From Liolophura sinensis (lineage: Eukaryota; Mollusca; Polyplacophora; Chitonida; Chitonidae): DNA of 64,000 nt. The position numbers were made by a program, and so were the translations under genes. The notes beneath the pieces were generated by a model that was not told the DNA's origin, searched no databases, and was given only the letters and a program-made list of their open reading frames with translations. Positions 1-64,000 of the stretch are shown piece after piece (position 1 is the stretch's first letter; every line of letters starts with the position of its first letter). The stretch lies in the NCBI RefSeq assembly GCF_032854445.1, contig NC_088303.1, positions 22,697,501-22,761,500 on the forward strand, written 5' to 3'.

Positions 1-585
1 GAAAGAGTTCGAATCTTTGGGGTTCTTTTTTTTGGCAACATACTATTTGTTAGAGTAAAGATATAGGTTGTCTTTCATTAAAGGTGTTATCATGAATTAG
101 AATTGATAAGTTAAGCTATGGTATTACGTAACGTGGCAACTGTTGAGCCATCATACGTGAATCCTAGTTGAGAGCAGATGTGGCCCTCTATATCTATCAT
201 TAACATTAACATGTTATGCGTAGCGGAAGTATAAAACTGATCAGTTGTTACATATGTATTTAATTTTTTTGGTGCATAACTACCTACTAAATAATTTTTT
301 CAGAAAGTTACATTTGTGGTGCAGTGATTTGGAACAGTCTACCATTTTTCGATTTTATGACCTATACATTTCTTCAGTGTATGTTTGGAGCTTTATAATT
401 CATATGCTTGCCATCAACAGGGAAAAAATAGTGGAACAGAACTCAAAAAGAAGTAGCTTCTTTTATAGTCAGTTTCGCTTCTTGAGGTGCACAGTTTCTT
501 GCGCTGAGGCCGATACCCCGCCTTGCCATACCAGGTTAGTATTTAGCCTTTATTTAGTCCATTTCTCTCCGTTGTATATTTAGGG

Positions 586-1060
586 ATGTATAGTGTATCG
601 GAGAAAGGAGTTGTCGAACTATACGACGGTATGGAATGTATTTACTCCCCATCTGAACTAAAAGAAATTTGTTTCCTGCTGCCCGCAGTATAGTGTGAAG
701 GAGAAAGAACTGGCCAAGTTATAATACAGTATGTTATAGTAAAGTCAGTGATAGTGTATTACAGAAAGAACTCGCCACGCTCTAAAGCGTTATGAAACTC
801 ATTTATTCCCGCTAGCCTGCGTGCAGTCATCGATAATGTGTCGAAGAAACGACCAACGGCGCTATAATACGATACGAAATTTAGTTTCCCGCTCCCTATA
901 TAGAGTCATAGATCGTGTGTTGGAGAAACAACTGGCAACGGGCACGAAATTTATTTAGTTCCCTGCTATGCTCAGGGGTCAGGGGTATGGTGTGTAAAAG
1001 AATCACCAATCTATATTACACTACAAAATTTATTTAGTTCCCCGCTCCATCCAGTTGCGC
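586..1060. repeat. Decayed tandem repeat, about 60-100 bp units
   Basis: About six diverged units begin near 591, 691, 751, 833, 912 and 987. Each has a TAGTGTxxxGGAGAAA-like start and later ACGAAATTTATTTAGTTCCC or similar. Confidence 0.5.
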
Positions 1061-3965
1061 CAGAGACGGTACATGGGGGCTTCTGGCCTTTGCCTTCTGA
1101 CAATGTAATCATTCCCTCTAAATGTTTCACCAGGGCTTATAAAATCAATGCCTGATGGCTGGAATTATGACAAGATAATTCCAGGATTTACTAGAATACT
1201 TTCATCGAGACAGTCTTGGAGGAAGGACGCCTTTAGCGTGTCAGTCATTTCCAGCCGATGACACCCTTATTATGGCGGGTCACTGCTTAATCATCGACGT
1301 CAGCGGCGCGGGCGCACGTGCCCGCATGTGTACTACGCCTGTATCATCCGGCATGTCCGGGCAGTTCCGGGTTGCTGTAGTGACTTACGTTGCTAGATAA
1401 CAGCAGGACTATTAATCAGTAATGTGCGCAGAAAGCTGCGTTATAATTTGAATGGTGAATATTATTGGATCTATTTCTCAAGGCAGTGGGCTAGTAGAGT
1501 AGAATCTCGAGTGTAACTGAACACTCTGTATAATATATCACTCACTCAACAGGAAAAGCAGGAAAACTCAACACTCAACAGGAAAGCAGGTCTCAGTGCA
1601 TCACGTTTTGCTTGAAATCATGAGGATTCAAGCAAACTGTAGACTGTTGAGAAAAGGTTACCCTCGGGCATTATAGACGTCAAATGTTGACATGTTGGCA
1701 CTTTATAAGCTAACTGCAATCTATTTTGAAACAATGCTGTAAAACATTTTTTTTTCTGAAGTGGTGCATTTATTAAATGGAAATATGGGATATGAAATAA
1801 CCACTGTTGTTTTCTTGCCTGTGGGGTGCGTATTAGTTAGTGCATTAACTTTGATCTCACGCAATGCCATCAGACACAGAAGTGGTCCGCCCTTGGCAAC
1901 ATCACTGCGCGACTATTTCGCAGATGTTTAGCTTGCTACTATAAAAAGAACGGTCATTCCCCATTAAAATATACATATGTCTTAAACGACATCCATTTTA
2001 AGTGATACCAGTTTTAACCAGTAAGCCTATACCCTTCATTGTGGAATATTTTACCTTTGTGGTCCATTCAGTGCATACCTTATACAGGTTAATCAGCCGT
2101 TTTAAGGAAAGCATATATAGTGTAACAATGTCTGGCATCAATGGTGTCTAAAACAAAATTAGCATAGGAAGGCTTTCCTATTTCCTTGACCCTTAAATGC
2201 TGTCCATTTATGTTCAATTCCGTACATTCACGGAGAAATAGACTCTTATGAAGTACTGTCTAGTGATGAATAACATCATTCTAAGATCTCGTGCACATGC
2301 ATGTGTGATTCACATGTCCAATTTAGACTTCAGTATGTAGCTTTAACAGTGCATTGTGTCCAAGTACAGAATTACCAATTTTGTAAGCTGTATGGTTTCT
2401 CGAAAATGAGTCGTGATATGTTGTCATTGCGGTGTCTTTACGCTCTGAGGTTCTGCGCTCTCACTCCGATAATTTCATCACACAATACGCAGTATCTTTC
2501 ACACGCAAAATCTTGAGGTCAGAACAGTAGGCCTATATAGCGGTTATTTTGACCGTTGCATGTGCGGTGAATGCGTGCTGACGCCAAGTGGCAAATTTGG
2601 GAAAAAACATGTCCTAGAGCATGACTTTTTATAGAGGTGTTTGTGATGAGTGCGCATGCAGGTATATGGGTCACATCGTGCCTCGGGGGTACGATCATGG
2701 CGGATTTCCCACCGTCTAGTGCGTGTATGTATGTGCCCAAAAAGAACTTATCTCCATTGTTAGTAGAGCTGGAAATTGCTCAAACTCTCTTGGTGCTGGA
2801 TTTCGTGGCCTCTGCAAACATGTTGTGTCAGTTTTTTCACCAGTGGGAGATTGAATTAGTTTTCTCTCAGGTTGTCCTCAACTTGGGAATATAGCTCGCG
2901 GTCAACTGCGATCACACGCAAAACACTTCGCTCTATACATAGCATCCATCGCGGCACCAGCAGCGGAGCTGTGTTTTAGGATGCACTTCAAAGCTTTTAT
3001 CTGCTCTTTTTACATCAGTTTGTAACATCTGACAATGATATTAACAAAGCTGTGATGGAGCCGTCAAAAAGTGGCAGATAAGCCAGCCGTGCGCATGCAG
3101 TTGCAACTTTTCAACAAATATGATGAAACGGTATGTCTGACTCAACGAATTTGGAACAAAGCTGGGAAAACAAAGCTATGAATGCATTGTTACATAATTC
3201 CGTCCATCAATTAAACTGCCAGGTTATAACTTTGGTAACCTAGTTGCTGTTTACTCGTAAATCAAATATTATATTCTGCTGATATTTGGGGTTGTTTGTA
3301 TAGTTTAACTTGCTGATCTGATCGTATTTATCGGATTGTTTAAACGTTCTTTAACGAATGGAAACATTTCATGTCAATTTCACGTGTTTTTTTGTTGTTT
3401 TTTTTTGCCTTTTTACACAGATAACAAAAATTCCATGATAATTTGCATTATTTTTATCAAAAAATGCACCAACCGTGTCACAAACGTGTGACAAACCATG
3501 TGTTTTTTTTCCTTTATTTACCGTTTAACGCAATTCTCAAGAATCTTTCCCGTGTGTGTTGGCGGTCAGTTTTATGAGTGGAAGATACCGGAGTGCTCGG
3601 TTTAACCGTCAACCTTTGACAAGTTACTTATTAACTTTTCTATTTATGAAATAGATATCTATACCACAGTGGTAGAGAACAAGTCGACATGAAAAAAGGA
3701 TATAGACTGCACAATCAAAAAGAGTGAGCGATGGAATCCTATCTTCATTTAATTAAGCTAACGATGTCCGACATCTTCTACCGTGATTTACTAATTAACT
3801 CTTCAAAGCCAGGGGCTTTCCTTCATAAATATGCATGATCATTGTCCAATCAGATTCTACCTCAGTAACTGACACCGACAGTAGTTCAAAACATAGTCTG
3901 GTGTGGCTGTAGTGAGAAGTATGCGATGAATAAATTTATTTCACACTAAACGTAGAAGTGCTAGG
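1061..3965. other. Unassigned DNA
   Basis: No exon or element is supported. It contains a short GC-rich stretch at 1255-1395 and several open frames below 90 codons that have no splice or composition support. Confidence 0.5.
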
Positions 3966-3995
3966 TCAAAAAAAAAAAAAAAAAAAAAAAAAAAA
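3966..3995. repeat. Poly-A tract
   Basis: About 29 A residues. AATAAA occurs some 35 bases upstream (GATGAATAAATTTATTT), so this could be the tail of an old retroposed transcript. Confidence 0.8.
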
Positions 3996-4597
3996 CCCTG
4001 CACATGGACGTGTTAAGGATTACGCGACGGTCATTGAGGGGCGAAATAGGCTCGATTCAATTTAGTGGCGAAACAACAACAACATCGATCGGCTGTTCGG
4101 CCTCTTTCGCTAAACCCAGTATTTCCTGATAGCACGTTGACTTCGAGCTGCCTGTTCGTTTTCAATAAAAGCACACCGTTCATAGCACTGCTTATCGCTG
4201 TTGTATATTTTTGTGTCCAGGAATAAATCGGATCCGAACGTACATGCATTTGCTTCGAAACAAGGAAATACACACTTATGAGGGTCGACCATTTACGATC
4301 ATTGATTGGCTGAAAATGCCCTGGCGGAAGTACGCGGGCCGCGATGCCATTGGTTGTCGATAGAGTCAGTTTCTGAAGACGTCCATATGAACAGTAATGC
4401 AAGGATGATTGCGAAGCTTTTTGTAAGTATCAGCCTTGCTGACAGGAAGATGTGGAACCCACAAGTTACCTTTAAGTTATACTATAGGCTTGCATTGAAC
4501 CGTTACCTCGTTACCAACTGGTTGAAAGACAAGAATCAACCACTTTGACAGCACCCGCTCGACATGTATCAGGTGCATGAAGCGGCATTCACGATTA

Positions 4598-4770
4598 TAT
4601 CTATTTATTTATCTGACTGGTGTTTTACGCCGTAAGAATATTTCACTTATACGACGGTGGCGGCCCACATTATGGTGGGAGGAAACCGTGCAGATCCCGG
4701 GGGAAACCCACGACCATCCACAGATTGCTGGCAGACTTTCCCAGGTACGACCGGAGAGGAAGCCAGCATG
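4598..4770 (-). mobile_element. SINE family A, head missing
   Basis: Tail, GGTGTTTTACGCCGTAAG, CACATTATGGTGGGAGG, AAACCCACGACCATCC and GAGAGGAAGCCAGCATG are present. The tRNA-like head is missing. Confidence 0.8.
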
Positions 4771-5684
4771 CATACACGATTATAGTTAGCGGATGAAACA
4801 AAATTCAGATTCTTACTTCATCTGGCTAACTGTTACAGTATACAGAGTACACATTATGGTTATTTCGTTCGTAGTTCATTCCATACAAAGTTGAAGGGTG
4901 AAATTTAGCATGGAAGAACCAGACATTTTAAGTCGCATGGCACGTCTCGCACTGACAGATTGTCATGCGTGCTGCTTACTTTACCAACTGATGCGGCGAT
5001 TTTCTTCTTAGTACTACGCTCTTTTCAAGTGGCGAGAATACGACAATATCCAACATGACGACATATTTTGATGTTCCATTACATTCGTGATCTAGAGGAA
5101 GCAATCGTGCGGAGAGAGAACTTGGAGTTTTGCCGACTCGACTTCCGGCCTCATGCCGTTTATCCCTCATTGGGCCGCCGAGAAGCGTCAGCATGAGATC
5201 AGAACGCTAAGATTGCGCTAGTTGGAAAAACTCGTGTCAGATTAAAGGTACTCGATATTGAACCGCCGTGGAAACACACGAGACAAGATCATAAGTGACT
5301 GCAAACGATCGCGTTATACTATGCCTTAAATTTTTTATTCTCGACCTGGGGATTCTTATTCAGTTTTTCAACTATTCTTTTGACGTTTTGCCATTCGAGA
5401 ATACGCGAGTTGTGGATATTACGATATGTCAAAATGTTAAGCAGTTTTAACTGTATTTGGGCTCTGCTTTTCCAAGGCACTTCGCAGGAGAATTTCGTGT
5501 GTAGCCTATGTAAGTCTTTTTTCCTTGTAACAAAGTAGATCGAAAAATCAGAAGAAAGAAAATTTCCAAATCATTGAGAGGGAGTGTCAGCCGTATCTCA
5601 AACCGCTTTTGAGAGTAGACTCAGCAGACTCCATAAACAGATAAGCAGGGATGCAATCAAATCAAAATTTGAGGATGATAATAA

Positions 5685-5905
5685 AATTTATTTATTTATT
5701 TATTTGATGGGTGTTTTACGCCGTACTCCATGTATATTTCCATATTATGGTGGGAGAAACACACCATAACGCGCAAGTTGCGGACCTCCCATCGTACGTT
5801 TGGAGAGAAACCCACCATGAGCTGGACTTGAACTCTCAGCGTCGCATTGGAGAATTGCCTCTGCAGTCATTATGCTGCGCTAGCACGCTAAGCACTTGGC
5901 CTATG
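5685..5905 (-). mobile_element. SINE family A, diverged
   Basis: Tail TTTATTTATTTATTTGATGG through GTTTTACGCCGTACTCC, CATGAGCTGGACTTGAAC and GCTGCGCTAGCACGCTAA. There are internal deletions in the central core. Confidence 0.75.
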
Positions 5906-5909
5906 CGGT

Positions 5910-8900
5910 ATGTTCTTGTGGCCGTTATAAGTTGTGTCTAAGGCGTAACTCTGTGGTGGCGTTGCTCACGGTTATTTAACATCATCACCCACAAAAAGCA
6001 TTTGTACATTAAAAGATAAAATATCGTCAGCATTTGTCAAACGGGTTCTTACACAACAAACAGTAAAATTTATGATTACATTAAAGTGATTTTTATTGAA
6101 CTGAATATATCCTTTTCAAATGTCACATAATTTGAAAGAGCTGAAATAGCGTGTATATTTTGAAGATGTAATTAGTTCCGAGGGCTGCTAGGTCAGGCCT
6201 ATGTATGATACACAATGGCACCACTCACCACGATGGTCTTAATACTAAAGCCATGTGTGTTCTGTTTGTGGCAGAAGCTGTGAATGGCTGCTCTTGCCCA
6301 GGTCTAACCAGTTAGCAGCATAGCCATTGTAGAATTCTCTTCGGGCATTAAGAGAAAAAAGTCATCCCACAAATTCGTAACTTGTTTAATTTTGCATGTG
6401 CAATCTCAGCCTACAAGTTGCAGACCAAAAATCAAATCACTGATTTATAATGATTAGTTCGAAAACTGATTTTCTTTTCCTCTGTTGACACATGTGCTTG
6501 GTTACCAGAAGCGAGTCGTAAATAAAATAATCTCAGTTGTTCAAAAAAAAACCTCTGATGAAATGTTCCGAGGTTGTAGGAGAGTGACGATCTCGTCGTG
6601 GCCAAGAAGGCTGTGCCGGCGACAACCCGTTCGCCAGTTAGCACTGTAAAGATACAAAGGAAACACAGAACTTGTTATTTATATGTGACTCACACTGTAT
6701 CTGTGGTGCTTTATACGCTTACCATTAACGGATTCATCACAGTCTATTATTATTAACTGTACTGTTTAAATTATCTCCTTTTTTGACGTTTGTGGTGATA
6801 AAACATATACAGTAAAATCGGTAAACCATAGCCTTAAAGACCGCTGACAGGTGATAGCGATTGGTTTCGATCTAACAATGTCTGGCGTTTGCATTGTTTT
6901 CGTGTACATGTTATATACTTAAAACTAGAAGCTTGATAACAATGTTAATGTGTACTCAATGTTAGACCAAAACTACTTCATATATATATAATATAAATAA
7001 GCACGGAAAAGATAGGCATTAAATTGTAGGCAAACGGAAGCTTTATATGCAGCTTTTGCAACTTTGTTTTATCATTCACATTAAGAAGAAGGGGCCTCTT
7101 GCAATAGCGTGTACATTTAGTTTGCAACAATTAGACTATATCCCTGTATAGGCTGACATAATTTTTGAAGCGAACGTCATCAGATGTTCTACTTTTGTTA
7201 ATTTCCGATTTACCAAATGGAATCCCGGTAAAAGAACTAATTGGCGAAATGGCAGAAGTATTATTATCAGGGGAATAGGACAAAAAAACATGGATGAGTT
7301 ATTTTTTGTCCCGATAATTGCCATTGAATATGTTATAAAACAAGCTTTGTTGAAGGCTTGTGTGAGTTGTAGGAAATAAGCTTTACATCGTCGTTTTGAG
7401 CTGTCATTACCCTCAAGGTGGGTTTAACTTTACCGGAACCAGTGTTTGAAATTGAAAAGAAAATGTCATTTATTGTGCAAATATCTCTCATCTAACCCTC
7501 GTTAGACATTGTGATGGCGTGGTAGGAATCCATCGATTACTCGTTCGTAGCGAGTTGTCGCTATGGAGCGATGTGTCATTCACAGAGGTTAACCTCTGAC
7601 TTGTATGGCCCCGCGCAAATCCCTCAGCAAAAGTCCGCTTTGACAGAGGCTCTACAACTTCCATTTCCCGTGAGGCCCTGTTAATTTCATTGTCACCCGG
7701 TTTATAAAATTTGGAGCTGCCTAGCAAAGGACGGATTTTACACAATACATTTATAAGATTAAATTCAACGAAATAGTTATTGATAATGTATAAGGTTAGA
7801 CTGTACGGCTGTGTGTGATTGTTACTAGGGCAATCAGGAAATGGGTAAATCTTGAGTTACTTTAGTACTCAGACCGCTAGGTGGCCGACCGTGACGGCAA
7901 ACATAGCAGATTCCACGGTGGTGACTTCACACATTAGAGAGTAATCACCTTCTCGATGTTTGTAAGACTCTGTGGAACATTCTACATTGTGTCAACTCTT
8001 TGCGAGTACCAAGTTTTCCATTTTCGGTGTCATTATATTGCGCAAAACATTGATAATTTGTGCACACTTTATAATTTTTTCTTATTTGGGGCATGATGTT
8101 TCTGCGGCCTACGCCATTCCCGTGGACATTGTCTTTTTTATGACAGTTGTTTGTTTTTCAATGCTATGTTTATGTACCTCAGCCTACCTATGTCATTTTC
8201 TTGAAGACTTCTCTCCTGTCTTCGGAGTTGTTGAGCCAGCTCTGGATAATTTGGGCTATTGCCGCTAACGCCGCCCGGTCGGCCAGTTTTGATGATGTTG
8301 TGTGATGTGACAATTTCTCTGTAAGGAACTGTTGAAACCCATCATCTTTGTCATCTGTGAAAATAATCATGTATAAATGAAAATAATTGACAGCTGGGAA
8401 GTACATGTCTTTCAACTACTAGCTCACCCACAGCGTGGGCTCAATCCCACTCTGTGGGACAATGAATTTTCAAGATTCCTTTATTTCCGATGTAATCGGC
8501 ATTCCTTTTATTTAGTCTTACATGAAGGGCACAGTTTAACATATGTCAAAGTTTGTCCGCAGCTTACAAACTCTTGCTGGTTTGCTAGGGGCACCTGGGT
8601 TTCTTCCACCCATGACATTGGTCACCATCGAATAATGAAAGATAGTGCAGTACAGTGTTAAAAATAATCAAATAAAACAAATAAATTATATGGCGTCATC
8701 GTGAAACTACCGTTGTACCAGTATTACAGTTTGTCTTGCTTTTTTAAAAATTATTATATATTTATTCGCTTTATTGTACGGATAAAGTAAATTTCCAAGT
8801 GAGGATAGTAAAGGAAAATGTGTTCGTTGTTCAGTTTAGATTCAAGCAAAGAAAAAGGTCGTGTTTCCCGTATTAGCTGACAAATTTATTTTCAGAGCAT

Positions 8901-9190
8901 GTCGTTTTCTAGCGAGAAACGGACTTGGTTTGTGGATAGGGCGATTATTTAGAGATTATTTTCCTTCTGAAGGTGTGAATGACGAATGCACTCTTATCAA
9001 GCGTTTATTTTAATATAAATTCTCCTGGAAGACGATCCAGTCTCCAGGTCAGACGTTTGAAGTACCTCATAAAATGGTGCCTGTAATGACTTTATTATAT
9101 ACAGGAATAATGAAATAGAACATAAGTGAAATACATCTGGCTGATGTGACATGCACCGTTGGTCAGCAGGACGCGTATATACATTGTCGC
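5910..9190. other. Unassigned DNA
   Basis: AT-rich sequence without recognised elements. Open frames of 60-98 codons (for example 7972-8268 plus) show no domain and no paired splice sites. Confidence 0.5.
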
Positions 9191-9204
9191 GTCATTATAC
9201 AAGA

Positions 9205-9470
9205 TTTTTTTTTTTTTTTGATTGGTCTTTTACGCCGTACTCAAGAATATTTCACTTATACGACGGCGGCCAGCATTATGGTGGGTGGAAACCGGGCACA
9301 GCCCAGGGGAAACCCACGACCATCCGCAGGTTGCTGGCAGACCTTCCCACGTACGGCCGAAGAGGAAGCCAGCATGAGCTCGACTTGAACTCACAGCGAT
9401 CGCATTGGTGAGAGGCTCCTGGGTCATTACGCTGCGCTAGCGCGCTAACCGACTGAGCCACGGAGGCCCC
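9205..9470 (-). mobile_element. SINE family A, full length, with 12-bp target duplication
   Basis: Read on the minus strand: GGGGCCTCCGTGGCTCAGTC (A box TGGCTCAGTCGG), B-box-like GAGTTCAAGT, then the family core CGTACGTGGGAAGGTC, GGATGGTCGTGGGTTTCC, CCACCATAATGCTGG, and the 3' end TATTCTTGAGTACGGCGTAA plus an A-rich tail. CATTATACAAGA flanks it at 9193-9204 and 9471-9482, proving retroposition. The layout is a tRNA-derived SINE; it may belong to the MetaSINE or related group, which I cannot confirm. Confidence 0.9.
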
Positions 9471-9482
9471 CATTATACAAGA

Positions 9483-12400
9483 CATACCGTATGAAGTTAT
9501 GTTATGGAGTCGCGTTCACGTTATGCAATTTGTAAGATTTCACAGAAATATAACTACTCCTATGGAAACAGCAAAAAGTATACATGTACTTCATACGGTT
9601 TGCAGCTTTTGACCAAAAATTGCATGGTAGTAATTCCTCGATTTCGACTTGTTGTATGAATTACAAAGCTGGAAGACAAAATCATGACATTGACGTTCAA
9701 ATTGTAAGTGTTAAATTTGCCCCGCAGAAGATTGACGACACTAACAGGAATTTTTCTTATTTCACATTTCAAATTTTATTCGTTCCCCATCAGTGAACTT
9801 ATAAGTGTACTACGAACTCTACTAGCGAATTGTTTTCTTGATATATTATCTTTGTTAAAGAACCAAATTCGAAGGAGAATCAAGTAAGAAGTGTCAGAGT
9901 TCTTCGATCTATTGAAACATTCGTATCTTTGATTAAGCCGAGCCCTTAACGGTGGCTGACCACAAAAATCGATTCACCATTATGGACACAGGACTGACAG
10001 GCGTAAAGGTAACGTAATAGCATCTCCTGTCACTAAATTGAGAGCCATATTTGTATTGCAAACACACGTTAGAGCAGTCCGATATTTACATTTGGCTTAT
10101 TTCTTTAGTAATGAAGCTTGTTCATTTAATGTTGGTGCGTTCATCTTGTCGGGCGTTAGGAGAAATACAATATTTATATTTCGGCCATAAAAGACGTAAG
10201 AAGTGCGTCTGAGCACGATTCCTGTGTCTGCTGTTGACTCAGGCGCGACTGATTCCTGGTGATATTGCAATTCAGGGTGCGAAGAAAAAAATTCGTTTCG
10301 TGTAATCTTCGATGAGGCGTTAGCAGGAACTTCTTTAGACTGTGTTCTCATTTTTTTTCACATCTACGGATCACGAACCATTAGTTAAATAACTAGTGAA
10401 ATCTGTGAGTGAATTCTAGCAGGGTTTTCCATGACCGTGGCTAACGACCTCGCTACACTCCCACTGCAATTACCCCAAAACTTCCAACAAAACCCTTCGC
10501 TCACGACTGATGTTTTTGTCTTCCGGTTTACCGACGTCCGATCGTCATGTTTATTGGAATAAAGGCAAAAACTACAAAATAATGTCGTTTGTATGTTCAT
10601 CCAAAAGCAGACCATAGCGTGATGAGTCGCAATAACAAAGGCATTGGTCTTCTCTCGACTCGAGCCGTTCCTTATGCAAACGTGAGGTTCGGTAGAAATG
10701 TGACAGCGGGTTCCGGTAGTGACTGTGCGCGAGACAGTTCACTTTTTAAGACATGTTGTCCAGCTTTGAGCTTTACATTCACATGTACAATGCTTCCATT
10801 TGTGAATTATGTAGGGAAACGGAATCTCGTGCGTCGGTGGATTGCTGGAATAACCATCCCCTGAAAAATTCCACAATCAAACTGACTGGGGTTCGGTTCT
10901 GTATGTATGCCATGGATTTATCTTGAGTCTCTCGTAAAAACGAACCCCTTAAAAAGTTAAGAAAGTGTGTTTTAAACCTCACTCCGCTATTTTGCTATAA
11001 AATGACGGTTTGGATATAATGAACAAGTCTTTATTGGCTAACTTAAAACCATATTTCGATGATGTTCTACATTTGTCTGTATTTGTAACTCGTTGGATAC
11101 TATAATACAGTGTAAAAGTTTGCAGAACACTGTACTGAAGAAAAATAATTGAACTACAACAAGTAGATGTACAGTCGATAGTTTATCACTTGGCGGTTCC
11201 GTATACTTAGATCAATTTCCACATGCGCGTGCTCTTGTTGCACTGCCACGTGCTTACTTAATATGCACATACATGTTGTACTCGCGGACTTAGCCGTGTC
11301 TTACGGCAAGGATATTTCACCAAGTGCGTTTATATTAAACTAGCGCTGGCGCCTTTCATACACGTCAAACTCGCGGACTTAGCCGTGTCTTATGGCAAGG
11401 ATATTTCACCAAACGCGTTTATATTAAACTAGCGCTGACGCCTTTTCTCGGGGTAGGCACAGTAAAAGCGTTGTTACATGTACATATCTGGGCTAGATAG
11501 GGATTTGAACTCCAAATGCCTACGTCTACCATCTGCGTCAAATGAACGATCTCTTGTGTAAGAGCTCAAGGATGCTGTTGTCACGGATAATATCATCGCA
11601 GTGTAAGCAGGCGAATAAAATTAGGATATGCATTTTAATGTCATTTTTCTTGGATCTAATTATTATCTAAGATTTAAAACGTAATTATGTATTGCGGTTT
11701 CCACGTCTTTCTTGCATGATTGAAAACTGACTCCATAAGGGTTCTACTCATTTCCCTTATTCTGTATAAACTTTCAGCTTGGAAAATCAAAATTTCCGTT
11801 AATACTGATCTTGAGCACAAAGCTTTTATAATATTTCATCATACGTACAGGTAATTTCCGCTAAATCTGAATTTATGTTGTTTCTGTAGACGTGTCTTTG
11901 AATACATGCAGTGAAATATGCAGGAAGGACAAATAAATAATGAAAAATAAAAATGGAACAGTGTTTTTCCTCAGTGCTGAGGTTGCTCAGAACAAATTTC
12001 CTTTTACAATGGCTTGAAAAACAGTAAAATTGATAGGTAAAATTCTCAACCAATTAATTTAATTGTGTACAATTTTAGCGCGAGACTTGTGTGGCAGATT
12101 AATTAATACATTTACCTATGAAAGAGAATTATCTGGATAAGAAGACCGATGTAGATGTAAGTGGATATGTAAGATTACTCGAGTGATTACTATGGTTAAC
12201 TCTGTCCTGCTCCTTGCTGACCATGTCAAAGTCACCGTCTTGGAATAGCAGGTAACTTAGCTTTGTATGAGAGAAATAAGTGTAATTCGAAACTAACCAC
12301 CAAAGTTAAGTAGAATACCTGAACTTCGTTAAGCCAGGTTTGTCGGAGTCTTCGATGGAATAGACTCTCATCTAACCCAGTATGTTATGCAAGCTGACAT

Positions 12401-12843
12401 AGGCTCAACGGACGGCAATATTAAAGCGGCTATGCGTATAATCATTAAGATGCATGCACTGTTAATGGCACCCCGATTGTACCCTGCTGCTATATTGGTT
12501 TTGCTGCCTTCATCCTAGACCCTGAAGGTGCCTTATATATGTATGGAAGTACAGACTGAATGATTTCTACCATACACTCGTCAGCATGGAGCTTTCAATC
12601 GAGATCGTATATATTTTCGTTGTTTATATAATATGGATTTATGGGCGCAGTAATGACCATCTGCAATCTGAAGCTTGAATTTAGTTCTCGCTGATCAGGC
12701 TTTTATATCAGCAGGTTTAATACTCGGAATGCGCTGTGTTTGTCGACGGTTTCCTCCCACCCATAAATGTAAATATAGAAGAGAAATATTTTTATAATAT
12801 AAGGGTCATGGCTTTCCAAGTCGATAATCGCAAGATCCACTTC
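9483..12843. other. Unassigned DNA around a two-copy repeat
   Basis: Apart from the 89-bp-spaced repeat at 11.3 kb, I see nothing I can name. Frames near 10.1-10.9 kb on both strands overlap one another and lack gene signals. Confidence 0.5.
11281..11445. repeat. Two-copy direct repeat, 89-bp spacing
   Basis: CTCGCGGACTTAGCCGTGTC through ACTAGCGCTGGCGCC occurs at 11281-11356 and again at 11370-11445 with few differences. Confidence 0.8.
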
Positions 12844-12852
12844 CAAAACAAC

Positions 12853-13124
12853 CTAGGGGCCTCCGTGCCTCAGTTGGTTAGCGCGCTAGCACAGCGTAAT
12901 GACCCAGGAGTCTCCCACGAATGCAGTCGCTGTGAGTTCAAGTCCAGCTCATGCTGGCTTCCTCTCCGGCCGTACGTGGGAAGGTCTGCCAGCAACCTGC
13001 GGATGGTCGGGGTTTTCCCTCGGGCTCTGCCCAGTTTCCACCCACTATAATGCTGGCCGCGTCGTATAAGTGAAATATTGTTGAGTACGGCGTAAAATAC
13101 CAATCAAATAAATAAACAAATAAA
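12853..13124 (+). mobile_element. SINE family A, full length
   Basis: Head GGGGCCTCCGTGCCTCAG to tail AATCAAATAAATAAAC. CAAAACAAC flanks it at 12844-12852 and 13125-13133, a probable 9-base target duplication. Confidence 0.88.
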
Positions 13125-13133
13125 CAAAACAAC

Positions 13134-14309
13134 GTATGACACCAGTTCCCAAAGGAATATATAAGAAATAATATATACATCAAATACCTTAATATGAAAA
13201 CAGAAACAGATGGTGTGTAAAACTGTTTCTCAGAGACCTTTTATGTTTCACTTGATGGAGACGAACCCGTTCAGTGCACAGAATGGTATCGGCGTGTCCA
13301 TCAAAATCTGCTTGATATTTCACGCTGTGATTAGTTATTTGCTACCATCAGGTTTCTATGATAGAAACTATCACGTTATCTCAGACAGACTGTCCAGCAT
13401 TGCGGTGTGTCATATGATGTGCCAGAGATTGCTTTACGTCTGTATTTATTTATTGGGTGCTTGAACATTGTTTTCCAGAGTTTGACATTTGGATTTTCAG
13501 CCTGTTGGTTAACGTCTGTTTTTATTTGACTTCCCGGATTATTGATGTTATCAGTCTTTACTCCAAGATAATAATATACTACTCTTCGGTATGAACAGCT
13601 TGCAGTGTTATCCCTAGTCATGGACACGTCACAGATAGATGGTAACATCTTCTACCGGCACAACCTCAAGTTACTTAGCCGTGGATCACGATCAGTGGAT
13701 CAACGGAGTTCTGGCACAACAAACGAGTTAAGAAGTGTACTGTGACAGTTATCGCCACTGCAGTACAACAACATGCGATTGTACTTCAAGACCGATTGTT
13801 TCGATAAATTGCACACCTCATAAATGATTGGAATTTTGTGCCCCCCCCCCCCCTTCCCAACGGTATAAATAAAACCTGGTTTAGGGTAACGCCAGTTCTC
13901 TCAGTATGCAGCAAATATAATTCAACAACAGATTTCAGTGACTGGCCAACAGTAGAGAGACGAGATCCCTCGATCAGGCTTTTCATCTTAGAGTTCCAGT
14001 CACACTTGAGTGCACAAGAAAATGTTGGATCTTAAAAGTCGTGTATATTAACATGCCTGAAAGTCTGTGAACACAGAACTCTGTGGAGCCATCTGAAGCT
14101 ATGCAGTGAGGTACTCTATAGGGCCTGACACCTTGCTCAGTCGGGAACATGAGCACAGACTAGCATAACACCTATGGTAATGCAAAGCCCCACAGTAATA
14201 TTTCCTGTTCAGCCCTACATTGCGTCTGCAAAAATAATACCCTGTGAGCTATCTGAAATCTGACCGTGATTTCTTTCCCATACATGGACAGAGGTTTGTT
14301 AAAGATGAC
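13134..14309. other. Unassigned DNA
   Basis: Holds a poly-C run near 13844-13856. No supported gene. Confidence 0.5.
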
Positions 14310-15345
14310 GAAGAAATGATGACAATCGACAAGGGAAAATGCTGACAATTTTATTTAGAAATATGTAGGGAAGATAATGACTTCAGGAAGTGTTTCGGAT
14401 AACATGGCGGTTGATACTCGTATGAACGAAAGACTTGGGAAGAGACTTGTGGAAATGTTCTAGCGATTTAAGGAAATGTTGACAGTGACATGGGAAAATG
14501 TTGACAGTGACATGGGAAAATGTTGATAGTGACATGAGAATGTGGCAAAAGTGATTGGAGAAATGTGTAAAGTGGCCATATTGGACCATATTGGAATGCT
14601 GAAACTGACATGGAAAAAAATGTTACTAGTAACATGGCAACATGTTGACATGGGAAATATGCTGACTATGACTTCGGCAGATGTTAAAAGTAAAATGGGA
14701 AAATGTTGATAGTGACATGAGAAAATGTCGTTAGTGTCATGGGAAAATATTGATAGTGAGAGGGGAAATGATGATAGTGACATAGGAAAATGTTGATACT
14801 GTCACTTGAAAATGTTGCTACTGGTATGGGAAAAGGTTGACAGTGAGGTGGAAAATGTTGATATTGGTATGGACAAGGTTGATAGTGACGTGGAAAATGT
14901 TGATATTGGTATGGAAAAGGTTGATATTGACGTGGAAAATGGTGATATTGGTATGGAAAAGGTTGATAGTGACGTGGGAAATGTTGATATTGATATGGAA
15001 AATGTTAATATTGACATGGGAAAATGTTGATATTGACTTGGAGAGGAATTGTTATTTAGTGACTCGGTGGAAGACAAGTGGCATTCGGTGAAAGTTGAGT
15101 AAACGTCTACATGAGTCGTCGTGGAACAGTTTTTGTTACAAAGACTCCACGAACTGTGAGAGCAGGAGAAATGTTGGGGAGAGAAAGAGTGTTTTGCCAA
15201 ACTATTGATAATAAAATGAGAATATGCCAACAACAACTTGAGGAAATTCTGATTGTAACACGAATAAATGTTGACAGTGACATGGAAGAATTGTTGACAG
15301 GGGCATATGTCGATAATGATGACAGGAAATGTTGAACAATGACCT
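14310..15345. repeat. Minisatellite, ~21-22 bp unit
   Basis: Many diverged copies of a GACATGGGAAAATGTTGATA-like unit. The most regular part is 14820-15020 (GGTATGGAAAAGGTTGATA alternating with a GACGTGGAAAATG version, 42-bp dimers). Open frames on both strands here are periodic and are not genes. Confidence 0.85.
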
Positions 15346-15365
15346 GATAATATGTCGGCTCTCAC

Positions 15366-15482
15366 TCTTTAAGCTCGTGTGTCACCGCCAGTTCTGTAAG
15401 CTTGTGTGTCACCGCTAGCTCTGTAAGCTCGAGTGTCACCGCTCGCTCTGTAAACTCATGTGTCACCTCGCTCTGTAAGCTT
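15366..15482. repeat. 30-bp tandem repeat, four copies
   Basis: Four copies of a CTCTGTAAGCTCGTGTGTCA-type unit ending CCGC. It adjoins the previous array. Confidence 0.8.
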
Positions 15483-15829
15483 ACTTCATGTTGATAGGTG
15501 GGTAAAAGATCGTGAAAACTGATGGAAACTATGAAAGTAAATATTGTGTTTGAGAATATTGTACTTGAGTACCAAGACAGACAGATCGATCTGTGTGTAT
15601 GTACATAGGAAGTTAATGTAATAACAACAACTTTATGCCTTCTCAAGGTAGCAGAACAGTACCTAGACAGGAAAAAGAAATATAGTATGGAGTATCGCCA
15701 CAGGATGACAGCACGACGGCAATTATTGTAAACCGTCAGTTCTGACGTGAATCAAATTCCCGATCAGCATTGTTTAAAAAGTGAAAAAAAAAAGAATTAA
15801 TAATATCGTTTTCGATTATCGAATCAGAG

Positions 15830-15987
15830 TTAACGAAGGGATCTGAATGCTCTGCTGTAAGGTGAAGTTTTTCCTAAATATTCGTAGTATGGTGTTATGT
15901 TTTTGTCTTTGAATTTCCTCAGCGGGTTTTGCTGGGTCAGATGGTTACAGTTCATTTCCCTTGTGGGGACACGGAGCCTTTTGTCTT
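15830..15987 (-). CDS. NdWFamide neuropeptide precursor, exon 2 (C-terminal peptide)
   Basis: The acceptor AATAATTCAG precedes AAGACAAAAGG. The two leading bases complete the G left by exon 1 (phase 1 to phase 1), so the join reads NWFGKR-EDKR, with two basic sites flanking a two-residue spacer. The exon encodes 51 more residues to a TAG/TAA-class stop at 15830-15832. The tail has one Cys, several basic pairs and a Tyr/Pro-rich segment around ITPYYEYLGK, and ends in FRSLR. It holds no second copy of the tripeptide, as expected for a single-copy precursor. I do not recognise a known peptide in the tail. The splice fit with a small exon 1.7 kb away is the main evidence. No canonical AATAAA was seen close downstream; minisatellite DNA starts about 350 bp beyond the stop. 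Confidence 0.75.
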
Positions 15988-17707
15988 CTGAATTATTGAT
16001 TCGATACAGAACGTTCAATTAAACGGGAACAAAGACAATGTCGTAATATAATCAAACTTTTCCCTTAGACTGTTGAGGTTACTGTATTTTACTGGAACTT
16101 ACACGATTATCATCACTACTTCCTAAGGTTGCAGTAGAATCAACAGCCTCTATTTCAATTGCAGTTGCTTTCAATATTACCTCTTTTTGCCCTAATGCTC
16201 TCCTCTGGAGCGAAAGCGGTATCTTAGTACGCCAGGCTTTCAGATGGAACCACAAAGCTTTATTAAGTTTTATTTCATATTGTGCTCTCCAAGCCTCTTG
16301 TAATCCGTCGTCTGGGGTAACATTAAGGTTGTTGGCCTTGTCTGACCGAGACACACAGCCGTATCGACAAGGTGCTTTAACACCATCTCTGCTTATTCTG
16401 GCTCTCGCTAATCCAATCAACACTTTCGAATTCCCCACACTATTGTCAATAGCTTCGACACTTTTCCTTAAACCTTACGGAAATTAGGGTTGAATTGAAG
16501 GAAAATAAAGTATTTGCTTATATGTCAATTCGTAGCTGAGACAATATTTTGTGTAAACCTCTGTAAGATTGTATGAAAGTAATCCATGAGTCTGATGAAA
16601 CGCAGTTTGAAGGATTTTTGATGGGCAAACTGATGACTTCAGTGTGCAAGGTAAATGCTTTACTGAGTAACGTATTAAACTCCAGTCATTTCGGTTAGGG
16701 CAGACTTCACTGTCTGGAAACTCCTAGCAGGATTTCCGTCTATAAAAGGGGCTATCGTTCCGTTTTGAGAAAACTATCCATGAATATTCATATTTATGTT
16801 CATAACAGTCGAAGAATTAACTGGCACCTATAGTAGCGAGTTAGCTCGTTGTGAATTAAACGCTTACTATATTAAACCCCCATTTTTGGTAAATGGTCTA
16901 GTTCAATTTTACGCTTTAAAGAAAAATCTTCGTTGCTTTTATCAGACATGTCTTTGAACTATCTTACTCAATTAATTAAATATTTTTCTCTTTAAATTAG
17001 AAATTTAGTTCTGAATTATTAAAACACTTGGTGCTTTTCTCAGCATTCGAGTATTTTTGTTATATACGACCATGGACAGGTTATGGATACAGGAAATCGG
17101 TTTGCCTAGAGTAAACCGGCTAATACCCGACAAACCTCTTTAATTAAGGTCATAGCGAAACGAGGTGATATTCGATTTGTATTCGATCATCATTGGCCAG
17201 GGACCCATGGGTTGGGGCAGACTGCAACGCTTCAGCCAAATGAGTAAATCGAGACGTTACAATATAAATCTTAATCATGCAGAAAAGTGATAGTTTCAAC
17301 AAAGCGATATTCATATGTATTTCCAGACATCGATTTCGACCGTTTTCTTTAATTGTAGTCACACATTCTGTTGGTTTGGTTTACTGATCGCGCTCTGGTT
17401 TCCTCCATCCAGAAACCTGAATAATTATTAAGAATGTCCGTAAAGAACAAATAAATAATGAATGCACTGAGGCATTAAGGTTTTGCTTTACAGGAAACTG
17501 TCCGAAATCCAGGGGAAAACTGCTAAACCTCTCCAGAGCGCTTTAACTATGTTTCTGTCAATATATCATGTAAGAATTGATTTGAACACTTAATCAAATT
17601 CAAAAAAAAAAAAAAAGAAAGTAGAAGATAATTGTGGTGTCTTGTTCTAAGTATCCGTTCATCATAGCTTTCTTCTAGGCCTACCTGCGAAAAAAAGTTT
17701 TACTTAC
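15988..17707 (-). other. Intron of the NdWFamide precursor gene
   Basis: A 1.72 kb phase-1 intron with GTAAGT at its 5' end and ATTCAG at its 3' end on the minus strand. It contains an unexplained minus-strand open frame (16079-16438, 119 codons; see findings). Otherwise it is AT-rich DNA with a short poly-A run near 17610. No SINE copy was recognised in it. Confidence 0.7.
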
Positions 17708-17789
17708 CTCTTTTGCCGAACCAATTCGCTCGCACAATACTGCTGGAGATCACCAAGGCAATAAGTAACAAGAACAGCATGGACTTCAT
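17708..17789 (-). CDS. NdWFamide neuropeptide precursor, exon 1 (signal peptide plus NWFGKR)
   Basis: The ATG at 17789 opens a 27-codon exon. Residues 1-21 form a textbook signal peptide: Lys at position 2, a hydrophobic core rich in Leu, Ile and Val, and the end IVRA. Residues 22-27 read NWFGKR. Cleavage after Ala21 exposes Asn-Trp-Phe, then Gly as amide donor, then a Lys-Arg convertase site, giving Asn-Trp-Phe-NH2. This is the layout of the molluscan NdWFamide precursor, whose mature cardioactive tripeptide (D-Trp in Aplysia and Lymnaea) directly follows the signal peptide. The exon ends with one G of a split codon (phase 1) followed by the donor GTAAGT. It joins in frame to 15830-15987, giving a 79-residue precursor. 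The product would act in the secretory pathway and as a released peptide. Identity comes from motif and architecture, not from a search. Confidence 0.86.
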
Positions 17790-17940
17790 GATTTTGACTT
17801 GTGTTTGTGACAGCGTAACTCTGCGCCTGGTCTTTTTTACGTCTGGGTAACTGCAAAGTATCTCACCGTCCTCTGGTCGTTACCGGTGTTGAGTTAAGCC
17901 TGCAGTGTCTCCCCTGCCATAAACTACTATATATGGAAGT
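17790..17940 (-). promoter_or_regulatory. Promoter and 5' leader of the NdWFamide gene, with TATA box
   Basis: On the minus strand ATATATAG lies at 17934-17927, about 140 bases upstream of the start codon. A TATA box there would place the transcription start near 17897-17903 and leave a roughly 110-base 5' leader. The assignment rests on motif and spacing only. No transcript evidence is available here. Confidence 0.5.
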
Positions 17941-18220
17941 CTTCATAGAAAACTGGGAGAGTCAGATCAATCAAGCGTACGCTGTCGCTGATTGGTGGAA
18001 CAGGCAGCAGTGGGCGTGGTGATTCGCGTGTAACCTGGATTGCCGAAAGAACTGTCGTGTAGAAACAGTTTGATTTGGTGATTTACAACAACAAAACCTA
18101 CTCAGCTTTATGGATTGTTTTAACCAACCTCCCAAAGCCCCACGCCTTTACTCCCACGTTCCCTTAAGTAGATGGCACTCCGATCTAAATAAATAGGCCA
18201 TACAACGACCACCTACATTT

Positions 18221-18395
18221 ATATTTATTTATTTATTTATTTGATTGATTGGTGGGAGGAAACATGGAAGTGTCCGGGGGAAACCCACGACCATCCGCAG
18301 GTTGCTGCAGACCTTCCCCCCGTACGCCCGGAGAGGAAGCCAGCATGAGCTGGACTTGAACACATTTGTGAGACCCGCTCTTGGGTCATTGCGAC
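18221..18395 (-). mobile_element. SINE family A, internally deleted
   Basis: The TTTATTTATTTGATTG tail runs directly into GGTGGGAGGAAAC: the conserved TTTACGCCG...CATTAT block is missing. The rest continues to CATGAGCTGGACTTGAAC and CTTGGGTCATTGCG. Confidence 0.75.
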
Positions 18396-19009
18396 TATAT
18401 TTATACTGTTACTAGCTCATTACCTGTACACCATGTTGAATTTCCTTATGAAGCTGATTAGATTTGCTTTGTGACATAGCTGAAATGGAAGACATTCAGG
18501 ATTTATATCTTGAATACTGGTATCTATTTTATTCATAAGATGTGTGTTTATTTGCGTAAATGAAATTCAGATTGTTCAAAACTCGGAGCCAATTTTTTCA
18601 GTAGAAGAGCATGCGCCTTATAGTGGAAGCGCGTGTGTATTCAAATATTACGCTAATACTTATGATAAATCACTCCATTGATCAAAGGTTCAGTTGAGTC
18701 CGTCGTTACTCCAATGAAATTCTGCCCGTGGACATTGAACTGTATCAAGGCTGCATCTTTTAGAGTACATGCTTCAGTAAAGGTTTATCGATGACCTGTG
18801 AAAGTTTACCTTACAAAAGTAAAGGTTTATTTTTATGAGAAATGAAACTTTACTGAATTTGATACAGCACAGCTGCACCTCTAGCGGTTAACGTTTACGG
18901 GAAAATTTTAACACTGCAGTAATCAACATTTGGGTGAAAAAAGCATGAGTTCGAATTTGCGGGGTTTTGGCCATTCCTATAATAGCTGGTTACTGAGCTG
19001 GTGTTTCTT

Positions 19010-19172
19010 GATGAGCTTTAGCCTATTGGGGGGAAGTTTTTCTGATGAATCACAACCCTTTGGGTGAAGCTTTCCTTACGGGCTTCAGCCTTTTGGGGGA
19101 AGTTTTCCTGAAGCTTCAACCTTTTGGGTGAAGTTTTGGTCATGTAGTTTAGTCTTATTGGGGAATAGTACG
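19010..19172. repeat. ~34-bp tandem repeat, about four copies
   Basis: Units alternate between TTTGGGGGAAGTTTTCCTG and TTTGGGTGAAGCTTTCC forms. Confidence 0.6.
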
Positions 19173-19662
19173 ATATGATCAGATATTCAATTGTATATAA
19201 CAAATTAGTGGTAAATTCTTCAAATACGGTTCTGAGTTGTTTTTGAGCTAAAGTTTAAACGCGATTTAAGCCCTTGTTTTTTAGATATGTCAACTTCTGT
19301 GCACACGGACATATATAGTCGTGTGGTTAGCGGGGCGTGACCAGGTCATTATAGAGATGCTTGTCTTTTAATCGCCACGGCACACAAGCTGCTACTTCAA
19401 TCCCGGCCTTGGACAGGGCATTTGTATATTCCTGGCATCCTGGCAACAATAAGCCCTAGACACCGCTCGTGGCCGTTTGCTCAGCCTTAAACACATTTGA
19501 TGTTATGCATATCTCTGCGTCATATACATAGATAATTTTAAATGGGTTATCGGTTTCCTCCACCCGTAAAAATGACCACCATTGTATTGGTCAAAAATTC
19601 GTAAGGCATTAAACAACGTCCATGTAAATATAAAGCGTTATAGGTAAAAAGCGATATACAAC

Positions 19663-19720
19663 CTGTAGATGGTCGTGGGTTTCCCCGGGCTCTGCCGGGT
19701 TTCGTCCCACCATAACATAT
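19663..19720 (+). mobile_element. SINE family A core fragment
   Basis: GATGGTCGTGGGTTTCCCCG through GTCCCACCATAAC only. Confidence 0.5.
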
Positions 19721-19729
19721 CCCACAGGA

Positions 19730-20142
19730 TATAAGCTGTGCAGTCTTGTGGTGACGTTTTGTGGTCAGACTGGTTACGTAATATTCATGCATTGCAAGAG
19801 AACAACGGTCAGTTAAGCCTGGATCCCGAGAGACAAGACAAAAAAATCTGTATGTTAACAAAATTGCACTTCATCATACTCTCAGGTTTCTAAATCTATA
19901 AAGTCGTTAAATACTTTTCAACCTATTTTCTGTTAAAAAGGGATATTTTATTTATTCTCATGTATTATCTGCACAGTGATACAATGTCTTAACTCCGGTG
20001 GGAAGGTTTTCCAGCAACCTGTGGGTGGTCGTGGGTTTAACCGGGGCTCTCCTTGTTCCTTCCAACCATAATGCTGGTCGCCGCCTCATAAGTGAAATAT
20101 TCTTGAGTACGGCGTAAAACTCCAATCAAATAAATAAATAAG
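19730..20142 (+). repeat. Direct duplication copy 1, ending in a SINE A 3' half
   Basis: About 270 bases of unique-looking sequence (ATAAGCTGTGCAGT, GGTGACGTTTTGTGG, GAACAACGGTCAGTTAAGCC, AAAAAGGGATA) run into the SINE A 3' half (19997-20142). The same composite recurs at 21122-21550 with point differences and small indels. Confidence 0.75.
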
Positions 20143-21121
20143 TGTAAAACAGATATATAGGGCTTACCACTTTGAGCTGTTGTCATGAAGACGTGGAATT
20201 ATCTCCTGGATAACTCACAGCTTTAGGACAAATCAATAACCTGCAGTTTATTAAGGCAATAGTTTAATATCAAATAAATTTGTATGACCTCAGTAATACT
20301 CAGTAAAGTACTTCAGCGACTGGAGTTTTACAGCTAAACAACCAAGATTAATTTTTTTCATTATTTCACTGATGTGTAACGCCGTAGATTTTACATGAAA
20401 GTCAGCGGGCCGAAACCAAGTTCCTTTTTTCTCGTACTTCATACATTTTCTAACTTTGGCTGATGAACCCGGAAAAATGTTGGCTGAACTACAAGCCTGT
20501 ATAAAGAAGATTACAAACGGAAATTTCAATCACTGAAAATTATACAATAATGTTATCGTACTTCGTTTCCTCACAGTCCCAATTTGGACAGGCACGAGTT
20601 AATTTAAATGAGAAGGCATGAACGGTGATATTGCTTAGAAGCCATTTCTCACCGATATCGATTGAAGTTTTTGAAATAGGGTTGTGATTATAGGGCTGAA
20701 GCGTGCTTGACATGTTAATGTTTGGGCGCGTGAACGTAAAAATTCGGTTCAGCCAATCCTCTGGATACAGTCAACTGGAAGGAACCATTTAGATTCCTTT
20801 CAAAAAGGAACACAATCCTGTGTTTGTCATTTTGGAATTAGGTCTTCTTCATCGGCGAACTGTGAAGACAGTTGTCTTACTGCGATGTTCCCTCCATAAG
20901 CCTTTTCCCAGGCTTTTATGTATACCTATGACTCATTTGCCCATCTTCTGGCATGTACGCCTGTCTTGTACCATACAAGATGTATTTACATTTTTTCTAG
21001 TCTGACTGCTTATAATCTGGATAAGCTTGTATATGTATATACCTATATCTAGTAGCACTTAGGCCTACTGTTGATTTGTCTCTTACCTTTTGGGTACCTT
21101 TCCCACCTGCAGTAACTCGGG

Positions 21122-21550
21122 CATAAGCTGTGCAGTTTTTTGTTCACTCCAACCTTTGTGGTGACGTTTTGTGGGCTGACTGGTCACGTAATATTCGTGC
21201 ATTGCAAGGGAACAACGGTCAGTTAAGCCTGGATCCCGAGACCCCATTGCACAAGACAAATAAATCTGTAAGTTAACAAAATTTCACTTCATTATACTCT
21301 CAGGCTTCTAAATGTATATTGTCGTTAAATACTTTTCCTCGTACAAACTATTTTCCCTTAAAAAGGGATAGTTAATTTATTCTCATGTACTATTTACACA
21401 GTGATTCGCACGGGGGAAGGTTTGGCAGCAACCTGTGGATGGTCGTGGGCTTAACCCGGGTACGGTTTCCTCCCACCATAATGCTGACATAACGCCGTAT
21501 AAGTGAAATATTCTTGAGTATTTCGTAAAAGACCAATCAAGTAAAGAAAT
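21122..21550 (+). repeat. Direct duplication copy 2, ending in a SINE A 3' half
   Basis: Matches 19730-20142 throughout, including GAACAACGGTCAGTTAAGCC and the final SINE-like section from 21413 (GGGGAAGGTTTGGCAGC to ACCAATCAAGTAAAG). Both copies end at the SINE tail. This suggests either a local duplication or two copies of a larger non-autonomous element with a SINE A-type 3' end. Confidence 0.75.
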
Positions 21551-21599
21551 AAACATTGACTTGTTGCTACATGTCTAAAACTTGATGACGTCATAAAGC

Positions 21600-22300
21600 C
21601 CTCTTTGTAGTCATGTGCACGCTACATACATAAAGTTCTATGATTTAATGGTCATCTTTGTTACCACTTGTACGCTACACATGTTGACGTACTCTTTACT
21701 CTATTATTTATTGTTATCACGTGCACGCTACATGTATAAAGTTCTATAATGTGATAAAGTCACCTTTGTCACCACATGCACGCTCCATGTATAAAGCTCT
21801 ATAATGTTATAAAGTCTCCTTTGTCACCACGTGCACGCTCCATGTATAAAGCTCTATAATGTAATAAAGTCTCCTTTGTCACTACGTCACGCTCCATGTA
21901 TAAAGCTCTATAATGTAATAAAGTCTCCTTTGTCACTACGTCACGCTCCATGTCTAAAGCTCTATAATGTAATAAAGTCACCTTTGTCACCGCGTCACGC
22001 TCCATGTATAAAGCTCTATAATGTAATAAAGTCACCTTTGCTACCACGTCACGTTCCATGTATAAAGCTCTATAATGTAATAAAGTCATCTTTGTTACCA
22101 CGTCACGCTCCATGTATAAAATTCTATAATGTAATAAAGTCACCTTTGTCACCACGGGCACGCTACATGTAAAAAGCTCTATGATGTAATAAAGTCATCT
22201 TTCTCACCACTTACACACTACATGTTTACAGATGTGTAGTGTAATAAAATCATCTTTGTCACCACGCGCACGCTTCATCTATAGTGAAATAACAAACTAA
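21600..22300. repeat. ~54-57 bp tandem repeat, about 11 copies
   Basis: Unit: CACGCTCCATGTATAAAGCT, CTATAATGTAATAAAGTC, then ACCTTTGTCACCACG. Copies start at 21779, 21834, 21888 and 21942 and continue, the outer copies diverging. A 54-bp period keeps frames open on both strands, which explains the long open frames here. Confidence 0.9.
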
Positions 22301-23089
22301 ATCGGCTTATTACGTCACATGCACATCTATAGATGATGTACTAAAGGAAACCTTGATGCAATACCACATCTATATGTCTATATGATGTAAACAGCCAGAG
22401 GGTGGTGTCGCCTCAACAAATAGACCCGTGGGTTCACTACACTGTATGACTTAGATGAAGATTGGGTTATTTTGAGTGCATATTCGACAAACCGAACAGC
22501 TTCTTTCCTCACTGGGTGATAACAACACCTGTGCCGATAATTTTAGTCCTGCAAATTAGCTCATTAAACTTTAATCCATGCATTTGACCGTTTGCCCGGT
22601 CAACACTTCACACCCAAATTTAAAATAATCCCCTTTTTTCATTACATGTCCTTTATACTAGAGGAGATATTACTTTCTTAATTCATCTAAAATGTTTTCC
22701 CAGAAAATTTATATTTCTAACAAATAATCGATATTAGATAGCGTCAATACTGAATTACGAATTAATGTTGTCATTTATAGCCTTGAATTTGAAGTGCGAC
22801 CGGTTTTGATAGAGGATTTATTCCATTAGCCCTTAAATTTGATTCCCTGAGGAGAGTTTTGCTAAATCTGCCTGTAAATTCGACCAAATTGACTGAGGCT
22901 TCCGATATGGATCGCAGATCTTTCACTTTCGATTACACAAGTCTCCTATTTGCATTAAATATGCAACGTAGGGACGACCAAACCATAGCGTTCCAAAATA
23001 TTACAAAAAAATTGTATCATAAAATATTCATGTGAATTTTTAGTTCATTATTTTTTTTCTTTTTAATTTATTTTCACATTAATCTTAGG

Positions 23090-23585
23090 AACGGGTATGC
23101 GACCACCCATACTTTGTCAGTTTTATAAAGATAATCCCTGTTTCGGTATATATTCTGATACAACTGAGATATGTACATGATAATAGCTTATGTTTCTACA
23201 GTCACAAATAGAGGATGGGTGATCAGTGTTTTTGTGAATGTTTAGAAAGTAGAATCGTGCATCTACAGTACATGGTTGTCTCATCTTGTGTGATAACAGA
23301 CTGTGTTTCTACATAAATCACGAAAATGAGTGTTTGATGACTCAAGCTTCGTCAGTGTTATTTGTCGTGCACCTATATGTGTATGTATTTTGTGTGATAA
23401 TTAACAGTTTATGTTTTTATAAAGTCTAGAAATGGCCTTTTGACCACTTGTACCTATTTCAGTGTTATTAACGTTGAGTCATCCAGATATAGGCACTCTT
23501 ATGTTTCAATATTTATGTATGTACATGAATCCTAGAAACTGCCTTTTTATCACTGTTACCTTTTCAGTGTTGTAAAGGCATCTCT
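23090..23585. repeat. Decayed ~110-bp tandem repeat
   Basis: Four to five weak units share TTATGTTTxTA, an AGAAATGGxxTTTTGATCAC-like middle and TTTCAGTGTTATT. Strong divergence implies age. Confidence 0.4.
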
Positions 23586-23954
23586 TTGAAATCTCTTAAA
23601 TAAACGATAACAACAACAATACACATCAGCCTCCACATTAGTCATTATTACTTATATATGCGATGAGACGAATTAGGTTTGGATAGAGCTGTGTACAGCA
23701 CCCTGTGATGAAACAACGATGGCAGAAATGAAGTAACGTTACATGTCATATAGATGACGTATAATGGAGAGGATTTTGAGCCAGCGCATTGTTTGGTACT
23801 GCCTTAATATTGAAAAGGGTGAAACGTTCACCGTGCAGCGATGACAAGACTGGTAATCATCATTAAGAGGGAGAGACCAACTTTGAGACTTGCCGTTAGT
23901 ATTCATGGGATATAAGTATAGGCGGATTTAAGGTGTTTAACAAAATATTGTTAT

Positions 23955-24318
23955 GAGCGATCGTGAGGTGATGGTATAATGCCGCTATAAGAAGTTGTGA
24001 GTTGATAATCGGTAACCATAATTCCATTATTAAACGACTGTGAGTTTACAATCAGTAACCATGCTGCCTTCATAAGCAGTTGTGAGGTGATAAACGATAA
24101 CCATAATGCCTTTACAAGCAGTTGTAAGGTCATTGTCGGTAACCATATTGCCTTTACAAGCAGTTGTGAGGTGATAAACCATAACCATAATGCCTTTACA
24201 AGCAGTTGTAAGGTCGTTGTTGGTAACCATAATGCCTTTACAAGCAGTTGTGAGGTGATAAACGGTCACCAGAATGCTCCTATAAGCAGCTGTAAGTAGG
24301 TTGTGAGGTGATAAACGA
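23955..24318. repeat. ~42-bp tandem repeat, about eight copies
   Basis: Unit ATGCCTTTACAAGCAGTTG, then either TGAGGTGATAAACGATAACC or TAAGGTCATTGTCGGTAACC, giving an alternating 84-bp dimer. Confidence 0.85.
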
Positions 24319-24513
24319 TTGCTGAAGTATTGAATGATGTGTTTCTTGATGTATCCATTGAAATTCACCCGTTTAGACCGAAACAGCCTAAATTTATGGG
24401 ACTATAGCAATTTGATAAGATTATTGATAATGACACTAAGTTAGTCTAAGAAAATAAGAATTAGTAATAAGTGTCGGAGTCGCAATTTCAAACTGGCTTT
24501 TGTTTCATTTCAG

Positions 24514-24725
24514 CGAGTGGAAAGTGTAGCGAGGGCGATGTTGTCCATGACAGCTACAACTTCATTCTCGCTCCCTCAATGCCTCAAACGCCCCATTCTC
24601 ATGCGCCCCACCCACGCATGTTTCACCCTCACGTGCCCCACTCCATCATCATACCCTCATCATTAATATGCCTCCCATCCTTTAACTGTAACATCGCGTC
24701 TCCTAACAAACAGGATAGAGCCTAA
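24514..24725 (+). CDS. Weak candidate terminal exon, unidentified
   Basis: A strong acceptor (TTTGTTTCATTTCAG) at 24499-24513 precedes a frame open to TAA 24723-24725. It begins with GKCSEGDVVHDSYNFILAPS and then turns His/Pro-rich (MPQTPHSHAPHPRMF). It has no recognisable domain, no identified upstream exon and no promoter. The His/Pro part reflects a C-rich CCCCAC-type sequence. It may be non-coding. Confidence 0.22.
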
Positions 24726-25042
24726 TTACCTTATTTTGTCCTGTACAAACCCTCTGACTAGCGGCTAGAGTCAGTTTCCCCCCAATGTCTCAGCGAAGAG
24801 GTAATTTCCTTATCACTTAGGTCTCTTCAATCGACGACCTCAAGGGATTGAATTTGCCTTAATTTTGCCCGTCAACTATCAGCGTTAAGAAGTCGATTTC
24901 GCCCTGTGAATTAGTGTCCACGTGACCAAGGAAGCAATGCAGTCGGCATGCCGTTGATAGTTTCTGGCACAGAATGTGTATGTTGATCAACATACACCAA
25001 AAACTGATATGCCAAAGTGGACGAAATAACATCACCTTTTGT

Positions 25043-25106
25043 AGTAATAATAATAATAATAGTAATAACAACAAAAACAACAACAACAACAATAATAATA
25101 ATAATA
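25043..25106. repeat. Trinucleotide microsatellite (AAT/AAC)n
   Basis: AATAATAATAATAATAG, then a block of ACAACAACAACAAC and again AATAATAATAATA. Confidence 0.95.
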
Positions 25107-25224
25107 TAGAACATATTCAAATATGCCGAGCCCCTGTTGGTATTATGAAACAGTCTGTGTAATAAATAGGTCCTAAGTGATAATTTGAATAATGGAAAAT
25201 AGGTAGTATGTTAGTGTAAGGTAA

Positions 25225-25812
25225 GATCGTACAGCATCGATAGTGTGCGTGTAGGTGGTACAGCTTCGATAGTGTGCATGTAGATCTTACAGTTTCGATA
25301 GTGTACATGAAGGTCTTACAGCTTCGATAGCGTACATGTAGGCCTTACAGCTTCGATAGTGTACATGTAGGTCGTACAGCTTCGATAGTGTACATGTAGG
25401 TCTTACAGCTTCGATAGTGTACATGTAGGTCGTACAGCTTCGAACATGCTTAGAATATATGGCACAGCTTGGATAGTATAGAATATGTGATGCAGCATGG
25501 ATAGTATAGAATATGTGGTACACCTTGGATAGTATAGAATATGTCGGACAGCTTGTATGGCGTAGAATATGTCGGACAGCTAGGATGGTGTAGAGTATGT
25601 CGGACAGCTAGGATGGTGTAGAATATGTCGGACAGCTTGGATGGTGTAGAGTATGTCGGACAGCTAGGATAGTGTAGAATATGTCTGACAGATAGGATGG
25701 TGTAGAATATGTCGGACAGCTTGTATGGTGTAGAATATGTCGGACAGCTAGGATGGTGTAGAGTATGTCGGACAGCTAGGATGGTGTAGAATATGTCGGA
25801 CAGCTTGGACAG
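25225..25812. repeat. 29-30 bp minisatellite, about 20 copies, two subtypes
   Basis: The first subtype (25231-25445) repeats ACAGCTTCGATAGTGTACAT with a strict 29-base period. The second (25445-25812) repeats ACAGCTTGGATGGTGTAGAA, then TATGTCGG. The switch occurs around 25441. Confidence 0.9.
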
Positions 25813-26869
25813 TGAAGGATGGAGAGTGTAAAAAACATCACACCAACTCTTTAACGGTTGTGGAACGCATCCTCTTTTTGATTAAAGTGATAAACTTTAA
25901 TGATGGTTCGTTGACATCTATAGTAACTGCCACTGCATTTGATTTCAATAGACAAATTGTTATTATGTGGTTTACAGTTGGTAAAAAGCAAACTCACTGC
26001 ATTTCGCTGAATCTGCTGGTAATGAAAGGCGGACTCATCTGTCCCCGTGGCGCCGATAGCCCGTATCAAAGACAAAAAAACATCAAGTGGTTCGATGATC
26101 GCTGCGGGTTGTCGGCAGTATTTGAAGAGGTGATGAAACGGACTGGACATTGCCAAAAAAACCCTAATATTCTTGTTTTTGCTGATAACAAATTGCTTGT
26201 CGCTGTTGTGTTGCTTGTCCGTGGCGTTTTTCTAGTGCAGAATATATGGTCTTTGACACACTCAGTTTATACCCTATTAGCCTGTCACGATACATTAGCA
26301 AGCCGCTTTCGTTTGGCAACATTAAGAGTTCTTTCCCATTAATCTCCAGAAGCGGAAGTGAACTTTGGCTGTTAGTTTCATTCTGTTGTCATGGTGAGCA
26401 CGTTTTATAAGGTCTACTGGGGAAGAGAAAAAGGGGAGGTAAAAAGCAGACTATGGGCAAATTACAAATTTTTGCCCAGTATACAACCGGAGCTATCATA
26501 ATTTTGATGTCGTTTCCCACAGAAGTCTTCGACCTTGTCATTTCCTTGTCACAGCTGTCGGAAGCGTCCATCACTGACGGCTTAATACCATTAACATTGA
26601 GCCTTACACGGGAACATAATGTTAATCAGTTTTGATTACCTTAGATATATTAAATATTTTAGAGGTGACTGTTTTCGTATGAAAATATATTTTGCAACAG
26701 AAATCCACCCCCCCCCCCCACTCCATGTTCCGCAGGTAATGTAATATAAATCATGTCATGTCATTGTGTAATATTTTCATGTAATATCACAGTGTAATAT
26801 AATCCTGTGTTATCCTTTCGTAACATCAGCGTCACTTAACGACTTATTAAAGAATTGTTCACTTATGCA

Positions 26870-27400
26870 ATTGGTGGAAGAAAACAGAGCGCTTAAGGTA
26901 AACCACCAACGTTTGACATGTTACTGATGAACCCTCTTACGTGTGACGTAATGCACATACTATTTGTGGACGAAAGCTACCTTCATGTTAGAATGTTAGA
27001 TAACGAATGCTAACTGTCAGTTAACAAGTTCAGACAAACAGGAAGAACTGATGAATACTGTTCAAGGCAGGATTTGCACTCGCATCTCCCGTGTCATAAG
27101 GATTGAAAGTCAAGCATCCCTAAACACTAGAGGTCCACTCCTCTATTATTCTCATTTAACATCATCGTTTATTATCCTTATACAATATCATCGTCTAATA
27201 TCCATTTGTAAATACGTCGTGTATACTTAAAACTTGTCACTTATACGATGGCGGCCACTCACCTACGATGGTGGGTGCAAGAAAGCGTAATGCCCGGAGT
27301 TGACCCCTGGCCTTTGGCAAGTTACTGACGAACTTTCCCTCGTGTGACGTAGGTCATGCATTGGTGGCAAGAAAGTTGTCTCCGGAAGAACTTCATGTCA
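26870..27400 (-). mobile_element. Decayed SINE family D-like sequence, two pieces
   Basis: 26870-27145 (GTTTGACATGTTACTGATG, GGATTTGCACTCGCATCTCC) and 27235-27400 (CACTTATACGATGGCGGCC, CCTTTGGCAAGTTACTGACG) share a similar body. They interrupt a weak AT-rich periodic sequence. The assignment is tentative. Confidence 0.35.
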
Positions 27401-30400
27401 GACCACACAAGAAAGTACGGACTCTCACTTCTTATCAGCAATGCTCCGTGAATGAAGCCTGCAGAAAATCTTAAATTGACGTCTCGTGTGACGTAGTGAT
27501 TATAAGACACGCAGTCACGACACGCTTCCAAGCATCGTCTAATGTACCCATGCACGTTAATCGTGCAGTATACTTGTGCAACATTTGTGTAATATTCTCG
27601 TAGGATACCCTCGTAGGATACCCTCGTTACATGTCATTGTGCGAAATGTCCATTACAACAAGATATATGTATATAATATCATCAGGTAATATGCTTATGC
27701 AATATTTTCGATATATTCATATAACATCATGATGGAATAAACTGTGGAATTTGCTTTTAATATCTGCATGTATTATCCCCAACTAATGATGACAAATTAA
27801 GCCTGTCCAAAATGTATGTTTTACGCTATTTTACGTTTCGTTGTTTGCCGCGTATTGTATAATTTGTCAGGTACGTTCACTGATATCATTCTGATCCCGT
27901 GCATCGTTCATCAGTATTAACCGTTCCGTAGGTCATATTGTTGATGTAACCGATGTGTCACATATAGCTGCAGTGTTCATTGTTGTAACGTATCTAATGC
28001 ATTGAGCTGTCTATTTGGATATCACTTATTGCCCTGTGACAATCATTTTTGGGGTAACGTGACCTCGCCTCGTGATTAACTGACAAGCTATACTTTGTGA
28101 ATAAACTTCTATGGTCAAGCAGATCCGTTATAAAATTCCATGTTTGTTTACCAAGCGTACACATCATCAATGTCCTGAAAGCAAGCGCTGTTTTACTGTG
28201 ATGTGTAAAAAACATTGTACAGCGTTATCACAGTAGATAATACAGAACAAGGGCTGAGCATTTAGTTCAAATGAAGCTTTGAAAGCAGATGGCGGAAATA
28301 AAATTGATGATCTCCACTCCCTTCCTCTTCATGGGTGATACACTGTACACAACTTAACTGTTACCGGACTATTTTCTATTGATTGTATTATTCACAAGTT
28401 AACCCGTGCCCACGTCCATTTCTCCACGGCTAAAATAAATAATAATAACAAAGAATTTTACAAAATTTCAGTATTAAGTCATTGTCTCAGTTTCATACTC
28501 TGGTATAAAATCCCACTGAACTGATGCCAGCACCTCACGCCCCAAAACAAAACTCAGTTTTAAAAGATCTTCATTATAAGGTGGTCTGCCACTGAAGCTG
28601 AACAAATCACACATGTGTCACGTGGTTTAACCGTGAGTATCATGGATTCGTGTTTAGGCATGATGACTAACGGGCTATAGGCCTACTCTCAGCGAGGAAT
28701 CCGTCGCTGATTCCAGTTATCTACATGTCACCCACGATGACAAGGCTCCCGTTATCGCCTATCCATGGTATCACGTGATCATATCGCATATGTCACTGTT
28801 TTCAGAAGAGGGTAATTTGGTAGCCAGCTCGTGTCTCTTCAGAGCAATACCTGACAAGGTGCAGCTAATCATTTAAACAACTGATGTTGTCTCACGAACA
28901 GGTGAAAGTGCTTAACGATGTTAATAAAGATCTCTTGAACTCGTTTGTCTCCACATGTTTCGGTTTCGGTGTTTTGTTTGTTGTCCACATCTCACAGAAA
29001 GAAAGAAGACAAAACAAAAAAGGAAGAAATAAAACAGCTGTAACCTGCAACAGTATCCATATAAATTGTGTACGTTTACAAGGGAAATTTCATTCCAGAT
29101 GAAAGTGCTGCTTTTTTTAGCCTAAAATGTGACTCCTATTTTCCTTTGACAACTGTATGGATAGGTATCATTTCGTGTCCGGAGCACAGTTTCTATTGTT
29201 TTGCATATTACAGTGGAAAATTTTGATGGATACATATAGATATGGAGGTGACGATATGCCGTGCCTTGCATTTGTCCTTTTCCATGATTGTCATGTTAAC
29301 GAGAATGCCAATTTCACAATGTCATTTACATCCTAGCTACAACACCAGTTGTTTTGTGTATGCTCTTTTAATGTTCAGAAGACACATATGTATAGACAGC
29401 CGAAAAAGCTGACAGCTGGATTCGAACTCGCGACGTGGGCCTGATAGTTACAGCGAGCCAGCGCTTGAATTACCTTTTATGTCTCCTTACCGCAGACATA
29501 AAACAGTTTAAAGTCATATATCAAAGCGTCATATATATTTGGAATCCATTTCCAGGTTTAACGTGACCAAGTTCCCAGTATAACGCACATTCCAGTTACC
29601 TCGCAAAACACCTGATGTGTTCCCTGTATCTGATGCTATAATTATCTACTAGAATTTATCCCCATACCACTTAGTCAGTGTTGTTTATTATCTAACTTGC
29701 TCACATGCGCATGGATGGAAAAGATTGCCGCAAATCTCAACGTAGACGATAGCAACCTGAAGAGACATGCCGTAAAACGTCGTGACTTCTGCTGATTGAC
29801 GTAAAGCTGGTAGGACGTTGAGAGGAACCTCCGATAGTCTTAGCTCGACGAGACCTGTGTGTGAGAAGGAAATCTGCTCAAATCGGTGTAAACATCTGTG
29901 ACTGGCCTAATCCCGCCATTGTGTCCCCTTCGATCCTTGATAGGCCTCCCGATACCAAATCAGTTCGGAGAGACCAGGGTTAGACGCCATTGAATATTAG
30001 ACAATGGTATTAGCACCGGTGACTTATTAAGAGATGGGCCTATGGGGAGGGTGGCATTATTACAGGCTCTGTATAATTACTGTGACTGGGGAGTAATTCT
30101 AGACTATCCAAACCAAGATCTGTCAGTAGTCACTTGGAAATACAGTTCATTACACTCGCTGTCTCTAGTATGTTTACACTCAGAACCTCCGAATAACGAC
30201 AAGTCAGACCATCTATTTACGCCATGCCTGCTTTCACACTATTTTGATAACTAGTAAACAAGAAGAGCGATGGCAACCATTGAATTCATAAACAAGATGT
30301 GGGTTCGAGTTCGTTTTACCAATCTTTTCTGCCTTTCTCCTTCATGATATCATGATACAGGCTTCATGGCAGTTGATTTTATACCCAGCAGGTAATGTCC

Positions 30401-30554
30401 CCTTTACAGTGAGTGCGTTTATTTTATTTACTTTATCTGTTAATTATATAGAGCTTTATAAAGATACTCAGGAATCTTTGCTTTACGTCAAATATGCGAT
30501 AAATGGGACTGTGGAACATTTTTGAATGTTTTTCCCCACACTATATGATTAAAT
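27401..30554. other. Unassigned DNA
   Basis: 27.55-27.95 kb carries weak periodic AT-rich sequence (GTGTAATATxxTCGT-like). The rest has no recognised feature except a SINE D head at 29.4 kb. Confidence 0.45.
29395..29480 (-). mobile_element. SINE family D head fragment
   Basis: GACAGCTGGATTCGAACTCG, then GCGAGCCAGCGCTTGAA; only the tRNA-like head is left. Confidence 0.4.
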
Positions 30555-30625
30555 TCATTTGATTGATTTATTGATTTGTTTGATTGAAATATAACGCCAT
30601 ACTCAAGAATATTTCACTTGAAATT
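30555..30625 (-). mobile_element. SINE family A tail fragment
   Basis: TGATTTGTTTGATTGAAATA, then ACGCCATACTCAAGAATATT and TCACTTGA only. Confidence 0.5.
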
Positions 30626-31114
30626 CATACTGACACATTGATGAAATAATTATGGATACCAATACTGTTTAAGTTAATGTGACACAGTGTAGTGTATGTG
30701 AGCATTTCTCTCATCACCGAACTAGGATTCACTCATTGTGAGACGGCGTAGTCTTTATTTCTTCCAATTGGTTACCATACGCATATTGATTATTAAACCA
30801 TATTGAAATGTGTTTTGCGGACATCAGTCCGCCCTAATATGTCACCTGTACTGTACTCTCCACTGGGAGAGTAGAATATATGAGCTTTCTAACACGGCAT
30901 TGTCAGGTCTTTATAACTTTTAAAAACCTTGAAGATTTTTAAACGATAATATTCGTGAATTTTTTTTATCGACATTAGACTTGAACCTTTTTAATGGTCA
31001 TCACCTTTCTTAATCAGTGCAAGTATGTAACTTTCTTTAACAATAATAGCCTTAGACTTAATTATTGAACAATACTTTCTAATTTACTATTATACACAGG
31101 TCTTGAACCTTCTG

Positions 31115-31240
31115 AAAACACAATAGCCTACCAAAGACTTTAAAAATGGTAGTTGTTGCTGCCTGGCTTGGCGATCTCTGCTGGAGATTGAGTTGCGCGC
31201 ACGTCGTTTTGCGTGCCAGTCGTTCTGCGATACGTTCGTC
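31115..31240 (+). mobile_element. SINE family C, fragment
   Basis: Contains CCTACCAAAGACTTTAAAA and ATGGTAGTTGTTGCTGCC, the central part of family C; the head and tail are lost. Confidence 0.4.
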
Positions 31241-31729
31241 GTTGACGCAAGTATTTTATTCAAATTTGATTTATTACTCATGGTTATTATTTATGACAGG
31301 TTGATCTGCGATTAAGTTTTGATTTTGAAATCAAAATTAAAGAAGCATTAAATGGTATGACTAAAAACAAACGTTAAGATTGGGATGGTCTGACAGTATA
31401 GTTTTTGATGCATTTTGGGATCAGTTGTATTTTTTCTCTTGTGACTCCATTAAAAAGATGTTTAGCAAAGTGTCTAGACCGGTGTCTACTAAACTGCAAT
31501 TAACATCACAGCATTTAGTTACTATTTAAGCATATACTTGAACAGTTAGAATAAAACCCTTACCAGAGACCCAATTTCACTGGTTATGTGTGACCATTTC
31601 TCCGCTATCCCAGTGTCGTAGCTGCTCTGGTTTTAATCTCTGTGATGTGCGTCTCATAAGCATGTGGGATTCATTCTTCATTACAATGTACAGAAAGCAA
31701 TGCATGTTGTCGTCATCAGTGTAGATATA

Positions 31730-31790
31730 TTTTTTTTATTTACTTGATTGGTGTTATACGACGACGGTCAGCATTCGCTGGAGCGGGAGA
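31730..31790 (-). mobile_element. SINE family A tail fragment
   Basis: TTTATTTACTTGATTGGTG, then ACGACGGTCAGCATTC; the middle block is deleted. Confidence 0.4.
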
Positions 31791-31940
31791 AAAAATGCGG
31801 ACAATTATGTGTCCTCTCCAACGAATTTCGGGCTGACCAGTTAAACAACGCGGAACTATGCTGACCTGTGACATTTTGTGCCGAATATCGTCAGCGTATT
31901 TCGGAGGCGATTAAGTTCGGCTCTACAAACGAATAAATCC

Positions 31941-32022
31941 GCCTAGTGTGTCCTCTGCTTGACGCGTGTGATACAGGCGAATTTCGGGGCGAACAAGCAA
32001 CGCCGTCGCGGACACACTAGGC
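31941..32022. repeat. Inverted repeat, 13-bp perfect arms
   Basis: GCCTAGTGTGTCC (31941-31953) and its exact reverse complement GGACACACTAGGC (32010-32022) enclose 56 bases. A further TAGTGTGTCC lies near 32073-32084. It looks like a MITE-type transposon remnant and ends about 115 bases before the first visible CLCN6 exon. Confidence 0.6.
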
Positions 32023-32137
32023 TGATTTTTAGAAATTCATAAAATACGCCTTTACGAGCGAAAAAATTCCGTGTAGTGTGTCCCGGCTTTGCACGCGCTG
32101 GTCCATGGTAATTTTCACAAACCCTGGTTTGTTTTAG

Positions 32138-32245
32138 GCATCCGAACAACCAATAGCCAGTCAGGAGACCATGACACGAGATTACCCGAGATTTGCCGAC
32201 GTCCATGACCTAGAGCAGGACCAACTACATCCGCGAACAGTTCTG
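32138..32245 (+). CDS. CLCN6: Chloride/proton exchanger ClC-6 (CLCN6-like), third-last coding exon
   Basis: This 36-codon exon lies between the acceptor GTTTTAG and the donor GTAAGT, phase 0 at both ends. It begins ASEQPIASQ and contains DYPRFADVHDLE, closely matching the vertebrate ClC-6 segment that precedes CBS domain 2 (DYPRYPDIHDLD in human, from memory), then ends in HPRTVL. ClC-6 is a 2Cl-/H+ antiporter of late endosomal membranes. The cytosolic C terminus carries two CBS domains that bind nucleotides and regulate gating. Only the C-terminal end of the gene was recognised in this window; exons for the membrane domain and CBS1 must lie further 5'. Confidence 0.88.
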
Positions 32246-32940
32246 GTAAGTCATCAAAACCACAACTGTATTGGCCAACATTTCTGGAAAGTAATTGGCC
32301 AATGTAATGGTGTTGTTATTTCAACAATGTGATATGATAAGGTTTTAAAGTTAAAGAATGATAAAAATCTTGGTTTCGAGTTTAAGTGTTGGTTGTTTAC
32401 AGATATCACTTTCCGAAAAACTTCAGATTCCATCGAGGTTTTCACCTGCTATACATTCATTCTGAGACTCAGTGATTATGTCTACAGTTTGCCAGTTATA
32501 CATACGACGTCGATTATCATTCATATATATAGCCTTTTATTCGAAAGTGTGTAAAGCGCCAATATTCATTACCGACAATCGTGACTACTGTCGTAAAAGT
32601 TTGACGACGCTGCCGACGACATATATCCTCTATTGGCCTGTGACTGGCTCATGAGACTAAACAGTCTGCCTCGTTTTGCCCGATTTCCCTTGGACAACCA
32701 GGGTGCTGATTCAAACTCAGCTTTCCCTTACTCGTCTAAGGCTTTAGTACAAGCGGTTTGTTAATTACCGGGTTAAAAGAGTTTACTTCTTTCAATGAAT
32801 CAAATGAATACAGAAATAAATAATAAATAAATAAATAGGTGCTAATTCACATAAACTAATATTATGATTCAGTAATCATGTTACAAATAAAGGATACATG
32901 TTGTAATTTCAGTTAGAGTTATCGTTTTGGTTTTCTGCAG

Positions 32941-33066
32941 GACGTCACACCATACATGAATCATTCTCCGTACACTGTCAACCCTGACACTTCGGTTCCG
33001 AGAGTATTTCATCTGTTCAGAAGCATGGGTCTGCGCCACCTACCTGTGGTAAACAGCGATGGGGAG
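32941..33066 (+). CDS. CLCN6: ClC-6 (CLCN6-like), CBS domain 2 exon
   Basis: A 42-codon exon (phase 0 at both ends) between TTTTCTGCAG and GTAAGT. It reads DVTPYMNHSPYTV, then VFHLFRSMGLRHLPVV, then NSDGE. The segments VFxLFRxMGLRHLPVVN and MNxSPxTV are characteristic of CBS2 in ClC-6, and the Met-Gly-Leu-Arg-His-Leu stretch separates it from ClC-7. It joins in frame to the flanking exons. Confidence 0.92.
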
Positions 33067-33501
33067 GTAAGTCTGTTTTAAGAAAGGGTTAGAACTACCT
33101 GACTGAAACCCTAAGGTGCGGAAACAAAGTTGAAAATCCTCGAGAAATTAAGTACTACTTTGATAACTACAATACAAATTGACATAGAAAGGAAATAGAG
33201 TTGTGAAAAATGCAATTGGAAACTCTGTAAAGAACAAATACAGTTTTGCCCTTTAAAAGTGAACTCAAAACAAATGCACTTGTGCGATTTGAAGTCATTA
33301 TCACATGAGAGAAGAATCTAAAAAACCATGACCGTACTTCCACTGTATGGAAACAATAAACATTAGCATGAATCACATTTAACTTCATCAAAGGTAAAAG
33401 TATATTTTGTTCAAGATCTATTTATTTCATAGAAATTCAGCGGCTGTGTTCCAGGAGACCCTTGCTTGTTTTTTTTTTTTTTTTTGGTTTTTTTTTTGCA
33501 G

Positions 33502-33579
33502 ATCATTGGAATTTTGACGCGGCATAACCTTACTCATGATTACTTAGAGAAGAAGCACAAAGAACACAATAATCACTGA
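33502..33579 (+). CDS. CLCN6: ClC-6 (CLCN6-like), terminal coding exon
   Basis: The exon follows a long T-rich tract and TTTGCAG. Twenty-five codons then a TGA at 33577-33579: IIGILTRHNLTHDYLEKK, then a basic/His-rich end. ITRHNLTYEFL is the matching vertebrate ClC-6 terminus (from memory), so the protein ends at the family's normal place. The three exons together give 103 residues of the C terminus. The upstream polypyrimidine tract is unusually long (more than 20 T with one GG interruption). Confidence 0.9.
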   Translation: MIGILTRHNLTHDYLEKKHKEHNNH

Positions 33580-33830
33580 CGTCATCGATATACGACGACA
33601 TTAACTGAGTCCTTGCCGATTCCATGTTAAAATGTGTCTAACGTATATCAAATGGAGTCTACGATCCACAAATAAGTTAACATATTGATCTCAGACAAAA
33701 AGGTTACTATTGAAATCCTGTACCAGACATAATGTTAACCATATTGTATTAAATCTTTACACAATGTGGAACGTTTTATCGTGATGGAGTCATCAACGTC
33801 ACGACGTAAATAAAAAGATGTACTATTCGG
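33580..33830 (+). other. CLCN6: Probable 3' UTR of the CLCN6-like gene
   Basis: AT-rich non-coding sequence follows the stop codon. AATAAA lies at 33809-33814, about 230 bases after the stop, and is the first good polyadenylation signal. The true end is not visible from sequence alone. Confidence 0.45.
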
Positions 33831-35840
33831 CCAACTCTGTAGGCTAGGAGACTATATCGAAGCTGATTTCTCCACAGTCGGTAGGTGGAGTATAACCACT
33901 GATTTCCTACTCGTTTGTCCACTTTACGCAAGCGTATTCTGTGTCACTTTTGAGATAAGCTGAATGAAGTGATGATGTTTTCATAAGACAAAGGTTTTGT
34001 GATCGTCCTAACCTTCCGATACACAAACTGAGGTTCACTACTGATAAACCCAAAATGCCACCGTCCTGTTTGGATAGCAGCATATGCCGTCGATTCTTAC
34101 TCATGGTTTATAGGGTGAGCAAAGTATTACTCTGAGTAATATATATTATAACTGGCCATCGTCATTTGTTTTATTGATAAATATTCATATTTCATATTCA
34201 CAATATTTTGAACGGTAAATTTGTTTTATAAGAGTTTCTTTCCCCGGTATTCTTGTCGGATTTTTGATTTCTTGGCTCAGTAAACGAGTTGCATGTTAAT
34301 AAATGAGCTATTTGTCAACATTGTTGTTTTTAATGACTGCTATGCTTTGCTAACTTGGATGACACCACTTTGCTACATATCTCCTGTAACATACCTCCAA
34401 AAACATTAAAGGATAAGCCATCACATGGTTAATATTTATTTCTAATGAAAGACAACTGATAAAATTATCTTAAACCGGCATTCAATATTTTGTTGGATTT
34501 TTTTTAACCGAAGAAAAGTTTGGTGAAACTAGATCTTGACACTCCATTGTCTTGATAAGTGTGACGTCGCTTTTACTGACGGCAATATGTATGGCAGAAA
34601 AAATGTAGTGGACGTTAGCAATGAAAGCCCAAGTAATTCACCATAAATCAGACATCCGAAGGATATTATTTCTTCCTCGGGTTAAACGAATTTAGCTCTA
34701 AAAATCAAAGTAGGCATCACTAAGTAGACCAATTAAAACTACGCATAAACATACTTTCATTTATTTGTTTATTTTTTGTGTGGAAAGAGTTAAAGGCGCT
34801 CAAATATTTGACTAAGGTAATCACCACACACTGAGTTTAAACAACTCTAATCACCACACCGAAAGCTGGAATAACTCGATTTACCCGTGAATGAAAGATT
34901 ACTGACATAATATTCCGAAAAATTCCTTCCTTCTGGTGAACATCAGGGAAAAAGGTGATGTGACGTCAGAGTTCCTAGATACCGTCAGTATCGCTCATAA
35001 AGACCACCGTAGTTTTCAAATGTCTGAAAGTCTTTCAACACAATTATAGGCCATACGGTAAATCGCATGTGGATGTAATTACCATTAAATCTGTGCTAGA
35101 GAGATACCGCCTTGGTCGTATGTAGACCAGCTGGGAAAATTCTCTAACCTTTACAGTTAAACTAAAAAATAAATAATTAAATCCCCAATGAAAATGCCCA
35201 TTTGAGGAATTTGGGAACAGCCAGAATGTACATAATTGGAAATTCGAATTCAGATCATGGTGGAAGCTGGTTCGACTTGTTGGATTCAAAAGTTTAAGCA
35301 GCTGGATCAATGTTTTCAAATGAGTTATTTAATGCAGGCTTTGACATGTGAGTACTCCTTATGATTTAAGAAATTAGAGCATACCAAATATAACGACGGA
35401 TTCGAGTTATACAGATCAGTGAAAGTTTTCTCGTGGATTCAGCAGAAAGGCAACAGCCCAGGGCTCTACGTGAGGAGAGCCCTCCCCGTCTAGACTACGT
35501 ACTCTCGTTCCCATAAACCTTTGGTATCTCTAAGGAAGTTTTCACAGACTCGGATATTTGCCATTTACAAACTGCTTACTAAAACATGAACATCTGCAGG
35601 TATGTATTTGTGTATGTTGAACAGCGTGATTAACTGGTAATTTGGGGAGATTAATGCGGTGCGTTAAATATTAATCAATTGGTTTCAGATCTGTTGTGGT
35701 CAGTAAATGGCAAAGATCTATACAACAAAATGATTCTAATTCGGCTACACGTGACAAAAATTGTTATAATCCATCTCAAACTATTGGTTTATGTCGTGCT
35801 TTAGTGTTATCAGCTTAATGGAGTGAATGGGTAAACAACT
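33831..35840. other. Unassigned DNA downstream of CLCN6
   Basis: AT-rich, no recognised repeat or exon. Confidence 0.5.
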
Positions 35841-36000
35841 GGCCCCGATGGCTCAGCTGGTAGAGCGTCCGCTTTGGTAGAACTGTGGTTCAAAGTCAAA
35901 CCTGGGTCGGGTTACACCTAAGTTATAACTTCCTTTCTTGGCGTTCAACATAAAGGGGATAGTGCAACGACTTGTTGACACGTAGTAGTATTATGAAACA
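35841..36000 (+). mobile_element. SINE family B, 5' half
   Basis: GGCCCCGATGGCTCAGCTGG with GTAGAGCGTCCGCTT is the best-preserved tRNA-like head of this family in the window (A box TGGCTCAGCTGG). The body ends soon after GTGCAACGACTTGTTGAC, so the copy is truncated at its 3' end. It is not a functional tRNA gene: there is no cloverleaf 3' half. Confidence 0.6.
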
Positions 36001-36404
36001 AACGTGTTTGATTGGACAAAATTCTCGAGATGTGTTCCCCGAGTCACACTAATCATTTACTCAGTATAGACTTTTTGTTTTACATCTTATTCGGTGAATG
36101 CGCATCGGAAAAGTAGAATGATACTTTTTAGGAAGCTTGAAAATCCCGCTTTCCATAGAAATACGTCTTAGCCAGGTGCTCTTAGACTTAACCTTAACAT
36201 TTGTAGTATATGAAACTCTTTAAAAAAATGTAGAGATTGGTCTTTTTTTTTTTGATACTAATATTATTTTCATCTTCAAAAAAAGATTACTGTGCTAAAG
36301 ATTAGTCACACTTTAACGCAGTAAATTGTTTTGAAGGCGAGACGAAGTCTGATTTACGCCTAAAACAACTTCCTGATTTGGAGCTTGGACATCTACAATA
36401 TATA

Positions 36405-36630
36405 TATTTTTTTATTTAATAGCTGTTTAACGCCGTACTCATGAGTTAGTCACCTATCGTATACGATAACGTCAGGTTTATGGGCGGAGGGAACCCAGCG
36501 TGTCTGGAGTTAACAGTCGCCTTTCGCTAGGTGCCTGACAAATCCCTTAGCTCAAAACCATACCCGAGGCAGCAGAGCTGGATTCGAACACGCAACCCCC
36601 ATAATCAAGGGCCAGACATTTGCAGTTCAC
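36405..36630 (-). mobile_element. SINE family D (related tail, different head)
   Basis: A T-rich tail with GCTGTTTAACGCCGTACTC resembles family A. The body (GGGCGGAGGGAACCCAGCG, CCTTTCGCTAGGTGCC) and head (GAGCTGGATTCGAACACGC, a reverse B box) differ. Similar heads occur near 29410 and 41525. Confidence 0.5.
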
Positions 36631-37379
36631 TTAATAAAGTAAACAAAGTGGCTGTAACTCATAAGTTGATAATAACTATTTGAGACTTATTGTGTAATAA
36701 ATATAGCGGTAACTAATATGCTATCGTTAATGGGGAATTTAGAATGTAATAACATGTAGTGCAAACCTATATACTGTAATTTATAAGCGGGAACTGGTTT
36801 TGAGTGTAAATGTAGGGAAATTAGTGATTTGTAAAGTAATTATAAACGACTTACTGTACAGCAAATATGGTAAAATTAGTTTGTACAGCTGCACTTTACC
36901 CAGATGTGTAGTCGACGACGGTATATATGTGTCTGTTTTGTTTGTTCGAACGAATGTTCAGTGACAGAAAAGTGGGTGTGAGGACATCTCAGTAAGCGAA
37001 GAATAATGTTTGGGTGGATATTAGCTCCTTGATCAAAGTCACCAATGTCTATGGTACAGTGGGTGAGTATGTGCATGTCAGTTCACGGCAATCGGATACT
37101 AAGCCAGACAGTTTGATCTGAGTAGTCCATACTCAGGCATACGATATATCTGTCACGAATTCCTTGGTTTTCCGAAGTTTGACGTCCTTCAGGAAGTAGT
37201 GTTGTTACAGTATCGCTTTTATTTGGTATTACACATTTTGCATACATCCTGTGGTTGAAAATGGACTATCCACTTCTGGTTTCGAATCCACCCCACCCGA
37301 ATCTTCAAGTAAAACGCCTGTGGGCCGAGTAAGAAAAAATAGTGTTTTTGGTAACATAATATTACCAAAAAAAAATCGA

Positions 37380-37610
37380 CAATCAACAATGACACAGGAG
37401 TTTCTCACCAATGCGGTCGCCTTGATTTCAAGTCCAACTCCTGCTGACTTCACCTCCGGCCGTACGTGGGAAGCTCTTCCAGCAAACCTGCGGATGGTCA
37501 TGTCTTTCCCTGGCTCTGACAGGTTTCCTCCCACCATAATCCTGGACTCGCTTTTAAGCGAAATATTCTTGAGTACGACGTAAAACACCGATCAGATAAA
37601 TAAATATAAT
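37380..37610 (+). mobile_element. SINE family A, 5'-truncated
   Basis: From GACACAGGAGTTTCTCACC through CGGCCGTACGTGGGAAG to ATATTCTTGAGTACGACG and a short AATAAATA tail. Confidence 0.8.
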
Positions 37611-37920
37611 GAACCATGTGATCGGGTGAGTCAGATCTGAAGTGACTTTTATCTATGCAGCCCGTATAGTCTCCTCTCGTCTCCGCCTTTTTTCCAGCAA
37701 ATAAAAAGTTGTAACACAGTCGAGAATATTTGCTCTTTATCCCAAGGGAGAAGACCCTCATATTTGCAATCCTAACCTCGAGGAATATGTATCTTTCGCG
37801 GTAGCTCTTAGTGTGATGTCCTTAGTATAAAACTATCGGTATAGATTATCTCCCTTGAAACAGCGGATTCAGAAGCCTGAGTACAGTACTGTCACCAAGA
37901 CCACCTCTCTTGATCTTAAA

Positions 37921-38191
37921 TTTATTTATTATTTATTTATTTGATTGGTGTTTTACGCCGTACTCAAGAATATTTCACTTATACGACGGCGGCCAGCATT
38001 ATGGTGGGAGGAAACCGGGCACAGCCCGGGGGAAACCCACGACCATCCGCAGGTTGCTGGCAGACCTTCCCACTTACGGCCGGAGAGGAAACCAGCATGA
38101 GCTGGACTTGAACTCACAGGGACCGCATTGGTGAGAGACTCCTGAGTCATTACGCTGTGCTAGCGCGCTAACCAACTGAGCCACGGAGGCC
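37921..38191 (-). mobile_element. SINE family A, full length, with 17-bp target duplication
   Basis: A complete reverse-oriented copy from a TTTATTTATT tail to GCCACGGAGGCCCC. The 17-base sequence CCTCTCTTGATCTTAAA is repeated exactly at 37904-37920 and 38192-38208. High integrity suggests a recent insertion. Confidence 0.92.
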
Positions 38192-38337
38192 CCTCTCTTG
38201 ATCTTAAAACTCACCAATTAAGCTCGAGTACTAATTAAGGATATAAACCATGTATGTCAGCTGTTTAAAGTTGATAAAATAAATAGGGCGATGGCCATAT
38301 ATAGCTCCAAGATTTACCAGCCAACCAGCGCGTTAAT

Positions 38338-38850
38338 AAAGAGCCATCCCATATCGCACGTGAATAAACGAACATTCAATACTACACGTGAATAAAGAGC
38401 CATCCCATACCGCACGTGAACAAACAGCTATCCCATACCGCACGTGAATATACATCCATCCCATTCCTCACGTGAATAAACAGCTATCTCATACCGCACG
38501 TGAATATACAGCCATCCCATACCACACGTGAATATACAACCACCCCATACCGCACGTGAATATAGAGCCATCCCATTCCGCACGTGAACAAATAGCCATC
38601 CCATACCGCACGTGAATAAACAGCTATCCCATACCGCACGTGAATAAACAGCCATCCCATACCGCACGTGAATAAACAGCTATCCCATACTGCACATAAA
38701 TAAACAGCCATCCCATATCGCACGTGAATAAACAGCTATCCCACATCGCACGTGAATAAACAGCTATTCCATACACCACATGAATAAACAGCGATTCCAT
38801 ACAGCACACGAACAAAAAAACCGTAAATAAACAGTTCTCCCATGCATGTT
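38338..38850. repeat. 28-bp minisatellite, about 17 copies
   Basis: Unit CAGCTATCCCATACCGCACG plus TGAATAAA. There are no spacers between units, so this is not a CRISPR array. Confidence 0.93.
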
Positions 38851-39368
38851 CCACTCCCGCAGATGTAAGCTTGTTGGATGAAAGTGGTTACATTTCGTGA
38901 AGTTGGAGGGTTATACCACAAAACACATTTATTCAGGTTAGTATCACCAAGGGCCACTTGTCGCCATTGTTCATACTTTGGAGTGACACGCTTTACTAAT
39001 TATTGATTTCAAAACGTCTACCAACACGCGTTAAGTGATAATCAATTATCGTATACTAACCAATTATCATATACATTCAAAACGTATACTAACCATCTAT
39101 AGAATTAGCCTTTTCAGGCTACAGACAAAGGCGCACGTGGTGTTATCGATTTCTTCTTGCTCTGAACATAGGGCGGAGAAGTACGTGAATCTCTGAAAGG
39201 TATAATTAATATGTCACAAAAGCAGAGAACTTGCCCTTTGCTTGTCGATATTAAGTCAGTGCCTTAACACAACAATTCCAACACGAGAGTACACCCCTCA
39301 CCCAGTCCTACCCCACCTCACCAGTGACACCACCTATATACAGAACCAATTCATCCTGTTGAAGGTGA

Positions 39369-39490
39369 TTAGCGCTCCAGCAAGGCGCATTGACTCAGTA
39401 GCCTCTCACCAATGTGGTCGATGAGAGTTTAAGTGCAGCTCATGGAGAGCGCCGTCGTAAAAGACCAACCGAAGAAATAAATAAATATCC
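39369..39490 (+). mobile_element. SINE family A, heavily deleted
   Basis: Head part (TCACCAATGTGGTCGATGAG, AAGTGCAGCTCATG) is fused directly to CGCCGTCGTAAAAGACC and an AATAAATA tail. The central core is gone. Confidence 0.6.
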
Positions 39491-41044
39491 TGCTGAAGGT
39501 GGGTCTGCAGAACAGATAGAATAGAAACACTGAAATCAAAGGACTGCCAGTTAAAGCAGAAGGAAACATACAAATGATGCCAAAATCAGATGAAAAAGCG
39601 TGAAAACTTATTTGCAAATATGATCTTTGACATTTTCTCGACTTTTTTTTAGGAAGGAAGGGTATTTGAAAATATTTTTTTATGGTGAGAACTTGGGACA
39701 TTGTACAATAGTGCTCTAAATAAGGATATGATGCATATCTACTAAATTTATTTCAATTTAAATTTGTCGTTTATATCCAAACACATTCATTTAATCTGAA
39801 TTGTGATGATAATTATATTATGAATATATTAAAAATAAAAATATGATCAAAATCCAGATCGAACACAATTGTTGGCTGAAAACCCCAGATTCTAGTGCAA
39901 ATATGTTTATTAAACATGTGTTACATCCCCATGTATAACATTAATACACTAAGACAATGTGTACCCAGAAGTGGTTCCAAATATCCCCATACAAGCGTCT
40001 TTTTTTCTTTAAAAAGTAGGAAAAAATATTACAACTAATTTTTTGCACTGTTTTTCAGGGTTAGAGTTATTTAAGATTGGCGACAAATCTAAACTATCAC
40101 AGACTTTTTTTTATCTCACGTGGTTGATGTAAATAACTTTATAAACCAACTCTAATATGGAAGTCTGACGAAGTCAAGGGATGTGCTGTGTCACGTTAGA
40201 TCAAATATAAACACGATGTCGCGTCACTTGTACAACAAGCACATATGGTTAAAAGGCAAAAGAGGATTCGGGTGAGGAAAGCGGAAACAGACGTTATCTT
40301 CGATTTTAAAAATTGCAGGCGCCTGATTTGTTAAAACTGTGAAAATTGCGGCGCTTTCGATTGTCTGAGTTTCATACTCCTGACTACGCTCAGTCTATAT
40401 CAATGCCACCGCTAGCAAATTTTGAACAGAAATCTTGGACATCGCCGAGGTCACCTTGGTAACGATGAGGCAAGAAGTGATATCCGAAAATACAAAACCT
40501 CCGTCTCAGCTTCTGTTTCCATTAATACTTCACTCACATGCAAACCCTTAAACTAAGGTATGGTTCAGCATGATTCGAACGATCTCATGACACAGTTTTA
40601 TTGATGAATTTTGATTATAGGTCCGCGCAAGGATAACAGTGGTGAGGCTAAGTCTGGACGAATCCATATGCGTCGCACAGGCTCCAAAGATCAAGCTTAC
40701 CTAATGAAGGCTGTGATTTAAAGCGAACGTAGAGAGCGGCACATGCACTGTAAGGAGCGCTGCGTTTGCTCACTTTGAACTAAGATATCTCGGTTGTGCA
40801 ACATCAACAAAATGAAAATGTTATGCTGTTTAAACTTCTTGTGATATACTTTATCGATCTATATATACATCAGATCTAGGCTTGTCTTTGTATTAGTATT
40901 CTCTTCTTAACAGAACAATACCCTTAATAATAGGCAATTCGCTGCTTGCCTCTACTATGTATTGCATTTAATAGCGACGCAACTTGGATCAGTGATGTTC
41001 ATTTATAATAAACAGATCAAATTTGTTGTCCAATCATGTCTGCT
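39491..41044. other. Unassigned DNA
   Basis: AT-rich. One 47-base minus-strand segment at 40.7 kb has splice-like borders but weak support (see rejected items). Confidence 0.45.
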
Positions 41045-41210
41045 TTTAGGTTGGAAAAACGTTGTCGACGTCTGAGTAATCACGTGCACCTGTAAAATGT
41101 AGGTGTCATCTAACTTCATCACCAGGGAATCTGCCAGCATAAAATTTTTCCCGGAGTTTATCGTTAGCTAAATCTAGGGCATTGTAGTGTACTTTCTAAA
41201 CGTTATTCTA
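41045..41210 (+). repeat. Uncharacterised interspersed repeat, copy 1
   Basis: CACCTGTAAAATGTAGGTGT, CTAACTTCATCACCAGGGAA, AAATCTAGGGCATTGTAGTG and CTTTCTAAAC align in order with 45378-45530. Confidence 0.5.
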
Positions 41211-41419
41211 TCCAACAAATCAGTGTTGCAAAGTTGCAAAAGAAACAGTGAGAAAGGTGATAAATATGTATTAAAACTGAGGACTACAGTGCACTTGCCT
41301 TGAGAATAAATACTCTGCAGTATTGTAAATTCAATTAGTGAAGCCGCGTTCAGAGGGTGAAGCGGTATGTATATACCAAATAATTATCGACCTATTTTTC
41401 GAGACTTCATTGGCTTTGG

Positions 41420-41612
41420 CTTTTGAGTGGTGGTTAACGCTGAAGCCATAGTGACCTGGGTAAGTCAACGTCCTTCACCAGGTAATTGTTGAGCCTCATG
41501 ACTTAAAACTACGACCGAAGAAAAGAGAGCTGGATTCGAACATGCGACCTCAGGGTTTGACAGTTGAGGCGAGCCAGCACTTTCACAACTTGACCCAACG
41601 AATGCCCCCAAT
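41420..41612 (-). mobile_element. SINE family D, second copy
   Basis: Contains AACGTCCTTCACCAGGTAA, GAGAGCTGGATTCGAACATG and GGCGAGCCAGCACTTTC. The antisense B box (TGGATTCGAAC) indicates tRNA origin. Confidence 0.45.
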
Positions 41613-42105
41613 TGTTCACCGGTAAATTTTATCCCTTTGATTGCTAATCTATATAGTTTTGTAAATGACCTTCGGTTTATTTCCTTTTTCCTCTCTTGCT
41701 TGCTCTCTTGTTACGATTGGACTGGCTAAAAATGGACGTCGGACAAAGTATAACTTGTTTACAGAGATTGAATGTCTTGTTCTTGACGTGACTTTTATTC
41801 TTTGTTAAGCTTCAGGGTCTGTGTTACTTTGTTTAATGTGATGTTCCTGCTCTACATGGATTTCTACTGGTTCTTCCATACCACGAGAGGTCAGTGGTTT
41901 AAGAACAAAAGATCAGCGGAAACATGTAGCCGAAGGTCCGTCTCACGATCTTTATGCATTCACTGAAACAATGAGAACTGGTTTATTATGAGGCATGTTG
42001 CCATGGTTGACATGGCGACGGTGTGCTGTTGTTGTGTCTTTCAAATGACAAACAGAGTTTTTAGAGTCTGTCTATAGGCATGCAAGAAAATATGTTTGGA
42101 AAAAA

Positions 42106-42300
42106 ATGCTAAAAAGAATTAAAAAAGCGTTAAGTGGTATCAAGAAAGCGAAAGACAATAGTTTTAATTTTGACATTGTAAATTATCCTTACTTGGACAG
42201 CAATATACCGAAGGGATCTGCTTATGGCGTGTACATATCTCGCCATGTAGCATTTGTTAAGTGCTCTGTGTTATGTGGCGATTTCAATCAACGTGGCGAG
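42106..42300 (+). pseudogene. Retroelement reverse-transcriptase polyprotein remnant, 5' part
   Basis: The frame reads NSFNFDIVNYPYLDSNIPKG, then SAYGVYISRHVAFVKC and GDFNQR. The pattern FDIVNFPxLDSNIPxGxxYGVYISQLIRxARxC...DFNxR is, from memory, the region C-terminal to the reverse-transcriptase domain in abundant marine invertebrate retroelements; I cannot name the clade. The upstream catalytic part is absent. The frame is cut off at about 42301 by a SINE of family B. This is a dead fragment, not a host gene. Confidence 0.6.
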
Positions 42301-42670
42301 TACCGGTCCCCATAGCACAACTGGTAGAACGTCCGCTTCGGGAGGGGGTAGAATCAGGGTCAATCCTGGATCGAGTTACACCTAAACCTTAAAAGAGAAG
42401 TTGTAATTACCTTGCTTCCTTGACGTTCAGTATTTAGGGGACAGTGCAACGACTAGTTGAAACGTATCAGTATAATGGCTCAGGTGGGGCGGCTTACTTG
42501 CCTTCGGTAAGTCGTCTCAGTGAAGCAGCACTACATAAAAGAGCGGTGGAAATTCGTCCTGCATCAAGGAGGCACATTACTTGCATCCTAAGGACGCCTT
42601 CGTCGTCATATGACCGAAAAATTGTTAAGTATGACGTTAAAAACTCCCAAGCACTCACTCACTCAAACAT
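42301..42670 (+). mobile_element. SINE family B, near full length
   Basis: A tRNA-like head (CATAGCACAACTGGTAGAACG, a decayed A box, then GGTCAATCCTGGATCGAGTT as B-box region) is followed by a body with GCGGCTTACTTGCCTTCGG and the tail region TCGTCGTCATATGACCG, GACGTTAAAAACTCCCAAGC and CACTCACTCACTC. It is shared with copies at 35841 and 61371. It sits inside the retroelement remnant. No clear target duplication was found. Confidence 0.7.
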
Positions 42671-42689
42671 CAAAAGTTTTCATTGCAAT

Positions 42690-42817
42690 AACTTCCGTGT
42701 TAAGCTTATTCCATCAAACACCTTCGCTCGAAGTTTCTTAAGATTTATATTGAGTATAATTCTCTTGTAAATGAATATGTACAACGCATCCAGAATCTCT
42801 TCCACTCTGCTTCATGA
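42690..42817 (+). pseudogene. Retroelement remnant, 3' part beyond the SINE
   Basis: After the SINE tail, in a shifted frame, the sequence reads LRSKFLKIYIEYNSLVNEYV and stops at TGA 42815-42817. Position and pattern (KLxKFYxRYxxLVxKY) match the continuation of the remnant at 42106-42300. The original coding sequence was therefore probably interrupted here and has since lost its frame. Confidence 0.45.
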
Positions 42818-43557
42818 TTGTGTCTAATTCCGCTTAACCAGGGGCTAGGGGCTTTGAATTCAATGTGTTGAATTAGATGGCCACACTGGATATCTGAACA
42901 GTTGCAATCATAGCGCAACTGAGATACATGTTTTCTTATCGACAACTGATATTCTGGCGTGGTACACGATTTGAATACTGATTTCACCCAGTCGCCTAGG
43001 ACATTTCTTGCATCTTCCCTACATCATTTAAAACTGTTGACTGCATTTCTGTGTATGATTCCGTCCTATTTTACGTACTTTATAAACTTTCTTAGCTCTT
43101 TGGTTATTTGTGTTAAACGTCAATTTGGGAATTGGTCTTGCCATTATTGACCCGGAGCGTCTATCTTGGTTGACGGCTGGTATACGAATGTCTGTTTCGA
43201 CGCATAGATTATTCCATGACTGCTAAACTGGGACAATATTTAATCATATTTTATCACTTTATTTTCACCACCATCTTAACAATTCTGGAGAAATTGATTT
43301 GTTTGTATACGGTACCCCTGCTGTTTGACCATAGCTAAACTAATGCAGACGGACACAGAAGAGTGTAGTATGTGGTATGAAAGTCCACAGGGAAAAAATA
43401 CATTCCATTTTGTAGCATGGCTTTCTTCAAATTTTGCATAAGCGCGTAACGAGAGAAAATTTATACACAATCACTATTTAACACCATGCAATCAAGGTAC
43501 CACCAATAGACTCATTCAGCCACTGTTAATTTGTCTTAAATAATAAAATCTGACAAC

Positions 43558-44232
43558 ATGCTGACATGGAGATTGTTCTTTAAACATCCTGATATGGAGA
43601 CTGTGTTATCAGCATCCTTTCGTAAAGATTGTACTATCTGCACCCAGAAGCGGAGATTGTGCTATCAGCACCCAGACGTGGAGACTGTGCTATCTGCACC
43701 CAGGCGTGGAGATTGTGCTACCAGCATCCTGGCGTGGAGACTGTGCTATCAGCACCCAGACGTGGAGATTGTGCTATCAGCACCCAGACTTGGAGACTGT
43801 GCTATCAGCATCCTGGCGTGGAGATTGTGCTATCAGCATCCTGGCGTGGAGACTGTGCTATCAGCACCCAGACGTGGAGATTGTGATATCAGTACCCAGA
43901 CGTGGAGATTGTGTTATCAGAATCCTTACGTGGACATTGTGCTATCAGCACCCAGTGGAGATTGTGCTATCAGCACCCAGACGTGGAGATTGTGCTATCA
44001 GCACCCAGACGTGGAGATTGTGTTATCAGAATCCTTACGTGGACATTGTGCTATCAGCACCCAGACGTGGAGACTGTTATCAGCATCCTTACGTGGGGAC
44101 TGTGCTATCAGCACCCAGACGTGAAGATTGTGCTATCAGCATCCTTACGTGGGGACTGTGCTATCAGCACCCAGGCGTGAAGACTGTGCTAACAGCACCC
44201 AGACGTGGAAACGGTGCTATCAGAATCCTTAC
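43558..44232. repeat. 28-bp minisatellite, about 24 copies
   Basis: Unit ATTGTGCTATCAGCACCCAG plus ACGTGGAG, with variants (GCATCCTGGCGTGG, GAATCCTTACGTGG). Because 28 is not a multiple of 3, successive units are read in all frames and still lack stops. Confidence 0.93.
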
Positions 44233-44386
44233 GCTATGAGCACTCTGACAAGGAGGTTGTCTCGTCATCGTACAGAGCTATGAGCACTCTGACAAGGAGG
44301 TTGTCTCGTCATCGTACAGAGCTATGAGCACTCTGACAAGGAGGTTGTCTCGTCATCGTACAGAACTATGAGCACTCTGACAAGGT

Positions 44387-44421
<35 letters not shown>

Positions 44422-45280
44422 TTTGGTGTTTTACGCCGTACTCAAGAATATCTCTGACCAGGAGGTTGTATTGTCATCGTACATAACTATCAGTGCCAAC
44501 GATCCTGACGTGTGGGGATGTATCGTCATCGTACACAGATATCAGTGTTAACGATCCTGACGTGGGGATATGTCGTCATTGAACATAACAATCAGTGTGA
44601 ATGATCCTGGCGTGGGGATATATCGTCATCGTACAGAAGTATCAGAGTGAACGATCATGACGTGGGGATATATCGTCATCGTACAGAGGTATCGGTGTGA
44701 ACGATCATGACGTGGGGATGTATCGTCATCGTACAGAAGTATCAGTTTGAACGATCATGACGTGAGGATATATCGTCATCGTACAGAAGTATCAGTGTGA
44801 ACGATCATGACGTGGGGATGTATCGTCATCGTACAGACGTATCAGTGTGAACGATCATGACATGGGGATGTATCGTTATCGTACACAGATATCAGTGTGA
44901 ACGATCATGACGTGGGGATGTATCGTCATACAGAAGTATCAGTGTGAACGATCATGACATGGGGGTGTATCGTCACCGTCCAGAAGTATCATTGTGAACG
45001 ATCATGACGTGGGGATATATCGTCATCGTCCAGAAGTATCGGTGTGAACGATCATGACATGGGGGTGTATCGTCATCGTCCAGAAGTATCAGTGTGAACG
45101 ATCATGACGTGGGGATATATCGTCATCGTCCAGAAGTATCGGTGTGAACGATCATGACGTGGGGATATATCGTCATCGTCCAGAAGTATCGGTGTGAACG
45201 ATCATGACGTGGGGATATATCGTCATCGTCCAGAAGTATCAAAATCCTGACGTCTAGGTTATGTTGCCATCGTACAGAAT
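44232..45280. repeat. 50-bp minisatellite, about 20 copies, interrupted by a SINE fragment
   Basis: The left block (44232-44383) has three near-identical GCTATGAGCACTCTGACAAG units. The right block (44455-45280) has about 17 units of TATCAGTGTGAACGATCATG plus ACGTGGGGATATATCGTCAT. The two blocks share TCGTCATCGTACAG. A SINE piece separates them. Decayed units recur to 45560 and at 46355-46405. Confidence 0.92.
44384..44450 (-). mobile_element. SINE family A 3' fragment inside the 50-bp array
   Basis: A (TTTA)n run of about 40 bases is followed by GGTGTTTTACGCCGTACTC and AAGAATAT. Near-identical CTCTGACAAGG and CTCTGACCAGG flank it, consistent with a target duplication inside the tandem array. 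Confidence 0.7.
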
Positions 45281-45377
45281 TATCAATGTTCAAGATACTT
45301 ATTTGGGGGTTGTATTACAGTCGTACACAAGACTCACTCAATCACAGGGAGATCAGTAGATCACAGTTGTCCAATTG

Positions 45378-45530
45378 TTGCGACATTTAATAAGACGTTG
45401 TCAGCGTTCGACCAATCATAGTCGCCTGTAAAAAGAGGGTGGTATCTCACTCCATCGTCAGAGAATCCGCATTTAACGGAGGGTATCATAAGTTAAATCC
45501 ACTGCTTTACAGGGCACTTCTAAACCACAG
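45378..45530 (+). repeat. Uncharacterised interspersed repeat, copy 2
   Basis: CGCCTGTAAAAAGAGGGTGG, CTCACTCCATCGTCAGAGAA, AAATCCACTGCTTTACAGGG and CACTTCTAAAC match copy 1 with a short deletion. It lies inside the decayed edge of the 50-bp array. Confidence 0.5.
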
Positions 45531-45973
45531 CGTACTGACGTGGGGGTTGTGTTATCATCGCACAGAACTACCGCTAAAGCACAGTCCACATGGAGTAATA
45601 CTACTTCAAGATAAGGCCAAATTCAATATCTTCTGACTGTTTTCAATTCGGTACGATCCCTATTACGCTCCAGGCCGTTCGATATCATTAAATACATTTT
45701 AAATTGATTTGTGAGTATATTTTATTACAGTGTAAAACCAATACAACCACAGATACCATGACGCTTAATACATGAATATTCCTTTAAGGAATCGGAAAGG
45801 GCTTAAATTGAGTTGAAAATTAAATTGATCAAAAGGAGTCAGATTATCTGCTTTATACAGATCGTTCTATATACGTATCAGAAGAGAACGTCTGATCCAG
45901 CACGCCTCAGCGACACGTGTCATATATGAAGGTTTCCTAAAAGAGTTAATGAAGAGGCGTACGTATAATATGC

Positions 45974-46279
45974 CTATTTCTTGTCTATTCGGGTATAGTA
46001 TGTAAAACCCGACCTTTCAATAAAAAGGTCAGCTTCATAATCATAAAGAGAACAATTTTTTTCAAAAGAATTTAACTTTGATATGGAAAAAGACAAGCAC
46101 TGAGGGGAGATCAGACACTTTGACCCGCACCCGAAAATCCCCTTCGTCCTTGTCCACGTGATCAAGGATCCGACTTCGGACGGAATTGAGTTGCGCATGC
46201 GTAAAAGAAAATATCCATTCAAGGGCTGATTAGCATTCATTTCTTGCATCAAACTTTCTGTTTGTGATTGGACTGGTGT
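45974..46279 (-). CDS. PAN/apple domain terminal exon of the LamG/PAN gene
   Basis: The acceptor TTATGTTTCAG is followed by a 101-residue frame ending at TAG 45974-45976. After a Gln/Ser/Thr-rich start (TPVQSQTESL) comes a PAN-like module: FGCGSKCLISPQCLSFSIS, then NCSLYDYEADLF, then GFTYYTRI and a basic tail. The spacing CxxxC...CxxFxx...CxLY is the PAN_1/apple signature, a disulphide fold used for protein or sugar binding in secreted molluscan proteins. Phase 0 matches the upstream linker exon. A possible AATAAA on this strand lies at 45726-45721. Confidence 0.75.
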   Translation of the reverse strand, partial: TPVQSQTESLMQEMNANQPLNGYFLLRMRNSIPSEVGSLITWTRTKGIFGCGSKCLISPQCLSFSISKLNSFEKNCSLYDYEADLFIERSGFTYYTRIDKK

Positions 46280-46517
46280 CTGAAACATAAATTTCCTCAA
46301 ATCTGAGTTCAAACAAGACATAAAATGTTATAATTATATTAACAATAAACAGTGTTAGATTGTTCTATCATAGTACAGAGCTATCACAATACTGACGTCG
46401 AGGCTTTATTGTATAACAGAATAGGATTTAGTTCAAATATGAAGTGAACTGTAATAGTTATATTGATAATAGATAATGGTTTTATGTTGAATGAAGACAG
46501 CAATAGTAAAATTTTAC

Positions 46518-46568
46518 CAAAGTAGTTGTCATCACACTGGTTAAACTTTCCGCAGCAGGAACTGAACC
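46518..46568 (-). CDS. Thr/Ser-rich linker exon of the LamG/PAN gene
   Basis: A 51-base stretch between ATATTTCAG and GTAAAATT on the minus strand. Read in phase 0 it gives GSVPAAESLTSVMTTTL, a mucin-like linker. It joins in frame to 50710-50753 upstream and to the PAN exon downstream. The alternative phase-1 reading (FSSCCGKFNQCDDNYF) is also open and Cys-rich. It would need a different acceptor in the PAN exon (46272 instead of 46279), so phase 0 is preferred but not proven. Confidence 0.55.
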
Positions 46569-47761
46569 CTGAAATATAAATGGCGAGATTAATTATACAT
46601 GAATTAAACCGCAATAAAGGTTGTTACACTTTGGTCATCTTCATTATTAAGGAACAGTCACGATCATTGACCGGACGTAAAAATGGCCTTTAATAATGGA
46701 TTAATAGCCATTTAATCTACATTTGCTGCAAACAGGCATATCTTTCATAACCAGCAGGCATTTAACTCGGGAAAGATATTTTAACTTTCATCCTCAGGTT
46801 TATTCTTTTGGGATAAAAACTTCAGCGACAACATAAATGCAGCAATGATTTGGATGGTCACTGAGTTAAGGTATTCATGCGAGAAGTAGAATGCGAGAAG
46901 TTTTCGGTAGCGGTGTAACCATGGAGATTTTTAAACACAAATGAAGGCATTATCATTTATGCAACATTCCATGTTAAGATAAACAGCAAAGAACTAGAAT
47001 ACATTTTAGCATACGTTTCTGAAACTTCGGACGCGGAAACCTATCATCCCCACCAAAATTGCATTATATAAACATTATATAACCAAGTTTCTTCGGCTAA
47101 ACGGGATCTGGTCATACAAGGCTTTCTGTTGTAAAACTGACGGTAAGACGGGCATTTGGCCCCTATATCACATCAAAGTAATGTTTTCCTGCATTTTCAA
47201 CTTTTTAATTTCAACAATTTCAAGACATGTAGCATATGGGATATAATACAATATTAGTTTAGTATAGCTATAGATGCTAAAAGCAAATGAAATTACCCCT
47301 ACATTCATTTCGGTCAATTCGGGGCTCGTTTAAGTCCTGCGTCCTAGTCCATGTGCTCCAAAACACAGTTTGCACAGGCCTTGCAATGACGGATCAGGAG
47401 CGTCCATTATGGTAAGCTGGCATGCGAATGTCTGATTTCACGCCTAGATTTTAACCTTTGTACAAGACATCCTTTTAGTCACAATATTTTCTGACTTTCC
47501 TAACTTTGTCTTTTGGTTTGGAAGACGTCTCTTTTACTTTAGCAAGGACAAAATAAATTTGATTGCATTACGTTAGGTGGAAGTTGTGAAGTGGATAGTC
47601 GGACCACCATTTTTGAAACGGCAGATTGTGCGTTCATCTTTGAACGTCATTACTGTGTGAATTAGTTTTTTCCTTAAATGCATAATTTTAACTAAGTATA
47701 ACATATTAGTTATGTAATACTGTTCGTGCTGAATTCCAGGCATCACATAGGCAATGTTTCT
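46569..47761 (-). other. Intronic DNA of the LamG/PAN gene
   Basis: Lies between linker exons on the minus strand. No further exon was recognised, though short linker exons could be missed. Confidence 0.45.
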
Positions 47762-47774
47762 ATGAATAAATACA

Positions 47775-48070
47775 AAGTCGTGAAATCTGGCATCATATCC
47801 AGGTCCGGTTAAACCAAAGGCTTTAAGAAGCGATAATTATTGCTGCCTCGCTTGGACCTCTCAATCGAAAGGTTAGAGCAAGGAAACATGACTGGATGGT
47901 CCGGTGTCAGTATAATGTGACTGGGTGGGGTGTCATGCTTTGTGGCATGATGCTTCAGTGGCTGCAGCACTTTGGCGGCTTGCCACAAGAAGACACAGTA
48001 TATATACTCTCCCTAATGTCTTCTGGTCGTCATATGACTGAAAAGTGTAAAACCGCAAGCATATATAGTC
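47775..48070 (+). mobile_element. SINE family C, with target duplication
   Basis: The head GGTCCGGTTAAACCAAAGGC, body ATTGCTGCCTCGCTTGG, TATAATGTGACTGGGTGGGG and ATGCTTCAGTGG, and 3' end GTCGTCATATGACTG define the family. ATGAATAAATACA flanks it at 47762-47774 and 48071-48083 (13-base duplication). Its 3' end resembles that of family B. Confidence 0.65.
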
Positions 48071-49194
48071 ATGAATAAATACATCTGGGGTCCGCAGTGC
48101 ATAATCGCCGCCTTGATGGCCACGAATACCAATGTTCAGGTAGAGTCGTGAACGGCGTTGAAATGGCCCTCTGTCAGAATAACATGATGGTTTCCCAGTT
48201 TGTGGTTTGCGGTTTACCCATGAGTGACACTTGTCACAATTGTGTCGATTGCGTTCTGCCTGAAACACACCATTTCAGCGATATACCAATAAATGTAATT
48301 CGCCTTACCGCCTTTTGTTCTCGACGCAATGTTCGACTGATGCTGTCATCATATCATGCACATTATTGTAATATCAGATGAAATAATGACAAAACTTGCC
48401 ATGCCTGATCTCAGTAGCCCTGTCATAAGCTGAAGTAGTGTATTCCCGGCCAGGTGTATTGATTATTGATTGAAATATTGATTAGTAAACATAGTCGATT
48501 AAACCGTTAGTATATCACGTGTTATCATCGTGGGGGCTTAATTCTAAAGATCCATTTAAGTTGTCGATATACCTTTTAACTGAGTCGTCGAGTGAGTCAG
48601 AGACGTCGATTAGAGGGGTTTACATGTGTAATTATTTAATTGCCACGCCTAAACTCCAGGACAGACATGATCTCGGTCCATAATCGCACATGAACCTCAA
48701 CTATAAGACGGACGAAATAAGATAAAATTACTGACTGTATAAAATGTTGGTTCTTTTGCTCTAGGTTCGATATTCAAAAAGTAAAGATTGTCTTCCTATG
48801 GCGTTAGGAATCTTTTATTATCATGATGAACTATGTCAGCCAATTTTTCAAGCTGAGGTAACTATAAAAATGAATTGTGCATCAGAAGGAGGATTATTGA
48901 AAATTGTAGCTGAAAATACCACTTCTGTGTATAAATTTTTTTCTCTGAATTAAATGCTGTCAGATGATTTTATGGTGTGGTGTACATCATAATATATATT
49001 CCAAATGACGTCAGAGCAATTTTTTTCTGTCCTTAAAACATATAGGTGCAGTTCGCAATAATTCTTTTCTAGAAATGAACATAAGGATGTAGAAAATTTT
49101 GAGACTTCACTGAGGACATCCATTATCAATATGGTTCATAAAATTCATCATACAATTAAAAACATTTTTCACTAGATTTAAATAGTTATACGGC

Positions 49195-49352
49195 TATACG
49201 CGGGAAGGTCTGTCAGAAACCTGCGGATGGTCGTGGGTTTTCCCCGGGCTCTGCCAGGTTTCCACCCACCAACTACCGCCGTCGTATGAGTGAAATATTC
49301 TTGAGTACGGCGTATCAATCAAATAAATAACACCAATCAAATAAATAAATAA
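49195..49352 (+). mobile_element. SINE family A, 3' half
   Basis: From TACGCGGGAAGGTCTG to TTGAGTACGGCGTATC, with a duplicated AATCAAATAAATAA tail. Confidence 0.75.
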
Positions 49353-49469
49353 ACTAGGTATATGGAAATATGTAAATAAGTAAGGAAATATGTAAATAAG
49401 TAAGGAAATAAATATTTTCAGATACACTGCTGATATTTTTACGGTTTCTTAACCTTAACATCAAGATTT

Positions 49470-49660
49470 CCACGACCTTAGATCAAACCCGGGTAAGGTC
49501 ATACCAAAGACTAAACATGGTGCTTGTTGCTGACTCGATTGGCGCTCAGCATTGACAGGACAAAGCAAGGAGATAGGACTGGTTGGTCTTGTGTTGCTAT
49601 GTACACACATCAAATGACACGTCGTCGTTATGTGACTGAACAAGTGTTCAGGTGAACACA
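49470..49660 (+). mobile_element. SINE family C, truncated
   Basis: Contains CAAACCCGGGTAAGGTCATA, ATGGTGCTTGTTGCTG, GGACAAAGCAAGGAG and CGTCGTCGTTATGTGACTG. The middle of the family C body is deleted. Confidence 0.5.
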
Positions 49661-49839
49661 ATATACACCCCAACAAATGCATTTGTTTGAAATGTATAAA
49701 AGAATACCAGAAGCATTGTGGCGAGTATAACCCCTGAGGGGAATCTTCATCGCACGTGCACAAAGGTGTTCAAATCCAAACATTTTGCGGAAAACAGTTG
49801 GAGTTGTTTCCCGGACAAGAAATCATTTCTATTTATGTA

Positions 49840-50500
49840 GTATATATAAGGAAATGGCTATCTGGTTACCATAACAACACTCGAAAATGGACAAGTGTGA
49901 GTCGTGACACATCATCATCTTTGTTCCCATGTATCCACCAAATATTAAAACTCTGTGTGAAAAACTATGGGAGTTATAGCTGGACACGAAATGATATCTA
50001 TTTATATAGTGATGGAGTTATAGCCCGGACACGAGATCATATCTATTTATATAGTGTTGGAGTTATAGCCCGGACACGAAATCATATCTATTTATATAGT
50101 GTTGGAGTTATAGCCCCTACACGAAATATCTATTTATATAGTGTTGGAGTTATATCCCGGACACGAAATCATATCTATTTATATAGTATATATAGGGAAT
50201 CTGGCGATCTGGTAAACATGATAACGGCGACAATGAACAAATGTCAGTCTTGACGCATCGTTGTATGTTTGTATCCACCAATAGGTAAAACTCTACGCGG
50301 GAAACAGCTGGATTTACAGCCCAAACATGAAATCATATCTATCTATACAGTATATATGAGGAAAATGGCTATCTGGTTATCGTGTTAACGGCGAAAATGG
50401 ACAAGTGTGAGTCGCGGTACATCGTCATCTGTGTACCTATCTATCCACCTAAAATTAAAACTCTACGCAGAAAACTGTTGGAGTTATAGCCCGGACACCA
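49840..50500. repeat. Nested repeat: 45-bp units inside a longer unit
   Basis: From 49977 to 50180, five copies of GGAGTTATAGCCCGGACACG, then AAATCATATCTATTTATATA. Around them a longer unit (AATGGCTATCTGGTTA, ATGGACAAGTGTGAGTCG, then TCTACGC/GAAAAC) occurs near 49850, 50190 and 50345. Confidence 0.8.
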
Positions 50501-50640
50501 ATACGGACAGACGGACAGGCAGACAGCGGACAAAATCACTTTAACATAATACGCTTCGCCTAATGGCGGGGGCGTATAAAATTGGTGAGTACGACGTAAA
50601 ACCCCAAGGACAAATACATACATACATAAATACACACATA
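50500..50640 (+). mobile_element. Transposon terminus-like sequence
   Basis: CACCAATACGGACAGACGG, GACAGGCAGACAGCGG, then TAATGGCGGGGGCGTATAA and GAGTACGACGTAAAACCCC. The ACGGACAGACGG run and GGGGGCGTATAA motif look like a repeat end found widely in molluscs. It borders the nested 45-bp array. Confidence 0.3.
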
Positions 50641-50709
50641 CAACATTTGCACATACATCCAGTCAACTAAATACAAAAGCTTCATGGCCTTAACGGGACA
50701 ATGTCTTAC

Positions 50710-50753
50710 CTGAGTTGTGGGCAAGTTGGATGCGCACGTTTGCGATGCTGTCG
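50710..50753 (-). CDS. Linker exon of the LamG/PAN gene
   Basis: A 44-base stretch between CATTTTTTCAG and GTAAGACA on the minus strand. Two bases complete the phase-1 codon left by the LamG exon, then it reads TASQTCASNLPTTQ and ends in phase 0. The strong splice signals, correct phase and a Thr/Ser/Gln-rich composition matching the next exon support it. On its own it is too short to be certain. Confidence 0.6.
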
Positions 50754-51267
50754 CTGAAAAAATGGAGAGTAAGAATTTGTGGAAAGACTGTCAAGATTGC
50801 CTAAAACATGAAAAACAAAAATGCCTGTACACGCCAAGACAATGACAAACTGCCATGTCTGAATAATCTCATGTCGCAAGAAGATTCAATCAAGAGAAAT
50901 CGCAGAGATTAGATAAAGAGGGACGTTAATACACCGAGGGTAACTGAAAAAGTTAAATGTATGAAAATACGGTGTGTATAAAATATCAACAATTTATAAT
51001 GTATAATAAAATTAAATGTGATAAAATGGTACAGATGAATAACGACAAGACAAAGTTTCCTAAAAACAGTTAACACAATTCCTGAGATGATCAATGCTCA
51101 TTTAAATAATGTAGTCGGGCAAAGCCTCAGATTGTGGACAAACATTAATGCAAATGCTCGATTCCTACACTCTCACAGTTCCTGCATGAAACCTTCTGTT
51201 TTCACAGGATGCTTGTGTGTCTGCTTGCGACGGTAGTGTGTGTGTGGAGGGGGGGGAGGGGGGTGTC

Positions 51268-51500
51268 TCCTAGGTGGTCACCACGCCAGCGCGGCGCAAT
51301 GACCCAGCCACCTCTCAACAATGCGGTCGCTGTGAGTTCGTCCAGCTCATGCAGCTTCCTCTCCGGCCGTACATGAAAAGGTCTGCACCAACCCGCGGAT
51401 GGCCGTAGGCTTCCACCCGGTTTCCTCCCACCACAATGCTGGCCTCCGTCGAAAAGATATAATTCTTGAGCACGGCGTAAAACCCCAATCAAATAAGTCA
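51268..51500 (+). mobile_element. SINE family A, diverged
   Basis: CAATGCGGTCGCTGTGAG, CTCCGGCCGTACATG, GTTTCCTCCCACCACAATG and TTCTTGAGCACGGCGTAA are all recognisable. The head is degraded. Confidence 0.75.
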
Positions 51501-52539
51501 AACTTGGAAAAGTTCTTAGTAATTTGACAAAGGCCGGTGGTTTACTCCGACTGTGATTTCCTCAACTCATAAACCTGGCTGCTATGTTTAAATTAAACAT
51601 TTTTCGAGCGCAGAGTTAAACAACAATCAAATAAATAGAAAAATAAAAAAATAAAAATAAATCAACACAGACCCTTAATGTGAATAGCACCAAAATATCA
51701 TGGAATTGCTCACAATTCATTTTCGAGAAAACTACAAAAAACTTAGTTAAAACTCAAATGTGGTTAGTGTTAGGTAAAATGCATATATATGTACGCGGGC
51801 CTGGGATTGGTGTTTTTAATTACTTAGGACTGAATTAGGTCCTAATTGACAAGAGACCGAATTTCACTGGTTGCGTTTCAAATTTTTTCCACCTATCACA
51901 GTGTCGTTGCTTCTCTGGCTTACTCACTATGCTGCTGTCTTAGGTGATTGCGTCTGCATTAGTTATATCAGAAGAAATACAGAAATGACATTAGAGGTTA
52001 CAGGCCCATCATTATTCCAGAAGCTGTGGTCAACGCCCTGTTGCCCAAGATTGCTGCACAGGTTCTCTATTTTGACATCGATTTCACCAGTCTCTGTCTA
52101 AGTTGTATTCACACACAACCTAGCCTGAATTGGCGCATATTTGTTGCTGACTTCGAGATATCTTTACCTCTCACTGGTCTGTGTCTCACAGCAGTTTGGA
52201 CAAAAGGATCCATCTTGATATTGTTTGTTGTCGTATTCAGAATCAATGGTATCGATGGAGTTCGAAAGTTTAGTTTTCATAGTGTTGTCAGTTGGTAAAT
52301 AGAGGAGTATTGATTGGTCAGGCCAATTAAGTTTTATTAGAACCTATGGACAATTTTGTCGTGCAAACACCATACAACACTGGTTGTCTTTATTACTGTC
52401 ACCAAATCATTTGTCACGTGATCATGGGGCTGAACTGAGGGAGAAGCTAGTTCCATGGCATGGTCGGGGAAAGATAGCTCCAGACGATGCGCTTTAGTGA
52501 CAAGGAAGAGCTCTGATTTGATACCTCGGATTATCTCAA

Positions 52540-53013
52540 ATTTATTTATTTTCCTGTTTATTTATTTATTTATTTATTTATTTCTTTACTCATTTATTTC
52601 TTTATTTACTAATTTATTTCTTTATTTATTTACTTATTTATTTGATTGGTGTTTTACGCCGTACTCAGGAATATTTCATTCATACAACGGCGGTTAGCAT
52701 TATGGTTGCCGGAAATTGGGCAGAGCGCGCGGGAGAAACCCACGATCATCCGCGGGTTGCTCAGAGCTTATTTTTTGGTTATAGAAATTAAAATTTTGTA
52801 CCTCTCATCAATGTTATCTTATGACAGATGTGTCCAAATTTCGACTTCCATTACCCAAGACCAACCATTGTATACAGAGTTTTTAAATCTTGACTTAAGT
52901 CAGAAAGGGCTTCGTGGAATCGGCCCCTGGACTTCACAGCGATTGCACTGGTAAGAGGCTCCTGGGTCAAGGTGCCGTGCTGACAGGCTAACCACCTCGG
53001 CCAGGGAGGCCCC
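52540..53013 (-). mobile_element. SINE family A split by a ~150-bp insertion
   Basis: A long TTTA-rich tail and the element's 3' half (52540-52765) are separated from the head half (52928-53013, CTTCACAGCGATTGCACTGG, then CTGGGTCAAGG and a decayed head) by about 160 bases of unrelated sequence. The inserted piece ends GGGCTTCGTGGAATCGGCCC, a motif I associate with a non-autonomous transposon end. Confidence 0.6.
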
Positions 53014-53218
53014 GATAATCCCATAATGACGTGGTATATGACGCTTTCAACTAAAAACCCGTGTTCATACTGGCACCTCACGCTGGTATCACGGAGCTGT
53101 TACACGGCCCGACTTTTACATTTGTTCTTTGCATCCCTTTATAAACATGTCTCTGCAGTTTACTCGGTGATGTGGGTACACAGTCAATGTATTGTATCAC
53201 CTACGTTCAAATTCTAGA

Positions 53219-53492
53219 GGGGCCTCCGTGGCTCAGTCGGTTAGCGCGCTAGCGCAGCGTAATGACCCAGAAGCCTCTCACCAATGCGGTCGCTGTGAGT
53301 TCAAGACCAGCTCATGCTGCCTTCCTCTCCGGCCGTACGTGGGAAGGTCTGCCAGCAACCTGCGGATGGTCGTGGGTTTCCCCCGGGCTGTGCCCGGTTT
53401 CCACCCACCATAATGCTGACCGCCGTCGTATAAGTGAAATATTCTTGAGTACGGCGTAAAACACCAATCAAAAAAAAAAAAAAAAAAAAAAA
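53219..53492 (+). mobile_element. SINE family A, full length, pure poly-A tail
   Basis: Complete head, core and 3' end. The tail is an uninterrupted A run of about 24 rather than the AAATA repeat of other copies. TCAAATTCTAGA flanks it at 53207-53218 and 53493-53504. Confidence 0.92.
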
Positions 53493-53639
53493 TCAAATTC
53501 TAGATGACAGATTTAATATGGGTTTCTTAATGAGAAAAATTATAAATCTTACATGTTATATCTGCTCCAATACAAACAGGGATGTCATCTTATCATATCT
53601 TTCTATCTTGATAGTTTACCTCGTTATACTTCAGTTTTT

Positions 53640-53800
53640 TCTTTTGTTTTTTGTTTTTTTTTTTTTGTTTTTGTTTTTTTTTTGATTGGGGTTTTACGCA
53701 GTACTCAAGAATATTTCACTTATACTACGGCGGCCGCATTATGGTGGGGGGGAAACCCACGACCCTCCACAGGTTGCTGAAAGACCTTCCCACGTAAGCG
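53640..53800 (-). mobile_element. SINE family A, truncated at the head
   Basis: A T-rich tail (with G interruptions), GGGTTTTACGCAGTACTC, ATTATGGTGGGG and GTTGCTGAAAGACCTTCCC, then an abrupt end. Confidence 0.75.
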
Positions 53801-53959
53801 TTCTTTTGCAGAAATGCCCACTTATTGTTGACGTGGAGCTTTCCTCTTGTGCCTTCAAACAATTGTTGAACATGTCCATAGGTGTGAAGATTATAGAATT
53901 AAAAGTTTTGAATCAACAATGCCGTGGTTAGTGGTCATCTACAGATGACAAAGACTTAC

Positions 53960-54655
53960 TTGGTACTGCTGCTATCCACCTTCCCTTTTTGCAATTGTTT
54001 AACACTGTACTATCCATTTCCCCTTCACTTATAAGTGCCGTGTAGATTTGTATGCATGCAATTCTTCCGACGAAAGGCGACATTGCATTGCTGAAAGGGT
54101 TCCCCACACGAAGATTTCCGCCATTTGGCAATGAAACATAATCATCAAAGTCTTCATCAATGTCTATGACTTTTTCAGTGTCTACAAACACCTTGATGAC
54201 ACCGTTACTCTTCTCACGAAGGAACCCCAGTTGTAACCACTGGTTTGTTGGTAGACTGTAACTCTCCGACACGGACCCAAGCGACCCGGTTCCCCCTGCT
54301 CCAAACACCTCAACGTGCAAGTGCGAACTAGTCGACCAGACCTTGAATACGTCATTTCTACCGCTGTCTACGTAGTGGAAAAGCGTGACACTGCTACTTG
54401 TCGAAAAGAAAAATGCAGACACCATGAAGTCAGTGCCAAAGTAATCCCCACCGTTGTTTATTTCAATCACAGTTGTGGCGTCAACACTCAGGCTTTGTGT
54501 GCTACCTAGAGCCGAGGGACCATGGTCGAACACACAGTTTGATAGTAGAGCGTTATACGTTCCAGACTTCGTTTCCGTCCCGTACGATTCCTCTGTCAGT
54601 GGCCAGACGCAGTCCGGATCTTGATAGTTACCGACAACCACAACAACGATAACAT
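53960..54655 (-). CDS. Extracellular LamG (laminin G-like/ConA-like) domain exon
   Basis: A 696-base exon between TTTCTTTGCAG and GTAAGT, phase 1 at both ends, typical of shuffled extracellular modules. It encodes about 231 residues. After a Val-rich stretch come GNYQDPDCVWPL, paired cysteines (CVW, NCVFDHGP), central beta-strand sequence (VSAFFF, LHVEVFG, NQWLQLGFLRE, VIKVFVDTEKV) and the closing FVGRIACIQIY followed by LNNCKKG. The WxQLGF, GxIKVFVD and GRIACIQIY pattern marks the Laminin_G_3/concanavalin-like fold of secreted lophotrochozoan proteins. No catalytic function is implied; such domains bind glycans or proteins. It continues into the linker exon at 50710-50753. The frame stays open past the donor into the intron, so the splice site decides the end. 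Confidence 0.85.
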
Positions 54656-54730
54656 CTGCAAAGAAAACGACTACGGTTGAGTGGTGGGTAACTTCACTGT
54701 GTCATGATGGAGGATGAAGTATATACTTAC

Positions 54731-54807
54731 GAGTGAAATAAGAAGAACCTACAGACAGCGTGGTTTGTGGTTGAGCTATCCCGACAACCAAACGGCTGGA
54801 AAATGAG
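54731..54807 (-). CDS. Candidate exon upstream of the LamG exon
   Basis: On the minus strand a stretch between AATAATTCAG and CTCGTAAGT stays open in the frame needed to join the LamG exon (its last base C is the first base of a split His codon). It reads SRLVVGIAQPQTTLSVG, then SSYFT. A second acceptor after TTTTCCAG would start it at 54795 in the same phase. The donor is strong and the acceptor pyrimidine tract weak. A SINE (54846-55114) sits just upstream of the acceptor. No initiator Met is present, so the signal-peptide exon is elsewhere. Confidence 0.45.
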
Positions 54808-54845
54808 CTGAATTATTTTTGTTTGTGATTTATTATTATCTATTA

Positions 54846-55114
54846 GGGGCCTCCGTGGCTCAGTCGGTTAGCGCGCTGGCGCAGCGTAATGACCCTGGAG
54901 CCTCTCACCAATGCGGTCGCTGTGAGTTCAAGTCCAGCTCATGCTGGCTTTCTCTCCGACCGTAAGTGGGAAGGTGTGCCAGCAACCTGCGGATGGTCGT
55001 GGGCTTCCCCCGGGCTCTGCCCGGTTTCCACCCCACCATAATGCTGGCCGCCGTCGTATAAGTGAAATATTCTTGCGTACGGCGTAAAACACCAATCAAA
55101 TAAATAAATAAATA
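54846..55114 (+). mobile_element. SINE family A, full length, with 14-bp target duplication
   Basis: A complete copy ending in AATAAATAAATA. ATTATTATCTATTA flanks it at 54832-54845 and 55115-55128. It lies about 40 bases upstream (minus strand) of the candidate exon at 54731-54807, so it probably sits inside an intron of the LamG/PAN gene in antisense orientation. Confidence 0.92.
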
Positions 55115-55584
55115 ATTATTATCTATTAAACCGGTATCGGATTACTGGTGTGATAAGTGTGTATATTTGTCATCCCTTAAATAACATTTTTAAATCATAT
55201 GGCCGCTCATATGGCGAAATAAATGTCAATATTTTTAACTTACTCGCAAGAATATATAGTCAACGATTTTTACATATGCACTCAGTCACACAGATACTCG
55301 CTTGCTATGTATCTATTCTGTGTGATTTCAACGGGCAAAATCTTTAGCCCAATAAGGTCGTGTCCTTGACACAACACGACCCCTGAAAAGATGGTATATC
55401 CACGTGCTTACAAGGTCACGCTAGGGCTGGAACCCGAGGGTCAGGTTTGAGTATGTTCATTTTCTCAGTAATCTCTTTTGCATAAATGCCTCAAACGTGA
55501 TAAATCTTTCCGCAACTCTTTTGTTCAAGTCAGTAAGAGTATTTTCCAGACAAGTAATGATTGAAAACTGTGGCGTCTGATTGA

Positions 55585-56245
55585 AAATGTATCACAGGGT
55601 CGTGTCACGTCTGTGGAAATTGCAATTTACAGGGAATGCGGGACCTTTTCTTGACGTAGCCGTTTGTATGAAGTTTCGGTCCGTCACGTCTAGGGAAGTA
55701 GTGCAAAAAGATAAACGAACCATTAATGACGCTTGGCAATGTGGTTTGTGTCCATCGGACAACATCATGTATGGAGAAGTTGTAGAACAGAATCAGGAAA
55801 CATTAATCGCAATGCAGACTACAAAAGAATATATAGGAGCCCTTGGTTAAAATGACAAAGGGGTTTCTGTAAACTTTTTGACTCACCAGGTCATATTACA
55901 TCTAAGGGAATGTACAGCAGAATAAGGAGCCATTGGTTACATAGACGAAGTGCTTTATTTAAAAGTTTTGACTCACGAGGTCATGTCACGTAGAAGAATG
56001 TATAGCAGAATAAGGGGCCATTATTTAAAATGACAAAGTGGTCTGTGTCATGTTTTTGACTCACTAGGTCATATCACGTCTAGAGGAATTGTACAGCAGA
56101 ATATAAAGGATCCATTAGTTTGCTTTTAGTGTTTTGCGTAAAGCTATGTGCTCATCAAATCATATATCGCCCAGAGGAATTGTACAGCGAATACGGAGCC
56201 ATTAGTTACAATGACAAAGTGGTTTATGTATAAAGTTTGTTTCTT
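55585..56245. repeat. ~90-bp tandem repeat, about six diverged copies
   Basis: Units share TTTTGACTCACxAGGTCAT, CACGTCTAGAGGAAT, GTACAGCAGAATAAGGAGCC and AATGACAAAGTGGTTT. TTGACTCAC starts near 55878, 55967 and 56057. Confidence 0.75.
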
Positions 56246-57151
56246 CGAATTTAGCAGAAAATGAATCCAATCTAATGCGTGCGATGGAGCACTAAATGTG
56301 GTGAAGTAATTCTAGCAACTTGAAACTGTTGTCCGGAATAAATGTGCTGCTTTTGTCACGTGCACGATCACCCTAAATACGACGGAGCGAGGCTTCCGGT
56401 CTGGGTAGGATGACTTCACCAGGAACGTGATGTGGGAAGTTATAGTGCGGTAGATTTTCATCGCCTGTGTAAGCTCACGAACAACTACAAACATTTAATA
56501 TGCAGAGAAATGTTAAGAACAATAACTACATTTCTACCCCAATACCCAAGCGCAAGAGCAACGAGCTTTTTTATCATTCATTGTGGACGAAGTGAAATTT
56601 GTGTTATGGAAAAATATGAAACAGTGAAGTCTGATTAAACTTCCTGAGATCCTACCCAAGTCCATTAGTCGTGCCATATTTATGTCTGTCCCGTGACATT
56701 CACGGGCACATGCCAGGTACCTGTACCCGTTTACGAGACATTGCCAGTGACATAAGAAAACGGTGCGGGCTGATTTTCATAATATACATGGTAAGTAATT
56801 GCCTTCAAATGACACTTTTCACACCAAAGTTCATATATTTCATGCTTATAGTGGGAAAGGCAATTAGCGGTGCAAGTAAATGGGGACTAGTTTCTTTTAT
56901 TTCTCTGTGTCAGTAGATACTAATCATTGTCAATCAGAGGGTTTATTTGTTGGAAGTTTGCTCGCCCACTTTCTGGTTATTTCTGGTTTCAACGAATATT
57001 TAACTTTCAAAGACTGTAAACTTCTAACACCAACAATGCCTGACACTGAGGACGCACACTCTCTTGCATAATTTCAAATTGTTTTATAGTTTGATGACTA
57101 ATTAAATATCTTCGATGTTATATCGGTTTGTGTTGTTGCTGTTATATATTT

Positions 57152-57458
57152 GCATGCGTGCTTGGGGTTTAAGGTCGAACAAGTTTTCGGTCATATAACG
57201 ACGATTCATTAGGTGTGTGTAAATATACTGTGTCTTTTTCAGTGTAGCAGGGCGAGCCCTTCCGCCACTGAAGTATCATGCCGAAGACACCTGACATGAC
57301 ACCCCATCCAGTCACATATACTGACGCCGGGCCTACCAGTCCTGTTTCCTTGCTCTAACCCCTCAGTGCTGAGCAACAAACGAGGCAGCAATAAATACCA
57401 TTTTTAAAGTGTTTGGTATGATCCGACCCGGGTGTAATCCCGGCTCTCCCGACGCTCC
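57152..57458 (-). mobile_element. SINE family C, near full length
   Basis: In reverse orientation: GGGATTACACCCGGGTCGG (tRNA-like B-box region), AAAATGGTATTTATTGCTGC, GTGACTGGATGGGGTGTCAT, TGATACTTCAGTGGCGG and TCGTCGTTATATGACCG, ending CCAAGCACGC. This is the longest family C copy here. Confidence 0.65.
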
Positions 57459-58149
57459 AACAATTAGGCCTGTTGTTGTTATTGTGATAAAGATACACTT
57501 TGAAGCGCTTTGTTTCAAAATGAAATATAGAGCTAGACCTGAGTACTTAGTTTTCTTTTTTTAAATAATATATGTGTTGTGGAGGATTAATCGTGATTTG
57601 AAACATTCTGCGAACGATTGTTCAGGCTATAGGATTATAACCTGTTAATAACGATTTGTCGGACGCGAAACTGAAAAAAAAGTAAAATAAAAAATTCCTC
57701 TATCGAAGAGCTCAGCTTCGCGATATGTCGATAATTCATTTCCCGTTCTAGTCACAGTTTTCTTAGTCAAAAGGAAAGTTCTAAGCTGCACTCGTGATGT
57801 AAGTCAAGAAAGGTTAAATAATTGAAGTAACCAAAACAATCATCTAAATCTTTTGATGACTTTCGTCTCGCGATATCCGGATAATCATATCAAAGGGGAG
57901 AATGTCACCATGGAGAGAATCTCTAAATGGATCCACCTCATGAGACCTGATTTAATTTTATAAGAAGCAACTTTTTACGATAAGACCTTGGTGCCTCGAG
58001 CATACAAGAAAAGGCCTTTTTCAGAGGGCTAAGTAAGTTTTAAGATATATTTTTTTCTTGTTGACCTAACCGCTTTACAAATGAATTATGTGGTTAAAAC
58101 ATACTAAGAGTATGACAAAAGGTGCCAAAACTTTAACATTTCAACGTGT

Positions 58150-58455
58150 ATTATATGTGCCCTATCCCACTGTGGCTCCTGTCCGATTACGCCCCTACCC
58201 TTCCCCTATGTCCCCTATCTGACTATGGACCCTACCTGATTATGGTCCGTACCCGACCACGGCTTCTGGCCCACTACGGTCCCTACCCGACTACGGCCCT
58301 CACGCGCTATGTCCCTACCCAACTATTTCTCCTACCTGACTATGTCCCCCACCCGACAACGACCACTACACGACTATGTCCTACACGACTACCTGACTTA
58401 TCCGACTATGGTCACCACCCGTTGACACCCTCTGCCCGATCTATCTCGACTATGT
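58150..58455. repeat. ~20-bp C-rich tandem repeat
   Basis: Variants of CCCTACCCGACTACGG and CCCTACCTGACTATG repeat about 15 times. The sequence is C-rich on the plus strand. Confidence 0.75.
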
Positions 58456-58478
58456 GGCCCCCATCAGTGCCTTTAATA

Positions 58479-58569
58479 CTGATTTATTTGATTGATTGGT
58501 GTTTTACGCCGTACTTAAGAATATTTCACTTATACGACAGCGGCCAGCATTATGATGGAAGAAAACCGA
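58479..58569 (-). mobile_element. SINE family A, 5'-truncated, with target duplication
   Basis: Only the 3' 90 bases of the element are present (tail to CATTATGATGGAAGAAAACC). GCCTTTAATA flanks it at 58469-58478 and 58570-58579. This is classic 5' truncation during target-primed reverse transcription. Confidence 0.8.
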
Positions 58570-58661
58570 GCCTTTAATAAAAAGATACTTACAGATTATG
58601 AAGAAAGGAAAATTCACAACCTAGGTTGGTACGAAAGGTCATCCTAGCAGGTCAGATAACC

Positions 58662-58906
58662 CTAGTCTGAAACTGAATTAACAACTTCATGAACATTTTC
58701 CTGGAGGAGTAACTGGTCAGTCGTAGTGCACGCTAGTGTCATGAGTATGTCAGGTGCATCCCACTCGGCGGGCTGGACTGTGGCGTTGGCAAGGGAGCAG
58801 CAGGCGTGGGCCGCTTGCAGCAGGACGGACAAATCAATCCCAATCCGCCCGTGTCCCTCAGTCTGGATGAGGGCTCGTCTCTCGTCAGTCCTGCTGCGCC
58901 TCTCCA
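58662..58906 (-). CDS. Unidentified probable terminal coding exon, GC-rich
   Basis: On the minus strand the acceptor TTGATTAATCAG is followed by 245 bases open to TAG at 58662-58664. GC content is markedly higher than the flanks. The translation has the look of a helical protein: RALIQTEGHGRIGIDLSVLL, then AAHACCSLANATVQPAEW, then DILMTLACTTTDQLLLQE and an end in VVNSVSD. I do not recognise the family. It would be the last exon of a gene lying to the right on the minus strand. The opposite strand is also open but gives no protein-like pattern. ATTAAA on the minus strand near 58578-58573 could serve polyadenylation. Confidence 0.45.
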
Positions 58907-58999
58907 CTGATTAATCAAGGCTAGGTGTTGTCTCAGAGGTCGCCTTAAGGGTGGTATTGATCACTCCAGATAACCAACAACTCCCATTAATAGCCACAC

Positions 59000-61355
59000 A
59001 TTACCTAATCGACATCTACTGATTTCCCTGTTGTAATTAATGTTATTAAATGTACCGTGTGTATGAGAGATAACGAGCATTCTGATCTGTCAATTCGTTG
59101 CGATCAAACCTCGATGAACATAAAAATATTTAGGCCACGCCTCCGCGGACGCTCTACCGTGAACCACGGACTACTTTTATTACCCAGAGCCACTTGGCTC
59201 AATACAGTGCATCCCCACGACTGACAGAGATGGTAAACAACAATAAATTTAAGTTCAGAAAATACGGCACACTGAAAACAAGAATGTCATATTCATATGC
59301 AAAAATATACTTAAATCCCTTGCCTGATTCGCTGATAACAATTACCTGACAAAATTGTATGGAAAATGTCATATCTGCAAAATATGGAGAACGTGTGTGC
59401 ACAAAGTTCCATAAAATGCTATGTAGACCCAAAACGTTTTCTTGCTTGGATGCGTTAAAAAGAAAAATACGTAAAAGACAATGTGATTTAAACTTGAATG
59501 GGCCAGTACGATATTGTACATGCCCAAAATTTCTATGAAATTTTGAGAACGACTTTTGCTGAGAAGCATTGACAAGAAACTTCTAAACCACTACAAAAAG
59601 GCTATGGATGGATTTACGCAGGGAAAGACCGTGACCATATTAGCATGACGACTACGAAAATAGCATACGATTGCATTGACCGGTAATAATTACGGATGGA
59701 TAATCAAATGGCTAAACACTAAAAACAGACGAGGTAGTGCTTAGCGTACGCAAAACATGAGCTTTATTGTATTGAATGATCGGAACGCAAGCGCTTTAAC
59801 AACTCTTTTAGGATGTACGGCCATTGAAACACAATTACACCCTAAAATAAGATCAGCCTTTCTACCGCTGTGACACAAGAGGTACGGGTTCAAACCCGCC
59901 CTTAGAGAGGGAATTTGTAGATTGCTCCGCTCTCAAGAATTTTTCAGTTATACAATGACAGCCAGTTTTATGGATGGAGGGAACCAGAGCGGCCATCATG
60001 AACGACGGACGAACTTTATCAGATGTGAGGCACACCATATTGTTAATTTGTCTAATGGGTCTGCTACAGGACTGTATGCTTGGTTCAAAGCCATTAAAGC
60101 GAGATAGTATATGTTTTTCAACGAGACAACATTTATCTATGACACAATGGTTTCGTTAAGACATCATTCCTACGGCTAACGGCAGAATGAAAAGTGTATG
60201 CGTCGGAAAGGGATTAAAGTTTGAGAAGGGAATGCAGGCAAATCACAAAGGCTTCGCCTTTTACGTTTAAGAGCATCTACTTGTCAAGCTAAAAACCGGA
60301 TGTCAACTGCTCATAAATCGCCTATTCTGGGGTGCTCCGGAAGAATTGTTAATCTGCTTTAAAATAAACGTCTATAGTTATTTATTTGTTCCTTAGTCTT
60401 TCAGCCATATCAGATAAGCTAAGTCTCCCAGGGAGAGTCTTAGTAAGAGCTCCACAACAAATGGTTGTCAATGATGGGTCACTACCAGTTATTGCTGGTT
60501 TCATGATGCATTGAAGGTGCATTGTGGTAATAAATTTCTTATCAGGCTTATTGACCGGGAAATTTATCAAAGTACAATGCTCACAGACAATAAGCTCCTA
60601 GGTAAAATTATTAAAACTAATCAAAGCATTTCTAATGTGAACATTGATATAAATTGTAACGTGAAAACGCTTTTTATCACAAAACATTATGAAGAATGTT
60701 TGGTCCGCCCGATACAAGAACACTTACGTGATCACATAAAACTTATTCAACCGTTCGACCTTGTAAAAATCCACTGTGCAAGCTTATGGCTGAATTACTT
60801 CGCAGACCCAGGCTTTTTTATTTGATATAACAATGAACAGGAAAAGAATTTGGGTCAGTTCTTAAATATAACAGCATACTTTATCGTCACGCATATTTCA
60901 GTGAATAACCAAGTGCCTCGTGACCAGACGTGTTTATGGAACGCTTTATAATAATCAGTTCAAAGCCATTTCTATTCCTATAATAAAAAGGTAAAACCTC
61001 ACTGATGCCGAGAGGAACTTTGACATTCTATATTTGGTATGCTCTAGTAGTTGCTGCAGTATCATAATTGCGGGTGGAGTCCCTGACTGCTTCCGACCTG
61101 TGTGCTGTAAGCGATCAATGAATTTATAGGGGCTTCACGGGATAACAGACTGGTTAATTAAAACATTGCTTGTGGACATTTGTTACTGAACGATGACAGG
61201 TTACATTCAATAAACAGTTCATGTATATATCACCACTTTCAAAGAAGTTTGGTTACTCCAAGAGAAATACTTACAAGGGATAGTCATCCCACACTTGAGT
61301 ACAACCACCAAGGCTGCAATTCACAGTCAAAAAGAGCACTCTTTTTCACAGCCAC
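59000..61355. other. Mostly unassigned DNA
   Basis: Contains a weak SINE tail at 59.93 kb and two facing open frames at 60.38-60.83 kb (see findings). No supported gene. Confidence 0.45.
59930..60000 (-). mobile_element. Weak SINE-like tail fragment
   Basis: CTCAAGAATTTTTCAGTTAT, ACAATGACAGCCAG and ATGGATGGAGGGAACC echo the SINE A/D 3' region. Preceding GGTACGGGTTCAAACCCGCC resembles a B box, but in the opposite sense. Confidence 0.3.
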
Positions 61356-61370
61356 CAAAACCGCCATTTA

Positions 61371-61657
61371 GTAGAACGTCTGCTTCGGGGGTGGTAGATC
61401 CAGAGTCAACCGTGGGTCGGGTCACACATAAGACCTTGGCGTTCAGCATTAAGGTGATAGTGCAACAACTTGTTTGAGTATAATGGCACGGGCAGGGAGG
61501 TTTACTTTCCTTCGGTAATCGTTTTAGTGAAGCAACACGAGTTACAGAATGGTGGAAATCTGTCCTGCAACAAAGAGACACATTACATGCGCTCTAAGAA
61601 CTCCTTCGTCGTCGTCATGTGACTGAAAACACACAAGCACTCACTCACTCACTCACT
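61371..61657 (+). mobile_element. SINE family B inserted in a minisatellite, with target duplication
   Basis: The copy runs from GTAGAACGTCTGCTTCGG to a CACTCACTCACTCACTC tail and lacks the first bases of the head. The 15-base sequence CAAAACCGCCATTTA flanks it exactly at 61356-61370 and 61658-61672. This target-site duplication is itself one unit of the following array. Confidence 0.75.
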
Positions 61658-63330
61658 CAAAACCGCCATTTACAGCCACTACCACCACCATTTTACTCCC
61701 ATCAAGACAAAGTTCAAACACCCAAAACCGTCACTCACAATCACTGGCCAAGGCCACCACTCACAAGCACAAAAACCGCCACTCAGAATCACAAAGACCG
61801 CCACTCACAAACACCAAAACCGTCACTCAGAATCACCAAGACCGCAACTCACAAACACCAAAACCGCCACTCACAATCACCAAGACCGCCACTCACAAAC
61901 ATCAAAACCGTCACTCACAAGCACCAAGATTGCCACTCACAAACACCAAAACCGCCACTCAGAATCACTGGCCAAGGCCACCACTCACAATCACCAAGAC
62001 CGCCACTCACAAACACCAAAACCGTCATTCAGAATCACCGGCCAACACCACCACTCACAAGCACAAAAAACCGCCACTCAGAATCACAAAGACCGCCACT
62101 CACAAACACCAAAACCGTCACTCAGAATCACCAAGACCGCCACTCACAAACACCAATACCGCCACACACAATCACCAAGATTGCCACTCACAAACACCAA
62201 AACCGCCACTCAGAATCACCAAGACCGCAACTCACAAACACCAAAACCGCCACTCACAAACACCAAAACCGTCACTCAGAATCACTGGCCACGGCCACCA
62301 CTCACAATCAACAAGACCGCCACTTACAAACACCAAAACCGCCACTCAGAATCACCAAGACCGCCACTCACAAACACCAAAACCGCCACTCAGAATCACC
62401 AAGACCGCCACTCACAAACACCAAAACCGTCATTCAGAATCACTTGGCCAAGGCCACTACTCACAAGCACCAGAACCACCACTCAGAATCACCAAGACCG
62501 CCACTCACAAACACCAAAACTGTCACTCACAATCACCGGCCAAGACCACCACTCACAAACACCAAAACCACCACTCAGAATCACCAAGACCGCCACTCAC
62601 AAACACCAAAACCGTCACTCAGAATCACCGGCCAAGACCACCACTCACAAACACCAAAACCGCCACTCACAATCGCCAAGACCACCTCTCACAAACACCA
62701 AAACCGTCACTCAGAATCACCAACGAGGCCACCACTCACAAACACCAAAATCGCCACTCAGAATCACCAAGATCACTAAAATCACCATTTACAACCACCC
62801 AGACCGCCATTTACAACCATCACTTCCGCCATTCACTCACACTGACCAAAACCGCCATTCACAATCACCAAGACCGCCATTTACAACCATCGAGACCGAT
62901 ATTCACAATCATCAAGACCGTCACTCACAACCACCAAGAACGCCATTCATAATCACAAAGACCACCACTGAGAACCAGCAAGACCGCCATTTACAACCAT
63001 CAAGACCGATATTCACAATCACCAAGACCGTCACTCACAACCACAAAGAACGTCATTCATAATCACAAAGACCACCACTGAGAACCAGCAAGACCGCCAT
63101 TTACAACCATCAAGGCCGATATTCACAATCACCAAGGCCGTCACTCACAACCACCAAGAACGCCATTCATAATCACAAAGACCACCACTGAGAACCAGCA
63201 AGACCGCCATTTACAACCATCAAGGCCGATATTCACAATCACCAAGACCGTCACTCACAACCACCAAGAACGCCATTCATAATCACAGAGACCACCACTG
63301 AGAACCATCAAGACCGCCATTCACAACCAT
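61658..63330. repeat. ~22-bp minisatellite, about 75 copies
   Basis: Unit CACTCACAAACACCAAAACC plus GC alternates with CACTCAGAATCACCAAGACC plus GC, with GGCCAAGGCCACCAC interruptions and a later TTTACAACCATCAAGACCG variant. From 62930 on, a higher-order block of about 119 bp recurs (62991, 63110, 63229). All three plus frames are open for hundreds of codons (up to 386) purely because the units lack stops. Confidence 0.93.
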
Positions 63331-63334
63331 AAAC

Positions 63335-63575
63335 CGAGTGGCGAAGAGGTGAACTTTGATCGAAAGTGAAGCTGTGCAGTGGTGAACTTGACTGCAAAGA
63401 TGAAACCGGATGTTGTGGTGACACTGGACAAAAGGGTGAACTTGAATGGGGATGTGAAACTGAACGCAGGGGTGAACTTCAAATTTAGCTTGAATCCGGA
63501 CGGATGACTAACCTGGCTGGACTGTTGATGTGAAAGTGGACGGAAGGTGAACTTCATTGGTGAGTTGAAACTGTG
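63335..63575. repeat. Decayed ~45-bp repeat
   Basis: GGTGAACTTGAxTGxxxAxGTGAAACTG-like units repeat about five times next to the previous array. Confidence 0.45.
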
Positions 63576-64000
63576 CATACATTTGGCTTATAGTTCTATC
63601 AAAAACAAGGAAAACAAAATGGCTGATGTGCAGTCTTAAAGGATAAGACAGCACCTGGTTAAAACATATTTCAATCGAAAGCAAGATTCTCAAGCTTTCT
63701 AAAAAAAATATCATACTTTACTATTTCAATGACATTTCACCGAATAACATGTAGATCAAAATGTCAATACTAAACAAATGGCTGGTGTGAATCGAGGAAG
63801 ACACCTTGAGAATTTTATTCAATCAAACACGTGGCTATCAGGTTGCGCCGGACTAAGCTGAGACGCAGCCTGTATCCTTTCTCTCCATGAAGAGACATAT
63901 GATAGCACAAAACTACTGCATTATATATCTTTTTGAGATCGTTTGCAACGATCTAGTTACATACAGCCGAGGGGTCATTTCACACGGTGGTGTGAAATAG
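63576..64000. other. Unassigned DNA at the window end
   Basis: No recognised element or exon. Confidence 0.5.

Follow-up and report, generated by a model that had tools for sequence, protein, structure and literature searches.

A probable NdWFamide-type neuropeptide precursor gene in the genome of the chiton Liolophura sinensis

The DNA analysed here, henceforth the window, is a stretch of 64,000 nucleotides of the Liolophura sinensis assembly (C9:22,697,501-22,761,500), and the genome searched alongside it comprised 632 contigs with 609,464,459 bases. At the locus of interest we identified a short first coding exon (exon 1) of 27 codons plus one base, in which a 21-residue signal peptide passes directly into Asn-Trp-Phe (NWF), a glycine and Lys-Arg (KR). 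Its ATG has in-frame stops upstream and an A at position -3 of the start context, and the exon ends at a near-consensus splice donor (GAG/GTAAGT); left unspliced, the frame reads GGT AAG and then TAA, ending two codons beyond KR. Known NdWFamide precursors carry NWF-G and a dibasic site immediately after the signal peptide, and this hallmark is present in exon 1. The original prediction had described a signal peptide followed at once by NWFGKR, which is borne out by the letters, the coordinates and the translation of 17789-17708.

Table 1. Features at the locus, in window positions, with the basis of each assignment.
Feature	Positions	Strand	Basis
Exon 1, coding part: signal peptide MKSMLFLLLIALVISSSIVRA, NWF-G-KR, first base of split codon	17708..17789	-	sequence reading, translation, chance tests
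Asn-Trp-Phe codons (the peptide itself)	17718..17726	-	translation
Splice donor GTAAGT	17702..17707	-	sequence reading
TATATA site, possible TATA box	17928..17933	-	pattern scan; consensus match only
Proposed phase-1 intron, 1,720 bases (candidate)	15988..17707	-	phase reading, acceptor scan
Proposed exon 2, tail EDKRLRVP...FRSLR, stop TAA	15830..15987	-	reading confirmed; not above chance
Candidate alternative exon downstream; 77 residues, counting the split codon and the stop; found once in the genome	16079..16311	-	acceptor, composition and codon scores

Other features of the window were recorded as well. A dispersed 19-nt core, GGTCGTGGGTTTCCCCCGG, occurs in 13 copies with at most 3 mismatches against 0.01 expected (e.g. 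at 18274-18292, 4697, 38026 and 53368); the copy at 18274 precedes the TATA-like site by about 340 nt and is followed by an AATA-repeat tail, and these elements look like a dispersed short interspersed element. Farther away, minus-strand frames at 53928-54701 and 45974-46327 gave matches to Laminin_G_3 (E 4.2e-08) and, weakly, PAN_1 (E 0.0012, below the cut-off); they may be exons of a gene for an extracellular protein. A 22-nt repeat, present about 72 times, occupies 61722-63326, an array across which three plus-strand frames are open for long stretches.

A motif of six residues can arise by accident, and the 17-mer pattern coding for NWFGKR occurs at about as many genomic sites (7) as its reversed control (5), which would suit a chance open frame that merely resembles a signal peptide followed by NWFGKR. 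However, a contiguous signal peptide precedes the motif at just one of the seven sites, namely exon 1. At the other six, inspection by eye of the contiguous upstream frame found no start codon with a hydrophobic stretch, a search that a separate upstream exon would escape. Of 127,800 positions in the window, 40 form the end of a signal-like stretch whose -3/-1 pair is acceptable. With seven motif sites, the expected number of such coincidences is thus about 0.002 per genome; in addition, the GTAAGT donor follows. The motif alone is therefore not above chance, whereas its context in exon 1 exceeds chance, and we regard an accidental frame without a gene as extremely unlikely.

The exon 1 gene looks single-copy in this genome. 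When the 79-residue precursor proposed from exon 1 and a second exon was compared with the genome, it recovered its own two exons and one extra match (E 0.97) with a stop inside, and DNA searches with exon 1 and with 15500-16500 each matched only themselves. These searches found no processed retrocopy spanning the exon junction. A wider pattern for NWF- or NWY-amides hit 127 genomic sites against 143 for its control. From the 100 matches listed of these 127, reaching into C9, we hand-picked 22 in which the Gly is followed by Lys or Arg and perhaps by another basic residue; of these, 15 proved dibasic. Judged by eye, none of the 22 carries, directly before the motif, a signal peptide that ends in an ordinary cleavage site, although a separate signal exon would escape this inspection. 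One site (C2:16549989-16550305) combined a hydrophobic run with NWYGKK, but its residue at -1 is Gln, a stop comes three residues beyond KK, and it is probably a chance occurrence. At C9:804134-805425, 21 NWYG-type matches lie mostly 38 bases apart, a spacing not divisible by 3, which marks a tandem repeat and not a neuropeptide array.

How the precursor continues is less certain than how it begins. The original prediction described a complete two-exon gene, in which exon 1 is joined to a second exon preceded by TTCAG to give 79 residues, MKSMLFLLLIALVISSSIVRANWFGKREDKRLRVPTREMNCNHLTQQNPLRKFKDKNITPYYEYLGKTSPYSRAFRSLR. Its letters, coordinates, phases and translation are all correct, and the join 17708-15987 is plausible; support above chance, however, was not found. 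When 4,000 pseudo-donors were placed at random in the window, an AG with 51 or more open codons in phase lay within 1,720 nt of 92% of them; for 63% the acceptor was also at least as good as that of exon 2, and for 13% there was in addition a dibasic site among the first 8 residues, the last two figures depending on acceptor scores from approximate consensus weights. These weights replaced a splice model built from CCT chaperonin exons of the same genome (42 of 50 matches entered), which solved only 3 of 15 neighbouring exon pairs because many matches run into introns or fall outside the sequence covered, and the acceptor scores are therefore rough. Within 6 kb after the donor, 73 of 327 usable AG sites score at least as high as the proposed acceptor by these consensus weights, and at 36 of the 327 the split codon is followed by 52 or more open codons. 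Both an acceptor score no lower than the proposed one and at least 51 codons are found at ten sites (16713, 16662, 16473, 16311, 15987, 15528, 15106, 14625, 14341 and 13875); nine of them are thus competitors of 15987, and four of these (16713, 16662, 16473 and 16311) lie inside the proposed intron.

Codon usage and composition do not set exon 2 apart. By a synonymous codon-usage score trained on 20 long GPCR frames of the same genome (8,995 codons), exon 2 scores -0.018, a value as low or lower in 19.5% of coding pieces (n = 164) and as high or higher in 35% of non-coding open pieces (n = 417), so that its codon usage is intermediate between the two classes. When usage is combined with residue composition, exon 2 is equalled or exceeded by 28.8% of the non-coding pieces (n = 417), and 22.0% of coding pieces (n = 182) score no higher than it does. 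Taken by itself, composition makes 31% of open pieces (n = 385) as protein-like as exon 2 or more so. A pattern scan from the stop at 15830 to 14355 (about 1.4 kb downstream) found neither AATAAA nor ATTAAA, and among near-variant poly(A) signals within 830 nt there was only CATAAA, at 15637. Just downstream of the proposed exon, 14474-15481 is occupied by minisatellites with units of 22, 21/42 and 27 nt. Exon 2 is therefore not distinguished from chance and the phase match carries little weight: exon 1 of the predicted gene stands, but its second exon remains at chance level. More generally, at a genomic GC content of about 40%, agreement of splice phase together with an open frame of 50 codons is weak evidence for a second exon.

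The main competing acceptor, 16311, opens into part of a 131-residue frame (16474-16079, minus strand) inside the proposed intron. This frame is found once in the genome, the opposite strand is open over 16077-16487, no Pfam match was obtained up to E 1, and the frame could be an alternative exon or chance. Entered at 16311, it does somewhat better than exon 2 on acceptor (2.6 versus 0.0 by the approximate consensus weights), on composition (matched by 0.3% of open pieces versus 31%, n = 385) and on the combined score (reached by 16.2% of the non-coding pieces versus 28.8%, while 45.9% of coding pieces score no higher); the frame entered at 16473 has an in-frame combined score of 0.020. Together with its single-copy status and the nine acceptors that pass the same test as 15987, this favours the view that the peptide gene is the same, but that exon 1 is spliced elsewhere, either to 16311, giving a precursor of 104 residues, or to a farther exon, the proposed tail then lying outside the protein. 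Against 16311 itself, the 131-residue frame as a whole resembles non-coding sequence in its synonymous usage (-0.096), the opposite strand is open across the same stretch, two AATAAA sites fall inside the frame, and no dibasic site follows soon after NWFGKR. Exon 2, on the other hand, has KR at positions 3-4 of its tail, and its total of 79 residues is near the 83-90 of Aplysia and three sea slugs given in PMC8735849, a range that the 104 residues of the alternative exceed. On balance, we put splicing to some other exon at about an even chance; the join to 15987 comes slightly short of that, and exon 2 is the first single choice for the remainder of the precursor.

The tail encoded by exon 2, with its Cys and the Tyr-rich ITPYYEYLGK, had also been suggested as a second bioactive product. 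The tail does have one Cys, this Tyr-rich stretch and two dibasic sites. We nevertheless found nothing in support of the suggestion: ITPYYEYLGK is not flanked by dibasic sites on both sides, a single Lys follows it, and the tail has no amidation site of the GKR type. The 79-residue reading had no match in PDB or NCBIfam up to E 1, and its one Pfam match (zf-MIZ, E 0.13) was below the cut-off and was discarded. Moreover, the suggestion depends on exon 2, itself at chance level. A second bioactive peptide from this tail is thus very unlikely, and a lineage-specific exon 2 carrying a Cys-bearing or Tyr-rich peptide absent from other molluscs is even less likely; what follows the peptide in the precursor probably acts as a spacer, with no separate function. 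Known NdWFamide precursors contain a single copy of the tripeptide each; the 79-residue reading would hold one NWFG if the join is right.

We therefore interpret the locus as the chiton NdWFamide-type precursor gene, the only one found in the genome, with a probability of about 0.9. The original assignment to NdWFamide precursors is supported for exon 1 by the signal peptide, by the NWF-G-KR immediately after it and by the failure to find a second copy in the genome. As far as the consulted parts of the papers cited here go, NdWFamide was first reported from gastropods and bivalves and afterwards as a family of lophotrochozoans in general (PMC6425005), with members in nemerteans and phoronids (PMC8557429) and, among bivalves, in Pinctada fucata and Crassostrea gigas (PMC4200219) and Patinopecten yessoensis (PMC5996578). 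The chiton gene belongs to this same named family, and given its lophotrochozoan-wide distribution, including nemerteans and phoronids, a chiton member was to be expected. The closest comparison is with Aplysia californica (UniProt A0A161R9R0) and three nudipleuran sea slugs, whose precursors, like the proposed one, are small (about 80-90 residues), with a signal peptide and Asn-(D)Trp-Phe-NH2. They measure 90 residues in Aplysia and 83-84 in the sea slugs, with signals of 25 residues, whereas the chiton signal has 21 and the proposed chiton precursor 79 (PMC8735849). Since the scallop member is NWYamide (PMC5996578), the chiton NWF is the form known from gastropods. No chiton NdWFamide precursor was found in print in the passages and sections of the literature covered.

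From this known family we infer the steps beyond the sequence of exon 1, including chirality, expression and action in the chiton. Signal peptidase would free the N-terminal Asn, a prohormone convertase would cut after KR, the basic residues would then be trimmed and the Gly converted to the amide. The resulting NWF-NH2 would have a computed [M+H]+ of 465.2245. A profile for monooxygenase-type enzymes (PF01082) had 25 matches in the genome, in which amidating and dopamine-hydroxylase-like enzymes are pooled and which therefore have little bearing on amidation. An L/D peptide isomerase may then flip Trp2 to yield Asn-D-Trp-Phe-NH2, which in the gastropod literature consulted is a cardioexcitatory neuropeptide. 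As in Aplysia, the peptide, once released from neurons, would most likely excite muscle, that of the heart included.

The chiton amide might instead be all-L, i.e. Asn-Trp-Phe-NH2 without a D-residue. Chirality is not encoded in DNA, and the known isomerase activity, the conversion of L-NWFamide to NdWFamide, comes from ganglion extracts of Aplysia, according to the part of PMC11277431 consulted. The same source places the D-residues of Aplysia at position 2 or 3, though, and the chiton peptide is identical to that of Aplysia, with its Trp at position 2. An all-L product appears rather unlikely.

The locus is probably a real and ordinary member of a known family, an expected orthologue rather than a new system. 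Through it, a neuropeptide family with a D-amino acid gains a mapped gene on a chromosome-scale assembly of a chiton, in the aculiferan branch of molluscs, and studies of RNA and peptide gain a defined locus.
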